From an uncultured Pelagibacteraceae bacterium (lineage in GTDB: Bacteria > Pseudomonadota > Alphaproteobacteria > Pelagibacterales > Pelagibacteraceae), in NCBI GenBank assembly GCA_902587095.1, contig CACIJY010000001.1, forward strand, positions 186,001-250,000: 64,000 bases of DNA, written 5' to 3'. A program made the position numbers and the translations under genes. The notes under the pieces are model-generated. The model saw only the letters and a program-made list of their open reading frames with translations. It ran no database searches and was not told where the DNA came from. Shown here one piece after another: positions 1-64,000 of this stretch. The stretch's first letter is position 1. Each line of letters opens with the position of its first letter.

Positions 1-225
1 CATTAAAATACCTGATTCTTCAAATAGCTTTACTGTTCTATAAACTGTTGCAATACTTATCTTGTTATCAATATCCGAGACTCTTTTGTAAAGTTCATCT
101 ACATCTGGATGATCTGACTCACCATAATTTTTTTTTGACTCGGATATTACTCTGGCAATAGTCCTTCTTTGGTCAGTCAACTTTACACCTTTTGCTAAAC
201 ATTTTTGCTCAATTGTATCTGTCAT
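1..225 (-). CDS. fur: Fur-family transcriptional regulator (N-terminal part, runs off window start)
   Basis: Reverse-strand translation from ATG at 225: MTDTIEQKCLAKGVKLTDQRRTIARVISESKKNYGESDHPDVDELYKRVSDIDNKISIATVYRTVKLFEESGIL; Fur N-terminal winged-helix pattern. Confidence 0.85.
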   Translation of the reverse strand, partial: MTDTIEQKCLAKGVKLTDQRRTIARVISESKKNYGESDHPDVDELYKRVSDIDNKISIATVYRTVKLFEESGILM

Positions 226-234
226 ATTATTATT

Positions 235-627
235 TTAACTCATATAAAGTGGTTTAATCAATTTTTTTATTAATTTGCCTTTTTTTAATAATTCCAAAAC
301 TCTTGAATAATCGTGTTTTTCGACATCTTTAGAGGAAAAACCATAAATTTTAAAACTATATACTAAATTGATAGCTTTTAGAGTTGTTATTGATGTTCTT
401 ATACTTGAGAATTTACCAGGCCCTAAATTTATTAAAACTTTATCAACTATATCAAAACTTATCATATTTTTATCTAAGAATTTGAATAAAAGAATGGCAA
501 ACCTATCAAAATTTTTTCTACTGTTTTCATAATCATTAGTATAAGTTTTATTATTATCTATGATTTTGAAAATAATTTTTTCATTTGCAGCATCGATTAT
601 TAAATTTTTTTTGATCTTTTTTTTCAT
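235..627 (-). CDS. tsaB: TsaB-like tRNA threonylcarbamoyladenosine biosynthesis protein (short); ORF open to 660
   Basis: NLIIDAANEKIIF...NLGPGKFSSIRTSITTLKAINL resembles the TsaB/YeaZ GPGSFTGLR region; likely start MKKKIKKN at 627. Confidence 0.7.
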   Translation of the reverse strand: MKKKIKKNLIIDAANEKIIFKIIDNNKTYTNDYENSRKNFDRFAILLFKFLDKNMISFDIVDKVLINLGPGKFSSIRTSITTLKAINLVYSFKIYGFSSKDVEKHDYSRVLELLKKGKLIKKLIKPLYMS

Positions 628-1618
628 AAACAGTTCAGCTTTAGCTGAAAGAAATATCAAATATCATTCTAATGATCATGGAATTGTTTCAATTATGTAC
701 CATAGATTCAATGAAAATAAATACCCATCAACAAATATTAAAATAGATGTTTTTAAAAAGCAACTTGAACTAATAGAGAAAAACAGTATAGAAATTTATA
801 ATCCTTCAAAGTTTGATAATGAATTTAATGATCCAAAAAAAGATAAAAAAATTTTAATTACTATAGATGATGCTTTTTCATCTTTTTATGATAATGCCTG
901 GCCAATATTAAAGGAAAAAGAAATACCATTTATATTGTTTGTCTCTACAGAACCAGTAGGAAAATTTGGTTACATGAACTGGGAACAAATCAAAGAAGTA
1001 TCAGATTATGATTTTGCTTATATAGGTAATCACTCACACACTCATGAATACTTACTAGATTTCTCTCATGATGAATTCAAAAAAGATATTAAAAAGTCTA
1101 TAAATATATTTAAGGAAAAATTAGGTTATAATCCGATTTTTTTTTCTTATCCGTTTGGAGAATATAATTTAAAACAAACAGAATTTATTAAAAATAACTT
1201 TAAGTATGGTTTTGGTCAACATTCTGGTGTCATTGATTTAACAAAAAATCGTTTTGAACTTCCAAGATTTCCAATAAATGAAAAATATGGTGATTTAGAG
1301 AGATTTGAATTTATTTTAAAATTATTTCCCATACCATATAAAAGTTTAAAACCCAGAGACAAATTTATTAGCAAGGATCAGAACCCTCCAACTGTTGAAA
1401 TAGAATTCTTTAAAAGTCAAAAAAATATTCGAAATATTAATTGTTTCTCAAACGAGGGAAATAAATGGAGAGACTCAATTATGAAATTTGAGGAAAATAT
1501 ACTTAAAATTGATTTTAGAGAAGAATTTTCATTTAGACGAGGAAGAGTAAATTGTTCTCTGAAAGATGAAAATATTTGGAGATGGTTAGGTATTCAAATG
1601 TCAATTGAAGTAGATTAA
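560..1618 (+). CDS. Polysaccharide deacetylase family protein with signal peptide
   Basis: ITIDDAFSSFYDNAWPIL, GNHSHTHEYL and FSYPFGEYN are NodB-type motifs; hydrophobic N-terminus ending SSALA-ERN. Confidence 0.85.
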   Translation: MILKIIFSFAASIIKFFLIFFFINSSALAERNIKYHSNDHGIVSIMYHRFNENKYPSTNIKIDVFKKQLELIEKNSIEIYNPSKFDNEFNDPKKDKKILITIDDAFSSFYDNAWPILKEKEIPFILFVSTEPVGKFGYMNWEQIKEVSDYDFAYIGNHSHTHEYLLDFSHDEFKKDIKKSINIFKEKLGYNPIFFSYPFGEYNLKQTEFIKNNFKYGFGQHSGVIDLTKNRFELPRFPINEKYGDLERFEFILKLFPIPYKSLKPRDKFISKDQNPPTVEIEFFKSQKNIRNINCFSNEGNKWRDSIMKFEENILKIDFREEFSFRRGRVNCSLKDENIWRWLGIQMSIEVD

Positions 1619-2772
1619 ATCAAATTTTTGTATTTAATACTTAAAGGCATTAATTTTACGTCATCAAAATCTTTTAAGGAGTTCTGATTGATAATTTGTT
1701 TAAGTATTTTAGTATACTCCTTACCTGTCTCTGCATAATTGTCTAATTGTTCAGCAAGTAATAAACTATCTAGTTTATCGCTATCATCTCTCAATTGAGC
1801 TCTTAATTGTCTAAAACTTTTATAACTTGAATGGGTGTTTAAATTTCTCTGATAAGCTCTTACAGACGCTTTTAATACTTTAAACTTCATCACTTTATGC
1901 TTTGTGTCACTTTCAGCTCCAGCTGGTTTAATACCGTCTCCAGACCATGTCCATTGCCCAAATAATGCATTTCCTTCAAGAGCAAACCTAGATGTGCCCC
2001 ATCCTGTTTCTTTAGCTGCTTGAGCTATGGCAAGAGATACCGGGATAATATCCATACGTACTTTTAATGTAGGTATATCTCTGTTTAAAACACCATATTG
2101 TTTAAACTTTCGATTTAGCCAATTTATTTCTTTTTTTGAATTTTTATTTTTATTTAAAATACTAAATAGTTTTTTTCTATCCAACAAAATTAAGTTATTT
2201 TCCTCTAGTATTAGCGGCAAAATAATTTGAATAAATAGGCTCTTTCTTTTTTTAGAATTTTCAATTTGCTTAATCTCATTTGGGAGAAGCGACAGTCTAA
2301 TTGGCTTAACTTTTTTACTTTTTCTAACCTCATTTAATGAATAGTTGGTATCCTTAAAAAGTTGTTCTATTGTAGATGCGCTTAATCGGACTGTGTCTTC
2401 AGGTAGATCTTCAAACTTAAAAACGTCTTCTAAGATATTAGATAAATCTAGTCCTTCATCTATTTTCGATTTATTTTCCAAATCACCACCCTCAAGAACC
2501 TTTTTGAATTTTTTATTTGAGTCGTTAATTTTTAGATTTTTAGCAATCTTTGGGGTTGAATCTGAAAATAAAGGTACTACGAAAGAAACAATGATTATCA
2601 GTAAACTAGAAAGTCCCGTTAAATATAAAGTTTTAAATTTTTCATAACCTAATTTAAAAGTTGGCTTTCTTTTAATAATTATACCTTGAGAGGATAAAAA
2701 CTTTTTGAGTTTTAAAAATTGATTTATGTTAAAATTTTTTTTTATTAATTTATTCGGAAAAATTTTTTTCAA
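1615..2772 (-). CDS. Bax-like / glucosaminidase-domain protein
   Basis: PVSLAIAQAAKETGWGTSRFALEGNALFGQWTW is typical of the Bax/glucosaminidase family; N-terminal TM segment. Confidence 0.8.
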   Translation of the reverse strand: MKKIFPNKLIKKNFNINQFLKLKKFLSSQGIIIKRKPTFKLGYEKFKTLYLTGLSSLLIIIVSFVVPLFSDSTPKIAKNLKINDSNKKFKKVLEGGDLENKSKIDEGLDLSNILEDVFKFEDLPEDTVRLSASTIEQLFKDTNYSLNEVRKSKKVKPIRLSLLPNEIKQIENSKKRKSLFIQIILPLILEENNLILLDRKKLFSILNKNKNSKKEINWLNRKFKQYGVLNRDIPTLKVRMDIIPVSLAIAQAAKETGWGTSRFALEGNALFGQWTWSGDGIKPAGAESDTKHKVMKFKVLKASVRAYQRNLNTHSSYKSFRQLRAQLRDDSDKLDSLLLAEQLDNYAETGKEYTKILKQIINQNSLKDFDDVKLMPLSIKYKNLI

Positions 2773-3308
2773 ACAGCTTCAACCTCTCTCACCTCAGGTA
2801 TATAATGACAAAGTAAGTTTTGAACACCTTGTTTCAATGTTAAGGCAGCACTGGGACAGCCTGAGCATGCGCCTTGAAGTTCTACACGAACTATACCATC
2901 TTTAAATTCTTTGAATTTAATATCACCTCCGTCTCTAGCAACAGCAGGTCTAATTTTAGTTTCCAATATATTAATAATTTGACCCTCTACAGTAGAAGTG
3001 TCTATTTCTCTTGTTTCTTCTCTTTTTGAAATAACATTTTCGTTTCCGCTAGCAAAATAATCATTAATAAAAGATATGATTATATGTTTTAAATCCTCCC
3101 ACTCAAACTCATCGTGTTTATTTACTGAAATAAAATCATTAGAAAGAAAGACACCTTTTACTCCATCTATTGATAGAATATTTCTAATAAGATCATTGCT
3201 AGTTTTACTAATTTCTGTAATTTCTATTGGCCCGATTAAAGATACACTTTTCCCCGGAAGGAATTTTAGTGAATTTGGATTAGGAGTTATTTCAGTTTGT
3301 ACAAACAT
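2769..3308 (-). CDS. nfuA: NifU-like Fe-S scaffold protein
   Basis: MFVQTEITPNPNSLKFLPG (Nfu N domain) and C-terminal GACSGCPSAALTLKQGVQNLL. Confidence 0.9.
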   Translation of the reverse strand: MFVQTEITPNPNSLKFLPGKSVSLIGPIEITEISKTSNDLIRNILSIDGVKGVFLSNDFISVNKHDEFEWEDLKHIIISFINDYFASGNENVISKREETREIDTSTVEGQIINILETKIRPAVARDGGDIKFKEFKDGIVRVELQGACSGCPSAALTLKQGVQNLLCHYIPEVREVEAV

Positions 3309-3353
3309 AGGATGAATATAGGTATTAGATATAATTTTTAAAGCAAATAATAC

Positions 3354-4355
3354 TCAAAAACCGAATTTTTTCTTAATATCTTGTATTTTTTTTGATGATA
3401 ATTCATAAGCTTTTACGCTACCATCTTGTAAAACTTTATCGATATATGAAGTATCTTGGTTTAATCTTTTAATCTCTTTTGAAATTGGTGAAATTTTTTC
3501 AACTATTAACTCTGATAATTTTTCCTTAAAAAAAGAAAAATTTTTATCTTTAAATTCGTTGAATATAAGATCAATTTTTTTTCCAGATAAGCTAGAATAA
3601 ATCCCTATTAAATTTTCAATTTCAGGCCTAGACTTTAAATTGTTCGTATTTGTTGGAAAAGGATTGGTGTCTGTTTTTGCTTTTTTAATTTTATTAATTA
3701 TGTCTGAATCTGTGTCAGTTAAGTTTATTCTGCTTAGTTCAGATGGGTCAGATTTACTCATTTTTTTTTTTCCATCTTTTAAACTCATAATTCTTGCAAA
3801 GTTTTTTTGAATTAATGGTTCTGGAATTTTAAAGAATTCAGGTGCATCAAAATCTGTATTAAATTTTTTTGATATATCTCTGGCTAATTCTAAGTGTTGT
3901 TTTTGATCCTCCCCCACAGGTACGTGAGTTGCATCATATAGAAGAATATCTGCAGCCATCAAAACAGGATAAATATAAAGACCAACACTGGCCTTTTCTT
4001 TATCTTTTCCAGCCTTTTCTTTAAACTGTGTCATTCTATTTAACCAACCCATCCTTGCAACACAACTTAACAACCAAGATAGCTCTGAATGAGCAGACAC
4101 AGAGGACTGATTAAAAATTATACTTTTTTTTGGGTTAATGCCACATGCTAAAAATGTTGCAGCAGTTTCTCTAACATTTTGTTTTAAAATTTTAGGATCT
4201 TGTTTTACGGTAACAGCATGCAAATCAACTACACAAAATATACAATCGTTATTTTCATTTTGTAGATCAACAAAGTTTTTTATCGCTCCAATATAGTTTC
4301 CCAAATGTAAATTACCAGTAGGCTGAACACCTGAAAAAATTTTTTTAACTCCCAT
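3354..4355 (-). CDS. trpS: Tryptophanyl-tRNA synthetase
   Basis: GVQPTGNLHLGNYIGA and KKMSKSD class I aaRS motifs. Confidence 0.97.
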   Translation of the reverse strand: MGVKKIFSGVQPTGNLHLGNYIGAIKNFVDLQNENNDCIFCVVDLHAVTVKQDPKILKQNVRETAATFLACGINPKKSIIFNQSSVSAHSELSWLLSCVARMGWLNRMTQFKEKAGKDKEKASVGLYIYPVLMAADILLYDATHVPVGEDQKQHLELARDISKKFNTDFDAPEFFKIPEPLIQKNFARIMSLKDGKKKMSKSDPSELSRINLTDTDSDIINKIKKAKTDTNPFPTNTNNLKSRPEIENLIGIYSSLSGKKIDLIFNEFKDKNFSFFKEKLSELIVEKISPISKEIKRLNQDTSYIDKVLQDGSVKAYELSSKKIQDIKKKFGF

Positions 4356-4356
4356 A

Positions 4357-5886
4357 CTAATACTTTATTTTAATATCATTCAATTTGAAAGCTTTAGTAA
4401 TCAATGAAATTACAAAATAAATTAAGATACTCAATATTACTATAAAAAACAGATAGAGAAATTTGTAATTGCTTTCAAAAGATAATTGACTATCAAAATG
4501 AGATAGTAAATTTTGTAGTAATATTCCCATTGTTATAGTTGAAATAGTAATTCTTATAATTTGTATAATTAGTTTTTTGCTAAGTTTGAAATAACCTTCT
4601 TTACTTAAATAAATATATAATAAAATAGAATTAACCCATGATGATATTGAAGTTGCAATTGGTATTATAATAAAACCTAAATCTCTAAAATAATAAACGC
4701 TAATTAAAATATTTATTAAAACAGACACAGTAGAAAAATAAAAAGGAATTCTAGTATTATCTCTTGCAAAAATAAAACTTGAAAATATTTTTATTAAAGA
4801 AAATGCTGGAAGGCCTATTGAAAAATATAGTAAAGCTTTCGCAGAATTTTTTACACTTATTTCATCAAACGATCCATAACCAAATAATGACGATACAATT
4901 TCCTCATTTGCAATCATTAGTGCCAACATTGCTGGTAAACTTAAGAGCAATGACAATTCTAGAGATTTGTTTTGTATTTTATCTATATCCAATTTTTTAT
5001 TTTGTTGAATGTAAGATGACAATTTTGGGAGTATAACAGTCCCTATGGCAATGCCTGCAATTGCAAGATTTATTTGATATATCCTGTCTGCATAATAAAG
5101 GATAGAAACTGCACTTGCCTCAAATGAAGCAATAATTGTTCCTACTAAAATATTTATTTGAGTGACACCAGAAGAGAATATGCTTGGTAGGAGTTTTTTA
5201 AAAAATAATTTAACCTCTTTTGAAATGTTAAAATTAAATTTTAACTTTGGTTTAAAAAATTTTTTAACAAATATTATTAAGAAAATAATTTGAATAAAAC
5301 CTGCGATAGATATGCCATATGATAGATAGATAACTAATTTTTCATCTAAGATTTTTCCGCAAATTAATATTCCTATCATTACAATGTTTAGAATAATCGG
5401 GGCAGCTGAAGCTGCCGCAAACCTATTGTGTGAGTTCAAAATAGCTGAAAAAAAAGATGCTAAACTAACAAATAATATAAAAGGGAAAGTAATTTTTGTT
5501 AAATGAGTTGCTAAGGCAAATTTTTCTGGATTAGATTTAAAACCAGGTGCAATTAATGAAACAAAAAAAGGCATAAATAACTCGACTAAAAGCACTAATG
5601 CTAAAAGAAAAATAGTTAAGAGATTGAAAATATTATTAGCGAAATTCTCTGATCTTCTTTTCCCTTTGACTAACTCTTTAGAATAACTTGGTACAAATGC
5701 AGCATTGAATGATCCTTCACCGAACAATCTTCTAAAGGTGTTTGGAATTCTAAAAGCGACAAAAAAAGCATCAGCGATAGGTCCAGAACCAAGAAATATT
5801 GCAATAAGAATATCTCTTAGATAGCCCAAAATACGACTTACTAAAGTATAAAAACTGAAAGTCCCAGTTGACTTAATTATATTCAT
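4357..5886 (-). CDS. murJ: Lipid II flippase MurJ/MviN
   Basis: SRILGYLRDILIAIFLGSGPIADAFFVAFRIPNTFRRLFGEGSFNAAFVPSY. Confidence 0.97.
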   Translation of the reverse strand: MNIIKSTGTFSFYTLVSRILGYLRDILIAIFLGSGPIADAFFVAFRIPNTFRRLFGEGSFNAAFVPSYSKELVKGKRRSENFANNIFNLLTIFLLALVLLVELFMPFFVSLIAPGFKSNPEKFALATHLTKITFPFILFVSLASFFSAILNSHNRFAAASAAPIILNIVMIGILICGKILDEKLVIYLSYGISIAGFIQIIFLIIFVKKFFKPKLKFNFNISKEVKLFFKKLLPSIFSSGVTQINILVGTIIASFEASAVSILYYADRIYQINLAIAGIAIGTVILPKLSSYIQQNKKLDIDKIQNKSLELSLLLSLPAMLALMIANEEIVSSLFGYGSFDEISVKNSAKALLYFSIGLPAFSLIKIFSSFIFARDNTRIPFYFSTVSVLINILISVYYFRDLGFIIIPIATSISSWVNSILLYIYLSKEGYFKLSKKLIIQIIRITISTITMGILLQNLLSHFDSQLSFESNYKFLYLFFIVILSILIYFVISLITKAFKLNDIKIKY

Positions 5887-5936
5887 AAATCATATTAGTC
5901 TTAATATTGGCTCAATTGTATATTTAAATAATATCA

Positions 5937-8222
5937 ATGAAAAAAAATAAAGTAGAACATTACTCAGATAAAGAAGCATTAGAATTTCATAATAGCAATA
6001 AATCAGGCAAGATTGAGATTATTTCATCAAAGCCAATGACTTCAAAAAGGGATCTCGCCCTAGCTTATTCACCTGGTGTTGCTGCACCAGTAAAAGCTAT
6101 TGCTGAAAATCCTGATCGAGCTTACGATTATACAACTAAAGGAAATTTGGTTGCTGTAATCAGTAATGGTTCGGCAATTTTAGGTTTGGGTAATTTAGGA
6201 GCCATAGCATCAAAACCTGTTATGGAAGGAAAGGCTGTATTATTTAAAAGGTTTGCTGATATAGATTCAATTGACATAGAGATCGACACTAACGATACAG
6301 AGGAAATAATTAAATCAATAAAAAATATTTCTAAAAGTTTTGGAGGAATTAATCTCGAAGATATAAAAGCACCTGAGTGTTTCATTATAGAAAAAAAACT
6401 AAAAGAAATATTAGATATCCCTGTTTTTCATGACGACCAACATGGCACAGCAATAATAACTAGTGCAGCATTAATAAATGCTTGTGATATTGCTAAAAAA
6501 AAGCTTAATGAAATAAACGTAGTCATTAATGGTGCTGGTGCATCAGCAATGGCGTGCGCAAAGCTTTTTATAAATTCAGGTGTAGATAAAAATAAAATTA
6601 AAATGCTTGACTCAAAAGGAGTTATTTACAAAGGCAGAGATAATTTAAATGAGTGGAAAAATGAGTTCGCAATAAAAACAGATGATAGATATTTAAAGGA
6701 TGCCATAAAAAATGCAGATGTTTTTTTGGGATTATCACAAGCAGGAGTTCTTAAAAAGGATATGGTAAAAAGTATGGCAAAAAATCCTATAATTTTTGCC
6801 TGTGCAAATCCTGACCCAGAGATTACTCCTGAGGAAATAGAGGAAGTGAGAAGTGATGCAATTATTGCAACTGGTAGATCGGATTACCCTAATCAAGTAA
6901 ATAATTTAATCGGCTTTCCATATATTTTTAGAGGAGCTCTTGATGTTAGGTCAAAAACAATAAATGAAGAAATGAAAGTTGCAGCAGTGCATGCTATAGC
7001 TTCATTAGCAAGAGAAAGAGTTCCTGATGAGGTAGTTGCTGCGATGGGTGGTGAAAGACCAGTTTATGGAAAAGACTATATAATTCCATCAACTTTTGAT
7101 CCAAGATTAATAAGTGTTATACCGCTAGCAGTTGCAAAAGCTGCAATTAAAACTGGTGTAGCTAGAATAGGTATTGATAATTTTGATAATTACTCAGAAC
7201 AATTAAAAAATAGGCTTGATCCAACTGTAGCTGTGATGCAAGGTATAAATTCACAAATTAAAAAAAATCAAAAGAAAGTTGTATTTGCTGATGGAGAGGA
7301 TGAAAACAATTTAAAAGCAGCCATTGCATTCAAAAATAGCAGGTTGGGAATTCCTATTTTAATAGCGAAAGAAGAGATAGTAAGAAAAAAATTAAACGAA
7401 ATTGGATACGGTGAAAACTTTGATATCGAGATTATAAATTCTACTAATGAGGAATTAAGAAAAAAATATACGGAATTTTTATTTAAACGACTTCAAAGAT
7501 CAGAGGGTTTATTGGAACGTGACTGCGATAAACTTATAAGAAATGATAGAGTCACATTTGGTGCGTGTATGGTTTCATGTGGCGATGCAGATGCTATGGT
7601 TACTGGAAATACAAGAAGATATTCTGCGTCTTTAGAGAAAATCTCCAAAGTTGTTGATCCAAGACCAGGTGAAATAATGTTCGGTTTGAATATGATAGTT
7701 AATAGAGGAAAAACAATTTTTATTTGTGATACTACAGTAATTGAGTACCCAAATGAAAAACAACTCGCTGAAATGGCAATCTCGGCTGCTAGAGTTGTAA
7801 GGCTGTTTGGATTTGATCCAAAAATTGCTTTTTTATCTCATTCTACATTTGGCCAACCAACTACAGATAGAACAAAAAGAATAAGCGATGCTGTTGAGCT
7901 TCTTAAAAAGAAAAATGTTGATTTTAAATTTGATGGTGAAATGCAGCCAGATGTCGCTTTAGAGGATATGTTTCAAGAACTTTATCCCTTCTCAGAAATT
8001 GTTGGAAATGCGAATGTTTTAATTATGCCAAGTCAACACAGTGCTGCTATATCATATAAAATGATACAATCTATGAGTAGAGCAAAATTAATTGGACCTC
8101 TTTTAATAGGTTTAGGTCAAGCTATTGAAATAGCTCCATTAAGAAGTTCAACATCAGACATATTAAATTTAGCTTCTGTTGCAGCTTATTCAGCTGAAAT
8201 AATTGATTATAAAAAAAATTAA
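5937..8222 (+). CDS. maeB: NADP-dependent malic enzyme with C-terminal phosphotransacetylase-like domain
   Basis: ALAYSPGVAAPVKAIAENPDRAYDYTTKGNLVAVISNGSAILGLGNLG; long PTA-like C-terminal half. Confidence 0.95.
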   Translation: MKKNKVEHYSDKEALEFHNSNKSGKIEIISSKPMTSKRDLALAYSPGVAAPVKAIAENPDRAYDYTTKGNLVAVISNGSAILGLGNLGAIASKPVMEGKAVLFKRFADIDSIDIEIDTNDTEEIIKSIKNISKSFGGINLEDIKAPECFIIEKKLKEILDIPVFHDDQHGTAIITSAALINACDIAKKKLNEINVVINGAGASAMACAKLFINSGVDKNKIKMLDSKGVIYKGRDNLNEWKNEFAIKTDDRYLKDAIKNADVFLGLSQAGVLKKDMVKSMAKNPIIFACANPDPEITPEEIEEVRSDAIIATGRSDYPNQVNNLIGFPYIFRGALDVRSKTINEEMKVAAVHAIASLARERVPDEVVAAMGGERPVYGKDYIIPSTFDPRLISVIPLAVAKAAIKTGVARIGIDNFDNYSEQLKNRLDPTVAVMQGINSQIKKNQKKVVFADGEDENNLKAAIAFKNSRLGIPILIAKEEIVRKKLNEIGYGENFDIEIINSTNEELRKKYTEFLFKRLQRSEGLLERDCDKLIRNDRVTFGACMVSCGDADAMVTGNTRRYSASLEKISKVVDPRPGEIMFGLNMIVNRGKTIFICDTTVIEYPNEKQLAEMAISAARVVRLFGFDPKIAFLSHSTFGQPTTDRTKRISDAVELLKKKNVDFKFDGEMQPDVALEDMFQELYPFSEIVGNANVLIMPSQHSAAISYKMIQSMSRAKLIGPLLIGLGQAIEIAPLRSSTSDILNLASVAAYSAEIIDYKKN

Positions 8223-8815
8223 TCTTTTTGAATTCTTAAATCTTCTACTAAGAGAATACTAGCAATTACTTTATTTACGTCCAAAATAGAATTTGCCTCA
8301 TCAACAACTATATCTAATTCATCTTTATTTCTTGCTATGCCATATATGTAGATATTCTTTTTATAAGTATCTATTTGATAATTGCCAGATTTTATATTTT
8401 TATTTACAATCAAAGCCGCTCTTAATTGTGAGGTTATTAAAGTATCCTTAGCTGACTGTTTAAAATTGAATTTCTCCTTAATTTTTATGTCGTTTCTTAC
8501 AGACCTAACTCCACTAGTTTCCCATGCAATTTTTGTAATTTTTAACTTCTCCTCTGGATTATCAACTTTACCAGTAATAAATATTCTACCATCTAAAACC
8601 TTAGTTTTAACAGACAAGAAATATTTTTTTTCTTCCATTGTAAGTCTAGTTATTAAATTTTTTTCCATGATAGAGTCATCGATTTGTGTACCCAAAGATC
8701 TTGGATCAATCGCTACTGAAACACCTGTTCCAAAAAGGCCTCTCGAGCTAGTGCCTGAACAACTGTTTAAGAAAACAAGCAATATTAAAAGGAAATAGAA
8801 ATTTTTAATTCTCAT
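8219..8815 (-). CDS. BON-domain lipoprotein (DolP/YraP-like)
   Basis: Lipobox LVFLNSC; two BON-like repeats (RIFITGKVDNPEEKLKI, NIYIYGIARNKDEL). Confidence 0.8.
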   Translation of the reverse strand: MRIKNFYFLLILLVFLNSCSGTSSRGLFGTGVSVAIDPRSLGTQIDDSIMEKNLITRLTMEEKKYFLSVKTKVLDGRIFITGKVDNPEEKLKITKIAWETSGVRSVRNDIKIKEKFNFKQSAKDTLITSQLRAALIVNKNIKSGNYQIDTYKKNIYIYGIARNKDELDIVVDEANSILDVNKVIASILLVEDLRIQKD

Positions 8816-9647
8816 TTTTTAGTTTTAGACAAAAATTGTAAATTATTTTTTTAGGTATTTTTTTATTAGAAAATTTTTTTATTATATCTTTTATACTTTT
8901 ATTTTTTAACATCTTTTTTATAATTTTTTTATCAGATTCGGTCAAAAAACCGAAAGTATTTGTATCTTCTTTTATCTCAGAGATAACAATCGTTAATTCA
9001 CCTTTATCATAAATTTTGATTTTTTTTAAATCTTCAACTTTGCATCTAATAAATTCCTCATGTATTTTTGTCATTTCTCTACATAGAACAATTTCTCTTT
9101 TACTAAAATAATTTATAACTAGTTCTAAATTTTTGATCAATTTTTTTGGTGGAATAAATAAAACTATCGAACAATCCATTTTGGAGAGAAATTCTAACTC
9201 TTTAATTAATTTACTTTTTTTTTCTTCTAAAAAACCAAAAAAAATGAACTTGTCTGAAAAACCGCTAATTGATAACGAAGTTATAACTGATGATGCACCA
9301 GGTATTGGCGTAACTTGAATATTATTACTTATACATTCTTTAACTAATAATTTACCCGGATCTGAAATTACAGGAGTTCCTGCATCAGAGATAAGTGATA
9401 TTATTTTACCATTGATTAAGTGATTTATAATATCTTTGGTCCTTTTTCTTTCATTAAATTTATGAAATGCAATAAGTTGGGTTTTTATATCAAAATGATT
9501 TAAGAGCTTTATAGATACCCGAGTGTCTTCACATAAAATTAGTTCTGAGTTTTTAAGAATTTCTAGTGCTCTGATCGTTAAATCACCTAAGTTTCCTATT
9601 GGCGTGGAAACTAGATAAAGCCCTTTTTTTTGTGATTGTGATATCAT
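8805..9647 (-). CDS. rsmI: 16S rRNA 2'-O-ribose C1402 methyltransferase
   Basis: GLYLVSTPIGNLGDLTIRALEILKNSELILCEDTRVS and LISDAGTPVISDPG. Confidence 0.95.
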   Translation of the reverse strand: MISQSQKKGLYLVSTPIGNLGDLTIRALEILKNSELILCEDTRVSIKLLNHFDIKTQLIAFHKFNERKRTKDIINHLINGKIISLISDAGTPVISDPGKLLVKECISNNIQVTPIPGASSVITSLSISGFSDKFIFFGFLEEKKSKLIKELEFLSKMDCSIVLFIPPKKLIKNLELVINYFSKREIVLCREMTKIHEEFIRCKVEDLKKIKIYDKGELTIVISEIKEDTNTFGFLTESDKKIIKKMLKNKSIKDIIKKFSNKKIPKKIIYNFCLKLKNEN

Positions 9648-9678
9648 TAAATTAAATGTTTATTATATAATATATAAT

Positions 9679-10830
9679 ATGAAAAAATTACTTAATTTAA
9701 TATTTTTTGTATTCATAGTTTTTATTTTTACTAGCAAGCTTTTTGCGTCTGAGGAGAAGATTAAGGTTGGTTTGTTATTACCTTTAGACGGTCAAAACCA
9801 AGAAATTGGAAAATCAGTATTGAGATCTGTAAATTTAGCAATTAACAAAATAAATGATCCAATTTTAGAAATCTACCCAAAAAATAATTTTGATAATCCT
9901 GACGATAACATAAAAGCAGCAGAGGAATTATATAACCAAGGTGTAAGAATATTCATTGGTCCTATTTTTGATAAAAATATTAAAAATTTAAAAAAATTTG
10001 GTGATGCAATTTTTATAACCTTCTCAAATAAAAATAAAGATGATCAAAAAAATTTAATTTATGCAGGTGTTAATGCAGCTTCACAGATGGCTACGATAAA
10101 AAAATTTCTTGAGGATAATGATATAAAAAAAACTATTTGCCTTATACCTGAGACTGACTTCAAAGAAGAAATAAAAAAAGGAATATCCCAGACGAAAATT
10201 AATTTAAAAAAAGTTTTTTATTACGACACAAAACCAACAGAGATTACTAAAAGAATTGAAAAAATTACGAGATATGATGTAAGAAAACAAAACTTACTTG
10301 ACGAAATAAAAAGAGTAGAAAGTTCTGATGATCCTAATAAAGAAAAAAAAATAAAAAATCTTGAGAAGAAAGATACATTAGGAAAATTAGGTTTTGACTC
10401 AGTTATAATTTCAGATTTTGATGAATCGTTAAAAAGTGTGATAACATCCCTTATTTACACAGATGTATCCACAAAAAGAGTTCATTTTATAACTCTCAAT
10501 CAATGGTTTGATAACAGTTTATTAAAAGAAGAAAGTTCACAAAATATTTATTTTCCGTCAATTAACAAAAAAAATTATGACAATTTCTCAAATTTATTTT
10601 TTAAAAAATTCAATAGCTATCCAAACCAGATATCATTTTTAAGTTATGACTTAGTTGGACTGGTTTATTATCTGACAAAAAAAAATAGTTTAGACGATAT
10701 TGGGAAAATTTTTAATCAAAAAAATGTTTTCAAAGGTAAAACGGGTATTTTTGAAATTAAAGATAAAAAAATTAGACATGTTCTTAATTTCTATAAGGTT
10801 GAAAAAGGAAAGTTTATAAAAATTTTTTAA
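9679..10830 (+). CDS. LpoA-like / periplasmic-binding-fold penicillin-binding protein activator
   Basis: Signal peptide, then KVGLLLPLDGQNQEIGKSVLRSVNLAI; adjacent to rsmI as in other proteobacteria. Confidence 0.75.
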   Translation: MKKLLNLIFFVFIVFIFTSKLFASEEKIKVGLLLPLDGQNQEIGKSVLRSVNLAINKINDPILEIYPKNNFDNPDDNIKAAEELYNQGVRIFIGPIFDKNIKNLKKFGDAIFITFSNKNKDDQKNLIYAGVNAASQMATIKKFLEDNDIKKTICLIPETDFKEEIKKGISQTKINLKKVFYYDTKPTEITKRIEKITRYDVRKQNLLDEIKRVESSDDPNKEKKIKNLEKKDTLGKLGFDSVIISDFDESLKSVITSLIYTDVSTKRVHFITLNQWFDNSLLKEESSQNIYFPSINKKNYDNFSNLFFKKFNSYPNQISFLSYDLVGLVYYLTKKNSLDDIGKIFNQKNVFKGKTGIFEIKDKKIRHVLNFYKVEKGKFIKIF

Positions 10831-11416
10831 TTTTTTGAAAAGCTTTGTATCTATGATCAATTTTGTATTTTTTTTTAGGTGAAATTTGACCAAATGTTTT
10901 CTTTGATCCGCTCGGAATAAAAATTGGATCATATCCGAAACCTTTGTTGCCAATTTTTTTATTTGATATTCTTCCCAAAATTTTTCCAATTGTTGTCTTG
11001 TATTTTCCGCTTGGCCAATAAATTGTTAATGCGCAAATAAATTTAGCATTTATTTTTCTGTTTCTCCAATTAGAAATTTTTTTATCTAATTTTTTAAATA
11101 CTTTTTTTATTGCTAAATCAAAATTATTTTTTTTTCCTCCCCAGCGTGCTGAATAAATGCCGGGTTGATTATTTAAAAGATTTATTTCCAAACCAGAGTC
11201 GTCTGACATACAAATTTGATTGGTTTTTTTGGAAAAAAAACGTGCTTTAATGAGCGAATTTTCTTTAAATGTTTTTCCATTTTCCTTTGGACTTTTTAAA
11301 TTATAATCAGATGTTGAATAAATCTTAATATTTTTTGGCAATAAAGCTTTGATTTCCCTTAATTTACCTTTGTTATTAGTGCCAATTAACAGTTGTGAAA
11401 TTTTTTTTGCTTTCAT
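10814..11416 (-). CDS. rdgB: dITP/XTP pyrophosphatase (RdgB/HAM1)
   Basis: LLIGTNNKGKLREIKALLP, SDDSGLEI, GFGYDPIFIPSG. Confidence 0.93.
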   Translation of the reverse strand: MKAKKISQLLIGTNNKGKLREIKALLPKNIKIYSTSDYNLKSPKENGKTFKENSLIKARFFSKKTNQICMSDDSGLEINLLNNQPGIYSARWGGKKNNFDLAIKKVFKKLDKKISNWRNRKINAKFICALTIYWPSGKYKTTIGKILGRISNKKIGNKGFGYDPIFIPSGSKKTFGQISPKKKYKIDHRYKAFQKIKKFL

Positions 11417-11452
11417 CTGGAAATTTTTATTTTACATACCATATAAGTAACT

Positions 11453-12043
11453 ATGGATAAAGAAAACGAAAATACTTCAGAAATAAAAAACGAAGATAAA
11501 ACAGTAAATGAAGAAAGTGATTCCAAAGAGGAACAAAAAGAGGAGTTATCTCAAGAGGACAAACTAAGAGAGATTGAGGATAAGCTAACTAGAAGTTATG
11601 CAGAATTAGAAAATCAAAGAAGAAGATATGAAAAAGAAAAAGATGAAGCCTATGATTTTGGAGGTATGGCACTTGCAAAAGAATGTTTAAATCTGACAGA
11701 CAACTTAGAAAGATCTAAATCGTCTATTATTAACGACGAAAGTCTTGAAAAAAATAACAAAGAAAAAATAATTGAGCACCTTGATATTATTTATAAAGAT
11801 ATATTATCAATTTTTAAAAAAAACCATATTGATGAAATTTCAGCTCTTGGTGAAAAATTGGATCCAAATAAGCACCAAGCTATGCTTGAAATTGAAGATG
11901 CAGAAAAAGAACAAGGTACTATTGTTCAAGAAATTCAAAAAGGATTTACGTTAAAAGGAAGGTTGCTTAGACCTTCACTCGTTGGGGTCTCAAAAAAACC
12001 CCAAAAAAATGAGGAAAAACAACAAAAAAAGGAGAAAAATTAA
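11453..12043 (+). CDS. grpE: Nucleotide exchange factor GrpE
   Basis: Coiled-coil N-terminus, LDPNKHQAMLEIEDAEKEQGTIVQEIQKGFTLKGRLLRPSLVGVS; upstream of dnaK. Confidence 0.95.
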   Translation: MDKENENTSEIKNEDKTVNEESDSKEEQKEELSQEDKLREIEDKLTRSYAELENQRRRYEKEKDEAYDFGGMALAKECLNLTDNLERSKSSIINDESLEKNNKEKIIEHLDIIYKDILSIFKKNHIDEISALGEKLDPNKHQAMLEIEDAEKEQGTIVQEIQKGFTLKGRLLRPSLVGVSKKPQKNEEKQQKKEKN

Positions 12044-12055
12044 TATTAGTTATAA

Positions 12056-12083
12056 CTTGTAGATTAAAAATTAACACTTATAT
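12056..12083 (+). promoter_or_regulatory. Putative sigma32 (heat-shock) promoter of dnaK
   Basis: CTTG (12056-12059), 17-nt spacer, CTTATAT (12077-12083), 20 nt before the dnaK ATG; fits CTTG-N17-CYTATNT. Confidence 0.6.
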
Positions 12084-12103
12084 GACCAATATAATTTAAA
12101 ATT

Positions 12104-14026
12104 ATGAGCAAAGTAATCGGAATAGATTTAGGAACAACAAACTCTTGTGTAGCAATCATGGATGGTACGCAAGCCAAGGTTTTAGAAAACGCTGAAGGTG
12201 CAAGAACTACACCATCAGTTGTTGCATTCACTGACAATGATGAAAAGTTGATTGGACAACCAGCTAAAAGACAAGCTGTAACCAATCCAGAAAATACTGT
12301 ATTTGCTGTTAAAAGATTAATTGGAAGAAATTTTGACGATCCATCAGTAAAAAAAGATATAGAAACATCTCCTTTTAAGATTGTAAATTCGGATAAAGGT
12401 GATGCATGGATTGAAGCCAAAGGTAACAAATACTCCCCATCTCAAATTTCAGCTTTTATTCTTCAAAAAATGAAAGAGACCGCTGAAAAATATTTAGGAC
12501 AAGAAGTAAAAAAAGCTGTAATTACCGTACCAGCATACTTTAATGATGCCCAAAGGCAAGCAACTAAAGATGCTGGAAAAATTGCAGGTTTAGAAGTTCT
12601 AAGAATTATTAATGAACCTACTGCAGCATCTCTTGCTTATGGTTTAGATAAAAAAACTAACAAGAAAATTGCTGTATATGATTTAGGTGGTGGAACATTT
12701 GATGTTTCAATACTTGAATTGGGCGATGGCGTATTTGAGGTTAAGTCTACAAACGGTGATACTTTTTTAGGTGGTGAAGACTTCGATAATACGATAGTTG
12801 AATATTTATTATCAGAATTTAAAAAAGATAGTGGAATAGATTTGAAATCTGATAAGCTTGCACTTCAGAGATTAAAAGAAGCAGCAGAAAAAGCTAAAAT
12901 TGAGCTTTCTTCAGCAGCACAAACTGAGATAAATCTTCCTTTTATTACAGCGGACAAAACTGGTCCTAAACACATAAATTTAAAAATGACTAGAGCAAAA
13001 TTAGAGGCCTTAGTTGAAGATTTAATTAAAAGAACAATGCCACCATGTGAAACAGCTCTTAAAGATGCTGGTCTTTCAGCAAGTGAAATTGATGAGATTG
13101 TGCTAGTTGGTGGAATGACTAGAATGCCAAAAATTATAGAAGAAGTTAAAAACTTTTTTGGCAAAGAGCCTAATAAATCTGTAAACCCTGATGAGGTAGT
13201 TGCCATGGGTGCAGCTATTCAAGCTGGTGTATTACAAGGTGATGTGAAAGATGTTTTATTATTAGACGTTACGCCTTTATCTCTTGGAATTGAAACTCTT
13301 GGAGGTGTATCAACAAAATTAATTGATAAGAACACAACAATACCAACTAAAAAAAGCCAAGTATTTTCAACAGCTGAAGATAATCAACCAGCTGTGTCTA
13401 TCAGAGTGCTTCAGGGTGAAAGAGAAATGGCATCAGATAACAAAGTTTTAGGTAATTTTGAATTAGTCGGAATTGCACCTGCACCTAGAGGAGTGCCTCA
13501 AATTGAAGTTACATTTGATATTGATGCAAACGGTATAGTTAATGTATCTGCTAAAGATAAAGGAACTGGTAAAGAACAAAAAATCCAAATTCAAGCATCA
13601 GGTGGCTTAAGTGAAGAAGAAATTAATAAAATGGTTAAAGATGCTGAAGCTAATAAAGATGCTGATAAGAAGAAAAGAGAAGCTGTTGATGCAAGAAATC
13701 AAGCTGATACTTTATTACATTCGACCGAGAAAAACTTAAAAGAACATGGAAGTAAGGTGTCTGAGGCAGATAAAAAAGCTATCGAGACTGCATGCTCAGA
13801 TTTAAGAAACTCTTTAAAAGGAACTGATGTAGAGGATCTTAAAAAGAAAACGCAAGATTTAGTTCAAGCATCTATGAAATTAGGTGAAGCTATCTATAAG
13901 TCACAACAAAGCGCTAAAACAGATGATGGTGCAAAAGACAAAAAAGAAGAAGGAAAAAAAGACGATAACGTTGTAGACGCAGACTTTGAAGAAGTAAAAG
14001 ACGAAAATAAAGAAAAAAGTGCCTAA
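12104..14026 (+). CDS. dnaK: Chaperone DnaK (Hsp70)
   Basis: [21 protein letters not shown] plus full-length Hsp70 motifs. Confidence 0.99.
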
Positions 14027-14054
14027 GAGCTAACAACTATTTGTCTAATTAGTT

Positions 14055-15179
14055 ATGGCAAAAAGAGATTACTATGATGTCTTAGGTGTAAATAAATCAG
14101 CATCAGCAGATCAAATAAAAGCAGCTTATAGAAAACTCGCTGTTAAACATCACCCAGATAAAAATAAGGGAGATAAAGCTTCTGAGGAAAAGTTTAAAGA
14201 AGCATCAGAGGCATATCATGTCTTATCAAATACAGAGAGAAAACAAAATTATGATAATTTTGGTCATGCTGCATTTGAGAATGGAGGTGGAGGAAGAGGA
14301 GGTTTCAGCAACTTTGATTTTTCTAGTCATTTCTCGGATATATTTGAGGATTTTTTTGGTGATTTCGGAGGTGGTGGAAGAAGAAGTCGGAGAGCAAATT
14401 TTAGAGGATCTGATTTAAGATATGATTTATCTATTTCGCTTGAAGAGGCTTACACAGGGAAAAAGCAAGACATAAAATTTTCAACTTCTGAAAAATGTCA
14501 AACTTGTAATGGCAGTGGATCTAAGCCAGGTACTAATGTTGGTTCATGTTCTATGTGTGGAGGTAACGGTCAAGTAAGATCAAGCCAAGGATTTTTTACT
14601 GTTCAACAAACATGTCCTCAATGTTCAGGTACAGGTGAACAAATTACAAACCCATGTGGTAGTTGTAGCGGACAAGGAAAAAAACAAGCTTCAAAAAGAT
14701 TATCAGTAACAATTCCAAAAGGTGTAGATGATGGGACCCGAATAAGATTGGCCGGAAAAGGTGAAGCCGGTTCTAGAGGTGCCTCAAGTGGTGATCTGTA
14801 TCTTTTTATTAATGTTTATTCACATGATTTATTTAAAAGAAGTGAGGAAAATTTATTTTTTGAATGCCCAATATCTATTGCAGATGCAGCACTAGGAGCA
14901 TCCATAGAAATACCAACTATCGATGGGGGAAAAGCAAAAATCAAAATTCCCTCTGGAACTCAAAGTGGTAAACAATTTCGTTTAAAAGGTAAAGGAATGC
15001 CCCTAATGAGAAGTGGTGGAGTTGGCGATTTATATGTGCAAGTAAATACAGAAGTCCCTATTAATCTTAATAAAGAACAAAAAGATCTTCTTGAAAAATT
15101 TAGAGAAATAGAAAATGAGAAGTCTAACCCGAGTATTAAAAAGTTTTTTCAAAAAGCAAAAAACTTTTGGAAAAATTAA
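14055..15179 (+). CDS. dnaJ: Chaperone DnaJ (Hsp40)
   Basis: J domain with HPD, G/F-rich region, four CxxCxGxG-type zinc repeats. Confidence 0.99.
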   Translation: MAKRDYYDVLGVNKSASADQIKAAYRKLAVKHHPDKNKGDKASEEKFKEASEAYHVLSNTERKQNYDNFGHAAFENGGGGRGGFSNFDFSSHFSDIFEDFFGDFGGGGRRSRRANFRGSDLRYDLSISLEEAYTGKKQDIKFSTSEKCQTCNGSGSKPGTNVGSCSMCGGNGQVRSSQGFFTVQQTCPQCSGTGEQITNPCGSCSGQGKKQASKRLSVTIPKGVDDGTRIRLAGKGEAGSRGASSGDLYLFINVYSHDLFKRSEENLFFECPISIADAALGASIEIPTIDGGKAKIKIPSGTQSGKQFRLKGKGMPLMRSGGVGDLYVQVNTEVPINLNKEQKDLLEKFREIENEKSNPSIKKFFQKAKNFWKN

Positions 15180-15185
15180 ATTTAA

Positions 15186-15362
15186 ATGAATTTTATGAGT
15201 CTGGAGGTAATAGTGCCAGTAATAGCCTTAATAGGCGTACTAGTGCTAGTTTTGCCTGGTTTTATTCAAACTAATTATAGCTTTAAGATCCTAATTAAGA
15301 ATTTATCAATATGGATTATAGTGATAGCTGTAATATTAATATTTATATATTTTATATTATAA
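15186..15362 (+). CDS. Small hydrophobic protein (58 aa, two predicted TM segments)
   Basis: Manual translation: MNFMSLEVIVPVIALIGVLVLVLPGFIQTNYSFKILIKNLSIWIIVIAVILIFIYFIL; 6 bp after dnaJ; not in the ORF track. Confidence 0.55.
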   Translation: MNFMSLEVIVPVIALIGVLVLVLPGFIQTNYSFKILIKNLSIWIIVIAVILIFIYFIL

Positions 15363-15369
15363 ATAATAA

Positions 15370-15549
15370 TTAATTATTTTCAGTGCAGATATCCTTGATA
15401 ACTGGAACACTTGAGCAGTCACCACATTTAGTTACTTGAACTAAACAACCACTATCAAGTAATTTTACATCAACAACTCTATCGCATTTAGAGCATACTG
15501 ATGAAATAGTTAATCCACATTTTTTACAACTAAATTTTTGTGTTTGCAT
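15370..15549 (-). CDS. Small cysteine-rich protein (59 aa, 8 Cys), zinc-ribbon-like
   Basis: Manual translation: MQTQKFSCKKCGLTISSVCSKCDRVVDVKLLDSGCLVQVTKCGDCSSVPVIKDICTENN; three CxxC motifs. Confidence 0.7.
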   Translation of the reverse strand: MQTQKFSCKKCGLTISSVCSKCDRVVDVKLLDSGCLVQVTKCGDCSSVPVIKDICTENN

Positions 15550-15595
15550 AAGTAAAAGATAGGAAATTAAAAATATTATTCAAGAAATAACGTAT

Positions 15596-15615
15596 AATAT
15601 TGATTATCATTATCA
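15596..15615. promoter_or_regulatory. Putative Fur box A
   Basis: AATATTGATTATCATTATC is 16/19 to GATAATGATAATCATTATC; core TGATTATCATTATCA at 15601-15615. Confidence 0.7.
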
Positions 15616-15655
15616 CAAAAAAACCAATTAAAAACATCTCTTTAAAAAAATCTTT

Positions 15656-15675
15656 ATGAATGATAATCATTATCA
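15656..15675. promoter_or_regulatory. Putative Fur box B
   Basis: ATGAATGATAATCATTATC is 16/19 to the Fur consensus; core TGATAATCATTATCA at 15661-15675. Confidence 0.75.
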
Positions 15676-15688
15676 ACAAAATCTTTAT

Positions 15689-16462
15689 ATGAAAATAAAT
15701 TTAACTATTACAGGCTGTATGGGAAGGATGGGGAAACAACTTATTAAGTCCTCAAATAAAAATAAAAACTTTAAAATAGTTTCACTTACTGAAAACTATA
15801 AAATTAATAGAAAAATAAATAATATTTTACCTGAATTTAATAATGTTAATTCTTTCAAAAAAACTAATATCATTATAGATTTTACAGTTCCTAAATGTAC
15901 TCTAGAAGTGCTTAAAATTGCTTCCAAACTAAAAAAAAGAGTTGTTATAGGCACTACTGGCTTTACTAAAAACCAGGAAAATTTAATAAAAAAATATTCT
16001 AAAGAAATACCGATACTAAAAGCTGGAAATATGAGCTTAGGGATTAATTTATTGATGTATTTAACAGAAATTACCTCCAAATCTCTTGGAAATAATTTCT
16101 TAAGTAAGGTTTTTGAAATTCACCACAAACACAAAAAAGATCACCCGTCTGGCACGGCATTGATGCTTGGAAAAGGAATAGCTATTGGAAAAAATAAAGA
16201 TTTGAATAAATTGATCGGAGAAAAATATCTAAATAAAAAATCTTTTCCTTATGGAAAAAAAATAAATTTTAATTCGATGAGAAAAGGTGAAGTAGTTGGT
16301 GAACATGAGGTAAAATTTTCTAGCGGCAAAGAAATTATAACTTTAAATCATGAAGCATTTGATAGAGCTTTATACTCTGAAGGCGCTCTAACTGCCGCAA
16401 AATGGTTGATGAAAAAGAAACCGGGCCTTTACTCAATGAGAGATGTATTGAACTTTAAATGA
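15689..16462 (+). CDS. dapB: 4-hydroxy-tetrahydrodipicolinate reductase
   Basis: MKINLTITGCMGRMGKQL, FEIHHKHKKDHPSGTAL; start moved from 15656 because the extension MNDNHYQQNLY overlays Fur box B. Confidence 0.95.
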   Translation: MKINLTITGCMGRMGKQLIKSSNKNKNFKIVSLTENYKINRKINNILPEFNNVNSFKKTNIIIDFTVPKCTLEVLKIASKLKKRVVIGTTGFTKNQENLIKKYSKEIPILKAGNMSLGINLLMYLTEITSKSLGNNFLSKVFEIHHKHKKDHPSGTALMLGKGIAIGKNKDLNKLIGEKYLNKKSFPYGKKINFNSMRKGEVVGEHEVKFSSGKEIITLNHEAFDRALYSEGALTAAKWLMKKKPGLYSMRDVLNFK

Positions 16463-17127
16463 GTTCAAAAAATGCTGATAAAATTAAAAGAGCTAAGATA
16501 GTATTAAAAATACTTAATAAAATATATCCAAACATTAATGTTCCACTTGAAAGTAGGAATATATTCACTTTATTAATTTCTGTACTTTTGTCTGCACAAT
16601 GTACAGACGTAAATGTTAATAATGTAACAAAAGATATTTACCCGAAATATTATAAACCAATTCATTTTGTAAGGCTTGGTAGAAAAAGAATTGAGAGGTT
16701 AATAAGGAAAATAGGTATATTTAGAATTAAAGCCAAAAGTATTTATTACTTATCTAAAACGTTAGTAGAGAAATATAATAGTAAAGTTCCAAGTACCTTC
16801 GATCAATTAGAGGAACTTCCAGGGGTTGGCCATAAAACAGCAAGTGTTGTTATGTCTCAAGGTTTCGGATACCCTGCTTTCCCAGTTGATACTCATATTC
16901 ATAGGCTTGCTCAAAGGTGGGGTTTAACTAATGGAAAGAATGTTGTGCAAACTGAAGAAGATTTAAAGAGTTTATTTCCAAAAAAATATTGGAACAAACT
17001 TCATTTGCAGATTATTTTTTATGGTCGAGAATATTGTAAAGCTCGCGATTGTTACGGTATTTCTTGTAAAATTTGTACGAGTTGCTATCCTAATAGAAAA
17101 AAACCAATTAAAACTAAAAAGGCTTAG
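16459..17127 (+). CDS. nth: Endonuclease III
   Basis: LLSAQCTDVNVNNVT, LPGVGHKTASVV, FPVDTHIHRLAQRWGL, C-terminal Fe-S cysteines. Confidence 0.96.
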   Translation: MSSKNADKIKRAKIVLKILNKIYPNINVPLESRNIFTLLISVLLSAQCTDVNVNNVTKDIYPKYYKPIHFVRLGRKRIERLIRKIGIFRIKAKSIYYLSKTLVEKYNSKVPSTFDQLEELPGVGHKTASVVMSQGFGYPAFPVDTHIHRLAQRWGLTNGKNVVQTEEDLKSLFPKKYWNKLHLQIIFYGREYCKARDCYGISCKICTSCYPNRKKPIKTKKA

Positions 17128-17128
17128 C

Positions 17129-18058
17129 ATGAAAATATTAGGCATAGGTAATGCAATTGTAGATGTAATTTGCAAAGTTGAAGATGATTTTATAGAAAAA
17201 AATGGTCTTACTAAAAGTACAATGAAACTTATTTTTGATGAAAAAGAATTTAAGCAACTATTATCTAATTTAAAAATTGAAAAAACTGTTTCGGGTGGAT
17301 CTGTTGCAAATTCGATTGTTGGTCTTTCTCAACTTAAAAACAAAGTTGGTTTTATTGGTAAAGTGAGTGATGATGACTTAGGTGGAAAATATGAAGAAGG
17401 ACTTAAACAAGAAAATGTTCAATATTTTTACGCGAAAAAAAGGGAAGAATTGCCAACAGGAACTTGTTTAATTTTAGTAACACCAGACTCAGAGAGAACA
17501 ATGTGTACTTTTCTTGGAACAGCAGGTAAAATTAACGAGAGTGATGTAGATACAAGTGCCATAAAACAAAGTGAGATTATTCTCCTGGAAGGATATTTAT
17601 GGGACGAGGGAGATCCTAAAAAAGCTTTTGATAAAGCTATAACTAATGCAAATAAGGTAGCAATGTCTTTATCAGATCAATTTTGTGTTGATAGACATAA
17701 GCCTAATTTTTTAAATTTAGTTAAAAATAAATTAGATATAACATTTGCTAATGAACAAGAAATTATGTCTTTAATTGATGCTAAAAACTTTGATGAGGTA
17801 ATTAATTTTGGAAAAGGTCTTAACAAATTATTGGTTATCACTAGAGGTGAAAAAGGTGCAATCTCAATTAATGGCGATGAAGTTACAGAGTGTGGTATTC
17901 AAAAAAATCTTAAAATTGTTGATCTAACTGGTGCTGGAGATCTATTCGCTGCAGGATTTTTACATGGTCATGTAAACGGTCTGTCTCAGAAAGAATGCTT
18001 AGAAAAAGGCACTGAAATGTCCTCTAAAGTTATTCAACAAATTGGTGCAAGAATTTAA
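17129..18058 (+). CDS. PfkB-family carbohydrate kinase (adenosine kinase-like)
   Basis: MKILGIGNAIVDVICKVED, SGGSVANSIVGLSQL, DLTGAGDLFAAGFLHG; start moved from 17021. Confidence 0.88.
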   Translation: MKILGIGNAIVDVICKVEDDFIEKNGLTKSTMKLIFDEKEFKQLLSNLKIEKTVSGGSVANSIVGLSQLKNKVGFIGKVSDDDLGGKYEEGLKQENVQYFYAKKREELPTGTCLILVTPDSERTMCTFLGTAGKINESDVDTSAIKQSEIILLEGYLWDEGDPKKAFDKAITNANKVAMSLSDQFCVDRHKPNFLNLVKNKLDITFANEQEIMSLIDAKNFDEVINFGKGLNKLLVITRGEKGAISINGDEVTECGIQKNLKIVDLTGAGDLFAAGFLHGHVNGLSQKECLEKGTEMSSKVIQQIGARI

Positions 18059-18070
18059 GAATTTTTCTTA

Positions 18071-19039
18071 ATGATTAATTTTGCTGTAATAGGATCAGGA
18101 ATATCAGGTGCTACTATATCTAATAAATTAAATAAAAAATATTCTATTAAAGTTTTTGAAAAAGCCAAAGGAGTTGGTGGGAGAAGTTCTTTTAAAAGAT
18201 TTAAAGGTAAGATAGGTTTTGATCATGGTCTTCAATATCTATCACCAAGGTCTAAAGAGTTTAAATCTTTTACTAATAAACTTCTTAAAAAAAGAGTTAT
18301 TAAGCTTTGGAAAGGCAATCATGAATTTTTAAATGAAAGAGTAAAAAAAAACAAAAAACACGTCAAATTAATAGGAGTAAGAGGGAACAATGATATTAGT
18401 AAATATTTATTAAAAAGTATAAATTGTAAATTCCAATCAGAATTATCAGAGATTAAAAGACAAAAAAATTGTTGGTTTCTTAAATTCAAAGATAAAACAA
18501 GTACTCATGCAAAAAACTTAATTATTACAGCTCCATTTCCACAAGTGAAAAAACTAGCATCAAAATTTGTGAAAACAAAACTTTTCAGAAATAAAGTTAA
18601 AATGAATTCGAGTCTGACTGTGTTATTGATGACTAATAAAACTAATAGCAATGTCAGTAGTTTTTTTACTAACGATGATATTTTAGGTTGGGTTTCAAAT
18701 GAAAATTCAAAGAAAAGGTTTCAATACAATAAAGATTTATGGGTCCTTCAAAGCACTTATGAATATGGAAAAAAACATACTGATAATTATAGAAATAAAA
18801 AAAAGTTTTACACAAACGTGTTGATCAATAAATTTAAAAAACTAACTAAAGTAAAAATAAAAAAAATATATTTCACACATATTCACGGTTGGAAATATTC
18901 ATCAAATTCAAAACCTTTGAAAATCTTAAGTTATTGGGATAAAAAAATAGGCTTAGGAATTTGTGCAGATTGGTTTGGCGGACCAAGGTTAGAGAACGGA
19001 TGGTTGAGTGCAAATGATCTATATAATAAAATTAAGTAA
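18071..19039 (+). CDS. FAD-dependent oxidoreductase (renalase/amine oxidase-like)
   Basis: FAVIGSGISGATISNKLNKKYSIKVFEKAKGVGGRSS Rossmann motif. Confidence 0.8.
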   Translation: MINFAVIGSGISGATISNKLNKKYSIKVFEKAKGVGGRSSFKRFKGKIGFDHGLQYLSPRSKEFKSFTNKLLKKRVIKLWKGNHEFLNERVKKNKKHVKLIGVRGNNDISKYLLKSINCKFQSELSEIKRQKNCWFLKFKDKTSTHAKNLIITAPFPQVKKLASKFVKTKLFRNKVKMNSSLTVLLMTNKTNSNVSSFFTNDDILGWVSNENSKKRFQYNKDLWVLQSTYEYGKKHTDNYRNKKKFYTNVLINKFKKLTKVKIKKIYFTHIHGWKYSSNSKPLKILSYWDKKIGLGICADWFGGPRLENGWLSANDLYNKIK

Positions 19040-19041
19040 TT

Positions 19042-19161
19042 ATGTCTAAAAGATATAGCGGAAAATCCTTTAAAGACTCCAGTGTAATGAAGAAACCCAG
19101 GTTATCTCTGAAAGAAAAGAGAAAAATTAAAAAAGAGAAAAAAGCAAGAAATAAAAATTAA
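19042..19161 (+). CDS. Small highly basic protein (39 aa)
   Basis: Manual translation: MSKRYSGKSFKDSSVMKKPRLSLKEKRKIKKEKKARNKN; 2 bp after the preceding gene; not in the ORF track. Confidence 0.5.
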   Translation: MSKRYSGKSFKDSSVMKKPRLSLKEKRKIKKEKKARNKN

Positions 19162-19174
19162 ATATCTTTATAAA

Positions 19175-20416
19175 TTAAAAACTTACTTTATAGAAACTTG
19201 CGGCCAGAAAAAACAAATAAAGAAAATAATATTTTTTAGTTATCTCTTTCATATTAAAATTAACTGAACCTTTTTTAAAATTTGCTAAAAATAAAAATAT
19301 AAATAGAATTAATGGATCAAAATATTTGTGAAATATAGAAGCTTGTAAATTATAAAGTATTAAGCAAATAAATATTAGAATATTATTTAAATTAAAAATT
19401 TGTATAGATTTGAATATATATGTTGATACAAAGAAGACTAAAAATAAAATAATACTGTTAGAGAATAACTTGTAAGATATGTGATAAAATATCCCTCCCC
19501 CGTAACCGAGAGGAAAATTATAAAATAATATACATATTAAAATAAAAAAAATAATTAAATAATTATCCCTTAATATTTTCAGCTCCTTAGTGAATTTTGC
19601 AATAGAATTCTTTTCAAGGAAAGGGATGAAGTAAAAAAAGATTATACTTGTGATTACAACAATCTTATTGAAAATATTAAATTTAATTAATGTGTCAGTG
19701 TTAGCTGTAACTGAGATATTTAAAATATAAAAGTTTGTTGTGTAATAAAAAATAAACGCTGGTAGTGCTAAACAAAAATTTAGAGCTAATATGTAAAAAA
19801 GTTTCTTTGTATATTTAAATTCTAATAGAAATTTATAAGTAAAAAAAATAGCAAAAATACAAAAATTAGGAGTAAAATACGAGGCCGCTGCTATAAATAT
19901 AACGTTAAGTAGAGCATTCTTAAGTTTATTTTTTTTATCTCTACAAAATAATAAGTAATACTTTATTGAAAACAAAAATAATATAAATGCATATAAAATT
20001 GGATAAGGCCAAACCGCAAGACTTCTTACAGTTGGTGATAATAATAAAACTAGTGATAAAATTTTTAAAGTACCGATATTAACTTTGTTAAACTTTATCT
20101 TTAAACAATCGTAAAATAAATAAGTTATCAAAAAAACTGATACTATATTAAGATATCTAATAAGATCTAATTCTAATCCCAATTTGTAAAGATACGACAA
20201 TATAATAAAAAAAATTGGAGAATTTCTCGTATAACCAAATGATGAATAATTTTTAAGAGTATTAAATAAATCTTCTGAAAATAAATAAATAATATCTTCA
20301 TATTGATAGAAATCAATTTTAGCGCCACCTAGTGTATCTTCAGAAATTATGTATGAAAATATTATTGATGCAAATAATAAGAAACTAACAATATTAATTT
20401 TTATAGAATTGTTCAT
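19175..20416 (-). CDS. Polytopic membrane protein (possible glycosyltransferase-family membrane protein)
   Basis: 413 aa with many hydrophobic segments; no motif I can name confidently. Confidence 0.6.
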   Translation of the reverse strand: MNNSIKINIVSFLLFASIIFSYIISEDTLGGAKIDFYQYEDIIYLFSEDLFNTLKNYSSFGYTRNSPIFFIILSYLYKLGLELDLIRYLNIVSVFLITYLFYDCLKIKFNKVNIGTLKILSLVLLLSPTVRSLAVWPYPILYAFILFLFSIKYYLLFCRDKKNKLKNALLNVIFIAAASYFTPNFCIFAIFFTYKFLLEFKYTKKLFYILALNFCLALPAFIFYYTTNFYILNISVTANTDTLIKFNIFNKIVVITSIIFFYFIPFLEKNSIAKFTKELKILRDNYLIIFFILICILFYNFPLGYGGGIFYHISYKLFSNSIILFLVFFVSTYIFKSIQIFNLNNILIFICLILYNLQASIFHKYFDPLILFIFLFLANFKKGSVNFNMKEITKKYYFLYLFFLAASFYKVSF

Positions 20417-20452
20417 TTCTTTTTATATCATATAAAAGTATATAAAAATAAG

Positions 20453-21085
20453 TTGAAAAATAAATTATTAATTTTTTTTAAAATAATTCTTGTTAACTTC
20501 ACTTTGATTAGTTGTAGCGAAACTAATAAATTAGAGAATGTAAATAAAATTTTATTGTTTGGAGATAGTTTGATGTCTGGTTATGGTTTAAAGGAAAACC
20601 AAGTTCTTTCAATATTATTGGAAAATGATTTAAAAGAAGCTGGATATAATATTAAAGTGATTAATGGAAGTGTTTCTGGAGATACTTCGGAAGATGGATT
20701 GTATAGAATTGAAGAATATACTTCTAGTGGTGATATCGATTTGATTGTTTTAGGATTGGGGGCTAATGATATGCTTAGAAGAATTAATCCAGATCAAACA
20801 GAGAGTAATCTTAGAAAAATTATAGAAATTATAAAAACTAATAAGATAAGCATAATTTTAGCTGGCATGAAGGCGTCTCCAACAAATGGTTTGGCATATA
20901 AAAAAAAATTTGATGATATTTTTCCTGAATTAGCAAAAGAATATGATTTAAATTTAATCCCTTTTTTACTTAAAAAAGTAGCTTTAAATCCAAAGCTTAA
21001 TCAAAGTGATGGAATTCATCCAAACTATGAAGGTGCAAAGGTGATTTCAGAAACAATAAAAGAAAGTATTATTAATTTAGACTAG
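20453..21085 (+). CDS. tesA: Arylesterase / SGNH hydrolase (TesA-like), TTG start
   Basis: ILLFGDSLMSGYGL, VLGLGANDMLR, DGIHPNYEGAKVI; lipoprotein-like N-terminus. Confidence 0.9.
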   Translation: MKNKLLIFFKIILVNFTLISCSETNKLENVNKILLFGDSLMSGYGLKENQVLSILLENDLKEAGYNIKVINGSVSGDTSEDGLYRIEEYTSSGDIDLIVLGLGANDMLRRINPDQTESNLRKIIEIIKTNKISIILAGMKASPTNGLAYKKKFDDIFPELAKEYDLNLIPFLLKKVALNPKLNQSDGIHPNYEGAKVISETIKESIINLD

Positions 21086-21087
21086 TA

Positions 21088-21119
21088 GGGGCGTTCTGTT
21101 GCCAGGTGCCCCAAACCCC
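21088..21119. other. GC-rich nested hairpin element, possible structured RNA
   Basis: GGGGC-gtt-CTG-ttgc-CAG-gt-GCCCC then AAACCCC, between convergent genes; no U tract on either strand. Confidence 0.45.
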
Positions 21120-21126
21120 AAAGAAT

Positions 21127-21333
21127 TTATCCCTTAAACATTTCTAATGCTTTATTAAGAAGATCTACTGATTTTTTGTGTTCACCACTGTCGTGAGCCT
21201 TTATTCCAGCATCTCTTAATTCTTGAGCTTCTGCAATTTTTGCATCAAGGTTTTTTGCCATCATTGGGCATGAACCTGCAAAAACAGAACTCGAAAATAA
21301 TACAAAAGATAAAATTAACGCTAATTTTTTCAT
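21127..21333 (-). CDS. Small exported protein (68 aa)
   Basis: Signal peptide MKKLALILSFVLFSSSVFAG then a TPR-like helix (AGIKAHDSGEHKKSVDLLNKALEMF). Confidence 0.75.
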   Translation of the reverse strand: MKKLALILSFVLFSSSVFAGSCPMMAKNLDAKIAEAQELRDAGIKAHDSGEHKKSVDLLNKALEMFKG

Positions 21334-21443
21334 TGTTTTCCTTTCGTTTACTTGGATATGGTTATTTATTTATAATTTTTAAGCAACAGAGTGTCACACT
21401 TATTAAGCTATAAAACTATATGTAATAAATATATATAGTCTGC

Positions 21444-21746
21444 ATGTTTATAGCGATGAATAGATTTAAGATTGTTCTTGGTAAAGAACAAGATTTCGAG
21501 AGTGTTTGGAAAAATAGAGATACTCATTTAAAAGGCGTACAAGGTTTTAAAGAATTTCATTTAGTTAAGGGAAATACTAACGAAGAGTTTACCTTGTATG
21601 CATCACATAGTATATGGAATTCAAAAGAGGACTTTATTAATTGGACTAAATCGGAAGCCTTCAGGTTGGCTCATAAAAATGCTGGTCAACATCAAAACCT
21701 TTATTTGGGTGCGCCTAATTTTGAAGGATTTGAGGTTGTTTTATAA
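21444..21746 (+). CDS. ABM-domain monooxygenase (IsdG/HmoA-like)
   Basis: FIAMNRFKIVLGKEQDFESVWKNRDTHLKGVQGFKEFHLVKG...SHSIWNSKEDFINWTKSEAFRLAH. Confidence 0.78.
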   Translation: MFIAMNRFKIVLGKEQDFESVWKNRDTHLKGVQGFKEFHLVKGNTNEEFTLYASHSIWNSKEDFINWTKSEAFRLAHKNAGQHQNLYLGAPNFEGFEVVL

Positions 21747-22138
21747 TGATTGAACAAAGCATTACATATTTAACTGCAATACTTTTAGGGATTATGTTTT
21801 TTTTTTCATTTGTTGTTGCACCATCTACATTTAGATTTTTAAATGAAGAATATGCTAGAAAATTTATTAGAGGTATATTTCCCTTATATTATTTACTGAA
21901 TCTTAGTATCAGCCTAATTGTTGTTTTATTGATCGCTTACTTAAGTGATTTTAGTCTTAAATTTTATTTAATGCTGTCTATCTGTATTCTGTTCTTTATT
22001 TCTAATTTTTTTTTAATGCCATTAATAAATAAATTTAAAGACAATGGTAAAGAAAAGTACTTCAAAGTGTCACATTTTGTGTCTGTACTTATAAACTTGG
22101 TGCAAATGATATTTCTATTAATAATATTAATAAAATAA
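21746..22138 (+). CDS. DUF4149-like membrane protein
   Basis: 130 aa, four hydrophobic segments, FSFVVAPSTFRFL. Confidence 0.6.
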   Translation: MIEQSITYLTAILLGIMFFFSFVVAPSTFRFLNEEYARKFIRGIFPLYYLLNLSISLIVVLLIAYLSDFSLKFYLMLSICILFFISNFFLMPLINKFKDNGKEKYFKVSHFVSVLINLVQMIFLLIILIK

Positions 22139-22614
22139 TGAAATCTAATTTAGATAAAAGAACTTTCATAAAATGGATTGGTGCCACGTTTTTTTCTTTT
22201 TTCTTGATACCATTTAAGTTTGCAAAAGCTGTTACCAAAAAAGTTATTAATGAAAATCTTACAAAAAAACAAAAAGAAATAATGTTTAATGAAGGAACAG
22301 AAAGGCCATTTACAAGTGATCTTTTGAATGAAAAAAGAGAGGGTTTTTATCATTGCGCAAACTGTGGTGCAAAATTGTTTGCATCCACTGCCAAATTTGA
22401 CAGTGGGACTGGTTGGCCATCTTTTACAGAGGCTTTGCCAGGTGCGTTTAAAACTAAAATTGATTACTCATTTGGAATGAAAAGAATTGAATACCATTGT
22501 GCAAATTGTGGAGTTCATCATGGACATGTCTTTGCCGATGGTCCTGGCGAGACTGGAAAAAGATTTTGTAACAATGGTCTTTGCTTAATATTTAAACCGT
22601 CAAGCAGCAATTAA
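22138..22614 (+). CDS. msrB: Peptide-methionine (R)-S-oxide reductase, probably exported
   Basis: YHCANCGAKLF, FDSGTGWPSF, HCANCGVHHGHVF, GKRFCNNGLCLIF; Tat-like or Sec-like N-terminus. Confidence 0.93.
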   Translation: MKSNLDKRTFIKWIGATFFSFFLIPFKFAKAVTKKVINENLTKKQKEIMFNEGTERPFTSDLLNEKREGFYHCANCGAKLFASTAKFDSGTGWPSFTEALPGAFKTKIDYSFGMKRIEYHCANCGVHHGHVFADGPGETGKRFCNNGLCLIFKPSSSN

Positions 22615-22615
22615 T

Positions 22616-22723
22616 CTATTTTTTTTTTCTTTTAAAACTACCTTTTCCTTTTTTAGGTTTGATAATCCTAGGTTTATATTTTTTTGTAAATAGGTCTTTT
22701 TTTAAAGGATTTTTTTTAATCAT
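22616..22723 (-). CDS. arfA: ArfA-like alternative ribosome-rescue factor (35 aa)
   Basis: Manual translation: MIKKNPLKKDLFTKKYKPRIIKPKKGKGSFKRKKK; compare E. coli ArfA core [21 protein letters not shown]; not in the ORF track. Confidence 0.68.
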   Translation of the reverse strand: MIKKNPLKKDLFTKKYKPRIIKPKKGKGSFKRKKK

Positions 22724-23315
22724 TGATTATATATCCATCCTTTTTACTTTGTATAAATGAATCGTCGTCGAATGTATCTTTTATTTTTTTTCTTAATCTA
22801 TAAATATGTGTCTCAACAGTATGTGTTTCTAAATCCTCTCCGTATTTCCAAACTTCTTTTTGAAGAACATCTACCTTTATTGGTTTGTTCTCATTTTTAA
22901 GAAATATAATTGTATCAATTTCTCGTTCAGTTAATTTAAGTTCATTGTCAGATGTTTTTAATACTCTTGAATTAATATCTAATATGTATTTATTTATATT
23001 GATATTTGATTGGGCTGAGTAATTTTGTTGTATTAATCTTGCGTTTAATTGATCAATTAAATTTGAGATTTTTATTGGAAATTTTGTAATACAATGAATT
23101 TGTTTTTCATTTGTTTTATCTTTCAATGAGGAAAAATCTTTCTGATTAACTATAATTATTGAATTTTCTAAAAATTTTTTTTCCTCCTCAATTTTTTTAA
23201 AAAGTACTTTTTTTTCTTTAAAGTAGTTAACTTCATAATTAAAATAATCTTTGATTTCTATAATAATTTTATCTAATTCTGGTATATTTAAAATATGCAA
23301 TTTTTGAGAATGCAT
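22716..23315 (-). CDS. Winged-helix (OmpR/PhoB-type) transcriptional regulator with degenerate receiver-like N-terminus
   Basis: LTEREIDTIIFLKNENKPIKVDVLQKEVWKYGEDLETHTVETHIYRLRKKI...IQSKKDGYII. Confidence 0.85.
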   Translation of the reverse strand: MHSQKLHILNIPELDKIIIEIKDYFNYEVNYFKEKKVLFKKIEEEKKFLENSIIIVNQKDFSSLKDKTNEKQIHCITKFPIKISNLIDQLNARLIQQNYSAQSNININKYILDINSRVLKTSDNELKLTEREIDTIIFLKNENKPIKVDVLQKEVWKYGEDLETHTVETHIYRLRKKIKDTFDDDSFIQSKKDGYIIND

Positions 23316-23326
23316 TTAATTATATT

Positions 23327-23818
23327 ATGCTATTAAAATTAAAAAATAAAGAACACTTAATTGTAGATGAATTTAAATTTAAATGCTCTATTGGAAAAAA
23401 AGGTTTAAAATCAAAAAAAAAAGAAAGAGATAATTGCACTCCAATAGGAGTTTTTAAGATAGGTAAAGTTTACTATCGAGCAGATAGAATTAAAAAACCT
23501 GACACAATTTTAAAAACCAAAAAAATTACAAAAAATATGGGTTGGTGCGATGATCCATATAATAAAAATTATAATAAAGAAATTATCTTAAATAGAAAAA
23601 ATAAAGGTGAAAAATTTTTTAGAAAAGATAGCACTTATGATATTTTGATTGTTATCGAATATAATACAAAAAAAATACAACCATTTAAAGGTAGTGCAAT
23701 TTTTATTCATTTAACAAAAAATTATAAGCCTACTCAAGGATGTATAGCTCTAAACAAGAATGATTTACTAATACTATTAAGAATAATAGATAAAAATTCT
23801 AAAATTAAGATTTGTTAA
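23327..23818 (+). CDS. L,D-transpeptidase (YkuD)-like protein
   Basis: C-terminal FIHLTKNYKPTQGCIALNKNDLL matches the HX..GC YkuD signature. Confidence 0.85.
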   Translation: MLLKLKNKEHLIVDEFKFKCSIGKKGLKSKKKERDNCTPIGVFKIGKVYYRADRIKKPDTILKTKKITKNMGWCDDPYNKNYNKEIILNRKNKGEKFFRKDSTYDILIVIEYNTKKIQPFKGSAIFIHLTKNYKPTQGCIALNKNDLLILLRIIDKNSKIKIC

Positions 23819-24456
23819 CTCCTAGCACCAAATATTTTTGATCCGACTCTTATAAATGTTGATCCTTGTTCTATAGCATCTAAATAATCATCGGACATGC
23901 CCATACTTATATCTTTTAAATTTAAATGTTCAGATAATTCTTTCATTTTTAAAAAATAGGGCTTGGAGTCTTTTTCAAATGGTGGGATACACATTAGGCC
24001 AATTATATTTAATTTAAATTCATCGACACATTTTTTATAGAAGTTTTCTAAATTACTAATTTCAATACCACCTTTTTGTTGTTCTTCTCCAATGTTAACT
24101 TGAACAAATATTTTAGGTTTGAAATTTTTTTTATTTTGTTCTTCTGCAATCTTGCTGGCCAACTTAATATTATCTAGAGAATGTATGTAATCAAAAAGAG
24201 GTAGCACAAACTTAACTTTATTAGTTTGTAATTTACCTATTAAATGTAAATTAATCTTAGGAAAATCTTGTTTAATGCTTGTCCATTTTTCCATCGCCTC
24301 TTGCACTTTATTTTCGCCAAAATCAGTATGTCCCTCGTTAATTACTGGTAATATATGGCTAATTGGGAAAGTTTTAGTAACCGCAACCAATTTAACATTT
24401 TTTTTGTCTATAATTTCTTGCTTTATTAGATTAAAATTTTTTACAACATTTTCCAT
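23815..24456 (-). CDS. YggS-family pyridoxal phosphate homeostasis protein
   Basis: VKLVAVTKTFP, FGENKVQEAMEKW, LHLIGKLQTNK, SMGMSDDYLDAIEQGSTFIRVGSKIFG. Confidence 0.95.
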   Translation of the reverse strand: MENVVKNFNLIKQEIIDKKNVKLVAVTKTFPISHILPVINEGHTDFGENKVQEAMEKWTSIKQDFPKINLHLIGKLQTNKVKFVLPLFDYIHSLDNIKLASKIAEEQNKKNFKPKIFVQVNIGEEQQKGGIEISNLENFYKKCVDEFKLNIIGLMCIPPFEKDSKPYFLKMKELSEHLNLKDISMGMSDDYLDAIEQGSTFIRVGSKIFGARS

Positions 24457-25011
24457 ATGTTTAAATCTATTTACTATTATATAGACAAATTTAACAGAGA
24501 TGAAATCTATAAATTAAATAAATCTATAAACATAATATATAGAAATTATTCAACCAAGTTTAACACAATAGAAATTTTAGAATTAGTGAATTTTTGTAAA
24601 AAACAAAGAAGAAAAGTTTATATATCAAATAACTTGAAGTTAGCATTAAAGTTTAATTTTGATGGAGTTTATATTCCTGCATTTAACAGAGCGTTAAGTT
24701 ACAAAAACATTCCAAAAAAAAAGTTTGAAATAATAGGATCTGCTCACAATGTAAAAGAGGTTATTAATAAAGAATACCAAGGTTGTAATAAGATTTTTTT
24801 AAGCCCTATATTTAAGACTAAAAAAAATACAAATTATTTAGGCGTTACAAAATTTAATATAATTAAATTGATCACAAAAAAAAACGTTATTGCCCTTGGT
24901 GGAATTAATGAACGGAATATTAAATACTTAAAAATGTGCAATGTAAAAGGATTTGCAGGTATATCTTGGATAAAAAAAAACGGCCCAAGTATAAATACTG
25001 GGCCGTTTTAA
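24457..25011 (+). CDS. ThiE/TenI-like thiamine phosphate synthase family protein
   Basis: FDGVYIPAF, EIIGSAHNVKEV, FLSPIFKTKKNTNYLGVTKF, VIALGGINERNIKYLKMCNVKGFAGIS. Confidence 0.8.
   Translation: MFKSIYYYIDKFNRDEIYKLNKSINIIYRNYSTKFNTIEILELVNFCKKQRRKVYISNNLKLALKFNFDGVYIPAFNRALSYKNIPKKKFEIIGSAHNVKEVINKEYQGCNKIFLSPIFKTKKNTNYLGVTKFNIIKLITKKNVIALGGINERNIKYLKMCNVKGFAGISWIKKNGPSINTGPF
24977..25009. terminator. Bidirectional Rho-independent-like terminator overlapping the 3' end of the ThiE-like CDS
   Basis: AAAACGGCCCAAGTAT-aa-ATACTGGGCCGTTTT; one bulged A; A/T tracts on both sides. Confidence 0.85.
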
Positions 25012-25030
25012 ATTTTAATAGAAAATTAAA

Positions 25031-26119
25031 TTAGAACGCAAGTCCTAAAGCAATTTCTGTTACTTTTGAATCAGAAGCATCTTCATCAAATGCTGGGTTT
25101 TCCACTTCCATTTGATAAGCTTTGATTGACATACCACCCATTGAGTAAGCAACTTGTAGAGCATCAATCTTTTGATCTACATCAGCTATCGCTGTAGAAG
25201 CATTGTCCTGAGCGTCGTATGTCTCAGTTGATTCCGTGTAAGAAACTGACAGATTGTCGTTTACGTTAAACGCAATACCAATCTGATTTCCTTCTGTGAA
25301 ACCACCTGATGTTCTTAAAGTTTTAGCAGCACTTGTAGCTACAGCATCTGATTCTGTAACACCAGCGTCTACGTAAAACTCTGAATAACCAATCGATACT
25401 GGACCGAAGTTATACTTCGCGTACCAAACACCGTTGAACTCGTCTCTTACTGAATCAGAACCTGCTGCAGGTGAACCTAGATTTTCTCTAGTTGCACCAT
25501 AAACACCAACTTTTAATGCATCATAAACGATTGTTATACCAGCTTCTTGACCTGTTCCGTATGTTTTGTGAGCAGTCTTAGCTACACCACCATCACCTGT
25601 TTCAGTGTCGTTCGCATCAGAAGCATAACCAATATCCAATGTAACTGAAGCACCACCAAATTCTAATGTTGGAGATGTGTATGTGATGTGGTTGTTATCC
25701 ATGAAGTCACCAACTTTGTTTTGCGTAACAGTTGCAGTAATATCTGAAATCTGTTCGTAAACTTGTGGAACTTCTTCATCGTATTTGTAGTGAGCTGCAC
25801 CACTGTGGTGACCTAACAAGAACGAACCAAATGATGGTGTCGAAATTGATAAATACCCAGACGTTAAGTCTGTTTGTGAATCAGTCGTAGCAGTTGCAAT
25901 AGTAAATGTTGTACCATTGTCTAACTCACCTGAACCAGTAAACGCTACGTCTTTGTCAACACCGATAGCTTTACCAGTTGTGTTTGATGTACTGCCAGCA
26001 GTTCCCCATTTGTAAGTAGCATTAGCGCCACCTGTAACAGTTAACTCACCAGCATGAGCTGATACTGCAACTAACGAACTCGCTAGTGCTGTAAGCCCTA
26101 CTTTTTTAAATTTATTCAT
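25031..26119 (-). CDS. Outer-membrane porin (SAR11-type, Gram-negative porin family)
   Basis: Signal MNKFKKVGLTALASSLVAVSAHAGELTVTGGANATYKWG; C-terminal F; AGGAG Shine-Dalgarno supports the start at 26119. Confidence 0.88.
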   Translation of the reverse strand: MNKFKKVGLTALASSLVAVSAHAGELTVTGGANATYKWGTAGSTSNTTGKAIGVDKDVAFTGSGELDNGTTFTIATATTDSQTDLTSGYLSISTPSFGSFLLGHHSGAAHYKYDEEVPQVYEQISDITATVTQNKVGDFMDNNHITYTSPTLEFGGASVTLDIGYASDANDTETGDGGVAKTAHKTYGTGQEAGITIVYDALKVGVYGATRENLGSPAAGSDSVRDEFNGVWYAKYNFGPVSIGYSEFYVDAGVTESDAVATSAAKTLRTSGGFTEGNQIGIAFNVNDNLSVSYTESTETYDAQDNASTAIADVDQKIDALQVAYSMGGMSIKAYQMEVENPAFDEDASDSKVTEIALGLAF

Positions 26120-26222
26120 AAAGTACTCCTTTTTATTTGTATTCATATGAATACAGGTTTTTTAGCAAAAAAATCCGTTTCATCGCTTTAAATTCAATTA
26201 AATTAGACATTTTTTACCATTG

Positions 26223-26240
26223 TGTGATAAAAAGGTCACA
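26223..26240. promoter_or_regulatory. CRP/FNR-like inverted repeat upstream of the porin
   Basis: TGTGA-TAAAAAGG-TCACA (8-nt spacer). Confidence 0.4.
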
Positions 26241-26308
26241 ATAAAAACACTGGATTTTGCTATGTTTTGATATATCTCATGAGTTTTATATCATTAAAGC
26301 AAATTTAT

Positions 26309-26887
26309 ATGATTAGATTTAAACATTTCAACCTTATTTTGACTTTAGCAATATTAGTAAGTCTAAATTCTTGCGGTTTATATAAAAGATCCGACGTTAA
26401 AGATAATCCAGTAAACGTTCAGGATAGAGTAAGAAAAAATATTCAAGAAGGAAGAGGAGTGCGATTTGGCAAGGGTGCTACAAGGGGTGGGGATTTTGAC
26501 TTTGCGTCTTCTAATCCTCTATGGAGAGCTTCTATAGAAATTTTTGATTTTGTGCCATTAACAAATGCTAGTTATTCAGGTGGAATAATTATTACCGATT
26601 GGTTTTCTACAGAAAATAAAAATTCAGATAGTACAAGAGATTTAAAAATAACATTAAAGTTTTTAAGTAATGAAATAAGAGCTGATGCAGTGGAGGTAGT
26701 TGTCTTTGAAAAGGTTTGTGAAATTCAAAAATGCAAAACCAATAAGGTTCAATCAAAATTGGAGAAAGAAATTAAGCTAGCGATTTTGAAAAAAGCAACA
26801 CTAATGGAGAAACAAGGTTATCAAAAATATTATGAAGAAGGTGGTAAAAACAAAGGCAAAATTCTAGAAATGAAAGGTAGAAAATAA
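26309..26887 (+). CDS. DUF3576-type lipoprotein
   Basis: MIRFKHFNLILTLAILVSLNSCGLYKRSD lipobox; FASSNPLWRASIEIFDFVPLTNASYSGGIIITDW. Confidence 0.82.
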   Translation: MIRFKHFNLILTLAILVSLNSCGLYKRSDVKDNPVNVQDRVRKNIQEGRGVRFGKGATRGGDFDFASSNPLWRASIEIFDFVPLTNASYSGGIIITDWFSTENKNSDSTRDLKITLKFLSNEIRADAVEVVVFEKVCEIQKCKTNKVQSKLEKEIKLAILKKATLMEKQGYQKYYEEGGKNKGKILEMKGRK

Positions 26888-26909
26888 TTATACTTAATAA
26901 ATAATTTTT

Positions 26910-29453
26910 GTGGAAAGATATAATTTTAAATCAGTCGAAGAAAAGTGGCAAATTTACTGGCAAAAAAATAAAAGTTTTAAAACAAATTTAGACAAAAAAA
27001 AGAAAAAATTCTATTGCCTTGAAATGTTTCCTTATCCTTCTGGCAAGATACACATGGGCCATGTGAGAAATTATACCATCGGGGATGTTCTAGCCAGGTA
27101 TAAAAAACTGCAAAACTTCAATGTACTTCATCCTATGGGTTGGGACTCATTTGGAATGCCTGCAGAGAATGCAGCAAAAGAAAATGATTTAGACCCAAAA
27201 CTTTGGACTGAAAAAAATATATCAGTTATGAAATCACAATTAAAAAAACTTGGACTATCTATAGATTGGGATAGAGAAATATCTACATGCTCACCTGAAT
27301 ATTATAAACATCAACAAATATTTTTTTTAGAATTACTTAAAAAAGGACTAATCTATAAAAAAGAAAATTATGTTAATTGGGATCCAATTGATCAAACAGT
27401 CCTCGCAAATGAGCAGGTAATTGATGGGAAAGGATGGAGATCGGGCGCTTTAGTAGAGAGAAAAAAATTAAGCCAATGGTTCTTCAAAATATCTAAGTTT
27501 TCAAACGAGCTCCTAAAAGGGTTAGAACAACTAGACAAATGGCCAAACAAAGTTAAAGTCATGCAAAAAAATTGGATTGGTAAATCTTTTGGTTGTGAAA
27601 TTGACTTTAAAATTGAAGGTGATCCATCGATTAAAAATATAAAATGTTTTACTACCAGACCCGATACATTATTTGGCTTCTCTTTTTTAGCAGTTTCAGC
27701 AGATCATCCGATTTCAAAAATTTACGAAAAAGACGAGGCCTTCATTAAATTTAAAAAGGAATGTTCAAAAACTGGTACAACGGAGGAGTCAATTGCACAA
27801 GCAGATAAAATAGGATTTAAAACAAATCTCACTGCCATTAACCCATTTGATGAAAGCATAAAAGTACCGGTTTATTTTGCTAACTTTGTGTTAATGGATT
27901 ACGGCTTCGGTGCTGTTTTTGGTTGTCCAGCTCATGATCAAAGAGACTTTGAATTTGCGAAAAAATATAATCTTCCAATAAAAACTGTCGTAAAGCCAAA
28001 TGAGGTTAAAGGAAAATTTGAAGTCAAAGATGAAGCATACGTGGATAATGGTATAATGATAAATTCCTCATTTCTAAATGGATTAAACACACCTAATGAG
28101 GCAATCTCTGAGGCAATTAAAGCTATTGAAGATCGAAAATCAGGTCAAAAAAAAATTAATTTTAGATTAAAAGATTGGGGTATTTCTAGACAAAGATATT
28201 GGGGCTGTCCAATACCTATAGCTTATGACGATAAAGGAAATTTTATTGCTGTTCCAGAGGAGTTGTTGCCAATTAAATTACCAGAAAAAATTAATCTTAA
28301 AACAAAAGGTAATCCACTAGATCATCAAGAAAAGTGGAAAAAAATTATTATTAATGGCAAAGAGTATAATCTTGAAACAGACACTCTTGATACTTTTGTA
28401 GACTCTTCATGGTACTATTTGCGTTTTTGTTCACCAAAAAATGAAACTTACGGATATAATTTTGATGAAATTAAATATTGGATGCCTGTTGATCAATATA
28501 TTGGTGGCGTTGAACACGCAATACTACATTTGTTGTATTCTAGGTTTTTCATGTTGGCTTTGGGATATAAAAATGAAAAATTTATTCCAACCGAGCCTTT
28601 TGAAGGTTTGTTTACTCAAGGAATGGTGTGCCATGAAACATACAAAGATAAAAATAATAATTGGTTAAGCCCAGATGAAGTATTTTCTGAAGATGGAAAA
28701 AATTTTTATAAAATAAAAGATAAAAAAGAAAAGATTATTGTTGGCTCATCAGAGTCAATGTCTAAATCAAAAAAAAATGTTATTGATCCTGAGAATATAA
28801 TTAAGAATTATGGTGCAGACGCTGTTAGATTATTTATATTATCTGATAGTCCTCCTGAGAAGGATATACAATGGTCAGAACAAGGTATGGTAGCTTCATA
28901 TAAATTTATTCAAAAATTTTGGATTCTTCACAAAAAAATAATTGAAAAAATTAATTCAAATAACAAAGGTTCGCAAATTGATGATTTAAATATTTTTACA
29001 AATAAACTAATTCAAAAAATATCGTTTAATTTAGAAAAGTTTAATTATAATGTGATTATTGCGAATATATATGAAACTTATAATTTTTTAATTAAGGAAC
29101 TAGAAAAAGATTATCAATCCGAGGTTCTTAAGGAAAATTACAAAAAAATTTTAATTCTTATGATGCCAGTAATCCCTCATATTATATCAGAGGCAATTAA
29201 CGATTTAAATTTTGTTGAAAAAATTACATGGCCCATGGCAGATAGCAAGTATTTACAAGAAAAATATGTAAATATTGTTGTCCAAATTAATGGTAGAAAG
29301 AAATCTTTAGTTAAAATTGAAAAAGACTTAGACGATAAAGAGGTCATTAACAAAATTAAAAAGGATGAAAAAATCTCGAATATTTTAAATGATAAAAACT
29401 TGTTAAAACATATTGTGGTTAAAAATAGATTAGTTAACTTTATTGTAAAATGA
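26910..29453 (+). CDS. leuS: Leucyl-tRNA synthetase (GTG start)
   Basis: [33 protein letters not shown]. Confidence 0.98.
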
Positions 29454-29902
29454 AAAAATTATACTTAATCATTCTTATTTTATTTATGAATGGCTGTGGC
29501 TTCACTCCAATATACTCTTCAAAAGACAGCAATTATAAGATCATTAGTTTCGAAAAGAATATTAATAATAATCTTACAAATTACATACAAAACAGCATTA
29601 AAGTTCTTTCCAATGAAAAATCTGAAAAAAGTTTAAAGATAAATTTTAAGTATGAAGAAGAAATTTCAGTTATATTAAAAGATTCCAAGGGTGACCCTAA
29701 GAAAAACAGATTAAATATAATTGTAGATCTTTCTATACTCAATGAAAATAATAATTTATTAAACTCAAAAACTTTTTCTGAAAGCTTCGAATATAATATT
29801 GTTGATAACAAATTTAATTTAAGACAATACGAGAAAACTATTAAATTTAACCTTGTAGAAAATATTACAAAACAAATAATTACATTTTTGGCCAATTTAT
29901 AA
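29450..29902 (+). CDS. lptE: LPS-assembly lipoprotein LptE
   Basis: [16 protein letters not shown] lipobox; leuS-lptE-holA order. Confidence 0.88.
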
Positions 29903-30903
29903 TGATTTTAAAATCTTTTGAAATTAATAAAAAAGATATATCAAAATTAAAATTTTTCTTAATATACGGTGAAAACGAAGGGTTAAAAAAAGAAATAATT
30001 AATAACATAAAAAGCAAACATCTTGGTAAAGAGATAAAATATGAAGAGTCACAAGTTTTAGAAAATATTTCTAATTTTCACAGTGAGATTAAAAACAGGT
30101 CGCTTTTTGATGATAATAAAAAATATTTAATTGAAAGATGTACTGAAAAGATATCAGGGATTGTTTTTGAATTAATTGAGAATGAGATAGAGGATTTAAT
30201 AATAATTAATTGTGGACTTCTTGAAAAAAAATCAAAATTGAGAAGTTTGTTTGAAAAGTCAAAGAGTTTAGTAATTATTCCAACTTATAAAGACAACTCT
30301 CAATCTTTAATAAATATCGCTAAAATGTTTTTTTTAGAGAGAAAAATAAGCGTTTCATTTGAAACACTTAGCTTATTAGTAAATAGATGTAGCGGTGACA
30401 GAGGATACCTTAAACAAGAACTAGATAAAATTTCAAACTATTTAAATAATAAAAAAAGTATATCATTAAAGGAAATCGCAACCCTAACAAATTTATCAGA
30501 AAATTATGCTGCATCTGAACTAGTAGATGCTTCTTTATGTAAAAATGTAAAAAAGACTCAAGAAATACTAAATGAAAATAGATATTCTCAAGAGGATAGT
30601 TTTTTGATTTTAAGAATTTTTTTGAATAAAACTAAAAAGATTTTAAATCTTAAAGAGATTATAAATAGTGAAAAAGATATCGAAAAAGTAATTTCTGCGT
30701 GTAAACCACCAATTTTTTGGAAGGATAAACCAGTAATAAAAAAGCAACTTCAATTATGGTCTTATGAAGCAATTAATAGCCTAATTTTCAAATTAAATGA
30801 AATAGAATTAAAAATTAAAAAAAACAACTCTTTGAGCTTAATTCTAATGAAAAATTTTATTTACGAAGTTTTAGAAATAGAGACTAATAGTTATTCTTTA
30901 TAA
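29902..30903 (+). CDS. holA: DNA polymerase III subunit delta
   Basis: FFLIYGENEGLKKEII, NRCSGDRGYLKQELDKISNYL. Confidence 0.9.
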   Translation: MILKSFEINKKDISKLKFFLIYGENEGLKKEIINNIKSKHLGKEIKYEESQVLENISNFHSEIKNRSLFDDNKKYLIERCTEKISGIVFELIENEIEDLIIINCGLLEKKSKLRSLFEKSKSLVIIPTYKDNSQSLINIAKMFFLERKISVSFETLSLLVNRCSGDRGYLKQELDKISNYLNNKKSISLKEIATLTNLSENYAASELVDASLCKNVKKTQEILNENRYSQEDSFLILRIFLNKTKKILNLKEIINSEKDIEKVISACKPPIFWKDKPVIKKQLQLWSYEAINSLIFKLNEIELKIKKNNSLSLILMKNFIYEVLEIETNSYSL

Positions 30904-31726
30904 GCTCTATAATCCTATTTAATTGTTCTAGTTCATTATAATTGAAGGTTATTGAACCTTTATTATTTCTTCTATTTTTTATTTCAATATTCATTCCTAT
31001 TTTTTCCATTAGATCTTGCTCTAAATATTTTATATTTGGATCTTTATTATTTGAAAGCTTCTTAACTGGTGTCTTATAAACTCTTACAAGATTTTCAGTT
31101 TGTCTTACTGACAATTTTTTTAATACTATTTTTTTTGCAATTGATAAGCTGTTATCTAATCCGACTAGGATCTTTGCATGGCCAGCCGAAATTTTATTAT
31201 CCTTAACAAAACCGATTACATCATCGGGCAAAGTGAGAAGCCTCAAAGAGTTAGCAATATGACTCCTGCTTTTGCCGATGAATTTTGCAACTTGATCCTG
31301 ATCATATGAAAACTCATCAATAAGTCTTTTATATCCCTCTGCTTCCTCAATCGCATTTAAGTCGTGTCGTTGTACATTTTCAACAATTCCGAACTCAAGA
31401 GCTTTTTTATCATCAGCTTCAATGACAACTATTGGCACTTCATGCAAACCTGCTTTTTGAGCTGCAAGCCATCTTCTCTCTCCTGCTATAATTTCATATT
31501 TAGCAGAACCTTCAGTGTCTCTTACAATAATAGGCTGTATAATGCCTCTAGACCTAATGGAATTAGTTAACTCAATTAAACTTTCCTCATCAAATTTTTT
31601 TCTTGGCTGATATTTATTTCTTTGAAGATCACTTATACTAGCTTTAGCATTTGAAGATACTTTTCCTTCTCCTATTAAAGATGATAATCCTCTGCCCAAG
31701 CCTTTTTTATTTTTAAGAGTAATCAT
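30884..31726 (-). CDS. parB: Chromosome-partitioning protein ParB
   Basis: KKGLGRGLSSLIGE, NKYQPRKKFDEESLIELTNSIRSRGIIQPIIVR, AGERRWLAAQKAGL. Confidence 0.98.
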   Translation of the reverse strand: MITLKNKKGLGRGLSSLIGEGKVSSNAKASISDLQRNKYQPRKKFDEESLIELTNSIRSRGIIQPIIVRDTEGSAKYEIIAGERRWLAAQKAGLHEVPIVVIEADDKKALEFGIVENVQRHDLNAIEEAEGYKRLIDEFSYDQDQVAKFIGKSRSHIANSLRLLTLPDDVIGFVKDNKISAGHAKILVGLDNSLSIAKKIVLKKLSVRQTENLVRVYKTPVKKLSNNKDPNIKYLEQDLMEKIGMNIEIKNRRNNKGSITFNYNELEQLNRIIELIKNNY

Positions 31727-32523
31727 GCAGCAGACTCAAAACTTTCCTCCTGGGCCAAAAACTCCTCTGTAAAATTAATATAGGACTTACTTCCTGGACA
31801 AGATTTATCATAAAATATTACTGGCATACCGTGTGATGGTGCTTCCGACAACCTTACATTTCTAGGTACAACATTTTTATAAACTTTTTCTTTAAAATAA
31901 TTTCTTGCTTCATTCTCAACTTCGCCAGAAAGTTTATTTCTCTTATCATACATTGTCAGAAGTATTCCTCTAATCGTTAGTTCTGGATTTAATCCAGCTT
32001 TAATTCTATCAATAGTTTTGATCAGTTGAGTTATGCCCTCCAAAGCAAAGAATTCTGTTTGAAGAGGGACTAAAAGAGAATGAGAAGATACTAAGGCCAT
32101 AACAGTTAACAAACTGAGTGATGGGGGACAGTCTATAAGGACATAATCATATGATGTCCTAGAATCATTTAAATATGAGGTCAATTTCTCCTTTAAAATA
32201 TAAGCTCTACGACCATCATCTGCAGTTTCCACCTCCAATCCTGATAAATCTACATTTGAAGTAATAATATCAAGGTTAGAAAAATTAGTTTTAGAAATTG
32301 CCTCATCAATTTTTTTTTTACCAATCAAAACTTGATAAATCGAATTAGATGTTTGATCTATATTTGATAAGCCTAAACCTGTCGTAGCATTTCCCTGGGG
32401 ATCTAAATCAATTACCAAAACTTTTTTTTTATTCAAAGAAAGTCCTGCCGCTAAATTTATTACAGTCGTAGTTTTGCCAACCCCACCTTTTTGATTTATT
32501 ATTGATATAATTTTTTCTTTCAT
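31723..32523 (-). CDS. parA: Chromosome-partitioning ATPase ParA/Soj
   Basis: ISIINQKGGVGKTTTVINLAAGL, DLDPQGNATTGLG. Confidence 0.98.
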   Translation of the reverse strand: MKEKIISIINQKGGVGKTTTVINLAAGLSLNKKKVLVIDLDPQGNATTGLGLSNIDQTSNSIYQVLIGKKKIDEAISKTNFSNLDIITSNVDLSGLEVETADDGRRAYILKEKLTSYLNDSRTSYDYVLIDCPPSLSLLTVMALVSSHSLLVPLQTEFFALEGITQLIKTIDRIKAGLNPELTIRGILLTMYDKRNKLSGEVENEARNYFKEKVYKNVVPRNVRLSEAPSHGMPVIFYDKSCPGSKSYINFTEEFLAQEESFESAA

Positions 32524-33155
32524 ATTTTTTTTAAATTATTAATTTTTACAATCACTGAATTGGCATCTGTTAAACTTTTTACAATTTCATAATCAAACTT
32601 CCATGATTTTAAACATTCATTAATGCTATCTCTGCCACTTTTTCCTAAGAAAAGTATTAATCTGTTATAGTGAGCAAAATTTTTATTTATTAATTCTAAT
32701 ATTGTTTGAAGTGGTTTAAATGCTCTAGCTACTATTATGTCTGCCTCTAATTCTTTCTCTTCAAAAATATTTTTTTGTTTTACCTCAGCGTTTAATTCGA
32801 AATGCTTGATCATCTTCCTTAAAAAGTTACTTTTCTTCAGACTTTTCTCGTAAAGTTCAAATTTTATTTTTGACCCTTTTTTTTTACAAATAATTGCTAA
32901 TACTACGCCTGGAAGGCCAGAACCTGACCCTAAATCTAAACAAGTTTTAGTATTTTCATCAATAATTTCAATAATTTGCGCTGAATCTATTATATGTCTT
33001 TTTATTGTGTCTTTCTCAGTTGATTTGCTAATTAAGTTTATTTTTTTGTTCTCGCTCAATAACAATGATCTGAACTCATCTAAGGCTGGAAATGTTTCAC
33101 GTGAAACGTTTAATGTTTCTAATTGAGAATATTTCTTAAAATTTGATTCGATCAA
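32520..33155 (-). CDS. rsmG: 16S rRNA (guanine-N7)-methyltransferase
   Basis: [30 protein letters not shown]. Confidence 0.95.
33093..33108. promoter_or_regulatory. parS centromere-like site
   Basis: TGTTTCACGTGAAACG is 15/16 to TGTTTCACGTGAAACA; next to parAB. Confidence 0.93.
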
Positions 33156-35023
33156 GCTATATGCTTAATAGACTTTCTTTTAAGATGTGACAATAGAATA
33201 AATACGGCTGCTGGGGTAATCCCATCTATTCTTAAAGCCTGACCCATTGTTTTTGGCCTAATTTGCTTAAATTTAGACTTAACTTCATTAGAAAGCCCTG
33301 AAAAACTGTCATAATTTATATCAGATGGTATTTTAAGGCTCTCATCTCTTTTAAAAGCTAAAATATCCGCCTTTTGTTTCTTCATATAACCTTTATAGTG
33401 AGCATTAATTTCAACCTGCTCCTCAATTTCACTACTATAATCACCTATTTGAGGCCAAATATCCCTTATTTTGTAAAATTTCACACCTTTTTGAGCTAAA
33501 ACAGAATTTGCAGACCTGTAAACTCCGTCTTTTGCGATTTTAACTCCGTGTTTTTCTGCTTCTGACGGTGATATTTTCAATTCATCCATTATTTTATTCA
33601 ATTTCTCCAATTTTATTGATTTATCTTCAAATAATTTCTTCCTATCTGATTTAACTAGACCGAACTTAATTCCAATAGGTGTGAGCCTTAAGTCAGCATT
33701 ATCGCATCTTAAGGATAATCTGTATTCGGCTCTTGAGGTAAACATCCTATAAGGTTCAGCAACTCCCTTTGTAACTAAATCATCTATCATCACGCCAATA
33801 TATGCCTGAGACCTATCTAGAATTAATGGTTCTTTGTTCTTAATTGATAAAGCAGCATTTGCTCCAGCTATTAGTCCTTGAGCTGCAGCTTCTTCATAAC
33901 CTGTTGTGCCATTAATCTGTCCGGCAAAGTAAAAGTTTTTTATCTTCTTCGTCTCTAATGTTAGAAAAAGTTCTCTTGGATCAACATAATCATATTCTAT
34001 TGCGTATCCTGGCCGTAATATTTTAACATTCTCTAAACCATTGATATTATTGCATATTTCTTGTTGCAATTCTGCCGGAAGTGATGTTGAAATTCCGTTG
34101 GGGTAAACTGTGTTATCTTCAAGCCCTTCGGGTTCTAAAAAGATTTGATGCCTAGTCTTATCCTTAAATTTATAAATTTTATCTTCTATAGAAGGACAGT
34201 ACCTTGGACCTACACCCTTAATACTACCCGAATACAGTGCGCTTTGTTTAATATTTTTTGAAATCAATTCATGTACCTTTTCATTGGTGTATGTAATTCC
34301 ACAGCTAATTTGTTTATTGATATTTTTTTTTGTTAAGAAAGAGAAAAAAGATACTTCATGATCTGGATGTTGCTCTTCTAAATTTGAGTAATTAATAGTA
34401 CGTCCATCTAACCTAGGTGGTGTCCCTGTTTTTAACCTTCCAATTTTAAAATTATATTTTTGCAACTGATCACTTAAACCAGTAGTAGGCTTTTCATTAT
34501 ATCTACCTGCAGGGGTTCTTTTATCACCAATATGTATCATTCCATTCAAAAAAGTGCCTGTTGTAAGTATTACCTTCTTAGAGTGAATTTCTTTTCCAGT
34601 GGAAGTTAATATACCGTTTATACTATTTTTACAAAATATAAAGCCGATTACAGAGTCAGAAAAAATGCTTAAATTACAATAGTTTACGAGTTTTTCTTGC
34701 ATGTATTTTTTATATAGTGATCTATCACTTTGGGTTCGGGGCCCTCTCACAGCTGGACCTCTACTTCTATTTAATAACTTAAATTGTATACCAGATTTAT
34801 CAGCCACATCTCCCATAACACCATCTAAAGCATCTATTTCTCTGACTAAATGGCCTTTACCTAAACCACCAATTGCTGGGTTACAAGACATCTCACCAAT
34901 AGAAGATTTATCATTAGTAAAGAGAGCTGTATTTACTCCTAATCTTGCAGACGCGGTAGCAGCCTCGCAGCCTGCATGACCTCCCCCGATTACTATAACG
35001 TCATACTGTTTATTATTTTCCAT
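33152..35023 (-). CDS. mnmG: tRNA uridine-5-carboxymethylaminomethyl modification enzyme MnmG/GidA
   Basis: [45 protein letters not shown]. Confidence 0.98.
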
Positions 35024-35118
35024 TAGTTAAATTTATATTTGAAATCTTTTTTTACAAGACTAACTTAAATTTTATTAATTATTTGTAAAATAAGACAATA
35101 AGACAGAAAAATAGCGGT

Positions 35119-36450
35119 TTATTTACCTATACAGAAATCATTGAAAATACTCGATAAAATCTCTTCAACATCAACTTTTCCAACAACCTTACCTAAATTT
35201 CTTACAGCAACTCTTAAATCTTCAGTCGCTTTATCGAAATCTTCGTTTATATTTTTATTTTTAAAATCTTGTAAAGAAAGAATACAATTATTTATATCAA
35301 TCCTGTGACGTTCTCTAGTAATAAAAACATCTGAACTTGTATATAATGATTTTTTTAAAATGTATTTGATTTCTGATATTACTTTATCGATATTGGTTTC
35401 TTTAAGAACTGAAATGGAAAAAGGATTATATTTTTTTAATTGCTCAGGAACTTTAAAATCATATAAATCTGTTTTGTTAACTAATAAAATTGAACTTTTA
35501 TCGAATAAATCATTCAAAAAACCAAAGAATTCAACATTTTTTGGCTCTATTATTACTATTCTTAGGTCTGCTTCCTCTGCTTTTTTAAACGCTAGTTTTA
35601 TACCTTCTTTTTCTATTATATCTTTTGATGCCCTAATGCCTGCTGTATCTGAGATAATAACCGGAAAACCGTCAAAATTTAGATGGGTTTCTAAAACATC
35701 CCTAGTTGTGCCAGCTATTTCAGAAACAATTGAAACATCTCTTTTTGAAAAGTAATTCATTAAACTTGATTTCCCTGAGTTCGGTGGACCGACAATAGCT
35801 ATTTTGAAACCAGTTCTGATTTTCTCTCCAACTTTATTATCATCAAGTATCTTTTGAATTTCTATTTCGATATTTGCGACCTCATTTTTTATATTTGCGA
35901 TCACATTTTCAGGAATATCTTCTTCGGGGAAGTCAATTTTAGCTTCCATTGTCCCTAATATTTTAATAATTTTTTCTCTTATATTTTCAAATTTTAGAAA
36001 ACTTTTTCCTCTAATAATACTTTGAGCTTGATCAATTTGAATTTGTGTTTCTGCTGCTATTAAATCTCCTATTGCCTCTGCTTTTAACAAATTTATTTTA
36101 CCGTTCACAAATGCTATCTTTGTAAATTCTCCTGCCTCAGCCATTCTACATTTCTTAGTACTTAAAAGATTGTTTTGTATCTCTGTAATAACACCCCTGC
36201 TTCCATGAACATGTAATTCAGCCATATCTTCGCCTGTGTAACTATTTGGTCCCGGAAACCATAAAACTATTCCCTCATCAATCAATCTAGAATCCTTGAT
36301 ATTGTTTATTTTTAAAAGCTTTGCTTTTCTAGGTGGTGGCAAGTCACTGTTTGTTATTAATTTTAGTAATTGACTTGTCTCTGGACCAGATATCCTAAAT
36401 ACAGCTACGCCTGATTGACCTGAGGCGGAAGATAAGGCAAAAATAGTCAT
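35119..36450 (-). CDS. mnmE: tRNA modification GTPase MnmE/TrmE
   Basis: TIFALSSASGQSGVAVFRISGP, IVGPPNSGKSSLMNYF, C-terminal CIGK. Confidence 0.98.
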   Translation of the reverse strand: MTIFALSSASGQSGVAVFRISGPETSQLLKLITNSDLPPPRKAKLLKINNIKDSRLIDEGIVLWFPGPNSYTGEDMAELHVHGSRGVITEIQNNLLSTKKCRMAEAGEFTKIAFVNGKINLLKAEAIGDLIAAETQIQIDQAQSIIRGKSFLKFENIREKIIKILGTMEAKIDFPEEDIPENVIANIKNEVANIEIEIQKILDDNKVGEKIRTGFKIAIVGPPNSGKSSLMNYFSKRDVSIVSEIAGTTRDVLETHLNFDGFPVIISDTAGIRASKDIIEKEGIKLAFKKAEEADLRIVIIEPKNVEFFGFLNDLFDKSSILLVNKTDLYDFKVPEQLKKYNPFSISVLKETNIDKVISEIKYILKKSLYTSSDVFITRERHRIDINNCILSLQDFKNKNINEDFDKATEDLRVAVRNLGKVVGKVDVEEILSSIFNDFCIGK

Positions 36451-36497
36451 TAAAACAGTATATATTGATTTTAATTATTTAAGTATATTTAAATTAG

Positions 36498-37331
36498 ATG
36501 ATTATCTGGATTGCATCATATCCTAAAAGTGGAAATACATGGATGAGGCTTTTTTTAAAATCTTATTTTAATCCTCCAAACAAAAAATTCTCTTTAAATA
36601 GACAAAAAGACGATCCTTTTTTGATACAAACATTTCCTACAGAAGGTAGATTTGATGAATTGAAAATAAAATATGATGATTTTTTTGAACTTTCTAAAAA
36701 CTGGATAAATTTACAATCATTGATAAATCTAAATAATAAAATAAATTATTTAAAAACCCACAATGCGATGTGCACAGTCAAAAATAATAAATTTACAAAT
36801 GTAGACAATACACTTGGTGCAATTTATATCGTCAGAGACCCAAGAGATGTTTTGGTCTCATACTCTAGTTATATAGACAAAAGTATTGATGAAACATTAA
36901 AAATTTTAGTTTCCGATGACTCTTATGAGTATGGAAACTTTAAAGATAAAGGTTATAGAAAGAGTTTAATGGGCAGTTGGTCTAGTCACTATAATTCTTG
37001 GAAAAATTATAAATCCAAAAAGACAATAATAGTCAAATATGAAGATATGGTAAATAAATCGAATTCCACTTTTTTAAAAGTCTTAAATTACCTTGAAAAA
37101 ATTAATAAATTTGAAATTGATAATAATAAGATAAGCCAAGCAATTAAAGAAACGTCATTTGAAAATCTTAAAAGATTAGAAGCAAGCGAGGGTTTTAAGT
37201 CAAATGTGTCAAATAATCCCTTTTTTAGAAAAGGCAGAGTCGGGGACTGGAAAGACAAATTAACAAAAAATCAGAGAGAAAAAGTTGAGGAATTTTTTAG
37301 AGCAGAAATGATTGAACTTGGATATTTATAA
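36498..37331 (+). CDS. Sulfotransferase-domain protein
   Basis: MIIWIASYPKSGNTWMRLFLKSYF (5'-PSB loop), AIYIVRDPRDVLVSYSS (3'-PB). Confidence 0.9.
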   Translation: MIIWIASYPKSGNTWMRLFLKSYFNPPNKKFSLNRQKDDPFLIQTFPTEGRFDELKIKYDDFFELSKNWINLQSLINLNNKINYLKTHNAMCTVKNNKFTNVDNTLGAIYIVRDPRDVLVSYSSYIDKSIDETLKILVSDDSYEYGNFKDKGYRKSLMGSWSSHYNSWKNYKSKKTIIVKYEDMVNKSNSTFLKVLNYLEKINKFEIDNNKISQAIKETSFENLKRLEASEGFKSNVSNNPFFRKGRVGDWKDKLTKNQREKVEEFFRAEMIELGYL

Positions 37332-37333
37332 TT

Positions 37334-38605
37334 TTATCCAGGTTTATTCATCGAATTAAAAAACTCTGTATTGGATTTGGTAGCTTTTAGTTTTGAGTTA
37401 ATGAATTCAATAGCATCCATGGATCCCATTGGGGCAATTATTCTTCTTAGAACATTCATTTTTTGAAGATCATTTTTATCAAACAACAATTCTTCCCTTC
37501 TCGTTCCAGATTTAGTTATGTCTATAGCTGGGAAAATCCTTTTTTCTGAAATCTTTCTATCAAGTATTGTTTCGCTATTTCCTGTGCCTTTAAATTCTTC
37601 AAAAATTACCTCATCCATTCTACTTCCAGTATCTATTAATGCTGTTGCAATAATTGTTAAAGATCCACCTTCTTCAATATTCCTTGCTGCTCCAAAAAAT
37701 CTCTTCGGTCTTTGAAGAGCGTTAGCATCAACACCTCCAGTTAAAACTTTTCCAGAACTTGGTACTACTGCGTTGTAAGCTCTGCCTAACCGAGTTATCG
37801 AATCTAGTAGAATTATTACATCTTTTTTATGTTCCGTTAGTCTTTTAGCCTTTTCAATTACCATTTCTGCTACAGCAACGTGTCTTTGAGCTGGTTCATC
37901 AAAAGTAGAGCTTATAACCTCTCCTTTGACCGTTCTTTGCATATCTGTTACCTCCTCTGGTCTCTCGTCGATTAACAATACCATTAACGAACACTCTGGA
38001 TGGTTGGCGGTTATTGAGTTTGCGATGCTTTGAAGTATCATTGTTTTCCCTGCTTTTGGTGGAGATATAATTAAAGATCTTTGACCCTTTCCTATTGGGC
38101 TAACTAAATCAATTAATCTTGATGTCAAATCTGGCTTCTTTTCGATTTTATTGTTTTCAATTTCCATTACTAATTGTTTATTGGGGTATAGGGGGGTTAA
38201 GTTATCAAATGCTATTTTGTGTCTAGACTTTAAAGGATCTTCATAATTGATTTTACTGACTTGTAATAAGGCAAAATATCTCTCACCTTCCTTAGGGGCT
38301 CTTACTGGGCCCTCAACAGTATCTCCAGTTCTAAGACCAAATTTTCTTATTTGGTTCGGGCTTACATAAATGTCATCTGCACCTGGTAAATAATTTGACT
38401 CCAGTGCTCTAAGAAAACCAAAACCGTCTTGTAATAATTGTAACACTCCCATACCAGTTATTTCCTCACCTTTTTCAGCGAGTTTTTTAAGTATAGCAAA
38501 TAAGATTTCTTGTTTTCTTAAAGTACTAGCGTTTTCTATACCGAGTTCTTCTGCTTGAGTAATAAGTTGTGCGGGGGGATTTTTTTTTAATTCTTCAATT
38601 TTCAT
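37334..38605 (-). CDS. rho: Transcription termination factor Rho
   Basis: [43 protein letters not shown]. Confidence 0.98.
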
Positions 38606-38664
38606 GTAAAGGGAATTTTTATTAAGATATGATTAATATAAACATTATTATTAATTTTTCAACC

Positions 38665-39099
38665 CTACATAGGCTTTAAAATAGCTAAAAAAACTATCAA
38701 TATTAATAAAACTGTTGGAATTTCGTTAATTATTCTAAAAAATTTAGGACTGTTGTTGTTAATATCCTGGTTAAAAGATCTTAAACAATGTCCAAGATAA
38801 AAGTGATAGCCTGTTAAAATAAATACAGCGATAATCTTTAGTAAGAACCATTTGGCTTTAAGTAATTCTATTCCTTGAAAATGAATTATAGCTATACCAA
38901 AAATCCAAGACAACAACATTGCTGGATACATAATGTAAAAATAAAGTCGTCTCTCCATTGTTTTAAAAACACCAGATATATTGTTGTTTAATTTGTTCTC
39001 AGAGTGATAAACAAAAATCCTTGGTAAATATAGAAGTCCAGCCATCCAAGAAATGACAGCTATTAGGTGTAAAGATTTAAAAATTAAATAAAAATTCAT
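38665..39099 (-). CDS. hemJ: Protoporphyrinogen IX oxidase HemJ
   Basis: KSLHLIAVISWMAGLLYLPRIFVYH; next to hemH. Confidence 0.93.
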   Translation of the reverse strand: MNFYLIFKSLHLIAVISWMAGLLYLPRIFVYHSENKLNNNISGVFKTMERRLYFYIMYPAMLLSWIFGIAIIHFQGIELLKAKWFLLKIIAVFILTGYHFYLGHCLRSFNQDINNNSPKFFRIINEIPTVLLILIVFLAILKPM

Positions 39100-40097
39100 T
39101 TTTTAACCAAATATGAATACACTAAGTGTTGAAGTAAATTAATATGGTCTTCATTGTCGTTTAAACATGGAATTAGATCAAAATTTTCACCACCTGAATC
39201 GATAAAAGTTTCTTTTCCTTGTATCGCAATCTCTTCTAATGTTTCTACACAATCTGATGCGAAACCGGGGCAAATAACCAATATGTTTTTTTTTCCTTGT
39301 TTTGGAATTTCTTCTAAAGTTTTATCAGTATAAGGTCTAAGCCATTCCTGTGGTCCAAACCTTGATTGAAATGTTGTTATAATATCAATGCTTTTAAACT
39401 TTTCTTTTAGAAGTCTTGTCGTTTTCATGCAATAACAATGATATGGATCTCCTTTTTCAAAATATTTTTTTGGTATTCCGTGGTAAGATGCAACAATTAA
39501 ATCTGGTTTCCAGTTGATTTCGGAAATTTTCTTTTTAATTGAATTAACAATTGCATCTATATAGAGAGGGTTTTCTTCGTAGTGAGATACGATTTGAAGG
39601 CTGGGCTGCCACCTTAAGCTCATTAAAGATCTAAATACTTCGTCACAAACAGTTGCGGTTGTTGGCGATGCATATTGAGGGTAAAGAGGTAATATTATCA
39701 AATTTTCACAGCCTTTTTCTTTAAGGTCTTTAATTTTTCCCTTAATACTTGGTGACCCGTATCTCATCGCAAAGTCTATTATTAGATTTTCCATATTAGA
39801 TTTTTTTGATAATTTTTCAGTTTGCATCATCGTATAGTATCTAAGCGGAGACATGTTCTTATCTTTCATCCAAATTTCTTTATAAGCTTTTGCTGTTTTG
39901 GAAGGTCTAAATGTTAGTATGAAAAGATTTAATATTATTTGCCACAGAAATGGGTTAACCTCTATAACTCTTCTATCAGATAAAAATTCTTTTAAGTATT
40001 TTCTTATATCGAACCAACTGGTGCTATCTGGGGTGCCAAGATTGATTAGCAATACTCCTGTTTTTCCATAGTTAACTTTTGGGTGATTTTCATTCAT
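39096..40097 (-). CDS. hemH: Ferrochelatase
   Basis: GVLLINLGTPDS, YPQYASPTTATV, SYHGIPKKYFEKGDPYHCYC. Confidence 0.97.
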   Translation of the reverse strand: MNENHPKVNYGKTGVLLINLGTPDSTSWFDIRKYLKEFLSDRRVIEVNPFLWQIILNLFILTFRPSKTAKAYKEIWMKDKNMSPLRYYTMMQTEKLSKKSNMENLIIDFAMRYGSPSIKGKIKDLKEKGCENLIILPLYPQYASPTTATVCDEVFRSLMSLRWQPSLQIVSHYEENPLYIDAIVNSIKKKISEINWKPDLIVASYHGIPKKYFEKGDPYHCYCMKTTRLLKEKFKSIDIITTFQSRFGPQEWLRPYTDKTLEEIPKQGKKNILVICPGFASDCVETLEEIAIQGKETFIDSGGENFDLIPCLNDNEDHINLLQHLVYSYLVKK

Positions 40098-41095
40098 GAG
40101 TAATTTTTAACCAATTTAACTAAATAATCTACCATACCTGGGTCAGTATTCGGTAATACACCATGACCAAGATTAAAAATATACGGTTTATCCTTAAAAA
40201 TATCTAAATATTTTTTAACATTTATTTCTAATTCCTCTTTGCTACCAATTAAGAAATTTGGATCTAGTCCTCCTTGCACCGTTATATCTATAGTTTTTGA
40301 GATTAACATTGGGTCAACATCATAATCTATACTAATTACATTTGGATTAACTGCACCAACATATTCTTTATAGTCCTTAATTCCTTTTGGAAAACATATG
40401 GCTGGAGTTTTTTTCGATTTCACAAAGTCCACAAGATCTTTGGTGGGTTTATATATGTATTTTTCATAATCTTTTTTATCTAAAAGACCTGCCCAACTAT
40501 CAAATATTTGAATTATTGTTGCACCATTATTAATTTGGTTTTCAATATGAATTTTAAGGAATTTAATTATAATTATTAATAAATCATCAATAAATTTTTT
40601 GTCATTGACATTAATATTTAATTTTTCATTTTTTGGAGACTTTCGATTTAACATATAGACAAGAATTGTCCAAGGAGCCCCGACAAATCCTATTAGATCT
40701 TTATCTTTTATTTCGTCTTTATCTTTTGTTTTATGTATAGCGTTATAAACTGGTTTTAATTTGTTCACAAATTCAGACTCTTGTACATTGGAAATTTTAT
40801 TAAAATTTATTTCACCCAACATTGGACCAAAATCTTTCTTAAAATTAACAGTTTGGCCTAGGGCATGAGGGACTAACAAAATATCAGAGAATATTATTGC
40901 TGCATCTATGTCAAATCTTTTTAATGGTTGTACCGTAATTTCAGAAGATAAATTTTCATTTAAACATAACTTTATAAAATCTTGGTTATTTTCCCTAATT
41001 CTTCTGAATTCTGGTAAATATCTACCTGCTTGTCTCATAAGCCATATACAATTACCATTAGATTTCTTTTTTATACATTTCTGCAAAACAGTCAT
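40094..41095 (-). CDS. hemE: Uroporphyrinogen decarboxylase
   Basis: IWLMRQAGRYLPEFR, FSDILLVPHALGQTV. Confidence 0.97.
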   Translation of the reverse strand: MTVLQKCIKKKSNGNCIWLMRQAGRYLPEFRRIRENNQDFIKLCLNENLSSEITVQPLKRFDIDAAIIFSDILLVPHALGQTVNFKKDFGPMLGEINFNKISNVQESEFVNKLKPVYNAIHKTKDKDEIKDKDLIGFVGAPWTILVYMLNRKSPKNEKLNINVNDKKFIDDLLIIIIKFLKIHIENQINNGATIIQIFDSWAGLLDKKDYEKYIYKPTKDLVDFVKSKKTPAICFPKGIKDYKEYVGAVNPNVISIDYDVDPMLISKTIDITVQGGLDPNFLIGSKEELEINVKKYLDIFKDKPYIFNLGHGVLPNTDPGMVDYLVKLVKNYS

Positions 41096-41379
41096 AATAA
41101 TAGATTAAGTAATATTTATATTATTTGTATTAGAGTTGTTAATATTGAATATTACTATTTTCTAACACTTTTATAACATTTTTTTCACAATTAATTTCTT
41201 TAAATAAATCATAAAAAATAAGGATGATAGTGATTAATATAATTTTATTCAAAAATCTATATATTGGTTATAAACATGTTTAATAATGTTATTAAAAAGC
41301 CTTTTTTTTATTTTAGATGATAGAATTTGCAAGTTTGTTTATAAATTAATATTAATACAAAAATCTTTATTAATTATAC
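41096..41379. other. Putative chromosomal replication origin (oriC)
   Basis: 284-bp AT-rich gap between divergent hemE and DUF299/ppsR, with DnaA-box-like sequences at 41181, 41268 and 41336; strand switch of flanking genes. Confidence 0.7.
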
Positions 41380-42204
41380 ATGAGTAATACATATGAAATT
41401 TATTTAGTCTCAGATTCAACTGGTGAGACGCTTGAGAGGATATTTCTTGCTATAAAGGCCCAGTTTAAAAATTTCAATTATAAAACACATTATTTTTCAT
41501 TTACGCGAACTGAAAATCAGATATTAAAAATTATAGAAAATTCCGTAAAAAATAAGAATTCTATTTTTCTATATACAATAGTTGATAATAAACTTGCTCA
41601 ATTTTTATCAACAGAATGTAATAAAAAAAATATTCCATGTTTTGGAGTTTTGGGAGACCTTATTTTAACCTTTTCAAAATTATTAAATCAAGAAGCTAGC
41701 CACATCCCAAGTGGACAACACGTTATGAACGAGGACTATTATAAAAAAATTGAGGCTATACAATTTACGATGAACCATGATGATGGAAACTCATTAGAGG
41801 ACATAGGCAAATCAGATATAATCTTATTAGGAGTTAGTAGAACTAGCAAAACACCTACTTCAATTTATTTAGCTAACAAAGGTATGAAAATTTCAAATAT
41901 ACCACTGATTAACGAACAATCAGTTCCAAAATCTCTAAAAGAAAAACCGAATTGCACCTGCATTATAGGTCTAACAGCTGAACCCGATAGGTTGGTTGAT
42001 TTAAGAAAAAATAGGATGCAATCGATAAAGGAAAATGAAAATAAAAATTATATAGATTTTGATAAAATTAAAAACGAAATAGAAACTTCAAAAAAATTGT
42101 TTCAGAAATACAATTGGCCATCCATAGATGTTACAAGAAAGTCAGTTGAAGAAACTGCAGCCTCTATATTAAAAATACACGATATATTTAATCAAAATGA
42201 ATAA
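41380..42204 (+). CDS. ppsR: Pyruvate,phosphate dikinase / PEP synthase regulatory protein (DUF299)
   Basis: IYLVSDSTGETLERIF, ILLGVSRTSKTPTSIYLANKG. Confidence 0.94.
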   Translation: MSNTYEIYLVSDSTGETLERIFLAIKAQFKNFNYKTHYFSFTRTENQILKIIENSVKNKNSIFLYTIVDNKLAQFLSTECNKKNIPCFGVLGDLILTFSKLLNQEASHIPSGQHVMNEDYYKKIEAIQFTMNHDDGNSLEDIGKSDIILLGVSRTSKTPTSIYLANKGMKISNIPLINEQSVPKSLKEKPNCTCIIGLTAEPDRLVDLRKNRMQSIKENENKNYIDFDKIKNEIETSKKLFQKYNWPSIDVTRKSVEETAASILKIHDIFNQNE

Positions 42205-42781
42205 AATAATATTAGCCTCAAAAAGCGAAGTGAGAAAAAAAATCTTAATAGAAAATGGAATATCTTGTGATGTAGAACCATCTAAAGTTGATGAAAATGT
42301 CATTAAAGAGTCATTGTTAAAAGAGGGGGCAACACCAGAAATAATATCTAAGAGTCTAGCAGAATTAAAAGCTAACAAAATAAGTAATAAAAATCCAGCC
42401 GAATTAGTGTTGGGCGCTGATAGCGTTATAGATTTAGACGGTGAGATAATTTCTAAACCCAAATCTCGAGAAGAAGCATTTAATATTCTTAAAAAAATGA
42501 ATGGCAAAAGCCATTTTTTAATTAGCTCAGTTTGTATTTCTCAAAATGGAAATATGATATGGAATTATACTGATCAAGCAGAATTAGTAATGAAAGAATT
42601 TAGTGACAAAGAGTTAGGAGACTACCTGGCAAAAATATCAGACCAAAATCTTTATGCATACAACGTATATCAAATAGAAGGCGAGGGTAAAAAATTATTT
42701 AGTAAAATAAAAGGAGATAAAAACACAATTATGGGTTTGCCAATAACAAAAATTAAAACTTACTTACAGGAGCACAAATGA
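42197..42781 (+). CDS. maf: Maf-family nucleotide pyrophosphatase
   Basis: IILASKSEVRKKILIENGI, VLGADSVIDLDGEI. Confidence 0.95.
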   Translation: MNKIILASKSEVRKKILIENGISCDVEPSKVDENVIKESLLKEGATPEIISKSLAELKANKISNKNPAELVLGADSVIDLDGEIISKPKSREEAFNILKKMNGKSHFLISSVCISQNGNMIWNYTDQAELVMKEFSDKELGDYLAKISDQNLYAYNVYQIEGEGKKLFSKIKGDKNTIMGLPITKIKTYLQEHK

Positions 42782-43560
42782 AGAAATTTTTTGTAATAGG
42801 CAACCCAATAAGCCATTCCCTTTCACCAGAGTTACATAATTTTTGGTTAAAAAAAAATAATATTGATGCGATTTATGAAAAAGTTAAATTAGAGGAAAAT
42901 GAATTAAAGGGTTTTATTGATAAATTAAGAAATGAAGAAATACATGGTATTAATGTAACAGTTCCTTTTAAAAATAAGGTTATAAAGTACATAGACAAAT
43001 TTAGCTTAGAGGTAGAGACTACTGATTCTGTTAATACAATTTATAAAAGTGGAAACGATATAATCGGTCACAATACAGATGTGGCTGGTTTTGAATTGGG
43101 CTTAAGACATTCTAAAATTAATGTTTTACACAAATCAATTTTTATTTTGGGGGCTGGAGGGGTGGTCCCCTCAATTATTTACTCTTTATTGAGTATGGGG
43201 TGTAAAAAAATATTTTTATCAAACAGAACTTTTGCAAAAGCTGAGAAGCTTAAAAAAAAATTTGATGAAATTGAAATCTTAAAGTGGGGAGAAATACCAG
43301 ATTTCGATATAGTCATAAATGCTACAAGCGTTGGCTTGCTAGGAGATAGTTTAGACCTAAATCTTAAAGTAGCAGACAAGATTTTTTATGATGTTATTTA
43401 CAATCCAAAAGAGACAAAATTTTTAAAAAAAGCAAAAGAGAACGGAAATAAAATAGAAAATGGTCAATTAATGTTTATTTATCAAGCTAATCAGTCCTTC
43501 TCAATATGGAACAACGTAATACCTAAAATAGACGGGGAAGTTTTAAAAATATTTAAATGA
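42778..43560 (+). CDS. aroE: Shikimate dehydrogenase
   Basis: FFVIGNPISHSLSPELHNFWL, GINVTVPFKNKV, NTDVAGFELGL. Confidence 0.97.
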   Translation: MKKFFVIGNPISHSLSPELHNFWLKKNNIDAIYEKVKLEENELKGFIDKLRNEEIHGINVTVPFKNKVIKYIDKFSLEVETTDSVNTIYKSGNDIIGHNTDVAGFELGLRHSKINVLHKSIFILGAGGVVPSIIYSLLSMGCKKIFLSNRTFAKAEKLKKKFDEIEILKWGEIPDFDIVINATSVGLLGDSLDLNLKVADKIFYDVIYNPKETKFLKKAKENGNKIENGQLMFIYQANQSFSIWNNVIPKIDGEVLKIFK

Positions 43561-44144
43561 TTAAAATTATTTTAGTTGGAGATATTGGTTCAGGGAAAAC
43601 TTATGTTTCAAGGTTATTTAAAGTTCCTTGTTTTTCTGCAGACTTAGAGGTTAAAAAATTATACAAAAACAACAGAAAATGTTTCCAAAAATTAAAAAAA
43701 AAATTTCCCAAATTTATTAAAACTTTTCCAGTTAAAAAGTCGGAATTATCAAATCTTATTAAAAATAAATTTTCTGACTTAAAAAAGATTGGTTTAATAG
43801 TCCATCCTTTTGTCAGAAAGAGGATGAAGATTTTTTTAAAAAAAAATAAAAGAAAAAAGGCTGTTGTTTTGGATATTCCTTTATATTTAGAAAATAAAAT
43901 GTACGAAAAAAATGATGTTATAATATTTCTTAAAACAAGAAGAAAAGATGTTGATATAAGATTGAGGAATAGAAAAAACTTCAATCAAAAAATACTAAAT
44001 ATTCTTAGAAAATCTCAACTTAATTTAAGACAGAAACAATTGAAATCAGATTATTTATTGGTAAATAAATTTAGTAGTGTAATCATGAAAAAGAAGATTA
44101 AAATACTTAAGGCAAAGATATTAAATGATAGAAGTAGTTCTTGA
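43557..44144 (+). CDS. coaE: Dephospho-CoA kinase
   Basis: IILVGDIGSGKTYVSRLF, FSADLEVKKLY, IVHPFVRKRM; aroE-coaE-dnaQ order. Confidence 0.9.
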   Translation: MIKIILVGDIGSGKTYVSRLFKVPCFSADLEVKKLYKNNRKCFQKLKKKFPKFIKTFPVKKSELSNLIKNKFSDLKKIGLIVHPFVRKRMKIFLKKNKRKKAVVLDIPLYLENKMYEKNDVIIFLKTRRKDVDIRLRNRKNFNQKILNILRKSQLNLRQKQLKSDYLLVNKFSSVIMKKKIKILKAKILNDRSSS

Positions 44145-44784
44145 TACAGAAACAACAGGATTGTCAGTATCCAAAGGTCATCGTATTGTTGAAATTGGAT
44201 GTATTGAATTAAAAGATCAAATACCAACTAATAAAACTTTTCATTGCTATTTAAATCCACAAAGAAAAGTTTCTGAAGATGCTATAAAAGTTCATGGTTA
44301 CACAGATGAATTTTTATCTGATAAAAAAAAATTTTCAGAGATTGTTGATGATTTCTTACAATTTATAAAAAATAAAAAATTAATAATACATAACGCCGAA
44401 TTTGATATTTCACATATTAACAATGAACTCAAATTGATAGGCAGACCAATTATAAACAAAGATAGTGTTATTGATACACTTGATATTGCTAGAGAAAAAT
44501 ACCCTGGATCTTCAATAAGTTTAGATGCTTTATGTAAAAGGTTTAGAATTGATAACTCAAGAAGAAAATTTCACACAGCTTTAATTGATTGTGAACTTTT
44601 GTCTAAAGTTTATATAAATTTGACTGACCAGAAGGAACCAAAATTAAACTTCCAAGCGGAAGAAATAATTAATACAAATAATTCTATAAAAACAGATTAC
44701 TGTAAAAAAATAGTCCTACCATCACAAGATGAACTAGAAAATCACAAAATTTTTATGAAAAAATCTTTAAAAAAAAATATTTAA
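44125..44784 (+). CDS. dnaQ: DNA polymerase III epsilon subunit
   Basis: EVVLDTETTGLSVSKGHRIVEIGCIEL, HNAEFDISHIN. Confidence 0.96.
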   Translation: MIEVVLDTETTGLSVSKGHRIVEIGCIELKDQIPTNKTFHCYLNPQRKVSEDAIKVHGYTDEFLSDKKKFSEIVDDFLQFIKNKKLIIHNAEFDISHINNELKLIGRPIINKDSVIDTLDIAREKYPGSSISLDALCKRFRIDNSRRKFHTALIDCELLSKVYINLTDQKEPKLNFQAEEIINTNNSIKTDYCKKIVLPSQDELENHKIFMKKSLKKNI

Positions 44785-45203
44785 TTTTTTCTGTTTTTAT
44801 ATAGTTCATTAAAATCTACTTTGTTTTCAAACTTCACATTTGGGTAGCCAGAATGTTTGAGTAAGTCTAAAAAAATTTTTTCAATTTTAGGATAAACTTC
44901 CGAAGGGACTTCTTTTAAAAAAATAGGCTCTAAAACTTCCTTTGTATTTACATCTTCATCAATTTTGACAATTACTGCATAAACCATTTCAAAATAACTA
45001 TTTTTTTGATTTTCATCAGCTTCTTTAAATTTTGTTGATATTGAAACTTCTGCCATTTTATTTTTTAAAGGCTTGGTATTTATATCTATAAATAGTTTAA
45101 ATTTTGAAATATTTTCTTTAGTGTATATGTAGCTTTCAACATCCTTTGTCTCAGCCGAAATATCTTTAACAAATTCTCCGAGAATTCTAAATTTTTTTTC
45201 CAT
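44781..45203 (-). CDS. secB: Protein-export chaperone SecB
   Basis: FRILGEFVKDISAE, YPKIEKIFLDLLKHSGYPNVKFENKVDFNELY. Confidence 0.92.
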   Translation of the reverse strand: MEKKFRILGEFVKDISAETKDVESYIYTKENISKFKLFIDINTKPLKNKMAEVSISTKFKEADENQKNSYFEMVYAVIVKIDEDVNTKEVLEPIFLKEVPSEVYPKIEKIFLDLLKHSGYPNVKFENKVDFNELYKNRKN

Positions 45204-45607
45204 TATTTATCCTTATCTTCATATTCGCCTTCTATCAAATCATCTTTGATTTTTTCTTTTGTATATTTTTTACCTAAATAACTAAAAATTATATTTCGAG
45301 TTAGTGGAATAATTAAAAGAAAACCAAAAACGTCAGTTGCAAATCCTGGAATAATTAAAAGAGTCGCTGCAATAGCTAACGCAGCTCCCGACATAATTTC
45401 ATATATAGGTACTTGGTTTTTATAAATTTGGGAAACACCAGATTTTAAAGTGCTTAAACCCTGTAATCTGACAAAAAATATACCTACGACGGCAGTTAAA
45501 AGTATGATTAGAATAGTGTTAAAAGCTCCTATTAGACCTCCAATTTGTATGAAAAGGTATATTTCAACAAGAGGAACAAATAAAATAATTAATAAAAGTG
45601 TGTTCAT
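45203..45607 (-). CDS. fxsA: FxsA-family membrane protein
   Basis: LFVPLVEIYLFIQIGGLIGAFNTI, LIIPGFATDVFGFLLIIPLTR. Confidence 0.9.
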   Translation of the reverse strand: MNTLLLIILFVPLVEIYLFIQIGGLIGAFNTILIILLTAVVGIFFVRLQGLSTLKSGVSQIYKNQVPIYEIMSGAALAIAATLLIIPGFATDVFGFLLIIPLTRNIIFSYLGKKYTKEKIKDDLIEGEYEDKDK

Positions 45608-45665
45608 TTGTCATTAATCTAATTTGCTAGTTGAAATTAAGCAATAGAGTAAATAATATAATAAT

Positions 45666-46253
45666 ATGAGTTATAGCTTTGAATATATAGATATAATACT
45701 TTTAGCAATGATAGCGGGTTTTATTTTTTTAAGACTTAGAGGTATTTTAGGAAAAAAATCTGGTTTTGAAGAAGACATCACACAAAGCTTTCCGCACGAG
45801 TTTCCAAACACAAAACCTGTAAAAAAAACAAACTTTGATGTATTTGATGATAAAGCTAAATCAGAATTTTTGTCAGGCGCTAAGATTGCATATGAAACAA
45901 TAATTACAGATTTTTCTAATGGAAATTTAAAAAATATTAAAAGTCTTTTAGAGAAAAAAGTTTTCAAGCAATTTGAAGAAGCTATCTCTGAAAGAGAAAA
46001 ACAAGGCAACAAATCTGAGACTACTTTCATAGGTATTAACTCTGCTGAAATCAAAAATCACGAACGAAATGGTAATTTTCTTGAAGTAACTGTTGAATTT
46101 GTAAGCGAGATTATTTCATGTGTAAAAGATAAAAATTCTAAAATTGTGGCAGGTGATCCAGAAAAAGTTAAAAAAGTTTATGATACCTGGAAGTTTTCAA
46201 AAGATGTAAAATCAAACGATCCAAATTGGTCGTTGATTGAAACCAGTGTTTAA
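45666..46253 (+). CDS. Tim44-domain protein
   Basis: N-terminal TM, LAMIAGFIFLRLRGILGKKSG; C-terminal Tim44-like domain VKKVYDTWKFSKDVKSNDPNWSLIET. Confidence 0.88.
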   Translation: MSYSFEYIDIILLAMIAGFIFLRLRGILGKKSGFEEDITQSFPHEFPNTKPVKKTNFDVFDDKAKSEFLSGAKIAYETIITDFSNGNLKNIKSLLEKKVFKQFEEAISEREKQGNKSETTFIGINSAEIKNHERNGNFLEVTVEFVSEIISCVKDKNSKIVAGDPEKVKKVYDTWKFSKDVKSNDPNWSLIETSV

Positions 46254-46658
46254 TTGAATAAAAAACTATCTAACAAAGATTTAAAAGACTGGAAAAATTT
46301 CTTAGAAAGTAACGAAAAGGTTCAAAATAAAGATAACCCTGAAGAGCAAATAAAATTTAAGAAAGAAGCAACGATAGATCTTCATGGATTTTCTCTAGAT
46401 CAAGCTAACAGCAGGGTAGAAAAGTTTATTATCGATTGTTTTGAAAAAAAAGTATTAAAATTAAATATTATTACAGGAAAAGGTTTAAGATCAAAAGTTG
46501 ATAAAAATCCCTATCAATCAAAAAATTTAGGCATTTTAAAATATTCTGTTCCCGAATTTATAAAAACAAATACTGATTTAATGAAAATTATAAAAAAAAT
46601 TGATGACCAAACAGATAATAAAAATTCAGGTTTTTTTTCAGTATTCTTAAAATTATAA
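46254..46658 (+). CDS. Smr-domain protein (TTG start)
   Basis: [33 protein letters not shown]. Confidence 0.88.
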
Positions 46659-48017
46659 AATAAACTTTGATAAATCGTTATCTTTTACTAATTGTCCAAG
46701 ATTTTCTTTTACATATTTAGAGTCTATTACTATTTTTTCTCCAGATCTATCAGTTGCAGTGAAACTAATTTCATCAAGAATTCTCTCAATTATAGTATGA
46801 AGTCTCCTTGCGCCAATATTTTCTACAGACGAGTTAACTTCATTTGCAAGATTAGCAATAGTCTCAATACCGTCTTCAGAAAATTCTAGGTCAACATTTT
46901 CTGTCCTAAGTAACGCTTTGTATTGTTTGATCAAACTATTGTCTGGCTCTTTTAAAATTCTTTTAAAATCGTCACTTGTAAGAGCGTCTAATTCTACTCT
47001 TATTGGTAATCTTCCTTGAAGTTCAGGTAATAAATCTGATGGTTTTGCTAATTGAAAAGCTCCAGATGCAATGAACAAGATATGATCTGTTTTAACCGGT
47101 CCATACTTTGTACTAACTGTTGTACCCTCAATTAATGGAAGCAGATCCCTTTGAACACCTTCTCTTGAAACATCACCACCAACTCTGTCGGTTCTTCCTG
47201 AAATTTTATCTATTTCGTCCAAGAATACTATACCATTGTTTTCAGTAACGTTTTTTGCTGATTTTATAATCTTGTCTTGCTCAATTAGCTTGTCTGCTTC
47301 TTCATTAATTAAAATTTCATGAGACTCTTTAACAGTCATTTTTTTCTTCTTTACCTTACCTCCCATAGATTTTCCTAACATATCACCAATATTTATCATT
47401 CCAATATTTGCGCCTGGCATTCCTGGAATCTCAAAGCTCGGCATGTTGTTAGACTCATTCGTGGCAATTTCTATTTCATTATCATCTAAGTCACCATCTC
47501 TTAGTCTCTTTCTAAAGCTTTCTCTTGTTGCAACAGATGCTTTGTTTCCGACTAAAGCATCCAATACTCTCTCTTCAGCTAATTTTTGAGCTTTTGCATG
47601 AACTTCTTTTCTTTTTTTAACTTTTTCCATTGCAATAGCTATTTCGAGTAAGTCCCTGATTATTTGTTCAACGTCTCTTCCAACATATCCAACTTCAGTA
47701 AATCTTGTAGCTTCAACTTTTACAAAAGGTGCTTCTGCTAACTTTGATAATCTCCTTGATATTTCTGTTTTTCCAACTCCAGTTGGACCAATCATTAAAA
47801 TATTCTTTGGCAGCACTTCGTCTCGCATATCACCTGTTAAAGCTTGTCTTCTCCACCTATTTCTTAATGCGATTGCAACAGCTCTTTTAGCTTTATTTTG
47901 ACCAACTACATACCTATCTAACTCAGAAACAATTTCTCTTGGAGATAATGAGTCAATGTGATTTTGTTTTTTTTCCTCGGTTTTCTTTGGGAAAGATTTT
48001 ACGTTAGATTTTTCCAT
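46653..48017 (-). CDS. hslU: HslU ATPase of HslUV protease
   Basis: [45 protein letters not shown]. Confidence 0.98.
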
Positions 48018-48532
48018 TAAATTTTTTCAACTTTTATATTATGATTTGTAAATACACAGATATCAGCTGCTACCTGTATAGCTTTTTTTGCGACTTCCTC
48101 TGCTTTCAATTCTGTATCCATTAATACTTTAGCAGCAGCCAGAGCATAATTTCCACCTGAACCAATTCCAATGACATCTCCTTCAGGTTCCAAAACATCT
48201 CCAGTGCCTGAAATTATAAAACTTTTTTCTTTATCGCCGATCGCCATAAGAGCTTCTAATCTTCTTAAGTATTTATCTGTTCTCCAATCTTTAGCCAATT
48301 CAACAGCCGCTCTTGTTAAATTCCCTGCATGCTTTTCCAGTTTAGCCTCTAATCTTTCAAATAAAGTTAGTGCATCAGCTGTCGATCCGGCAAACCCAGC
48401 GATCACATTTCTTTTCTCAATTTTACGAACCTTGTTGGCATTACTTTTGATCACTGTATTTCCCATACTCACTTGACCATCGCTTGCCACAACTACGTCA
48501 TTATTTTTTCTTACAAGTACTATCGTTGTCAT
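48017..48532 (-). CDS. hslV: HslV protease subunit
   Basis: [26 protein letters not shown]. Confidence 0.98.
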
Positions 48533-48538
48533 ATCAGT

Positions 48539-48567
48539 TAAATGGATACTAATTTTAAATGTTCAAG
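48539..48567 (-). promoter_or_regulatory. Putative sigma32-like promoter of hslVU
   Basis: On the minus strand: CTTGAA (48567-48562), 16-nt spacer, CCATTTA (48545-48539), 6 nt before the hslV ATG. Confidence 0.4.
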
Positions 48568-48622
48568 AGCTAAATTAACTGTTATTGATATCAATAAGTA
48601 ATGCATATATATCTAACTTAAT

Positions 48623-49213
48623 ATGAAGCGAAAAGCAGAAATAAGTCGAAAAACTAAGGAAACCAAAATTGATGTAGCTATAAATATCGATGGGAAAGGC
48701 AAGTTTAAAATAGACACTGGCATTGGTTTTTTAGACCACATGCTAGAACAATTATCTAAACACTCTTCAATTGATTTAAAAGTAAAAGCCAAAGGTGATA
48801 CACATATTGATCTTCACCACACAACTGAAGATACAGGCATTGCAATTGGCGAATGTTTAAAAAAAGCATCAAAAAAATTCGTAGGTATAAAAAGATATGC
48901 TCACGCAATGATTCCAATGGATGAAACTTTAACAAGAGTTGCTTTAGATGTTTCAAATAGACCGTACTTAATTTGGAAAGTTGATTTAAAGGTAGAAAAG
49001 TTAGGAGAAATGGATACCGAATTATTTAAAGAGTGGTTTCAAGCATTTTCACAAGCAGCAGGAATAACATTACATATAGAGAATTTATATGGTGATAATA
49101 GTCATCACAAAGTTGAGTCTTGTTTTAAAGGATTAGCAAGATCTTTAAGAAGCGCACTTGAGATTGATCCACGAAATAAGAACGTAATACCATCGACTAA
49201 AGGTTCTTTATAA
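48623..49213 (+). CDS. hisB: Imidazoleglycerol-phosphate dehydratase
   Basis: [35 protein letters not shown]. Confidence 0.98.
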
Positions 49214-49219
49214 GAATTA

Positions 49220-49846
49220 ATGAACGTAACAATTGTTGATTACAAATCAGGGAACATAAGTTCCGTCATAAACTCATTTAAAGAAGTAGCACAAAATAAA
49301 GTTAAAATTGAAGTTACTTCTGATCTTAATAAAATTAAATCGAGCGACAAGGTCGTCTTACCAGGCCAAGGTTCATTCAAGAGTTGCATCGATGCTTTAA
49401 ATACAATTAATGGCCTAGTTGAAACTTTAAATGATTTTGTAATAAATAACAAAAAACCCCTTTTAGGAATTTGTGTTGGGTTACAAATGTTTGCGGATGT
49501 TGGATACGAGGAAACGGAAACAAAAGGATTAGGGTGGATACCTGGAAAAGTTACAAAGATAGATAACCAAAATGGAAAATACAAATTACCCCACATAGGT
49601 TGGAATGAAATTAATATTATGAAGGACAGTAAAATTTTAAAGGATATAAAAGATAAATCTCATATGTACTTTGTACATAGTTACGAATTCGTACCTAATG
49701 AAAAAAATGCTATTTTAGCAACAACTAATTATTCTTCAAACCACGTCTGCGCTATAGAAATAGAAAATATTTTTGGCACTCAATTTCACCCAGAAAAAAG
49801 TGATAAAATTGGACTAAAAATAATAGATAATTTTATAAATTTATAA
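49220..49846 (+). CDS. hisH: Imidazole glycerol phosphate synthase subunit HisH
   Basis: VTIVDYKSGNISSV, LLGICVGLQMFAD, GTQFHPEKSDKIGLKII. Confidence 0.97.
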   Translation: MNVTIVDYKSGNISSVINSFKEVAQNKVKIEVTSDLNKIKSSDKVVLPGQGSFKSCIDALNTINGLVETLNDFVINNKKPLLGICVGLQMFADVGYEETETKGLGWIPGKVTKIDNQNGKYKLPHIGWNEINIMKDSKILKDIKDKSHMYFVHSYEFVPNEKNAILATTNYSSNHVCAIEIENIFGTQFHPEKSDKIGLKIIDNFINL

Positions 49847-50563
49847 ATGAAAATATTCCCAGCCATAGATATTAAAGATAAAAAATGTGTACGCTTAGTT
49901 AAGGGTGATTTTGATAATAAAACGGAGTACAAAAATTCTCCTGTTGATCAAGCTAACAGCTATAAAGTTCACGGGTTTAAAAATCTACATATTGTTGATT
50001 TGGATGGAGCTTTAACTGGAGAAACCGTCAACGTTGATATTGTTCATGAAATAGTAAAAAAGTCTAATCTTAAAGTAGAGATAGGAGGAGGTATTAGAAA
50101 TTTTGATAGTATTAAAAAATATATTGATGCTGGTGTTGATAAAGTAATTTTAGGAAGTGCTGCAATTAAAGATAAAAAATTTTTAAAAGAAGCGTGTAAA
50201 AAATTTTCTGGAAAAATTGCTCTTGGTTTAGATTCAAAAAATGGTAAACTTTCGGTGTCTGCATGGAAAGAAAACTCAACTAAATCTACATTAGAATTTT
50301 TAAAAGAAGTAAATGATTATGGTGTGAGTAGATTAATTTTTACAGACATTAATAGAGATGGAACTAAAGAAAGCCCAAATTTTGATGAAACATCAAAAGT
50401 TGCAAGTATTTCTAATTGCCCGGTTATAATCTCGGGTGGGGTTTCGTCAATTAATGATATCATAAAAGCAAGGAACATGGAGAATATTGAGGGTATAATA
50501 GTTGGTAAAGCTATTTATGATGGCGATATTAAACTGGAAGAGCTAGTTAAAGAAGATGCTTAA
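49847..50563 (+). CDS. hisA: Phosphoribosylformimino-5-aminoimidazole carboxamide ribotide isomerase
   Basis: [36 protein letters not shown]. Confidence 0.97.
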
Positions 50564-51311
50564 AAATCGAATAATACCTTGTTTAGATGTAAAAAATGGG
50601 CGCGTTGTAAAGGGTATTAACTTTGTTGACTTAAAGGATGCAGGCGATCCAGTTGAACAAGCAAAAATTTATAGTGATGGCGGAGCAGATGAAATTTGTT
50701 TTTTGGACATTACAGCTTCAAATGAAAATAGAAACACAATTTATGAAGTGGTGGAAAAAACTTCCAAAAAATGTTTTGTTCCTTTAACTGTTGGGGGAGG
50801 AATAAGAAGTATAGAAGATATTAATAAGCTACTTAACTGTGGTGCTGATAAAGTATCAATCAACACAGCAGCTGTTCAAAATTCTAAAGTCGTTATCGAT
50901 AGTTCAAAAAAATTTGGCTCCCAATGCATTGTTGTTGCAATAGATGCAAAGAAAAATGGAAAAAATTGGGAAATATTTACCCACGGAGGAAGAAACAGCA
51001 CTGGCATAGATGCAATAGTATATGCAAAAAAAATGGAAGAATGTGGTGCTGGAGAATTATTAGTTACCTCTATGGATAGAGATGGAACCCAAGTTGGTTA
51101 TGATATTGAATTAATGTCAAAAATATCATCTAAGGTAAATATACCAGTAATTGCATCTGGAGGAGTTGGTAATCTCGATCATTTAGTTGAGGGTATAAAA
51201 CTAGGAAAAGCAAGCGCTGTCCTTGCAGCCTCAATATTTCACTATGGAAAACATTCCATAAAAGAAGCAAAGGAATATTTGGATTCAAAAGGGATTCCTG
51301 TTAGAATTTAG
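50556..51311 (+). CDS. hisF: Imidazole glycerol phosphate synthase subunit HisF
   Basis: [35 protein letters not shown]. Confidence 0.98.
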
Positions 51312-51312
51312 A

Positions 51313-51585
51313 ATGCTTGATACGTTAGAGGATCTATTTAATCTTGCCAGAGACAGAAAAAAAAAACCAATCGACGGATCCTATACCAACAAATTGTTAA
51401 CAGATAAAAATTTGAGTAAAGAAAAAGTTTTAGAGGAAATTAAAGAGCTCATTGAAGCTGTTAAAACTAACAATAATCAAATTCACGAAGCCGCAGATGT
51501 ATTTTATCATTTAATTATGTATTTGGAGGCGAATGATATTAAAATCGAAAACGTAATGTCCGAACTAAAAAAAAGAAAAAAATAA
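51313..51585 (+). CDS. hisE: Phosphoribosyl-ATP pyrophosphatase
   Basis: MLDTLEDLFNLARDRKKKPIDGSYTNKLL, HEAADVFYHLIMYLE; after hisF. Confidence 0.92.
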   Translation: MLDTLEDLFNLARDRKKKPIDGSYTNKLLTDKNLSKEKVLEEIKELIEAVKTNNNQIHEAADVFYHLIMYLEANDIKIENVMSELKKRKK

Positions 51586-51590
51586 TTGGT

Positions 51591-51935
51591 ATGGGAAAAA
51601 TAAAACTTATTTTTTATATCGTATTAGCTTTTGTAATCTACAAGGGTTATGTAGCTTTTACTAATTTTGAAATTGGTGTGGAAGATAGGGTAGCTGAAAT
51701 TTCGGAAAAAGCTGAATTTGAGAGAGAAGGAACGGTCATTGGACTTATGATGTATTTAGGTGATCCACCAGGATTAAAAGAACACCTGTACACTGAAGGC
51801 AAATCTAAATGTTTAGCAATGAAACAAATTGCAGAGGAAACTTCGTTTGCTTATTATGAGTGCGTAAGAGTTAGAGCGGTTTTAGTAGGCAAAAAAATTG
51901 TAGATATAATTGATGAGATTGAGGTTATTGAATGA
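51591..51935 (+). CDS. Conserved hypothetical exported/membrane-anchored protein
   Basis: 114 aa, N-terminal hydrophobic segment; 5 bp after hisE. Confidence 0.65.
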   Translation: MGKIKLIFYIVLAFVIYKGYVAFTNFEIGVEDRVAEISEKAEFEREGTVIGLMMYLGDPPGLKEHLYTEGKSKCLAMKQIAEETSFAYYECVRVRAVLVGKKIVDIIDEIEVIE

Positions 51936-52297
51936 CTTATGATGATAACAATATATTTGCAAAGATTTTAAGAGGAGAGATACCTTGTAAAAAAATTTAT
52001 GAAGATGAATATGTTTTATCTTTTTATGATATTAATCCTCAAAAGAAAATTCACGCTTTAGTAATACCAAAAGGCAAGTTTATTGATTTGGATGATTTTG
52101 CTTCCAAGGCTTCCGAAAAAGAGATTTCAGGATTTATTAAAGGCATCAATATTGTTGCAAAAAAATTACAAATTTCTTCTGATACGGGAAAAGGTTATAG
52201 GGCTTTATCTAATATTAATGAAAATGGTGGACAAGAAGTACCTCACTTACATTTTCATCTTTTTGGTGGAGAAAAAGTTGGTAAGATGGTGGAATGA
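51932..52297 (+). CDS. HIT-family protein
   Basis: DDNNIFAKILRGEIPCKKIYEDEYVLSFYDINPQ; VPHLHFHLFGG HIT motif. Confidence 0.95.
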   Translation: MTYDDNNIFAKILRGEIPCKKIYEDEYVLSFYDINPQKKIHALVIPKGKFIDLDDFASKASEKEISGFIKGINIVAKKLQISSDTGKGYRALSNINENGGQEVPHLHFHLFGGEKVGKMVE

Positions 52298-52800
52298 TTC
52301 CAGTAGAGAGAAATTTCTTAGAACTTAGAGATTTAAAAAAACTGAGGTTTAATTCACTCAAGCAAACTAAATTTTTAATAAAAAAAGTTAAACCTAACTT
52401 TCAATTAAATAAATTTTTTTACAAACAAGTTGGAAAAAAACACAGGTGGATAGATAGACTTAGTTGGTCTAATGAGAAATGGATTAATTTTATCTCAAAC
52501 AAAAACTTAGAAACTTATGTTATAAGCGAGCCTGATGATTTAATTGGCTTTTTTGAACTTTTGCACAATCCAGATTTAAATGAAACAGAGATTTCTTATT
52601 TTGGATTATTAGAGGAATATATTGGAAAAGGTATCGGTGGATATGCTTTAAGTGAAGCAATAAAAAAATCATTTGAAAAAAATATTAAAAGAGTCTGGCT
52701 TCACACATGTACTCTTGATCATCCCAATGCTTTAAAAAATTATATTGCACGAGGCATGACAGTGTTTAAAAAAGAAAATATCAATATATTGGATAGTTAA
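52294..52800 (+). CDS. GNAT-family N-acetyltransferase
   Basis: AEISYFGLLEEYIGKGIGGYALSEAI-type acetyl-CoA-binding segment (TEISYFGLLEEYIGKGIGGYAL); VWLHTCTLDHPNALKNYIARGM. Confidence 0.85.
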   Translation: MIPVERNFLELRDLKKLRFNSLKQTKFLIKKVKPNFQLNKFFYKQVGKKHRWIDRLSWSNEKWINFISNKNLETYVISEPDDLIGFFELLHNPDLNETEISYFGLLEEYIGKGIGGYALSEAIKKSFEKNIKRVWLHTCTLDHPNALKNYIARGMTVFKKENINILDS

Positions 52801-53348
52801 TTAAATTTTTTTAAGTCAAATAAATTATGATCAATAATCTTATTTACTTCTGTAATTATGATTTCTGTGAGAACAGAATTGTTATAAATATCTGTAGTTT
52901 TCCAACCTTTTAAGTGTAAATTATCTTTATCAAAGAAAACTTTGATTTCAATATTTTGATAATTTAAATTTATAATTAATTTACCATATTCATTTTTAAT
53001 GTCTCTTGATCCAAGTTCATCAATTAAATACTCTTTATCTAAAAGTTTATAGAAAGAGGTATTTTCTAATTTGTAAAAGTTAGGAATTTTAGAATTTATA
53101 TTTTTAATTACTAGATATTTACCGTCCGAAACTAGTATTTTACCTGAGTTGTCATATTTGCAATTTATTTTTCTATTAAAAACCAGAATGCAATTCCCTG
53201 TCTCTTTGTTTTGGTCAATTTTTTGTATAAAATTAAAATTATAATTATTAGTATTCTCTAAATTCGTTATTATTTTTTTTGTTATATCTGAAGAGGCCTT
53301 AACAGTTATAAAAAAAGTGATCGATACATAAATTAATAAACATCTCAT
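52797..53348 (-). CDS. LolA-like outer-membrane lipoprotein carrier protein
   Basis: Signal peptide; NYNFNFIQKID...GNCILVFNRKINCKYDNSGKILVSDGKYLVI; position next to ftsK. Confidence 0.72.
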   Translation of the reverse strand: MRCLLIYVSITFFITVKASSDITKKIITNLENTNNYNFNFIQKIDQNKETGNCILVFNRKINCKYDNSGKILVSDGKYLVIKNINSKIPNFYKLENTSFYKLLDKEYLIDELGSRDIKNEYGKLIINLNYQNIEIKVFFDKDNLHLKGWKTTDIYNNSVLTEIIITEVNKIIDHNLFDLKKFN

Positions 53349-55417
53349 CAGAGGACTTCTCTTTTACCCACATGATTTGCTTTACTCACAATTCCATTTT
53401 CTTCCATTGTATCAATTATTCTGGCAGCTCTATTGTAACCAATTTGAAGTTTTCTTTGTAAAAATGATGTAGAAGCTTTTCTCTCAGATTTTACAATTTC
53501 CAAAGCTACTTCATATAAATCATCTAACTGATCATTACTTTTCTTGTCATCAGTATATTTATCATTCTCATCCGATAAATTTAAGATTTCATCAACATAT
53601 TCTGGTTCACCTTGGGATCTTAAAAAATTATTTATTTTTTCAATTTCATTTTCTGATACAAAAGGAGCATGAATTCGAGTAATTCTGTTTGCTGAAGACA
53701 TAAATAACATATCACCCTTTCCTAATAATTGTTCTGCACCTTGTTCCCCGAGTATAGTCCTGCTGTCTATTTTTGAAGAAACTTGAAATGATACCCTTGT
53801 TGGAAAATTTGCCTTAATAGTTCCAGTGATAACATCTACACTTGGTCTTTGTGTGGCCATTATAATATGAATGCCAGCGGCTCTTGCCATTTGTGAAAGT
53901 TTTTGAATATAATTTTCTATTTCTTTACCTGCAACTAACATTAGATCTGACATCTCATCAACGACGACCACAATATAAGGCATTGGTAGTTTGTGTTTTG
54001 TATTATATCCTCCAATATTTCTAACCCCGACTTTTGTCATTAATTTGTATCGATTCTCCATTTCTTTAACCACCCAACCTAAAACAGTAGCAGCTTTTTT
54101 TGCCTCAGTTATTACTGGGCATAATAGATGCGGAATACCTTCGTAAGTTGACAGCTCAAGCATTTTTGGATCAATCAATATAAATTTACATAAATCTGGT
54201 TTATGCCTATATAAAAGAGAAATTAGTATAGTGTTTATACACACTGACTTACCCGATCCGGTAGTCCCTGCAATCAGTAAGTGAGGCATAGAAGACAAGT
54301 CCCCGATAATTGGTTGTCCTGATATATTTTTTCCTAGTGCTATTGGTAAAATTAATTCTTTATTATTAAATTTAGGGCTATTAATAATTTCTTTTAGTAA
54401 TACGTTATCTCTCTCTTGATTTGGTAATTCAATTCCTACTGAGCTTGATCCTGGAACTACAGAAATTCTAGCTGATTCTGAACTTGTATTTCTAGCTATA
54501 TCGTCAGATAAATTTATTATCTTTGAAACCTTTACTCCAGCGGCAGGCTCGAACTCATTTAAGGTTACTACTGGGCCTGAACTAATTTTTTTTATTTTAC
54601 CCTCTACACCAAAGTCTAAAAGTATTTTTTCAAGAAATTCTTCATTCAAATCACTTCTTAAATTATTTTTTTTATTTTTTGCCTTTGGTTGATCTAATAA
54701 TTCAAGTTTCGGTAAATTAAATATTTTTTTTTGTTTTTCGATACTTAGATCTTTTTTTTCAAAAGAGAAGGTCTCTTGTATTTTATCAGAAGTAATAAAA
54801 TTTTCTTTTATTACTTCTTCAGGTTCATTTGATATTTTTGTTTTTTTATTATTAAAAATATTTTTAAAAAAAGATAACCATTTTAATTTAAAGTTAATGC
54901 TTATAAGAAATAATATTATAAATAGAAATAGTTGAAAATAATATGAAATATTTGTATTTAAATTAACAACTTTAAAGAATATTTTGTCATAAAAGTAGTT
55001 TCCTACAAAACCTCCGTTTCCATTTATTATTAAAAAAAATGCTTCTTTATAGAACTGTGTTAGAAAAATAGTGCCAACAATTGAATAACAAACTATGTAA
55101 AATAAACTATTTATTATTTGTGTTAAATTTTTGTGATAAACTACTGTGATTGATAAAAATATCAAAGATATAGGTAAAAAATAAGAAATCAGTCCGATCG
55201 ACTGTAATAAAAAATCAGCACCAATGCTTCCATTGATACCCAAAATATTAATTATTTCCTGATTTTTTGGATAAATAAAATTTGGATCGTCTGGACTATA
55301 GCTGATTAAGGCTAGTAATATTAGAATTGAAAAAATTAGTATTAAAATTCCGAATAACTCAATAAGCCTTTTTAGGGTGAAATTCCTAACCTTTTCAATA
55401 CTACTTTTAAAATCCAT
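53348..55417 (-). CDS. ftsK: DNA translocase FtsK
   Basis: N-terminal TM region; PHLLIAGTTGSGKSVCINTILISLL; C-terminal gamma domain SFLQRKLQIGYNRAARIIDTMEENGIV. Confidence 0.97.
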   Translation of the reverse strand: MDFKSSIEKVRNFTLKRLIELFGILILIFSILILLALISYSPDDPNFIYPKNQEIINILGINGSIGADFLLQSIGLISYFLPISLIFLSITVVYHKNLTQIINSLFYIVCYSIVGTIFLTQFYKEAFFLIINGNGGFVGNYFYDKIFFKVVNLNTNISYYFQLFLFIILFLISINFKLKWLSFFKNIFNNKKTKISNEPEEVIKENFITSDKIQETFSFEKKDLSIEKQKKIFNLPKLELLDQPKAKNKKNNLRSDLNEEFLEKILLDFGVEGKIKKISSGPVVTLNEFEPAAGVKVSKIINLSDDIARNTSSESARISVVPGSSSVGIELPNQERDNVLLKEIINSPKFNNKELILPIALGKNISGQPIIGDLSSMPHLLIAGTTGSGKSVCINTILISLLYRHKPDLCKFILIDPKMLELSTYEGIPHLLCPVITEAKKAATVLGWVVKEMENRYKLMTKVGVRNIGGYNTKHKLPMPYIVVVVDEMSDLMLVAGKEIENYIQKLSQMARAAGIHIIMATQRPSVDVITGTIKANFPTRVSFQVSSKIDSRTILGEQGAEQLLGKGDMLFMSSANRITRIHAPFVSENEIEKINNFLRSQGEPEYVDEILNLSDENDKYTDDKKSNDQLDDLYEVALEIVKSERKASTSFLQRKLQIGYNRAARIIDTMEENGIVSKANHVGKREVL

Positions 55418-55477
55418 AAAGAATCAAATTTATCACTTTGTATCATTTAATATTTATTGTTAAAATTAAAAAAAATT

Positions 55478-56572
55478 ATGTCTATTTGCTTAATAGGAAA
55501 AAATTTAACAGCGTTAGTATTATCAAAAATTTTAATTAATAAAGGTATTAGTGTTGATTTGTGTTATTCTAATAATAAAATACCAGAGAAAAAACTAAAT
55601 ACAAGCTCTAGAACAATTGGATTATCCAATGACAGTATTGAATTTTTGGAAAGTCAAAAAATAATACATAGAAAAAATTGCTGGAGTATAAAAAAAATTA
55701 ATCTGTATAAGGGGAAAAGCTCAAAAAGCTTTTTAAATTTTAAATCTAATAAAAGTAATTTTTTTATGACTTCTTATAACGATTTATATAAGTCTCTAGA
55801 AGCTTCACTTAAGAGAAACAAACTTATAAGAATTAACAAAAAAAATAGCGCTAAATCTTTTTTAGAGTTATTAAAAAAAAATTATGAAATAATTATTATT
55901 ACTGATGCTAATAATTCTTTATTTAAAAAATACTTCAGCAAAAGTATTACAAAAGATTATAATAGCATAGCATTTACAACTATAATTAGTCATAAAAGTA
56001 TTAAAAATAATGTTGCAGAACAATATTTTACAAATTGTGGGCCTTTGGCCTTTTTGCCGATCTCAAATACAGAAACTTCAGTTGTCTTTTCTGTTTTTGA
56101 TAAAGATCTTATGAAAAATAAGTTAGAGGTGATAAAATTAATTAAGCATTATAATAATTTTTACAAAATAAATAAAATAGGAAATTTGCAAGAATTTCCA
56201 ATAAATTTATCTCTCTCTCGAAAATACTTTCATAAGAATATTTTATCATTTGGAGATACTTTGCATAAGGTGCATCCTCTAGCTGGACAGGGATTTAATA
56301 TGACTTTAAGAGACGCCAAGATTCTAAGTGAATTAATTAAAAATAATTTAGATCTTGGATTAAATTTAGATGCAGTTTTAGAAAAGTTTGAAGTTAAAAG
56401 AAAAAATTCAAACTTTGTATTTGCGATGGGAGTAGATTTTTTACACGAATTTTTCAAATTTATTAATAAATATAATACTAAATCTGTTGATAATCTTTTT
56501 AAATTAATGAATAAGAATATGTTTATTAAGAAAAAAATAGAAAATTTTGCTGATAAAGGATTTATTTTTTGA
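55478..56572 (+). CDS. UbiH/UbiF-family FAD-dependent hydroxylase
   Basis: SICLIGKNLTALVLSKILINKG, FGDTLHKVHPLAGQGFNMTLRDAKILSELI. Confidence 0.87.
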   Translation: MSICLIGKNLTALVLSKILINKGISVDLCYSNNKIPEKKLNTSSRTIGLSNDSIEFLESQKIIHRKNCWSIKKINLYKGKSSKSFLNFKSNKSNFFMTSYNDLYKSLEASLKRNKLIRINKKNSAKSFLELLKKNYEIIIITDANNSLFKKYFSKSITKDYNSIAFTTIISHKSIKNNVAEQYFTNCGPLAFLPISNTETSVVFSVFDKDLMKNKLEVIKLIKHYNNFYKINKIGNLQEFPINLSLSRKYFHKNILSFGDTLHKVHPLAGQGFNMTLRDAKILSELIKNNLDLGLNLDAVLEKFEVKRKNSNFVFAMGVDFLHEFFKFINKYNTKSVDNLFKLMNKNMFIKKKIENFADKGFIF

Positions 56573-57217
56573 TTATTGTAACGTTTTGTTAATAAAGTTA
56601 TCTGATGTATATAATTTTATTATCTGTTCTAATTTATTTTTTCTATACTCTAAATCTTTAGCCTCTAAAAGCATTTGTTTTTCCTCTTTTGAAAATGGCG
56701 CAGCCATTGAAAGAGTATTTATTGTTTGATCTATACTTTGTTTTTCAAGCTCATTCCAATTTACTATGTAGCCCTGTTTATCAAAAATATTTTTAAGATT
56801 ATTGAGTATAAGATTTAGGTCTGAGAAATTTATATTTTCTCTTTCATTCTTTATATCATTTTCAAATCCCTTATAATCAATTTTAAATTCTCTAAAAAGT
56901 TTCCCATTATCTAATTCTTCAATAATATTAAATCTAGTTATCCCACTTAAAACTACTACATATCTGCCATCGTCTGTTTCATTAAAGCTGGATATTTTGC
57001 CTAAGCTTCCAATTTTAAAAAGTTCAGGCTTTTTTGAATTTGACATTCCTTTCGGCTGTATCATCCCAATCATTCGATTGGATTTAATACTCTCATCAAT
57101 CATTTGAATATATCTTGGTTCAAAAATGTTTAGCGGTGCAGAAGTCTTAGGGAAAAATATAAAATTAGAAAGTGGAAAAACTGCAAGTGTATCCGGTAAA
57201 TCATTAATTTTGCTCAT
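56573..57217 (-). CDS. LON peptidase N-terminal (substrate-binding) domain protein
   Basis: LPDTLAVFPLSNFIFFPKTSAPLNIFEPRYIQMIDESI; start moved to MSKIND from 57271. Confidence 0.88.
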   Translation of the reverse strand: MSKINDLPDTLAVFPLSNFIFFPKTSAPLNIFEPRYIQMIDESIKSNRMIGMIQPKGMSNSKKPELFKIGSLGKISSFNETDDGRYVVVLSGITRFNIIEELDNGKLFREFKIDYKGFENDIKNERENINFSDLNLILNNLKNIFDKQGYIVNWNELEKQSIDQTINTLSMAAPFSKEEKQMLLEAKDLEYRKNKLEQIIKLYTSDNFINKTLQ

Positions 57218-57319
57218 ATAACTAAAAATTAACAAATTATTGATAAAAGATCTATGTTCATATTGTTGCATTATTATATTAAAAAAAGGATGTTAATTAT
57301 TAAAATACTATCTTAATTT

Positions 57320-58762
57320 ATGAGTAATTTTAACGATGAAAGTTTGTATTCTAAGGGTTTAGAGCAATTTAAGAAAAATAAATTAGATAACTCTTTGGGT
57401 TTTCTACTGAATATAAAAAAAAAAAATTTAAATACACTTAAACTAATATCTCAAATACATATCAAAAAAAATGATTTTAAGAATGCAAAAATATCTTTAG
57501 GTAAAATCCTAAATTTAAATAAAAAAAATTTATTTGCCCTAAATTATTTAGGAGACTTGAATAGGTCTGAAAAAAATTATGTAGAGGCTGAAAAATTTTA
57601 CATTAAATCAATTTCTAGTGACAAAAATTTTTCTCCAGCCTATTTTAATTTGGCATCACTTTATGAGGATAAGGGTGAATTAAAACTTGCAAAAAAACAC
57701 TATCTTAAAGTCATTGAAATCGACAACAAAAATTATGCAGCCTTTTTTAATCTACAAAGACTTGATGAAAATTTTATAAATGATGAGATAATTAAAAAAA
57801 TTGATAATGAATTAAAAACTAACAATTATTTGAAAAACAAAAATATAGCCTACGGTCATTTTTTATTAGCCAATTATTATAGAAAAAAAAAGAAAATAGA
57901 TTTAGAAATTAAAGAATTGAATAAAGGGCACGATATTTTTTTTAATTCAGATAATATGAATAAATATTTTGTTAATTATTGGTTAGAAGTGGTTCCAAAA
58001 ATGATGAATAAAAAATTTTTGTTTAATGATAATAAAAAAAACAAAATTGCATCAAATGATATTGAGCCAATTTTTATTTTTGGTATTCCGAGATCTGGGA
58101 CAACTCTAGTAGAAACAATAATTACCTCCGGTAAGGAAAAAATTCATAATGCAGGTGAAAATTTTGTTCTTCAAAAAACTTTACAGAACTCACAATTAAA
58201 TAAAAAAATATATGAAAGTGAAAAATCTATAACCTTAGATATTAATTTTTTAAGAAAAAATATGGTTAAAAGTTATATGAAACAATTATCTATTCGGTCT
58301 AAAAAATTTAAGTTTATTGATAGAACTATGACAAATTTTTTCTTTTCTGAGATCTTATTAGAAATATTTCCAAACGCAAAAATTATAAATTGCAAAAGAG
58401 ATAGTTTTCACAATCTTGTAGCTATTTACCAACAGTGTTTAAATAATTTACCTTGGTCTCATAAAATTAAAGATATTAGAAAATATATTTCTATTTATAA
58501 TTATAAAATGAGCGATCTAGAGAAAAATTATAGTAAAAACATATTAAACGTTGAATTAAAAAAACTCACAGAGTTTCCAGAGGATATTTCAAAAGAAATA
58601 ATGTCTTTTTGTAAACTTGATTGGTCAGAAAAAGTACTGAAGTACTATAAAAGAAAAGACCTAATATGTACTACAGCAAGCAATATACAAATAAGAGAAA
58701 AAATTTTTAAATATGATAGTGCTAAGTTTTTACGCTACAAGGAACATTTTGATAATTTTTAA
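57320..58762 (+). CDS. TPR-repeat sulfotransferase
   Basis: N-terminal TPR repeats (AYFNLASLYEDKGELKLAKKHYLKVIEI); IFIFGIPRSGTTLVETII (5'-PSB). Confidence 0.9.
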   Translation: MSNFNDESLYSKGLEQFKKNKLDNSLGFLLNIKKKNLNTLKLISQIHIKKNDFKNAKISLGKILNLNKKNLFALNYLGDLNRSEKNYVEAEKFYIKSISSDKNFSPAYFNLASLYEDKGELKLAKKHYLKVIEIDNKNYAAFFNLQRLDENFINDEIIKKIDNELKTNNYLKNKNIAYGHFLLANYYRKKKKIDLEIKELNKGHDIFFNSDNMNKYFVNYWLEVVPKMMNKKFLFNDNKKNKIASNDIEPIFIFGIPRSGTTLVETIITSGKEKIHNAGENFVLQKTLQNSQLNKKIYESEKSITLDINFLRKNMVKSYMKQLSIRSKKFKFIDRTMTNFFFSEILLEIFPNAKIINCKRDSFHNLVAIYQQCLNNLPWSHKIKDIRKYISIYNYKMSDLEKNYSKNILNVELKKLTEFPEDISKEIMSFCKLDWSEKVLKYYKRKDLICTTASNIQIREKIFKYDSAKFLRYKEHFDNF

Positions 58763-58817
58763 CAAAAAGTCTATTGCTTAATTTGTAAAAAGCCTTTAAT
58801 TTTAAATAGATTTATAA

Positions 58818-58892
58818 GCGGGCGTAGCTCAGTGGTAGAGCGTCTCGTTGCCAACGAGAAGGTCGTGGGTTCAAGTCCCATTGCCCGCTCCA
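58818..58892 (+). tRNA. tRNA-Gly (anticodon GCC), CCA encoded
   Basis: GCGGGCGTAGCTCAGTGGTAGAGCGTCTCGTTGCCAACGAGAAGGTCGTGGGTTCAAGTCCCATTGCCCGCTCCA folds as a cloverleaf. Confidence 0.97.
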
Positions 58893-58900
58893 AATAATAT

Positions 58901-59239
58901 ATGAAAGATTTATCAAAAAAAAAATGTGTGCCCTGTGAGGGCGGTATTCCATCTTTTAAATTAAGTGAAATTCATAAATATCTAAAAAAAGTTGATGGGT
59001 GGGATGTTAAAAAAAATGATAATGAAAATTTTTATTTAATAAAAGAATTTAAGTTCGAGAATTTTATAAATGCTCAAAATTTTGTTAACAAAGTTGGAGA
59101 AATTGCTGAAACAGAGGGACATCATCCAGATATATGGTTTGGATGGGGATATGCAAAAATAAAAATATTTACTCATGCAATAAACGGTCTTGCAGAGAGT
59201 GATTTCATTCTTGCAGCTAAAATTGATAAGATTAATTAA
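58901..59239 (+). CDS. phhB: 4a-hydroxytetrahydrobiopterin dehydratase (PCD/DCoH)
   Basis: GWDVKKNDNENFYLIKEFKFENFINAQNFVNKVGEIAETEGHHPDIWFGWGYAKIKIFTHAINGLAESDFILAAKID. Confidence 0.94.
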   Translation: MKDLSKKKCVPCEGGIPSFKLSEIHKYLKKVDGWDVKKNDNENFYLIKEFKFENFINAQNFVNKVGEIAETEGHHPDIWFGWGYAKIKIFTHAINGLAESDFILAAKIDKIN

Positions 59240-60774
59240 TGTCTAAAGTGTCTAGTTTTCGAAAAAACTAGCACAGTATTTGTATTATTCGCAAATTTTA
59301 TAATTTCTTTATCTCTTATAGATCCATATGGTTGAATAATTGCCCTTACTCCTGATTGAATAAGTAATTCAATTCCATCAACAAATGGAAAAAAAGCATC
59401 GGATGCTGCAACTAGATTTTCTGTTTTATGATTAAACTTTCGCATTTTATTTACGGCGATCTCACAGCTATCTAGTCTACTAGGTTGTCCAGAGCCAATA
59501 CCTACAGTCGAACAATCGTTTGTCAATACAATCGCATTAGATTTTACAAATCTACATATATTGAAAGTGAAAATAAGATCATTTAACATTTTTTTACTAG
59601 GCTTCCTTTTCGAAACGACTTTAAAGTTTTGTTTAATAAAATTTTCATTATCAGAATTTTGCAAAATGAAACTTTTAGAAAGTGAGTTAATTACAATTTC
59701 ATTAAACTCATATTTTTGATTATTTTTAATAATTCTCAAGTTTTTTTTTTTCTTTAAAATTGACAAAGCTTTAGAATCAAAACCCTTAGCAACTATAACT
59801 TCAAAAAATTTTTTATTAATCTCCTTAGCAGTTTCATAATTAATTTTATAATTACATATAATAACTCCGCCAAAGGCACTTATAGGATCACAATTAAAAG
59901 CTTGTTTGAAGCTAAATAATTGTTTTTTATTAATTGACACTCCTGAGGGATTAGCATGTTTGATTATTATAGTACCAATCCCTTTTGGTAAGCTGTTTAT
60001 AATATCAAGTCCATAATAAATATCGTTATAATTGTTATAACTTAATTCTTTGCCATTTAATTTTTCTAATTCATTTAAATTATTCCTTGAATAAATTGCT
60101 CCTAATTGATGTGGATTTTCCCCATATCTTAATTTGTTTACTAGCGATCCATTGATAGTTATTTTTTTTGGAAATCTGTTATCATTAATTTTGTTAAAAT
60201 ATTTTGAAATATTTGAATCGTAATAAGCAGTCTCACTAAAAGCTTCTTGAGATAAATTTTTTCTGAATTTAAGGGAAGTAGAACCATTGTTAATATTCAT
60301 TTCACTGGCTAAATTATCTAATTGTTCATTTGAGGTTATTACAACCACATCTTTAAAGTTTTTTGCCGCCGATCTTACAAGTGCTGGACCACCTATATCA
60401 ATATTTTCGATTATTTTACTTTCACTTTTAGTTTTAAGAATAGTATTCTCAAAAGGGTAAAAATTAACAACCACAAGATCTATATTTTTAAAATCTTTGA
60501 CTTTCATTTGGTTTAAATGCTTTTTATTTTCTCTTTTAAATAGTATTCCTGAATGAATTTTTGGATGAAGAGTTTTTACTCTACCGTCTAAGATTTCTTG
60601 AAATTTTGTAAAATCACTTATTTCAATGCATTTAAATCCGAGTTTCTTAATATATTTATAGGTTCCTCCAGAACTTAAAATCTCTATTTTGAATTTTTTT
60701 AAAGTTGGTAAAATTTTAAGAAGATGAGACTTATCAGATACCGATATGATAGCCCTTTTAATTTTTCTATTCAT
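59236..60774 (-). CDS. purH: Bifunctional AICAR transformylase / IMP cyclohydrolase
   Basis: RAIISVSDKSHL, LSSGGTYKYIKKLG, DGRVKTLHPKIHSGIL, KHANPSGVSI. Confidence 0.98.
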   Translation of the reverse strand: MNRKIKRAIISVSDKSHLLKILPTLKKFKIEILSSGGTYKYIKKLGFKCIEISDFTKFQEILDGRVKTLHPKIHSGILFKRENKKHLNQMKVKDFKNIDLVVVNFYPFENTILKTKSESKIIENIDIGGPALVRSAAKNFKDVVVITSNEQLDNLASEMNINNGSTSLKFRKNLSQEAFSETAYYDSNISKYFNKINDNRFPKKITINGSLVNKLRYGENPHQLGAIYSRNNLNELEKLNGKELSYNNYNDIYYGLDIINSLPKGIGTIIIKHANPSGVSINKKQLFSFKQAFNCDPISAFGGVIICNYKINYETAKEINKKFFEVIVAKGFDSKALSILKKKKNLRIIKNNQKYEFNEIVINSLSKSFILQNSDNENFIKQNFKVVSKRKPSKKMLNDLIFTFNICRFVKSNAIVLTNDCSTVGIGSGQPSRLDSCEIAVNKMRKFNHKTENLVAASDAFFPFVDGIELLIQSGVRAIIQPYGSIRDKEIIKFANNTNTVLVFSKTRHFRH

Positions 60775-62396
60775 ATTTTCTTAATTTCCCATTTGATTAT
60801 TTCCTCTTCTTTTGAAATTTCTCCGTTTACATAAATATTATTATTTTCAGAGTATGAGTCTTTTTTGCCGAAATATAATCCAGTCTCAATGCCAAAATTG
60901 TTATAATTACAAGTAAATTTCCAACCAGTTTTTTTAAGTTGTAGCAAAATAGACTCTTTATCTTGTGTCTTTATTGCATTGGTTCCTGGCATCAAATGAA
61001 ATCGTATGTCAAAACTAACTTTCCGAAATTTTTTTTTGCTAATTAGTATATCCTTTCCGATATATCTAAATTCTTTAGGAAAATATTTAATATTTCTTTC
61101 GTGTAAAATACCATATTCTTTTAAATAACCATCATGAGACCCCTGTATTTCCCAAATCTCATCATCTTGATAAATTTTTTTTTTTAACACTTTCATATTA
61201 CTATCCAAAGCAAAGTAACCCGATCTATCTTTTTTAAATTTGCAAGAAGACCTATCATCAATTGAGAGGGTTGAATGTGCAGCTGTTGATTTAGATATAA
61301 TATTCAATTTATGATTATAATTTTGAAAATAACCACAATTTGTTATCAATTTTTCTTTGTCATGAAAAATCTCAAATGATAATGCACCAGATTGATAATC
61401 TACAGAATATCTTTTTTCTGGTGTTGGTCCAAAATCAACAATAATTTTATCTTTTTTATTTTTAATTATTGAGTAACCACCCAAACTGTTTAATTTATTG
61501 TTAAATTTATAACTGTGTTCTTTAAGGTATTTTTTGAATCCGGTAACATCTAAATTATGGTTGCCATTAAATAAAAATGAACCGTCATTATCTTCAAAAC
61601 AAAAATCAAAGGATTGGCCCAGATAAAATATTATCTCATTTAAATATTCTGGTATATCAGTATTAGAGTCTCTTAATAATTCTCTTATAAAAACAAAATA
61701 CTTTAAATAAAAAATTACCTGTCTTGGATTTCTAGATTTTGGAAAGCCATTGTTGTCAAAAATTGTATTGATTATTTTCTTTAATAATTGAAAACCCATA
61801 TTTAAATAATGCAACTGATGTTTAAAACATAAACCACCCATGATGATCGCAGAACATCCGATCATCTTGTCATTAACAAGCTCAGTATTTTCTATTTCAT
61901 TGGTTAAATGATTTAATTGTTTTTTTAAAACTTTTGTAAAGTTTATTTTAAAATATTCATCACCTTCATGATAGAAGTTATTAATATTTGCTATCCAAGA
62001 AATAATTCTTTTTGAGAGTGTGTTTAGTTCCCAGCTTTTGTAACTGTAGTTTTGATTTAAACTTGTCCAATTAGAGATTACAGATCTAGTAATCTTTTTT
62101 GAGGATTTTAAATCAATAGTAAATAACCAAAAAAAACTGTGTAGTTTTTTAAAATCCTTTTCCGATAAATTTTGATTTCCCCAAATACTTTCTATATTAT
62201 AATCCTCAATTCTATTCCTTCTATCCTTAACTTTAACAATACAATCAAATATCTTAAGGTGTGGAATATATTCAAAACCACCATCAAAAACTTTTGAAAT
62301 TTTGGTATTATAGATACTTGAGTTTAAATAAATTTTTCTGATTTGTTTTGTTATATATAGAAAAGGATTGGTTATTGAATTTTCTTTATATCCCAT
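60771..62396 (-). CDS. Heparinase II/III-like protein
   Basis: 541 aa; SIWGNQNLSEKDFKKLHSFFWL...GGYSIIKNKKDKIIVDFGPTP...AAHSTLSIDDRSS; lies between purH and rpe. Confidence 0.85.
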   Translation of the reverse strand: MGYKENSITNPFLYITKQIRKIYLNSSIYNTKISKVFDGGFEYIPHLKIFDCIVKVKDRRNRIEDYNIESIWGNQNLSEKDFKKLHSFFWLFTIDLKSSKKITRSVISNWTSLNQNYSYKSWELNTLSKRIISWIANINNFYHEGDEYFKINFTKVLKKQLNHLTNEIENTELVNDKMIGCSAIIMGGLCFKHQLHYLNMGFQLLKKIINTIFDNNGFPKSRNPRQVIFYLKYFVFIRELLRDSNTDIPEYLNEIIFYLGQSFDFCFEDNDGSFLFNGNHNLDVTGFKKYLKEHSYKFNNKLNSLGGYSIIKNKKDKIIVDFGPTPEKRYSVDYQSGALSFEIFHDKEKLITNCGYFQNYNHKLNIISKSTAAHSTLSIDDRSSCKFKKDRSGYFALDSNMKVLKKKIYQDDEIWEIQGSHDGYLKEYGILHERNIKYFPKEFRYIGKDILISKKKFRKVSFDIRFHLMPGTNAIKTQDKESILLQLKKTGWKFTCNYNNFGIETGLYFGKKDSYSENNNIYVNGEISKEEEIIKWEIKKI

Positions 62397-62403
62397 ACAA
62401 TGT

Positions 62404-63063
62404 CTAAATAGTTTTTAAAAAATTTATATTTTTTTTTATGTCTCCATTATTTTCTTTGAAAATTGTCGTACCTGAAACTAAAACATTCGCTCCAGCTTCA
62501 AGTACTTTTTTAAAGTTTGAGAAATTTATTCCGCCATCAACTTCAATATCAAATTTAAAATTATTTTTATCTTTAATTTCACTTATTCTTTCAATTTTTT
62601 TTAGAACATCTTTTATAAATTTTTGACCTCCAAATCCTGGAAAAACACTCATTACTAAAACTAAATCAATTTGATCCAGATATTTTTCTATCACTTCAAT
62701 TTTTGTGTCTGGATTTAATGATAAGCCTACTTTTTTTTTAAATTTTTTTATCTCATCAATAGACTCTTGTAATGAAGTAGTTGCCTCTGGGTGTATTGTA
62801 ATTATATCGGCTCCACTTTCTGCATAATCTTTTATGTACTTGTGCACAGGATTGATCATCAAATGTACGTCAAATGGAATATTAGTATATTTCCTCAAAG
62901 CTTTTATTACAGGAGGACCTATAGTTAGATTTGGTACAAAGTGACCATCCATAACATCTACATGAATCATATCAGCCCCACTATTCTCTAAATTTTTAAT
63001 TTCTTTCCCAAGCTGACTAAAATCTGCGGATAAAATTGATGGTGATATTTTTATTTTTTTCAT
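62404..63063 (-). CDS. rpe: Ribulose-phosphate 3-epimerase
   Basis: ISPSILSADFSQLGKEIKNLENSGADMIHVDVMDGHFVPNLTIGPPVI. Confidence 0.98.
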   Translation of the reverse strand: MKKIKISPSILSADFSQLGKEIKNLENSGADMIHVDVMDGHFVPNLTIGPPVIKALRKYTNIPFDVHLMINPVHKYIKDYAESGADIITIHPEATTSLQESIDEIKKFKKKVGLSLNPDTKIEVIEKYLDQIDLVLVMSVFPGFGGQKFIKDVLKKIERISEIKDKNNFKFDIEVDGGINFSNFKKVLEAGANVLVSGTTIFKENNGDIKKNINFLKTI

Positions 63064-63105
63064 TGATACTTATTTACTAGTATCAATTTTTGTTTTTTTT
63101 TTGAA

Positions 63106-63456
63106 TTATTTTTTACCAAATATTTGATAAATTTGAGACGCAATTTCACTTTCCAATGGAAAAGAAAGCATACCCATTACTGAATAACCCATTAAGTAAG
63201 GCATTAGATAAAATCGGAACATATAGAAAAACCATGCAACATATAAAGGAACCAGAGGTTTTATGATAAACGAAGGGGTTATAAACCTAAACATTGTTAT
63301 AAAAGGATCTGTCAATTTAACGAAAACTTTCATAAAGAAAAAACTAGAGTCTTCTCTTTGAAATATGTTCATTGCAACTCTACCAATTAAAGTCCACATG
63401 ATCATACCCATGACGTAGTCAATTAGGTAAATCATTGGATGAAAATTTGCGTACAT
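63106..63456 (-). CDS. Conserved hypothetical membrane protein (116 aa, possibly YGGT-like)
   Basis: Three hydrophobic segments; MYANFHPMIYLIDYVMGMIMWTLIGRVAMNIF. Confidence 0.6.
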   Translation of the reverse strand: MYANFHPMIYLIDYVMGMIMWTLIGRVAMNIFQREDSSFFFMKVFVKLTDPFITMFRFITPSFIIKPLVPLYVAWFFYMFRFYLMPYLMGYSVMGMLSFPLESEIASQIYQIFGKK

Positions 63457-63472
63457 GTCTGAGAAAAAAACT

Positions 63473-63501
63473 TAAGGGGCGATAAATTCTCGCCCCTTAA
63501 A
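63473..63501 (-). terminator. Rho-independent terminator of the symporter gene
   Basis: AAGGGGCGA-taaattc-TCGCCCCTT stem; followed on the minus strand by AAGTTTTTTTC. Confidence 0.85.
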
Positions 63502-63511
63502 AATTAAGTAT

Positions 63512-64000
63512 TTAGTGTTGTCTTCCTAGTATCGCTTTACCACTTGGTACACGAACATCGTCTACCATTTTTTGAGTAGCTGCGTCTGGCGCTTTAGTTG
63601 CCAAGCTGACTACGATCATAAGTACTAAGCTTACTACCGATCCAACTATACCAAATGTTAACTGAGTAATATCTAAGAAACCAGGGTAACCACTTCTTAC
63701 AGCAATTAAGTATGCTGTTCCAGCGGCTAGTCCTCCTAGCATTCCCGCGACTGCTCCTTGAGCATTTGCTCTCTTCCACCATACTCCTAGTACAAGTGGG
63801 AAGAATAATCCTGACATCGCAAAGTCAAAAGCCCAGATGACCGAACCTAAGATACCTTGAATTTCAAGTGCTGCAATTGTTGCTCCAGCGAAACCAATTA
63901 ATACAAGCAATATCCTTGCGATCAACAATCTTTTAGCTGTCTCCGCTTTAGGGTTAATCATCTTGTAGTAAATGTCGTGAGATAATGCGTTAGATATCGC
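63512..64000 (-). CDS. Sodium:solute symporter (SSS, ActP-like), C-terminal part, runs off window end
   Basis: Frame stays open upstream of 63961: ...AISNALSHDIYYKMINPKAETAKRLLIARILLV; FPLVLGVWWKRANAQGAVAGMLGG. Confidence 0.88.
   Translation of the reverse strand, partial: AISNALSHDIYYKMINPKAETAKRLLIARILLVLIGFAGATIAALEIQGILGSVIWAFDFAMSGLFFPLVLGVWWKRANAQGAVAGMLGGLAAGTAYLIAVRSGYPGFLDITQLTFGIVGSVVSLVLMIVVSLATKAPDAATQKMVDDVRVPSGKAILGRQH

Follow-up and report, generated by a model that had tools for sequence, protein, structure and literature searches.

Next to dapB, in the 64-kb stretch of DNA analysed here (the window), a short open reading frame rich in cysteine codons lies beside two Fur-like palindromes. 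This arrangement raises the questions of whether the reading frame, here termed cys8, is a gene, whether it or dapB is the Fur target, and what its product might do in SAR11 bacteria.

A conserved eight-cysteine protein gene

The reading frame begins with an ATG and comprises 59 codons (Table 1), with cysteines at positions 8, 11, 19, 22, 35, 42, 45 and 55. An earlier note on this DNA had described a 59-residue protein with eight cysteines in the layout CxxC-x7-CxxC, then C, CxxC and C; its sequence matched ours exactly and the layout was recovered unchanged. A search of SAR11 genomes for homologues, which the note had proposed, yielded orthologs that keep this pattern, all eight cysteines being invariant in an alignment of 35 diverse sequences. 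Other invariant or near-invariant elements of the alignment included, among others, KCG, CSKCD, VDV, TKC and P-V-I-K-D-x-C. A profile search of 357 genomes (members of the genus with a completeness of 80% or more, together with the window's own genome) gave 178 matches, comprising orthologs in 163 genomes (E < 1e-30) and 15 members of a distant family (E 1e-9 to 1e-6), whilst searching 101 genomes of the genus with a single sequence detected cys8 in 40, or 43 counting distant relatives. In the genome_contigs collection 276 stretches encode cys8, and the titles of the 80 retained among them all name Pelagibacteraceae or Pelagibacter. Outside the genus, orthologs were present in further genera of the family and in a single genome from a different family of the class; curated phage records gave no match to cys8. 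In-register codon comparisons, leaving out two out-of-register loci (L038 and L084), gave dN values of 0.02–0.2 against dS values of 0.2–1.3 (dN/dS approximately 0.02–0.2), and on this measure cys8 is under purifying selection. As judged from these comparisons, cys8 is a genuine gene of ocean SAR11 bacteria and a strongly conserved one.

Table 1. Positions of cys8, its putative control elements and the adjoining genes within the window
Feature	Position	Strand	Remarks
TM58, 58-aa membrane protein gene	15186..15362	+	Convergent with cys8
cys8, 59-aa eight-cysteine protein gene	15370..15549	-	Open reading frame, orthologs, purifying selection
cys8 -10 hexamer, TATCTT	15556..15561	-	6 nt before ATG
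cys8 -35 hexamer, TTGAAT	15578..15583	-	16-nt spacer
Proximal Fur box, TGATTATCATTATCA	15601..15615	.	Centre -59 from cys8 ATG; spacing conserved across loci
Distal Fur box, TGATAATCATTATCA	15661..15675	.	Perfect 7-1-7 palindrome; centre -119 from cys8 ATG
dapB, start moved to Met-12 of listed reading frame	15689..16462	+	Ortholog alignment; divergent from cys8

Fur-type sites upstream of cys8

Two Fur-like palindromes (TGATWATNATWATCA) lie between cys8 and dapB and are the sole ones in the window with at most one mismatch; 0.40 were expected by chance, and two were reached in 7 of 100 shuffles. The 5' end of cys8 does face these tandem boxes, as the earlier note had stated, and the 47 bp it gave between the nearer box and the ATG is about right, the distance being 51 bp for a 15-bp definition of the box and approximately 46 bp for a 19-bp definition. 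The listed dapB reading frame begins at 15656 and covers the distal box. However, dapB orthologs align from residue 10–12, with two extending to residue 5–6 through a stop, so that the start given in Table 1 is the most likely one and both boxes are intergenic, the distal box being centred at approximately -21 from the corrected dapB ATG.

The same sites recur upstream of cys8 at other loci. Among 87 distinct upstream sequences, the 7-1-7 palindrome TGATAATNATTATCA was perfect in 34 (0.26 expected from dinucleotide shuffles), and sites within one, two and three mismatches of it were present in 60, 83 and all 87, respectively (0.4, 1.9 and 10.7 expected). Two separate Fur-like sites were found in 81 of the 87. 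The proximal site is near-constant in position, at approximately -52 to -60 from the cys8 ATG, whereas the distal site varies between loci (approximately -82, -88, -109 or -119). No Fur box was present in the 170 nt of upstream sequence examined for the distant ortholog from the other family (L167).

Perfect palindromes occur only twice in the window's genome, the assembly of which is 69% complete: at cys8 and at position 3499 of contig 11, between a LysR-like gene and a gene for an sfuC-like iron-binding protein. The sfuC homologue of strain HTCC1062 is upregulated 16-fold under iron limitation (PMC2864753). The same palindrome as at cys8 is found at the SAR11 sfu iron-transport and suf loci, and in other genomes near-boxes were present upstream of an iscR-like Rrf2 gene as well. 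The sfu and suf loci serve transport or Fe-S assembly, whereas cys8 belongs to neither category. According to an earlier description, SAR11 Fur boxes are 7-1-7 palindromes invariably located ahead of components of iron transport (PMC4771312); cys8, on the basis of these sites, extends the putative target list beyond iron transporters and would be a member of the core SAR11 Fur regulon.

Several further features of these loci were observed. Three Fur-family proteins are encoded in the window's genome, the gene for the best of them (G000 C1:185824-186192, minus strand) being cut by the left edge of the window (positions 1-192). At two suf loci (L205:1434-1479 and L208:1633-1678, from genomes G151 and G191) tandem one-mismatch Fur sites 31 bp apart lie between an alpha/beta-hydrolase-like gene and the iscR-like Rrf2 gene. 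Directly downstream of sfuC is a gene for a conserved 56-residue protein with three cysteines (CSPCxxEC; L203:230-400, L204:413-583 and L207:581-751), which had no Pfam match. FbpA, FbpB and FbpC are Fur-regulated small proteins of Bacillus subtilis. To judge from a reference title in PMC2864753, the B. subtilis proteins resemble cys8 in being small single-gene products of a Fur regulon; compared by description they are small basic proteins, whilst cys8 is an eight-cysteine protein.

Promoter geometry and sense of regulation

Upstream of cys8 the window reads TTGAAT-N16-TATCTT-N6-ATG. When distinct upstream sequences were anchored on the ATG, TTG was found at -34 in 60/86 and at -35 in 24/86 (84/86 in total), and all of the 60 with TTG at -34 (100%) had T at -12 and A at -11. 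The combined TTG and TA geometry was present in 70 of 82 distinct upstream sequences, where shuffles gave an expectation of 0.5; it also occurred in 23 of 32 clusters dissimilar from one another. By these alignments cys8 has a predicted sigma-70-type promoter that is fixed relative to its ATG, and since transcription would be expected to begin at the A of the ATG, the predicted mRNA is leaderless. A rule placing the -35 hexamer within 15 nt of a Fur box was rejected, as it fitted just 9 of 87 upstream sequences.

Both Fur boxes lie upstream of the -35 hexamer and overlap neither it, the -10 hexamer nor the start, their centres lying at -59 and -119 relative to the predicted start point. Because there is no overlap with the core promoter, cys8 was classed as Fur-box controlled and not as Fur-repressed. 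Repressed Fur sites of E. coli have a median position of -20 and activated sites a median of -74 (PMC10219339), and in comparison with the former the positions at cys8 argue against simple repression. The strong palindromes at cys8, on the other hand, would argue for repression: activated sites of E. coli are weaker and not palindromic, and E. coli Fur targets are mostly repressed (67/89; PMC10219339). Weighing position against site strength, we infer that Fur rather probably represses cys8.

The opposite sense is appreciably less probable but deserves consideration. Iron-loaded Fur (holo-Fur) may activate cys8 by recruiting RNA polymerase through the two upstream boxes, in which case the protein would be made when iron is plentiful and would act as a thiol metal buffer or as a Fenton-protection partner of the heme enzyme KatG. 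Such activation is consistent with boxes at -59 and at -82 to -119 and a core promoter free of them, as at activated E. coli sites, with a fixed distance for the proximal box and a variable one for the distal box, and with the association of cys8 with KatG described below. The boxes of sfuC, by contrast, lie near and downstream of its likely promoter. Set against this reading are the near-perfect palindromes of cys8, which do not resemble the activated sites of E. coli, and the preponderance of repressed targets in that organism.

Protein family and predicted metal sites

Searches with cys8 against Pfam, NCBIfam and PHROG returned nothing significant or above curated cut-offs. Zinc ribbon profiles gave sub-threshold matches only; FnrL, Nop10, DVU_1557 and FmdB fell below cut-off and were rejected as identities, and matches to PDB profiles were weak or spurious (xylanase lectin repeats, Nop10 and HVO_2753). 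Two AlphaFold runs gave pLDDT values of 51 and 53, too low for a fold search.

The invariant pairs C8/C11 and C19/C22 are CxxC knuckles that could together provide a Cys4 site. A distant family of 61–64 residues with the pattern MATYECSKCGMSVNATCGKC...KCP..HGKIKSPLCCGQDM, ending in CCGxDM (L137-L149 and L168-L170), shows homology to cys8 in profile searches (E 1e-9 to 1e-4). Both families keep the four N-terminal cysteines without exception and also share C42 and C55; the distant family, however, is without C35, has an extra C-terminal cysteine and carries C or H at position 45/46. It also differs from cys8 in having no Fur boxes and other neighbours. The two were found together in 0/357 genomes of the genus against 6.8 expected, an exclusion whose P value of 8e-5 ignores relatedness. 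A profile built from both families also gave matches in two genomes from a different family of the phylum. As the cysteines of the first site are invariant in both families and the second set differs, two local four-ligand sites are predicted.

Zinc is favoured as the putative metal by the CxxC-x7-CxxC mini-knuckle. Among small archaeal CxxC proteins zinc was bound in only 9/14, and in HVO_2753, which has four C(P)XCG motifs, zinc occupies just one of the two sites predicted for it (PMC11241148); these results indicate that metal prediction for cys8 needs care. Haloferax HVO_2753 (PDB 6YDH) resembles cys8 in its very small size and two predicted Cys4 zinc pockets, but it shows no significant similarity to cys8 (E 0.13), is archaeal and is not Fur-linked.

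The main alternative to zinc is iron in a rubredoxin-like Fe(Cys)4 site formed by C8xxC11 and C42xxC45, but iron is doubtful, whether there or in an Fe-S cluster through which the protein would pass electrons, e.g. to reduce peroxide. Desulforedoxin, rubredoxin and RCKP rubredoxin-like domains share with cys8 the CxxCG first knuckle and a rubredoxin-like spacing to C42xxC45, the 30 residues from C11 to C42 being close to the spacing in rubredoxin. Moreover, the distant relatives have a weak rubredoxin-like match (E 0.004) and end in CCGxDM, as desulforedoxin does. However, all of these matches lie below curated cut-offs, cys8 has four extra cysteines and lacks both a CC pair and the CCGxDM end, and C35 occurs only where the second terminal cysteine of the relatives is lost, which better fits a local second site. 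A metallothionein-like buffer holding several metal ions in a cysteine-rich cluster, an option raised in the earlier note, would suit eight cysteines in 59 residues under Fur control but is very unlikely given a cysteine content of only 13.6% (8/59), the regular CxxC knuckles and two-site layout, the many other invariant residues (e.g. PVIKD and VDV) and the lack of a metallothionein family match. Zinc in two local sites is the assignment retained below as a prediction.

Movement of the cys8 unit and the dapB junction

Neighbouring genes of cys8 vary widely between genomes. Among the first 100 loci, cys8 lies between dnaJ-TM58 and dapB in 21 and elsewhere in the remainder, and it is beside dapB only in the window's clade. 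When 154 loci were grouped by their flanks, at least nine neighbourhoods without a common flanking gene family were found, position classes having been linked by any common flank for this count. A tree of 125 cys8 coding sequences required 10 changes of position label and placed the window's arrangement in one clade (support 99/95). TM58 adjoins dapB in several genomes without the cys8 insertion; between dnaJ and dapB its position is kept and its sequence diverges fast (approximately 49–97% identity).

The 250 nt upstream of dapB were examined in 12 genomes that lack cys8 or carry it at another place, and the best site there had 3–6 mismatches. Since no Fur site precedes dapB where the insertion is missing and the boxes follow cys8 elsewhere, the boxes are assigned to cys8, and gene and boxes would have entered the junction together as a unit of approximately 320 bp. 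The earlier note had pictured a small Fur-controlled protein, with Fur sites acting only on dapB as the alternative; the boxes following the gene speak for the former, and the site-free, insertion-free dapB speaks against the latter. On these comparisons the Fur boxes probably do not belong to dapB, whose adjacency to one would therefore be an accident of the cys8 insertion. That the boxes serve dapB with cys8 as a bystander is most improbable and largely refuted, for although some 21 bp separate the distal box from the dapB ATG as corrected, and the insertion split dapB from the dnaJ-TM58 genes, dapB lacked a Fur site in 12/12 genomes where cys8 is not beside it and, within the genus, the boxes stay with cys8 in all its other position classes. 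In the window's clade the boxes may in addition have an accidental effect on dapB.

Association with KatG in place of rubrerythrin

In 52 of the 154 loci, forming the two large position classes, cys8 lies inside a katG module, where it follows katG (52/52), an Asp/Arg-hydroxylase-like gene (51/52) and DUF2061. This module is situated between fabA-irr and an SH3-like gene. The arrangement irr-katG was present in all 11 cys8-plus genomes examined, with or without cys8 at the site, whilst five of five cys8-minus genomes carried irr-rubrerythrin-FeS oxidoreductase-DUF3501. In a sixth cys8-minus genome (G082), rubrerythrin (rbr) was found at the irr site as predicted beforehand, giving irr-rbr in 6/6. 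The perfect split of 11 against 6 would arise by chance once in 12,376 if the genomes were independent, which they are not. In a tree of FabB and FabI the katG and rbr states were intermixed, and well-supported branches forced at least two changes. The association thus sampled comprises 17 genomes together with linkage in 52 loci, and as katG and cys8 are often adjacent and can be co-inherited, the co-occurrence partly reflects linkage. Within this sample, and by gene content, cys8 is found in lineages that appear to use the catalase KatG, not rubrerythrin, against peroxide.

The names irr, katG, rbr and DUF3501 were assigned by reading of the sequences, irr also by a Fur-family match. A ferritin reading of PF00210 matches was wrong, the sequence there reading as rubrerythrin. 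In the window's own genome the katG module lies outside the window, at approximately 165.1–168.7 kb of G000 C1 (L245), cys8 having moved away from it; the swap site as a whole occupies approximately 163–174 kb of the same contig, to the left of the window, and was compared in L237-L252 and L275. A one-mismatch Fur site also precedes a second Asp/Arg-hydroxylase-like gene (L206:1287-1958), which is divergently oriented with respect to a hemB-like gene.

Proposed role and significance

We propose that the product of cys8 is a small metalloprotein, probably cytosolic, that has two four-cysteine sites, C8/C11/C19/C22 and C35/C42/C45/C55, and would most likely be double zinc-ribbon-like. Iron-loaded Fur would act at the two boxes just upstream of the sigma-70-type promoter, from which transcription would start at the ATG; we favour repression that is relieved when iron is scarce, with activation by holo-Fur as the main alternative. 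Gene, promoter and boxes would form a self-contained unit that has moved repeatedly, its insertion in the window being that between TM58 and dapB. The likely role of the product would be that of a thiol/zinc accessory, either a redox-sensitive adaptor or a metal buffer, of iron and peroxide defence in lineages that have the heme enzyme KatG in place of rubrerythrin. The sequences themselves show the gene and its conservation, the Fur-type sites, the promoter geometry, the mobility and the co-occurrence with katG, whereas binding by Fur, the sense of control, the metal and the biochemical role are inferred from them. Taken as a whole, this model of a Fur-gated, double zinc-ribbon-like metalloprotein carried on a mobile unit as an accessory of KatG-type defence seems to us about evenly balanced between right and wrong. 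A version in which cys8 is a Fur-gated, leaderless single-gene mobile module, encoding an iron-responsive KatG partner switched on by Fe-Fur at plentiful iron, with SAR11 lineages alternating between katG/cys8 and rubrerythrin defence at the swap site next to irr, is offered tentatively and appears unlikely in its entirety. The mobility of cys8 and its link with KatG as opposed to rubrerythrin go beyond the earlier note, and the KatG link is new here.

SAR11 are among the most abundant bacteria of the ocean, where iron limits production over large regions. To the Fur targets of this group, described as iron transporters (PMC4771312), cys8 would add a conserved gene of another kind, and one that is unrecognised by profile libraries. 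The culture study of HTCC1062 reports rubrerythrin (PMC2864753); if the pattern described above holds, this strain would be one without cys8 and could not have revealed it. The katG-rbr swap provides a testable view of how peroxide defences are exchanged in streamlined cells and, if the model is confirmed, cys8 transcripts may serve as a marker of iron status for KatG-type lineages.
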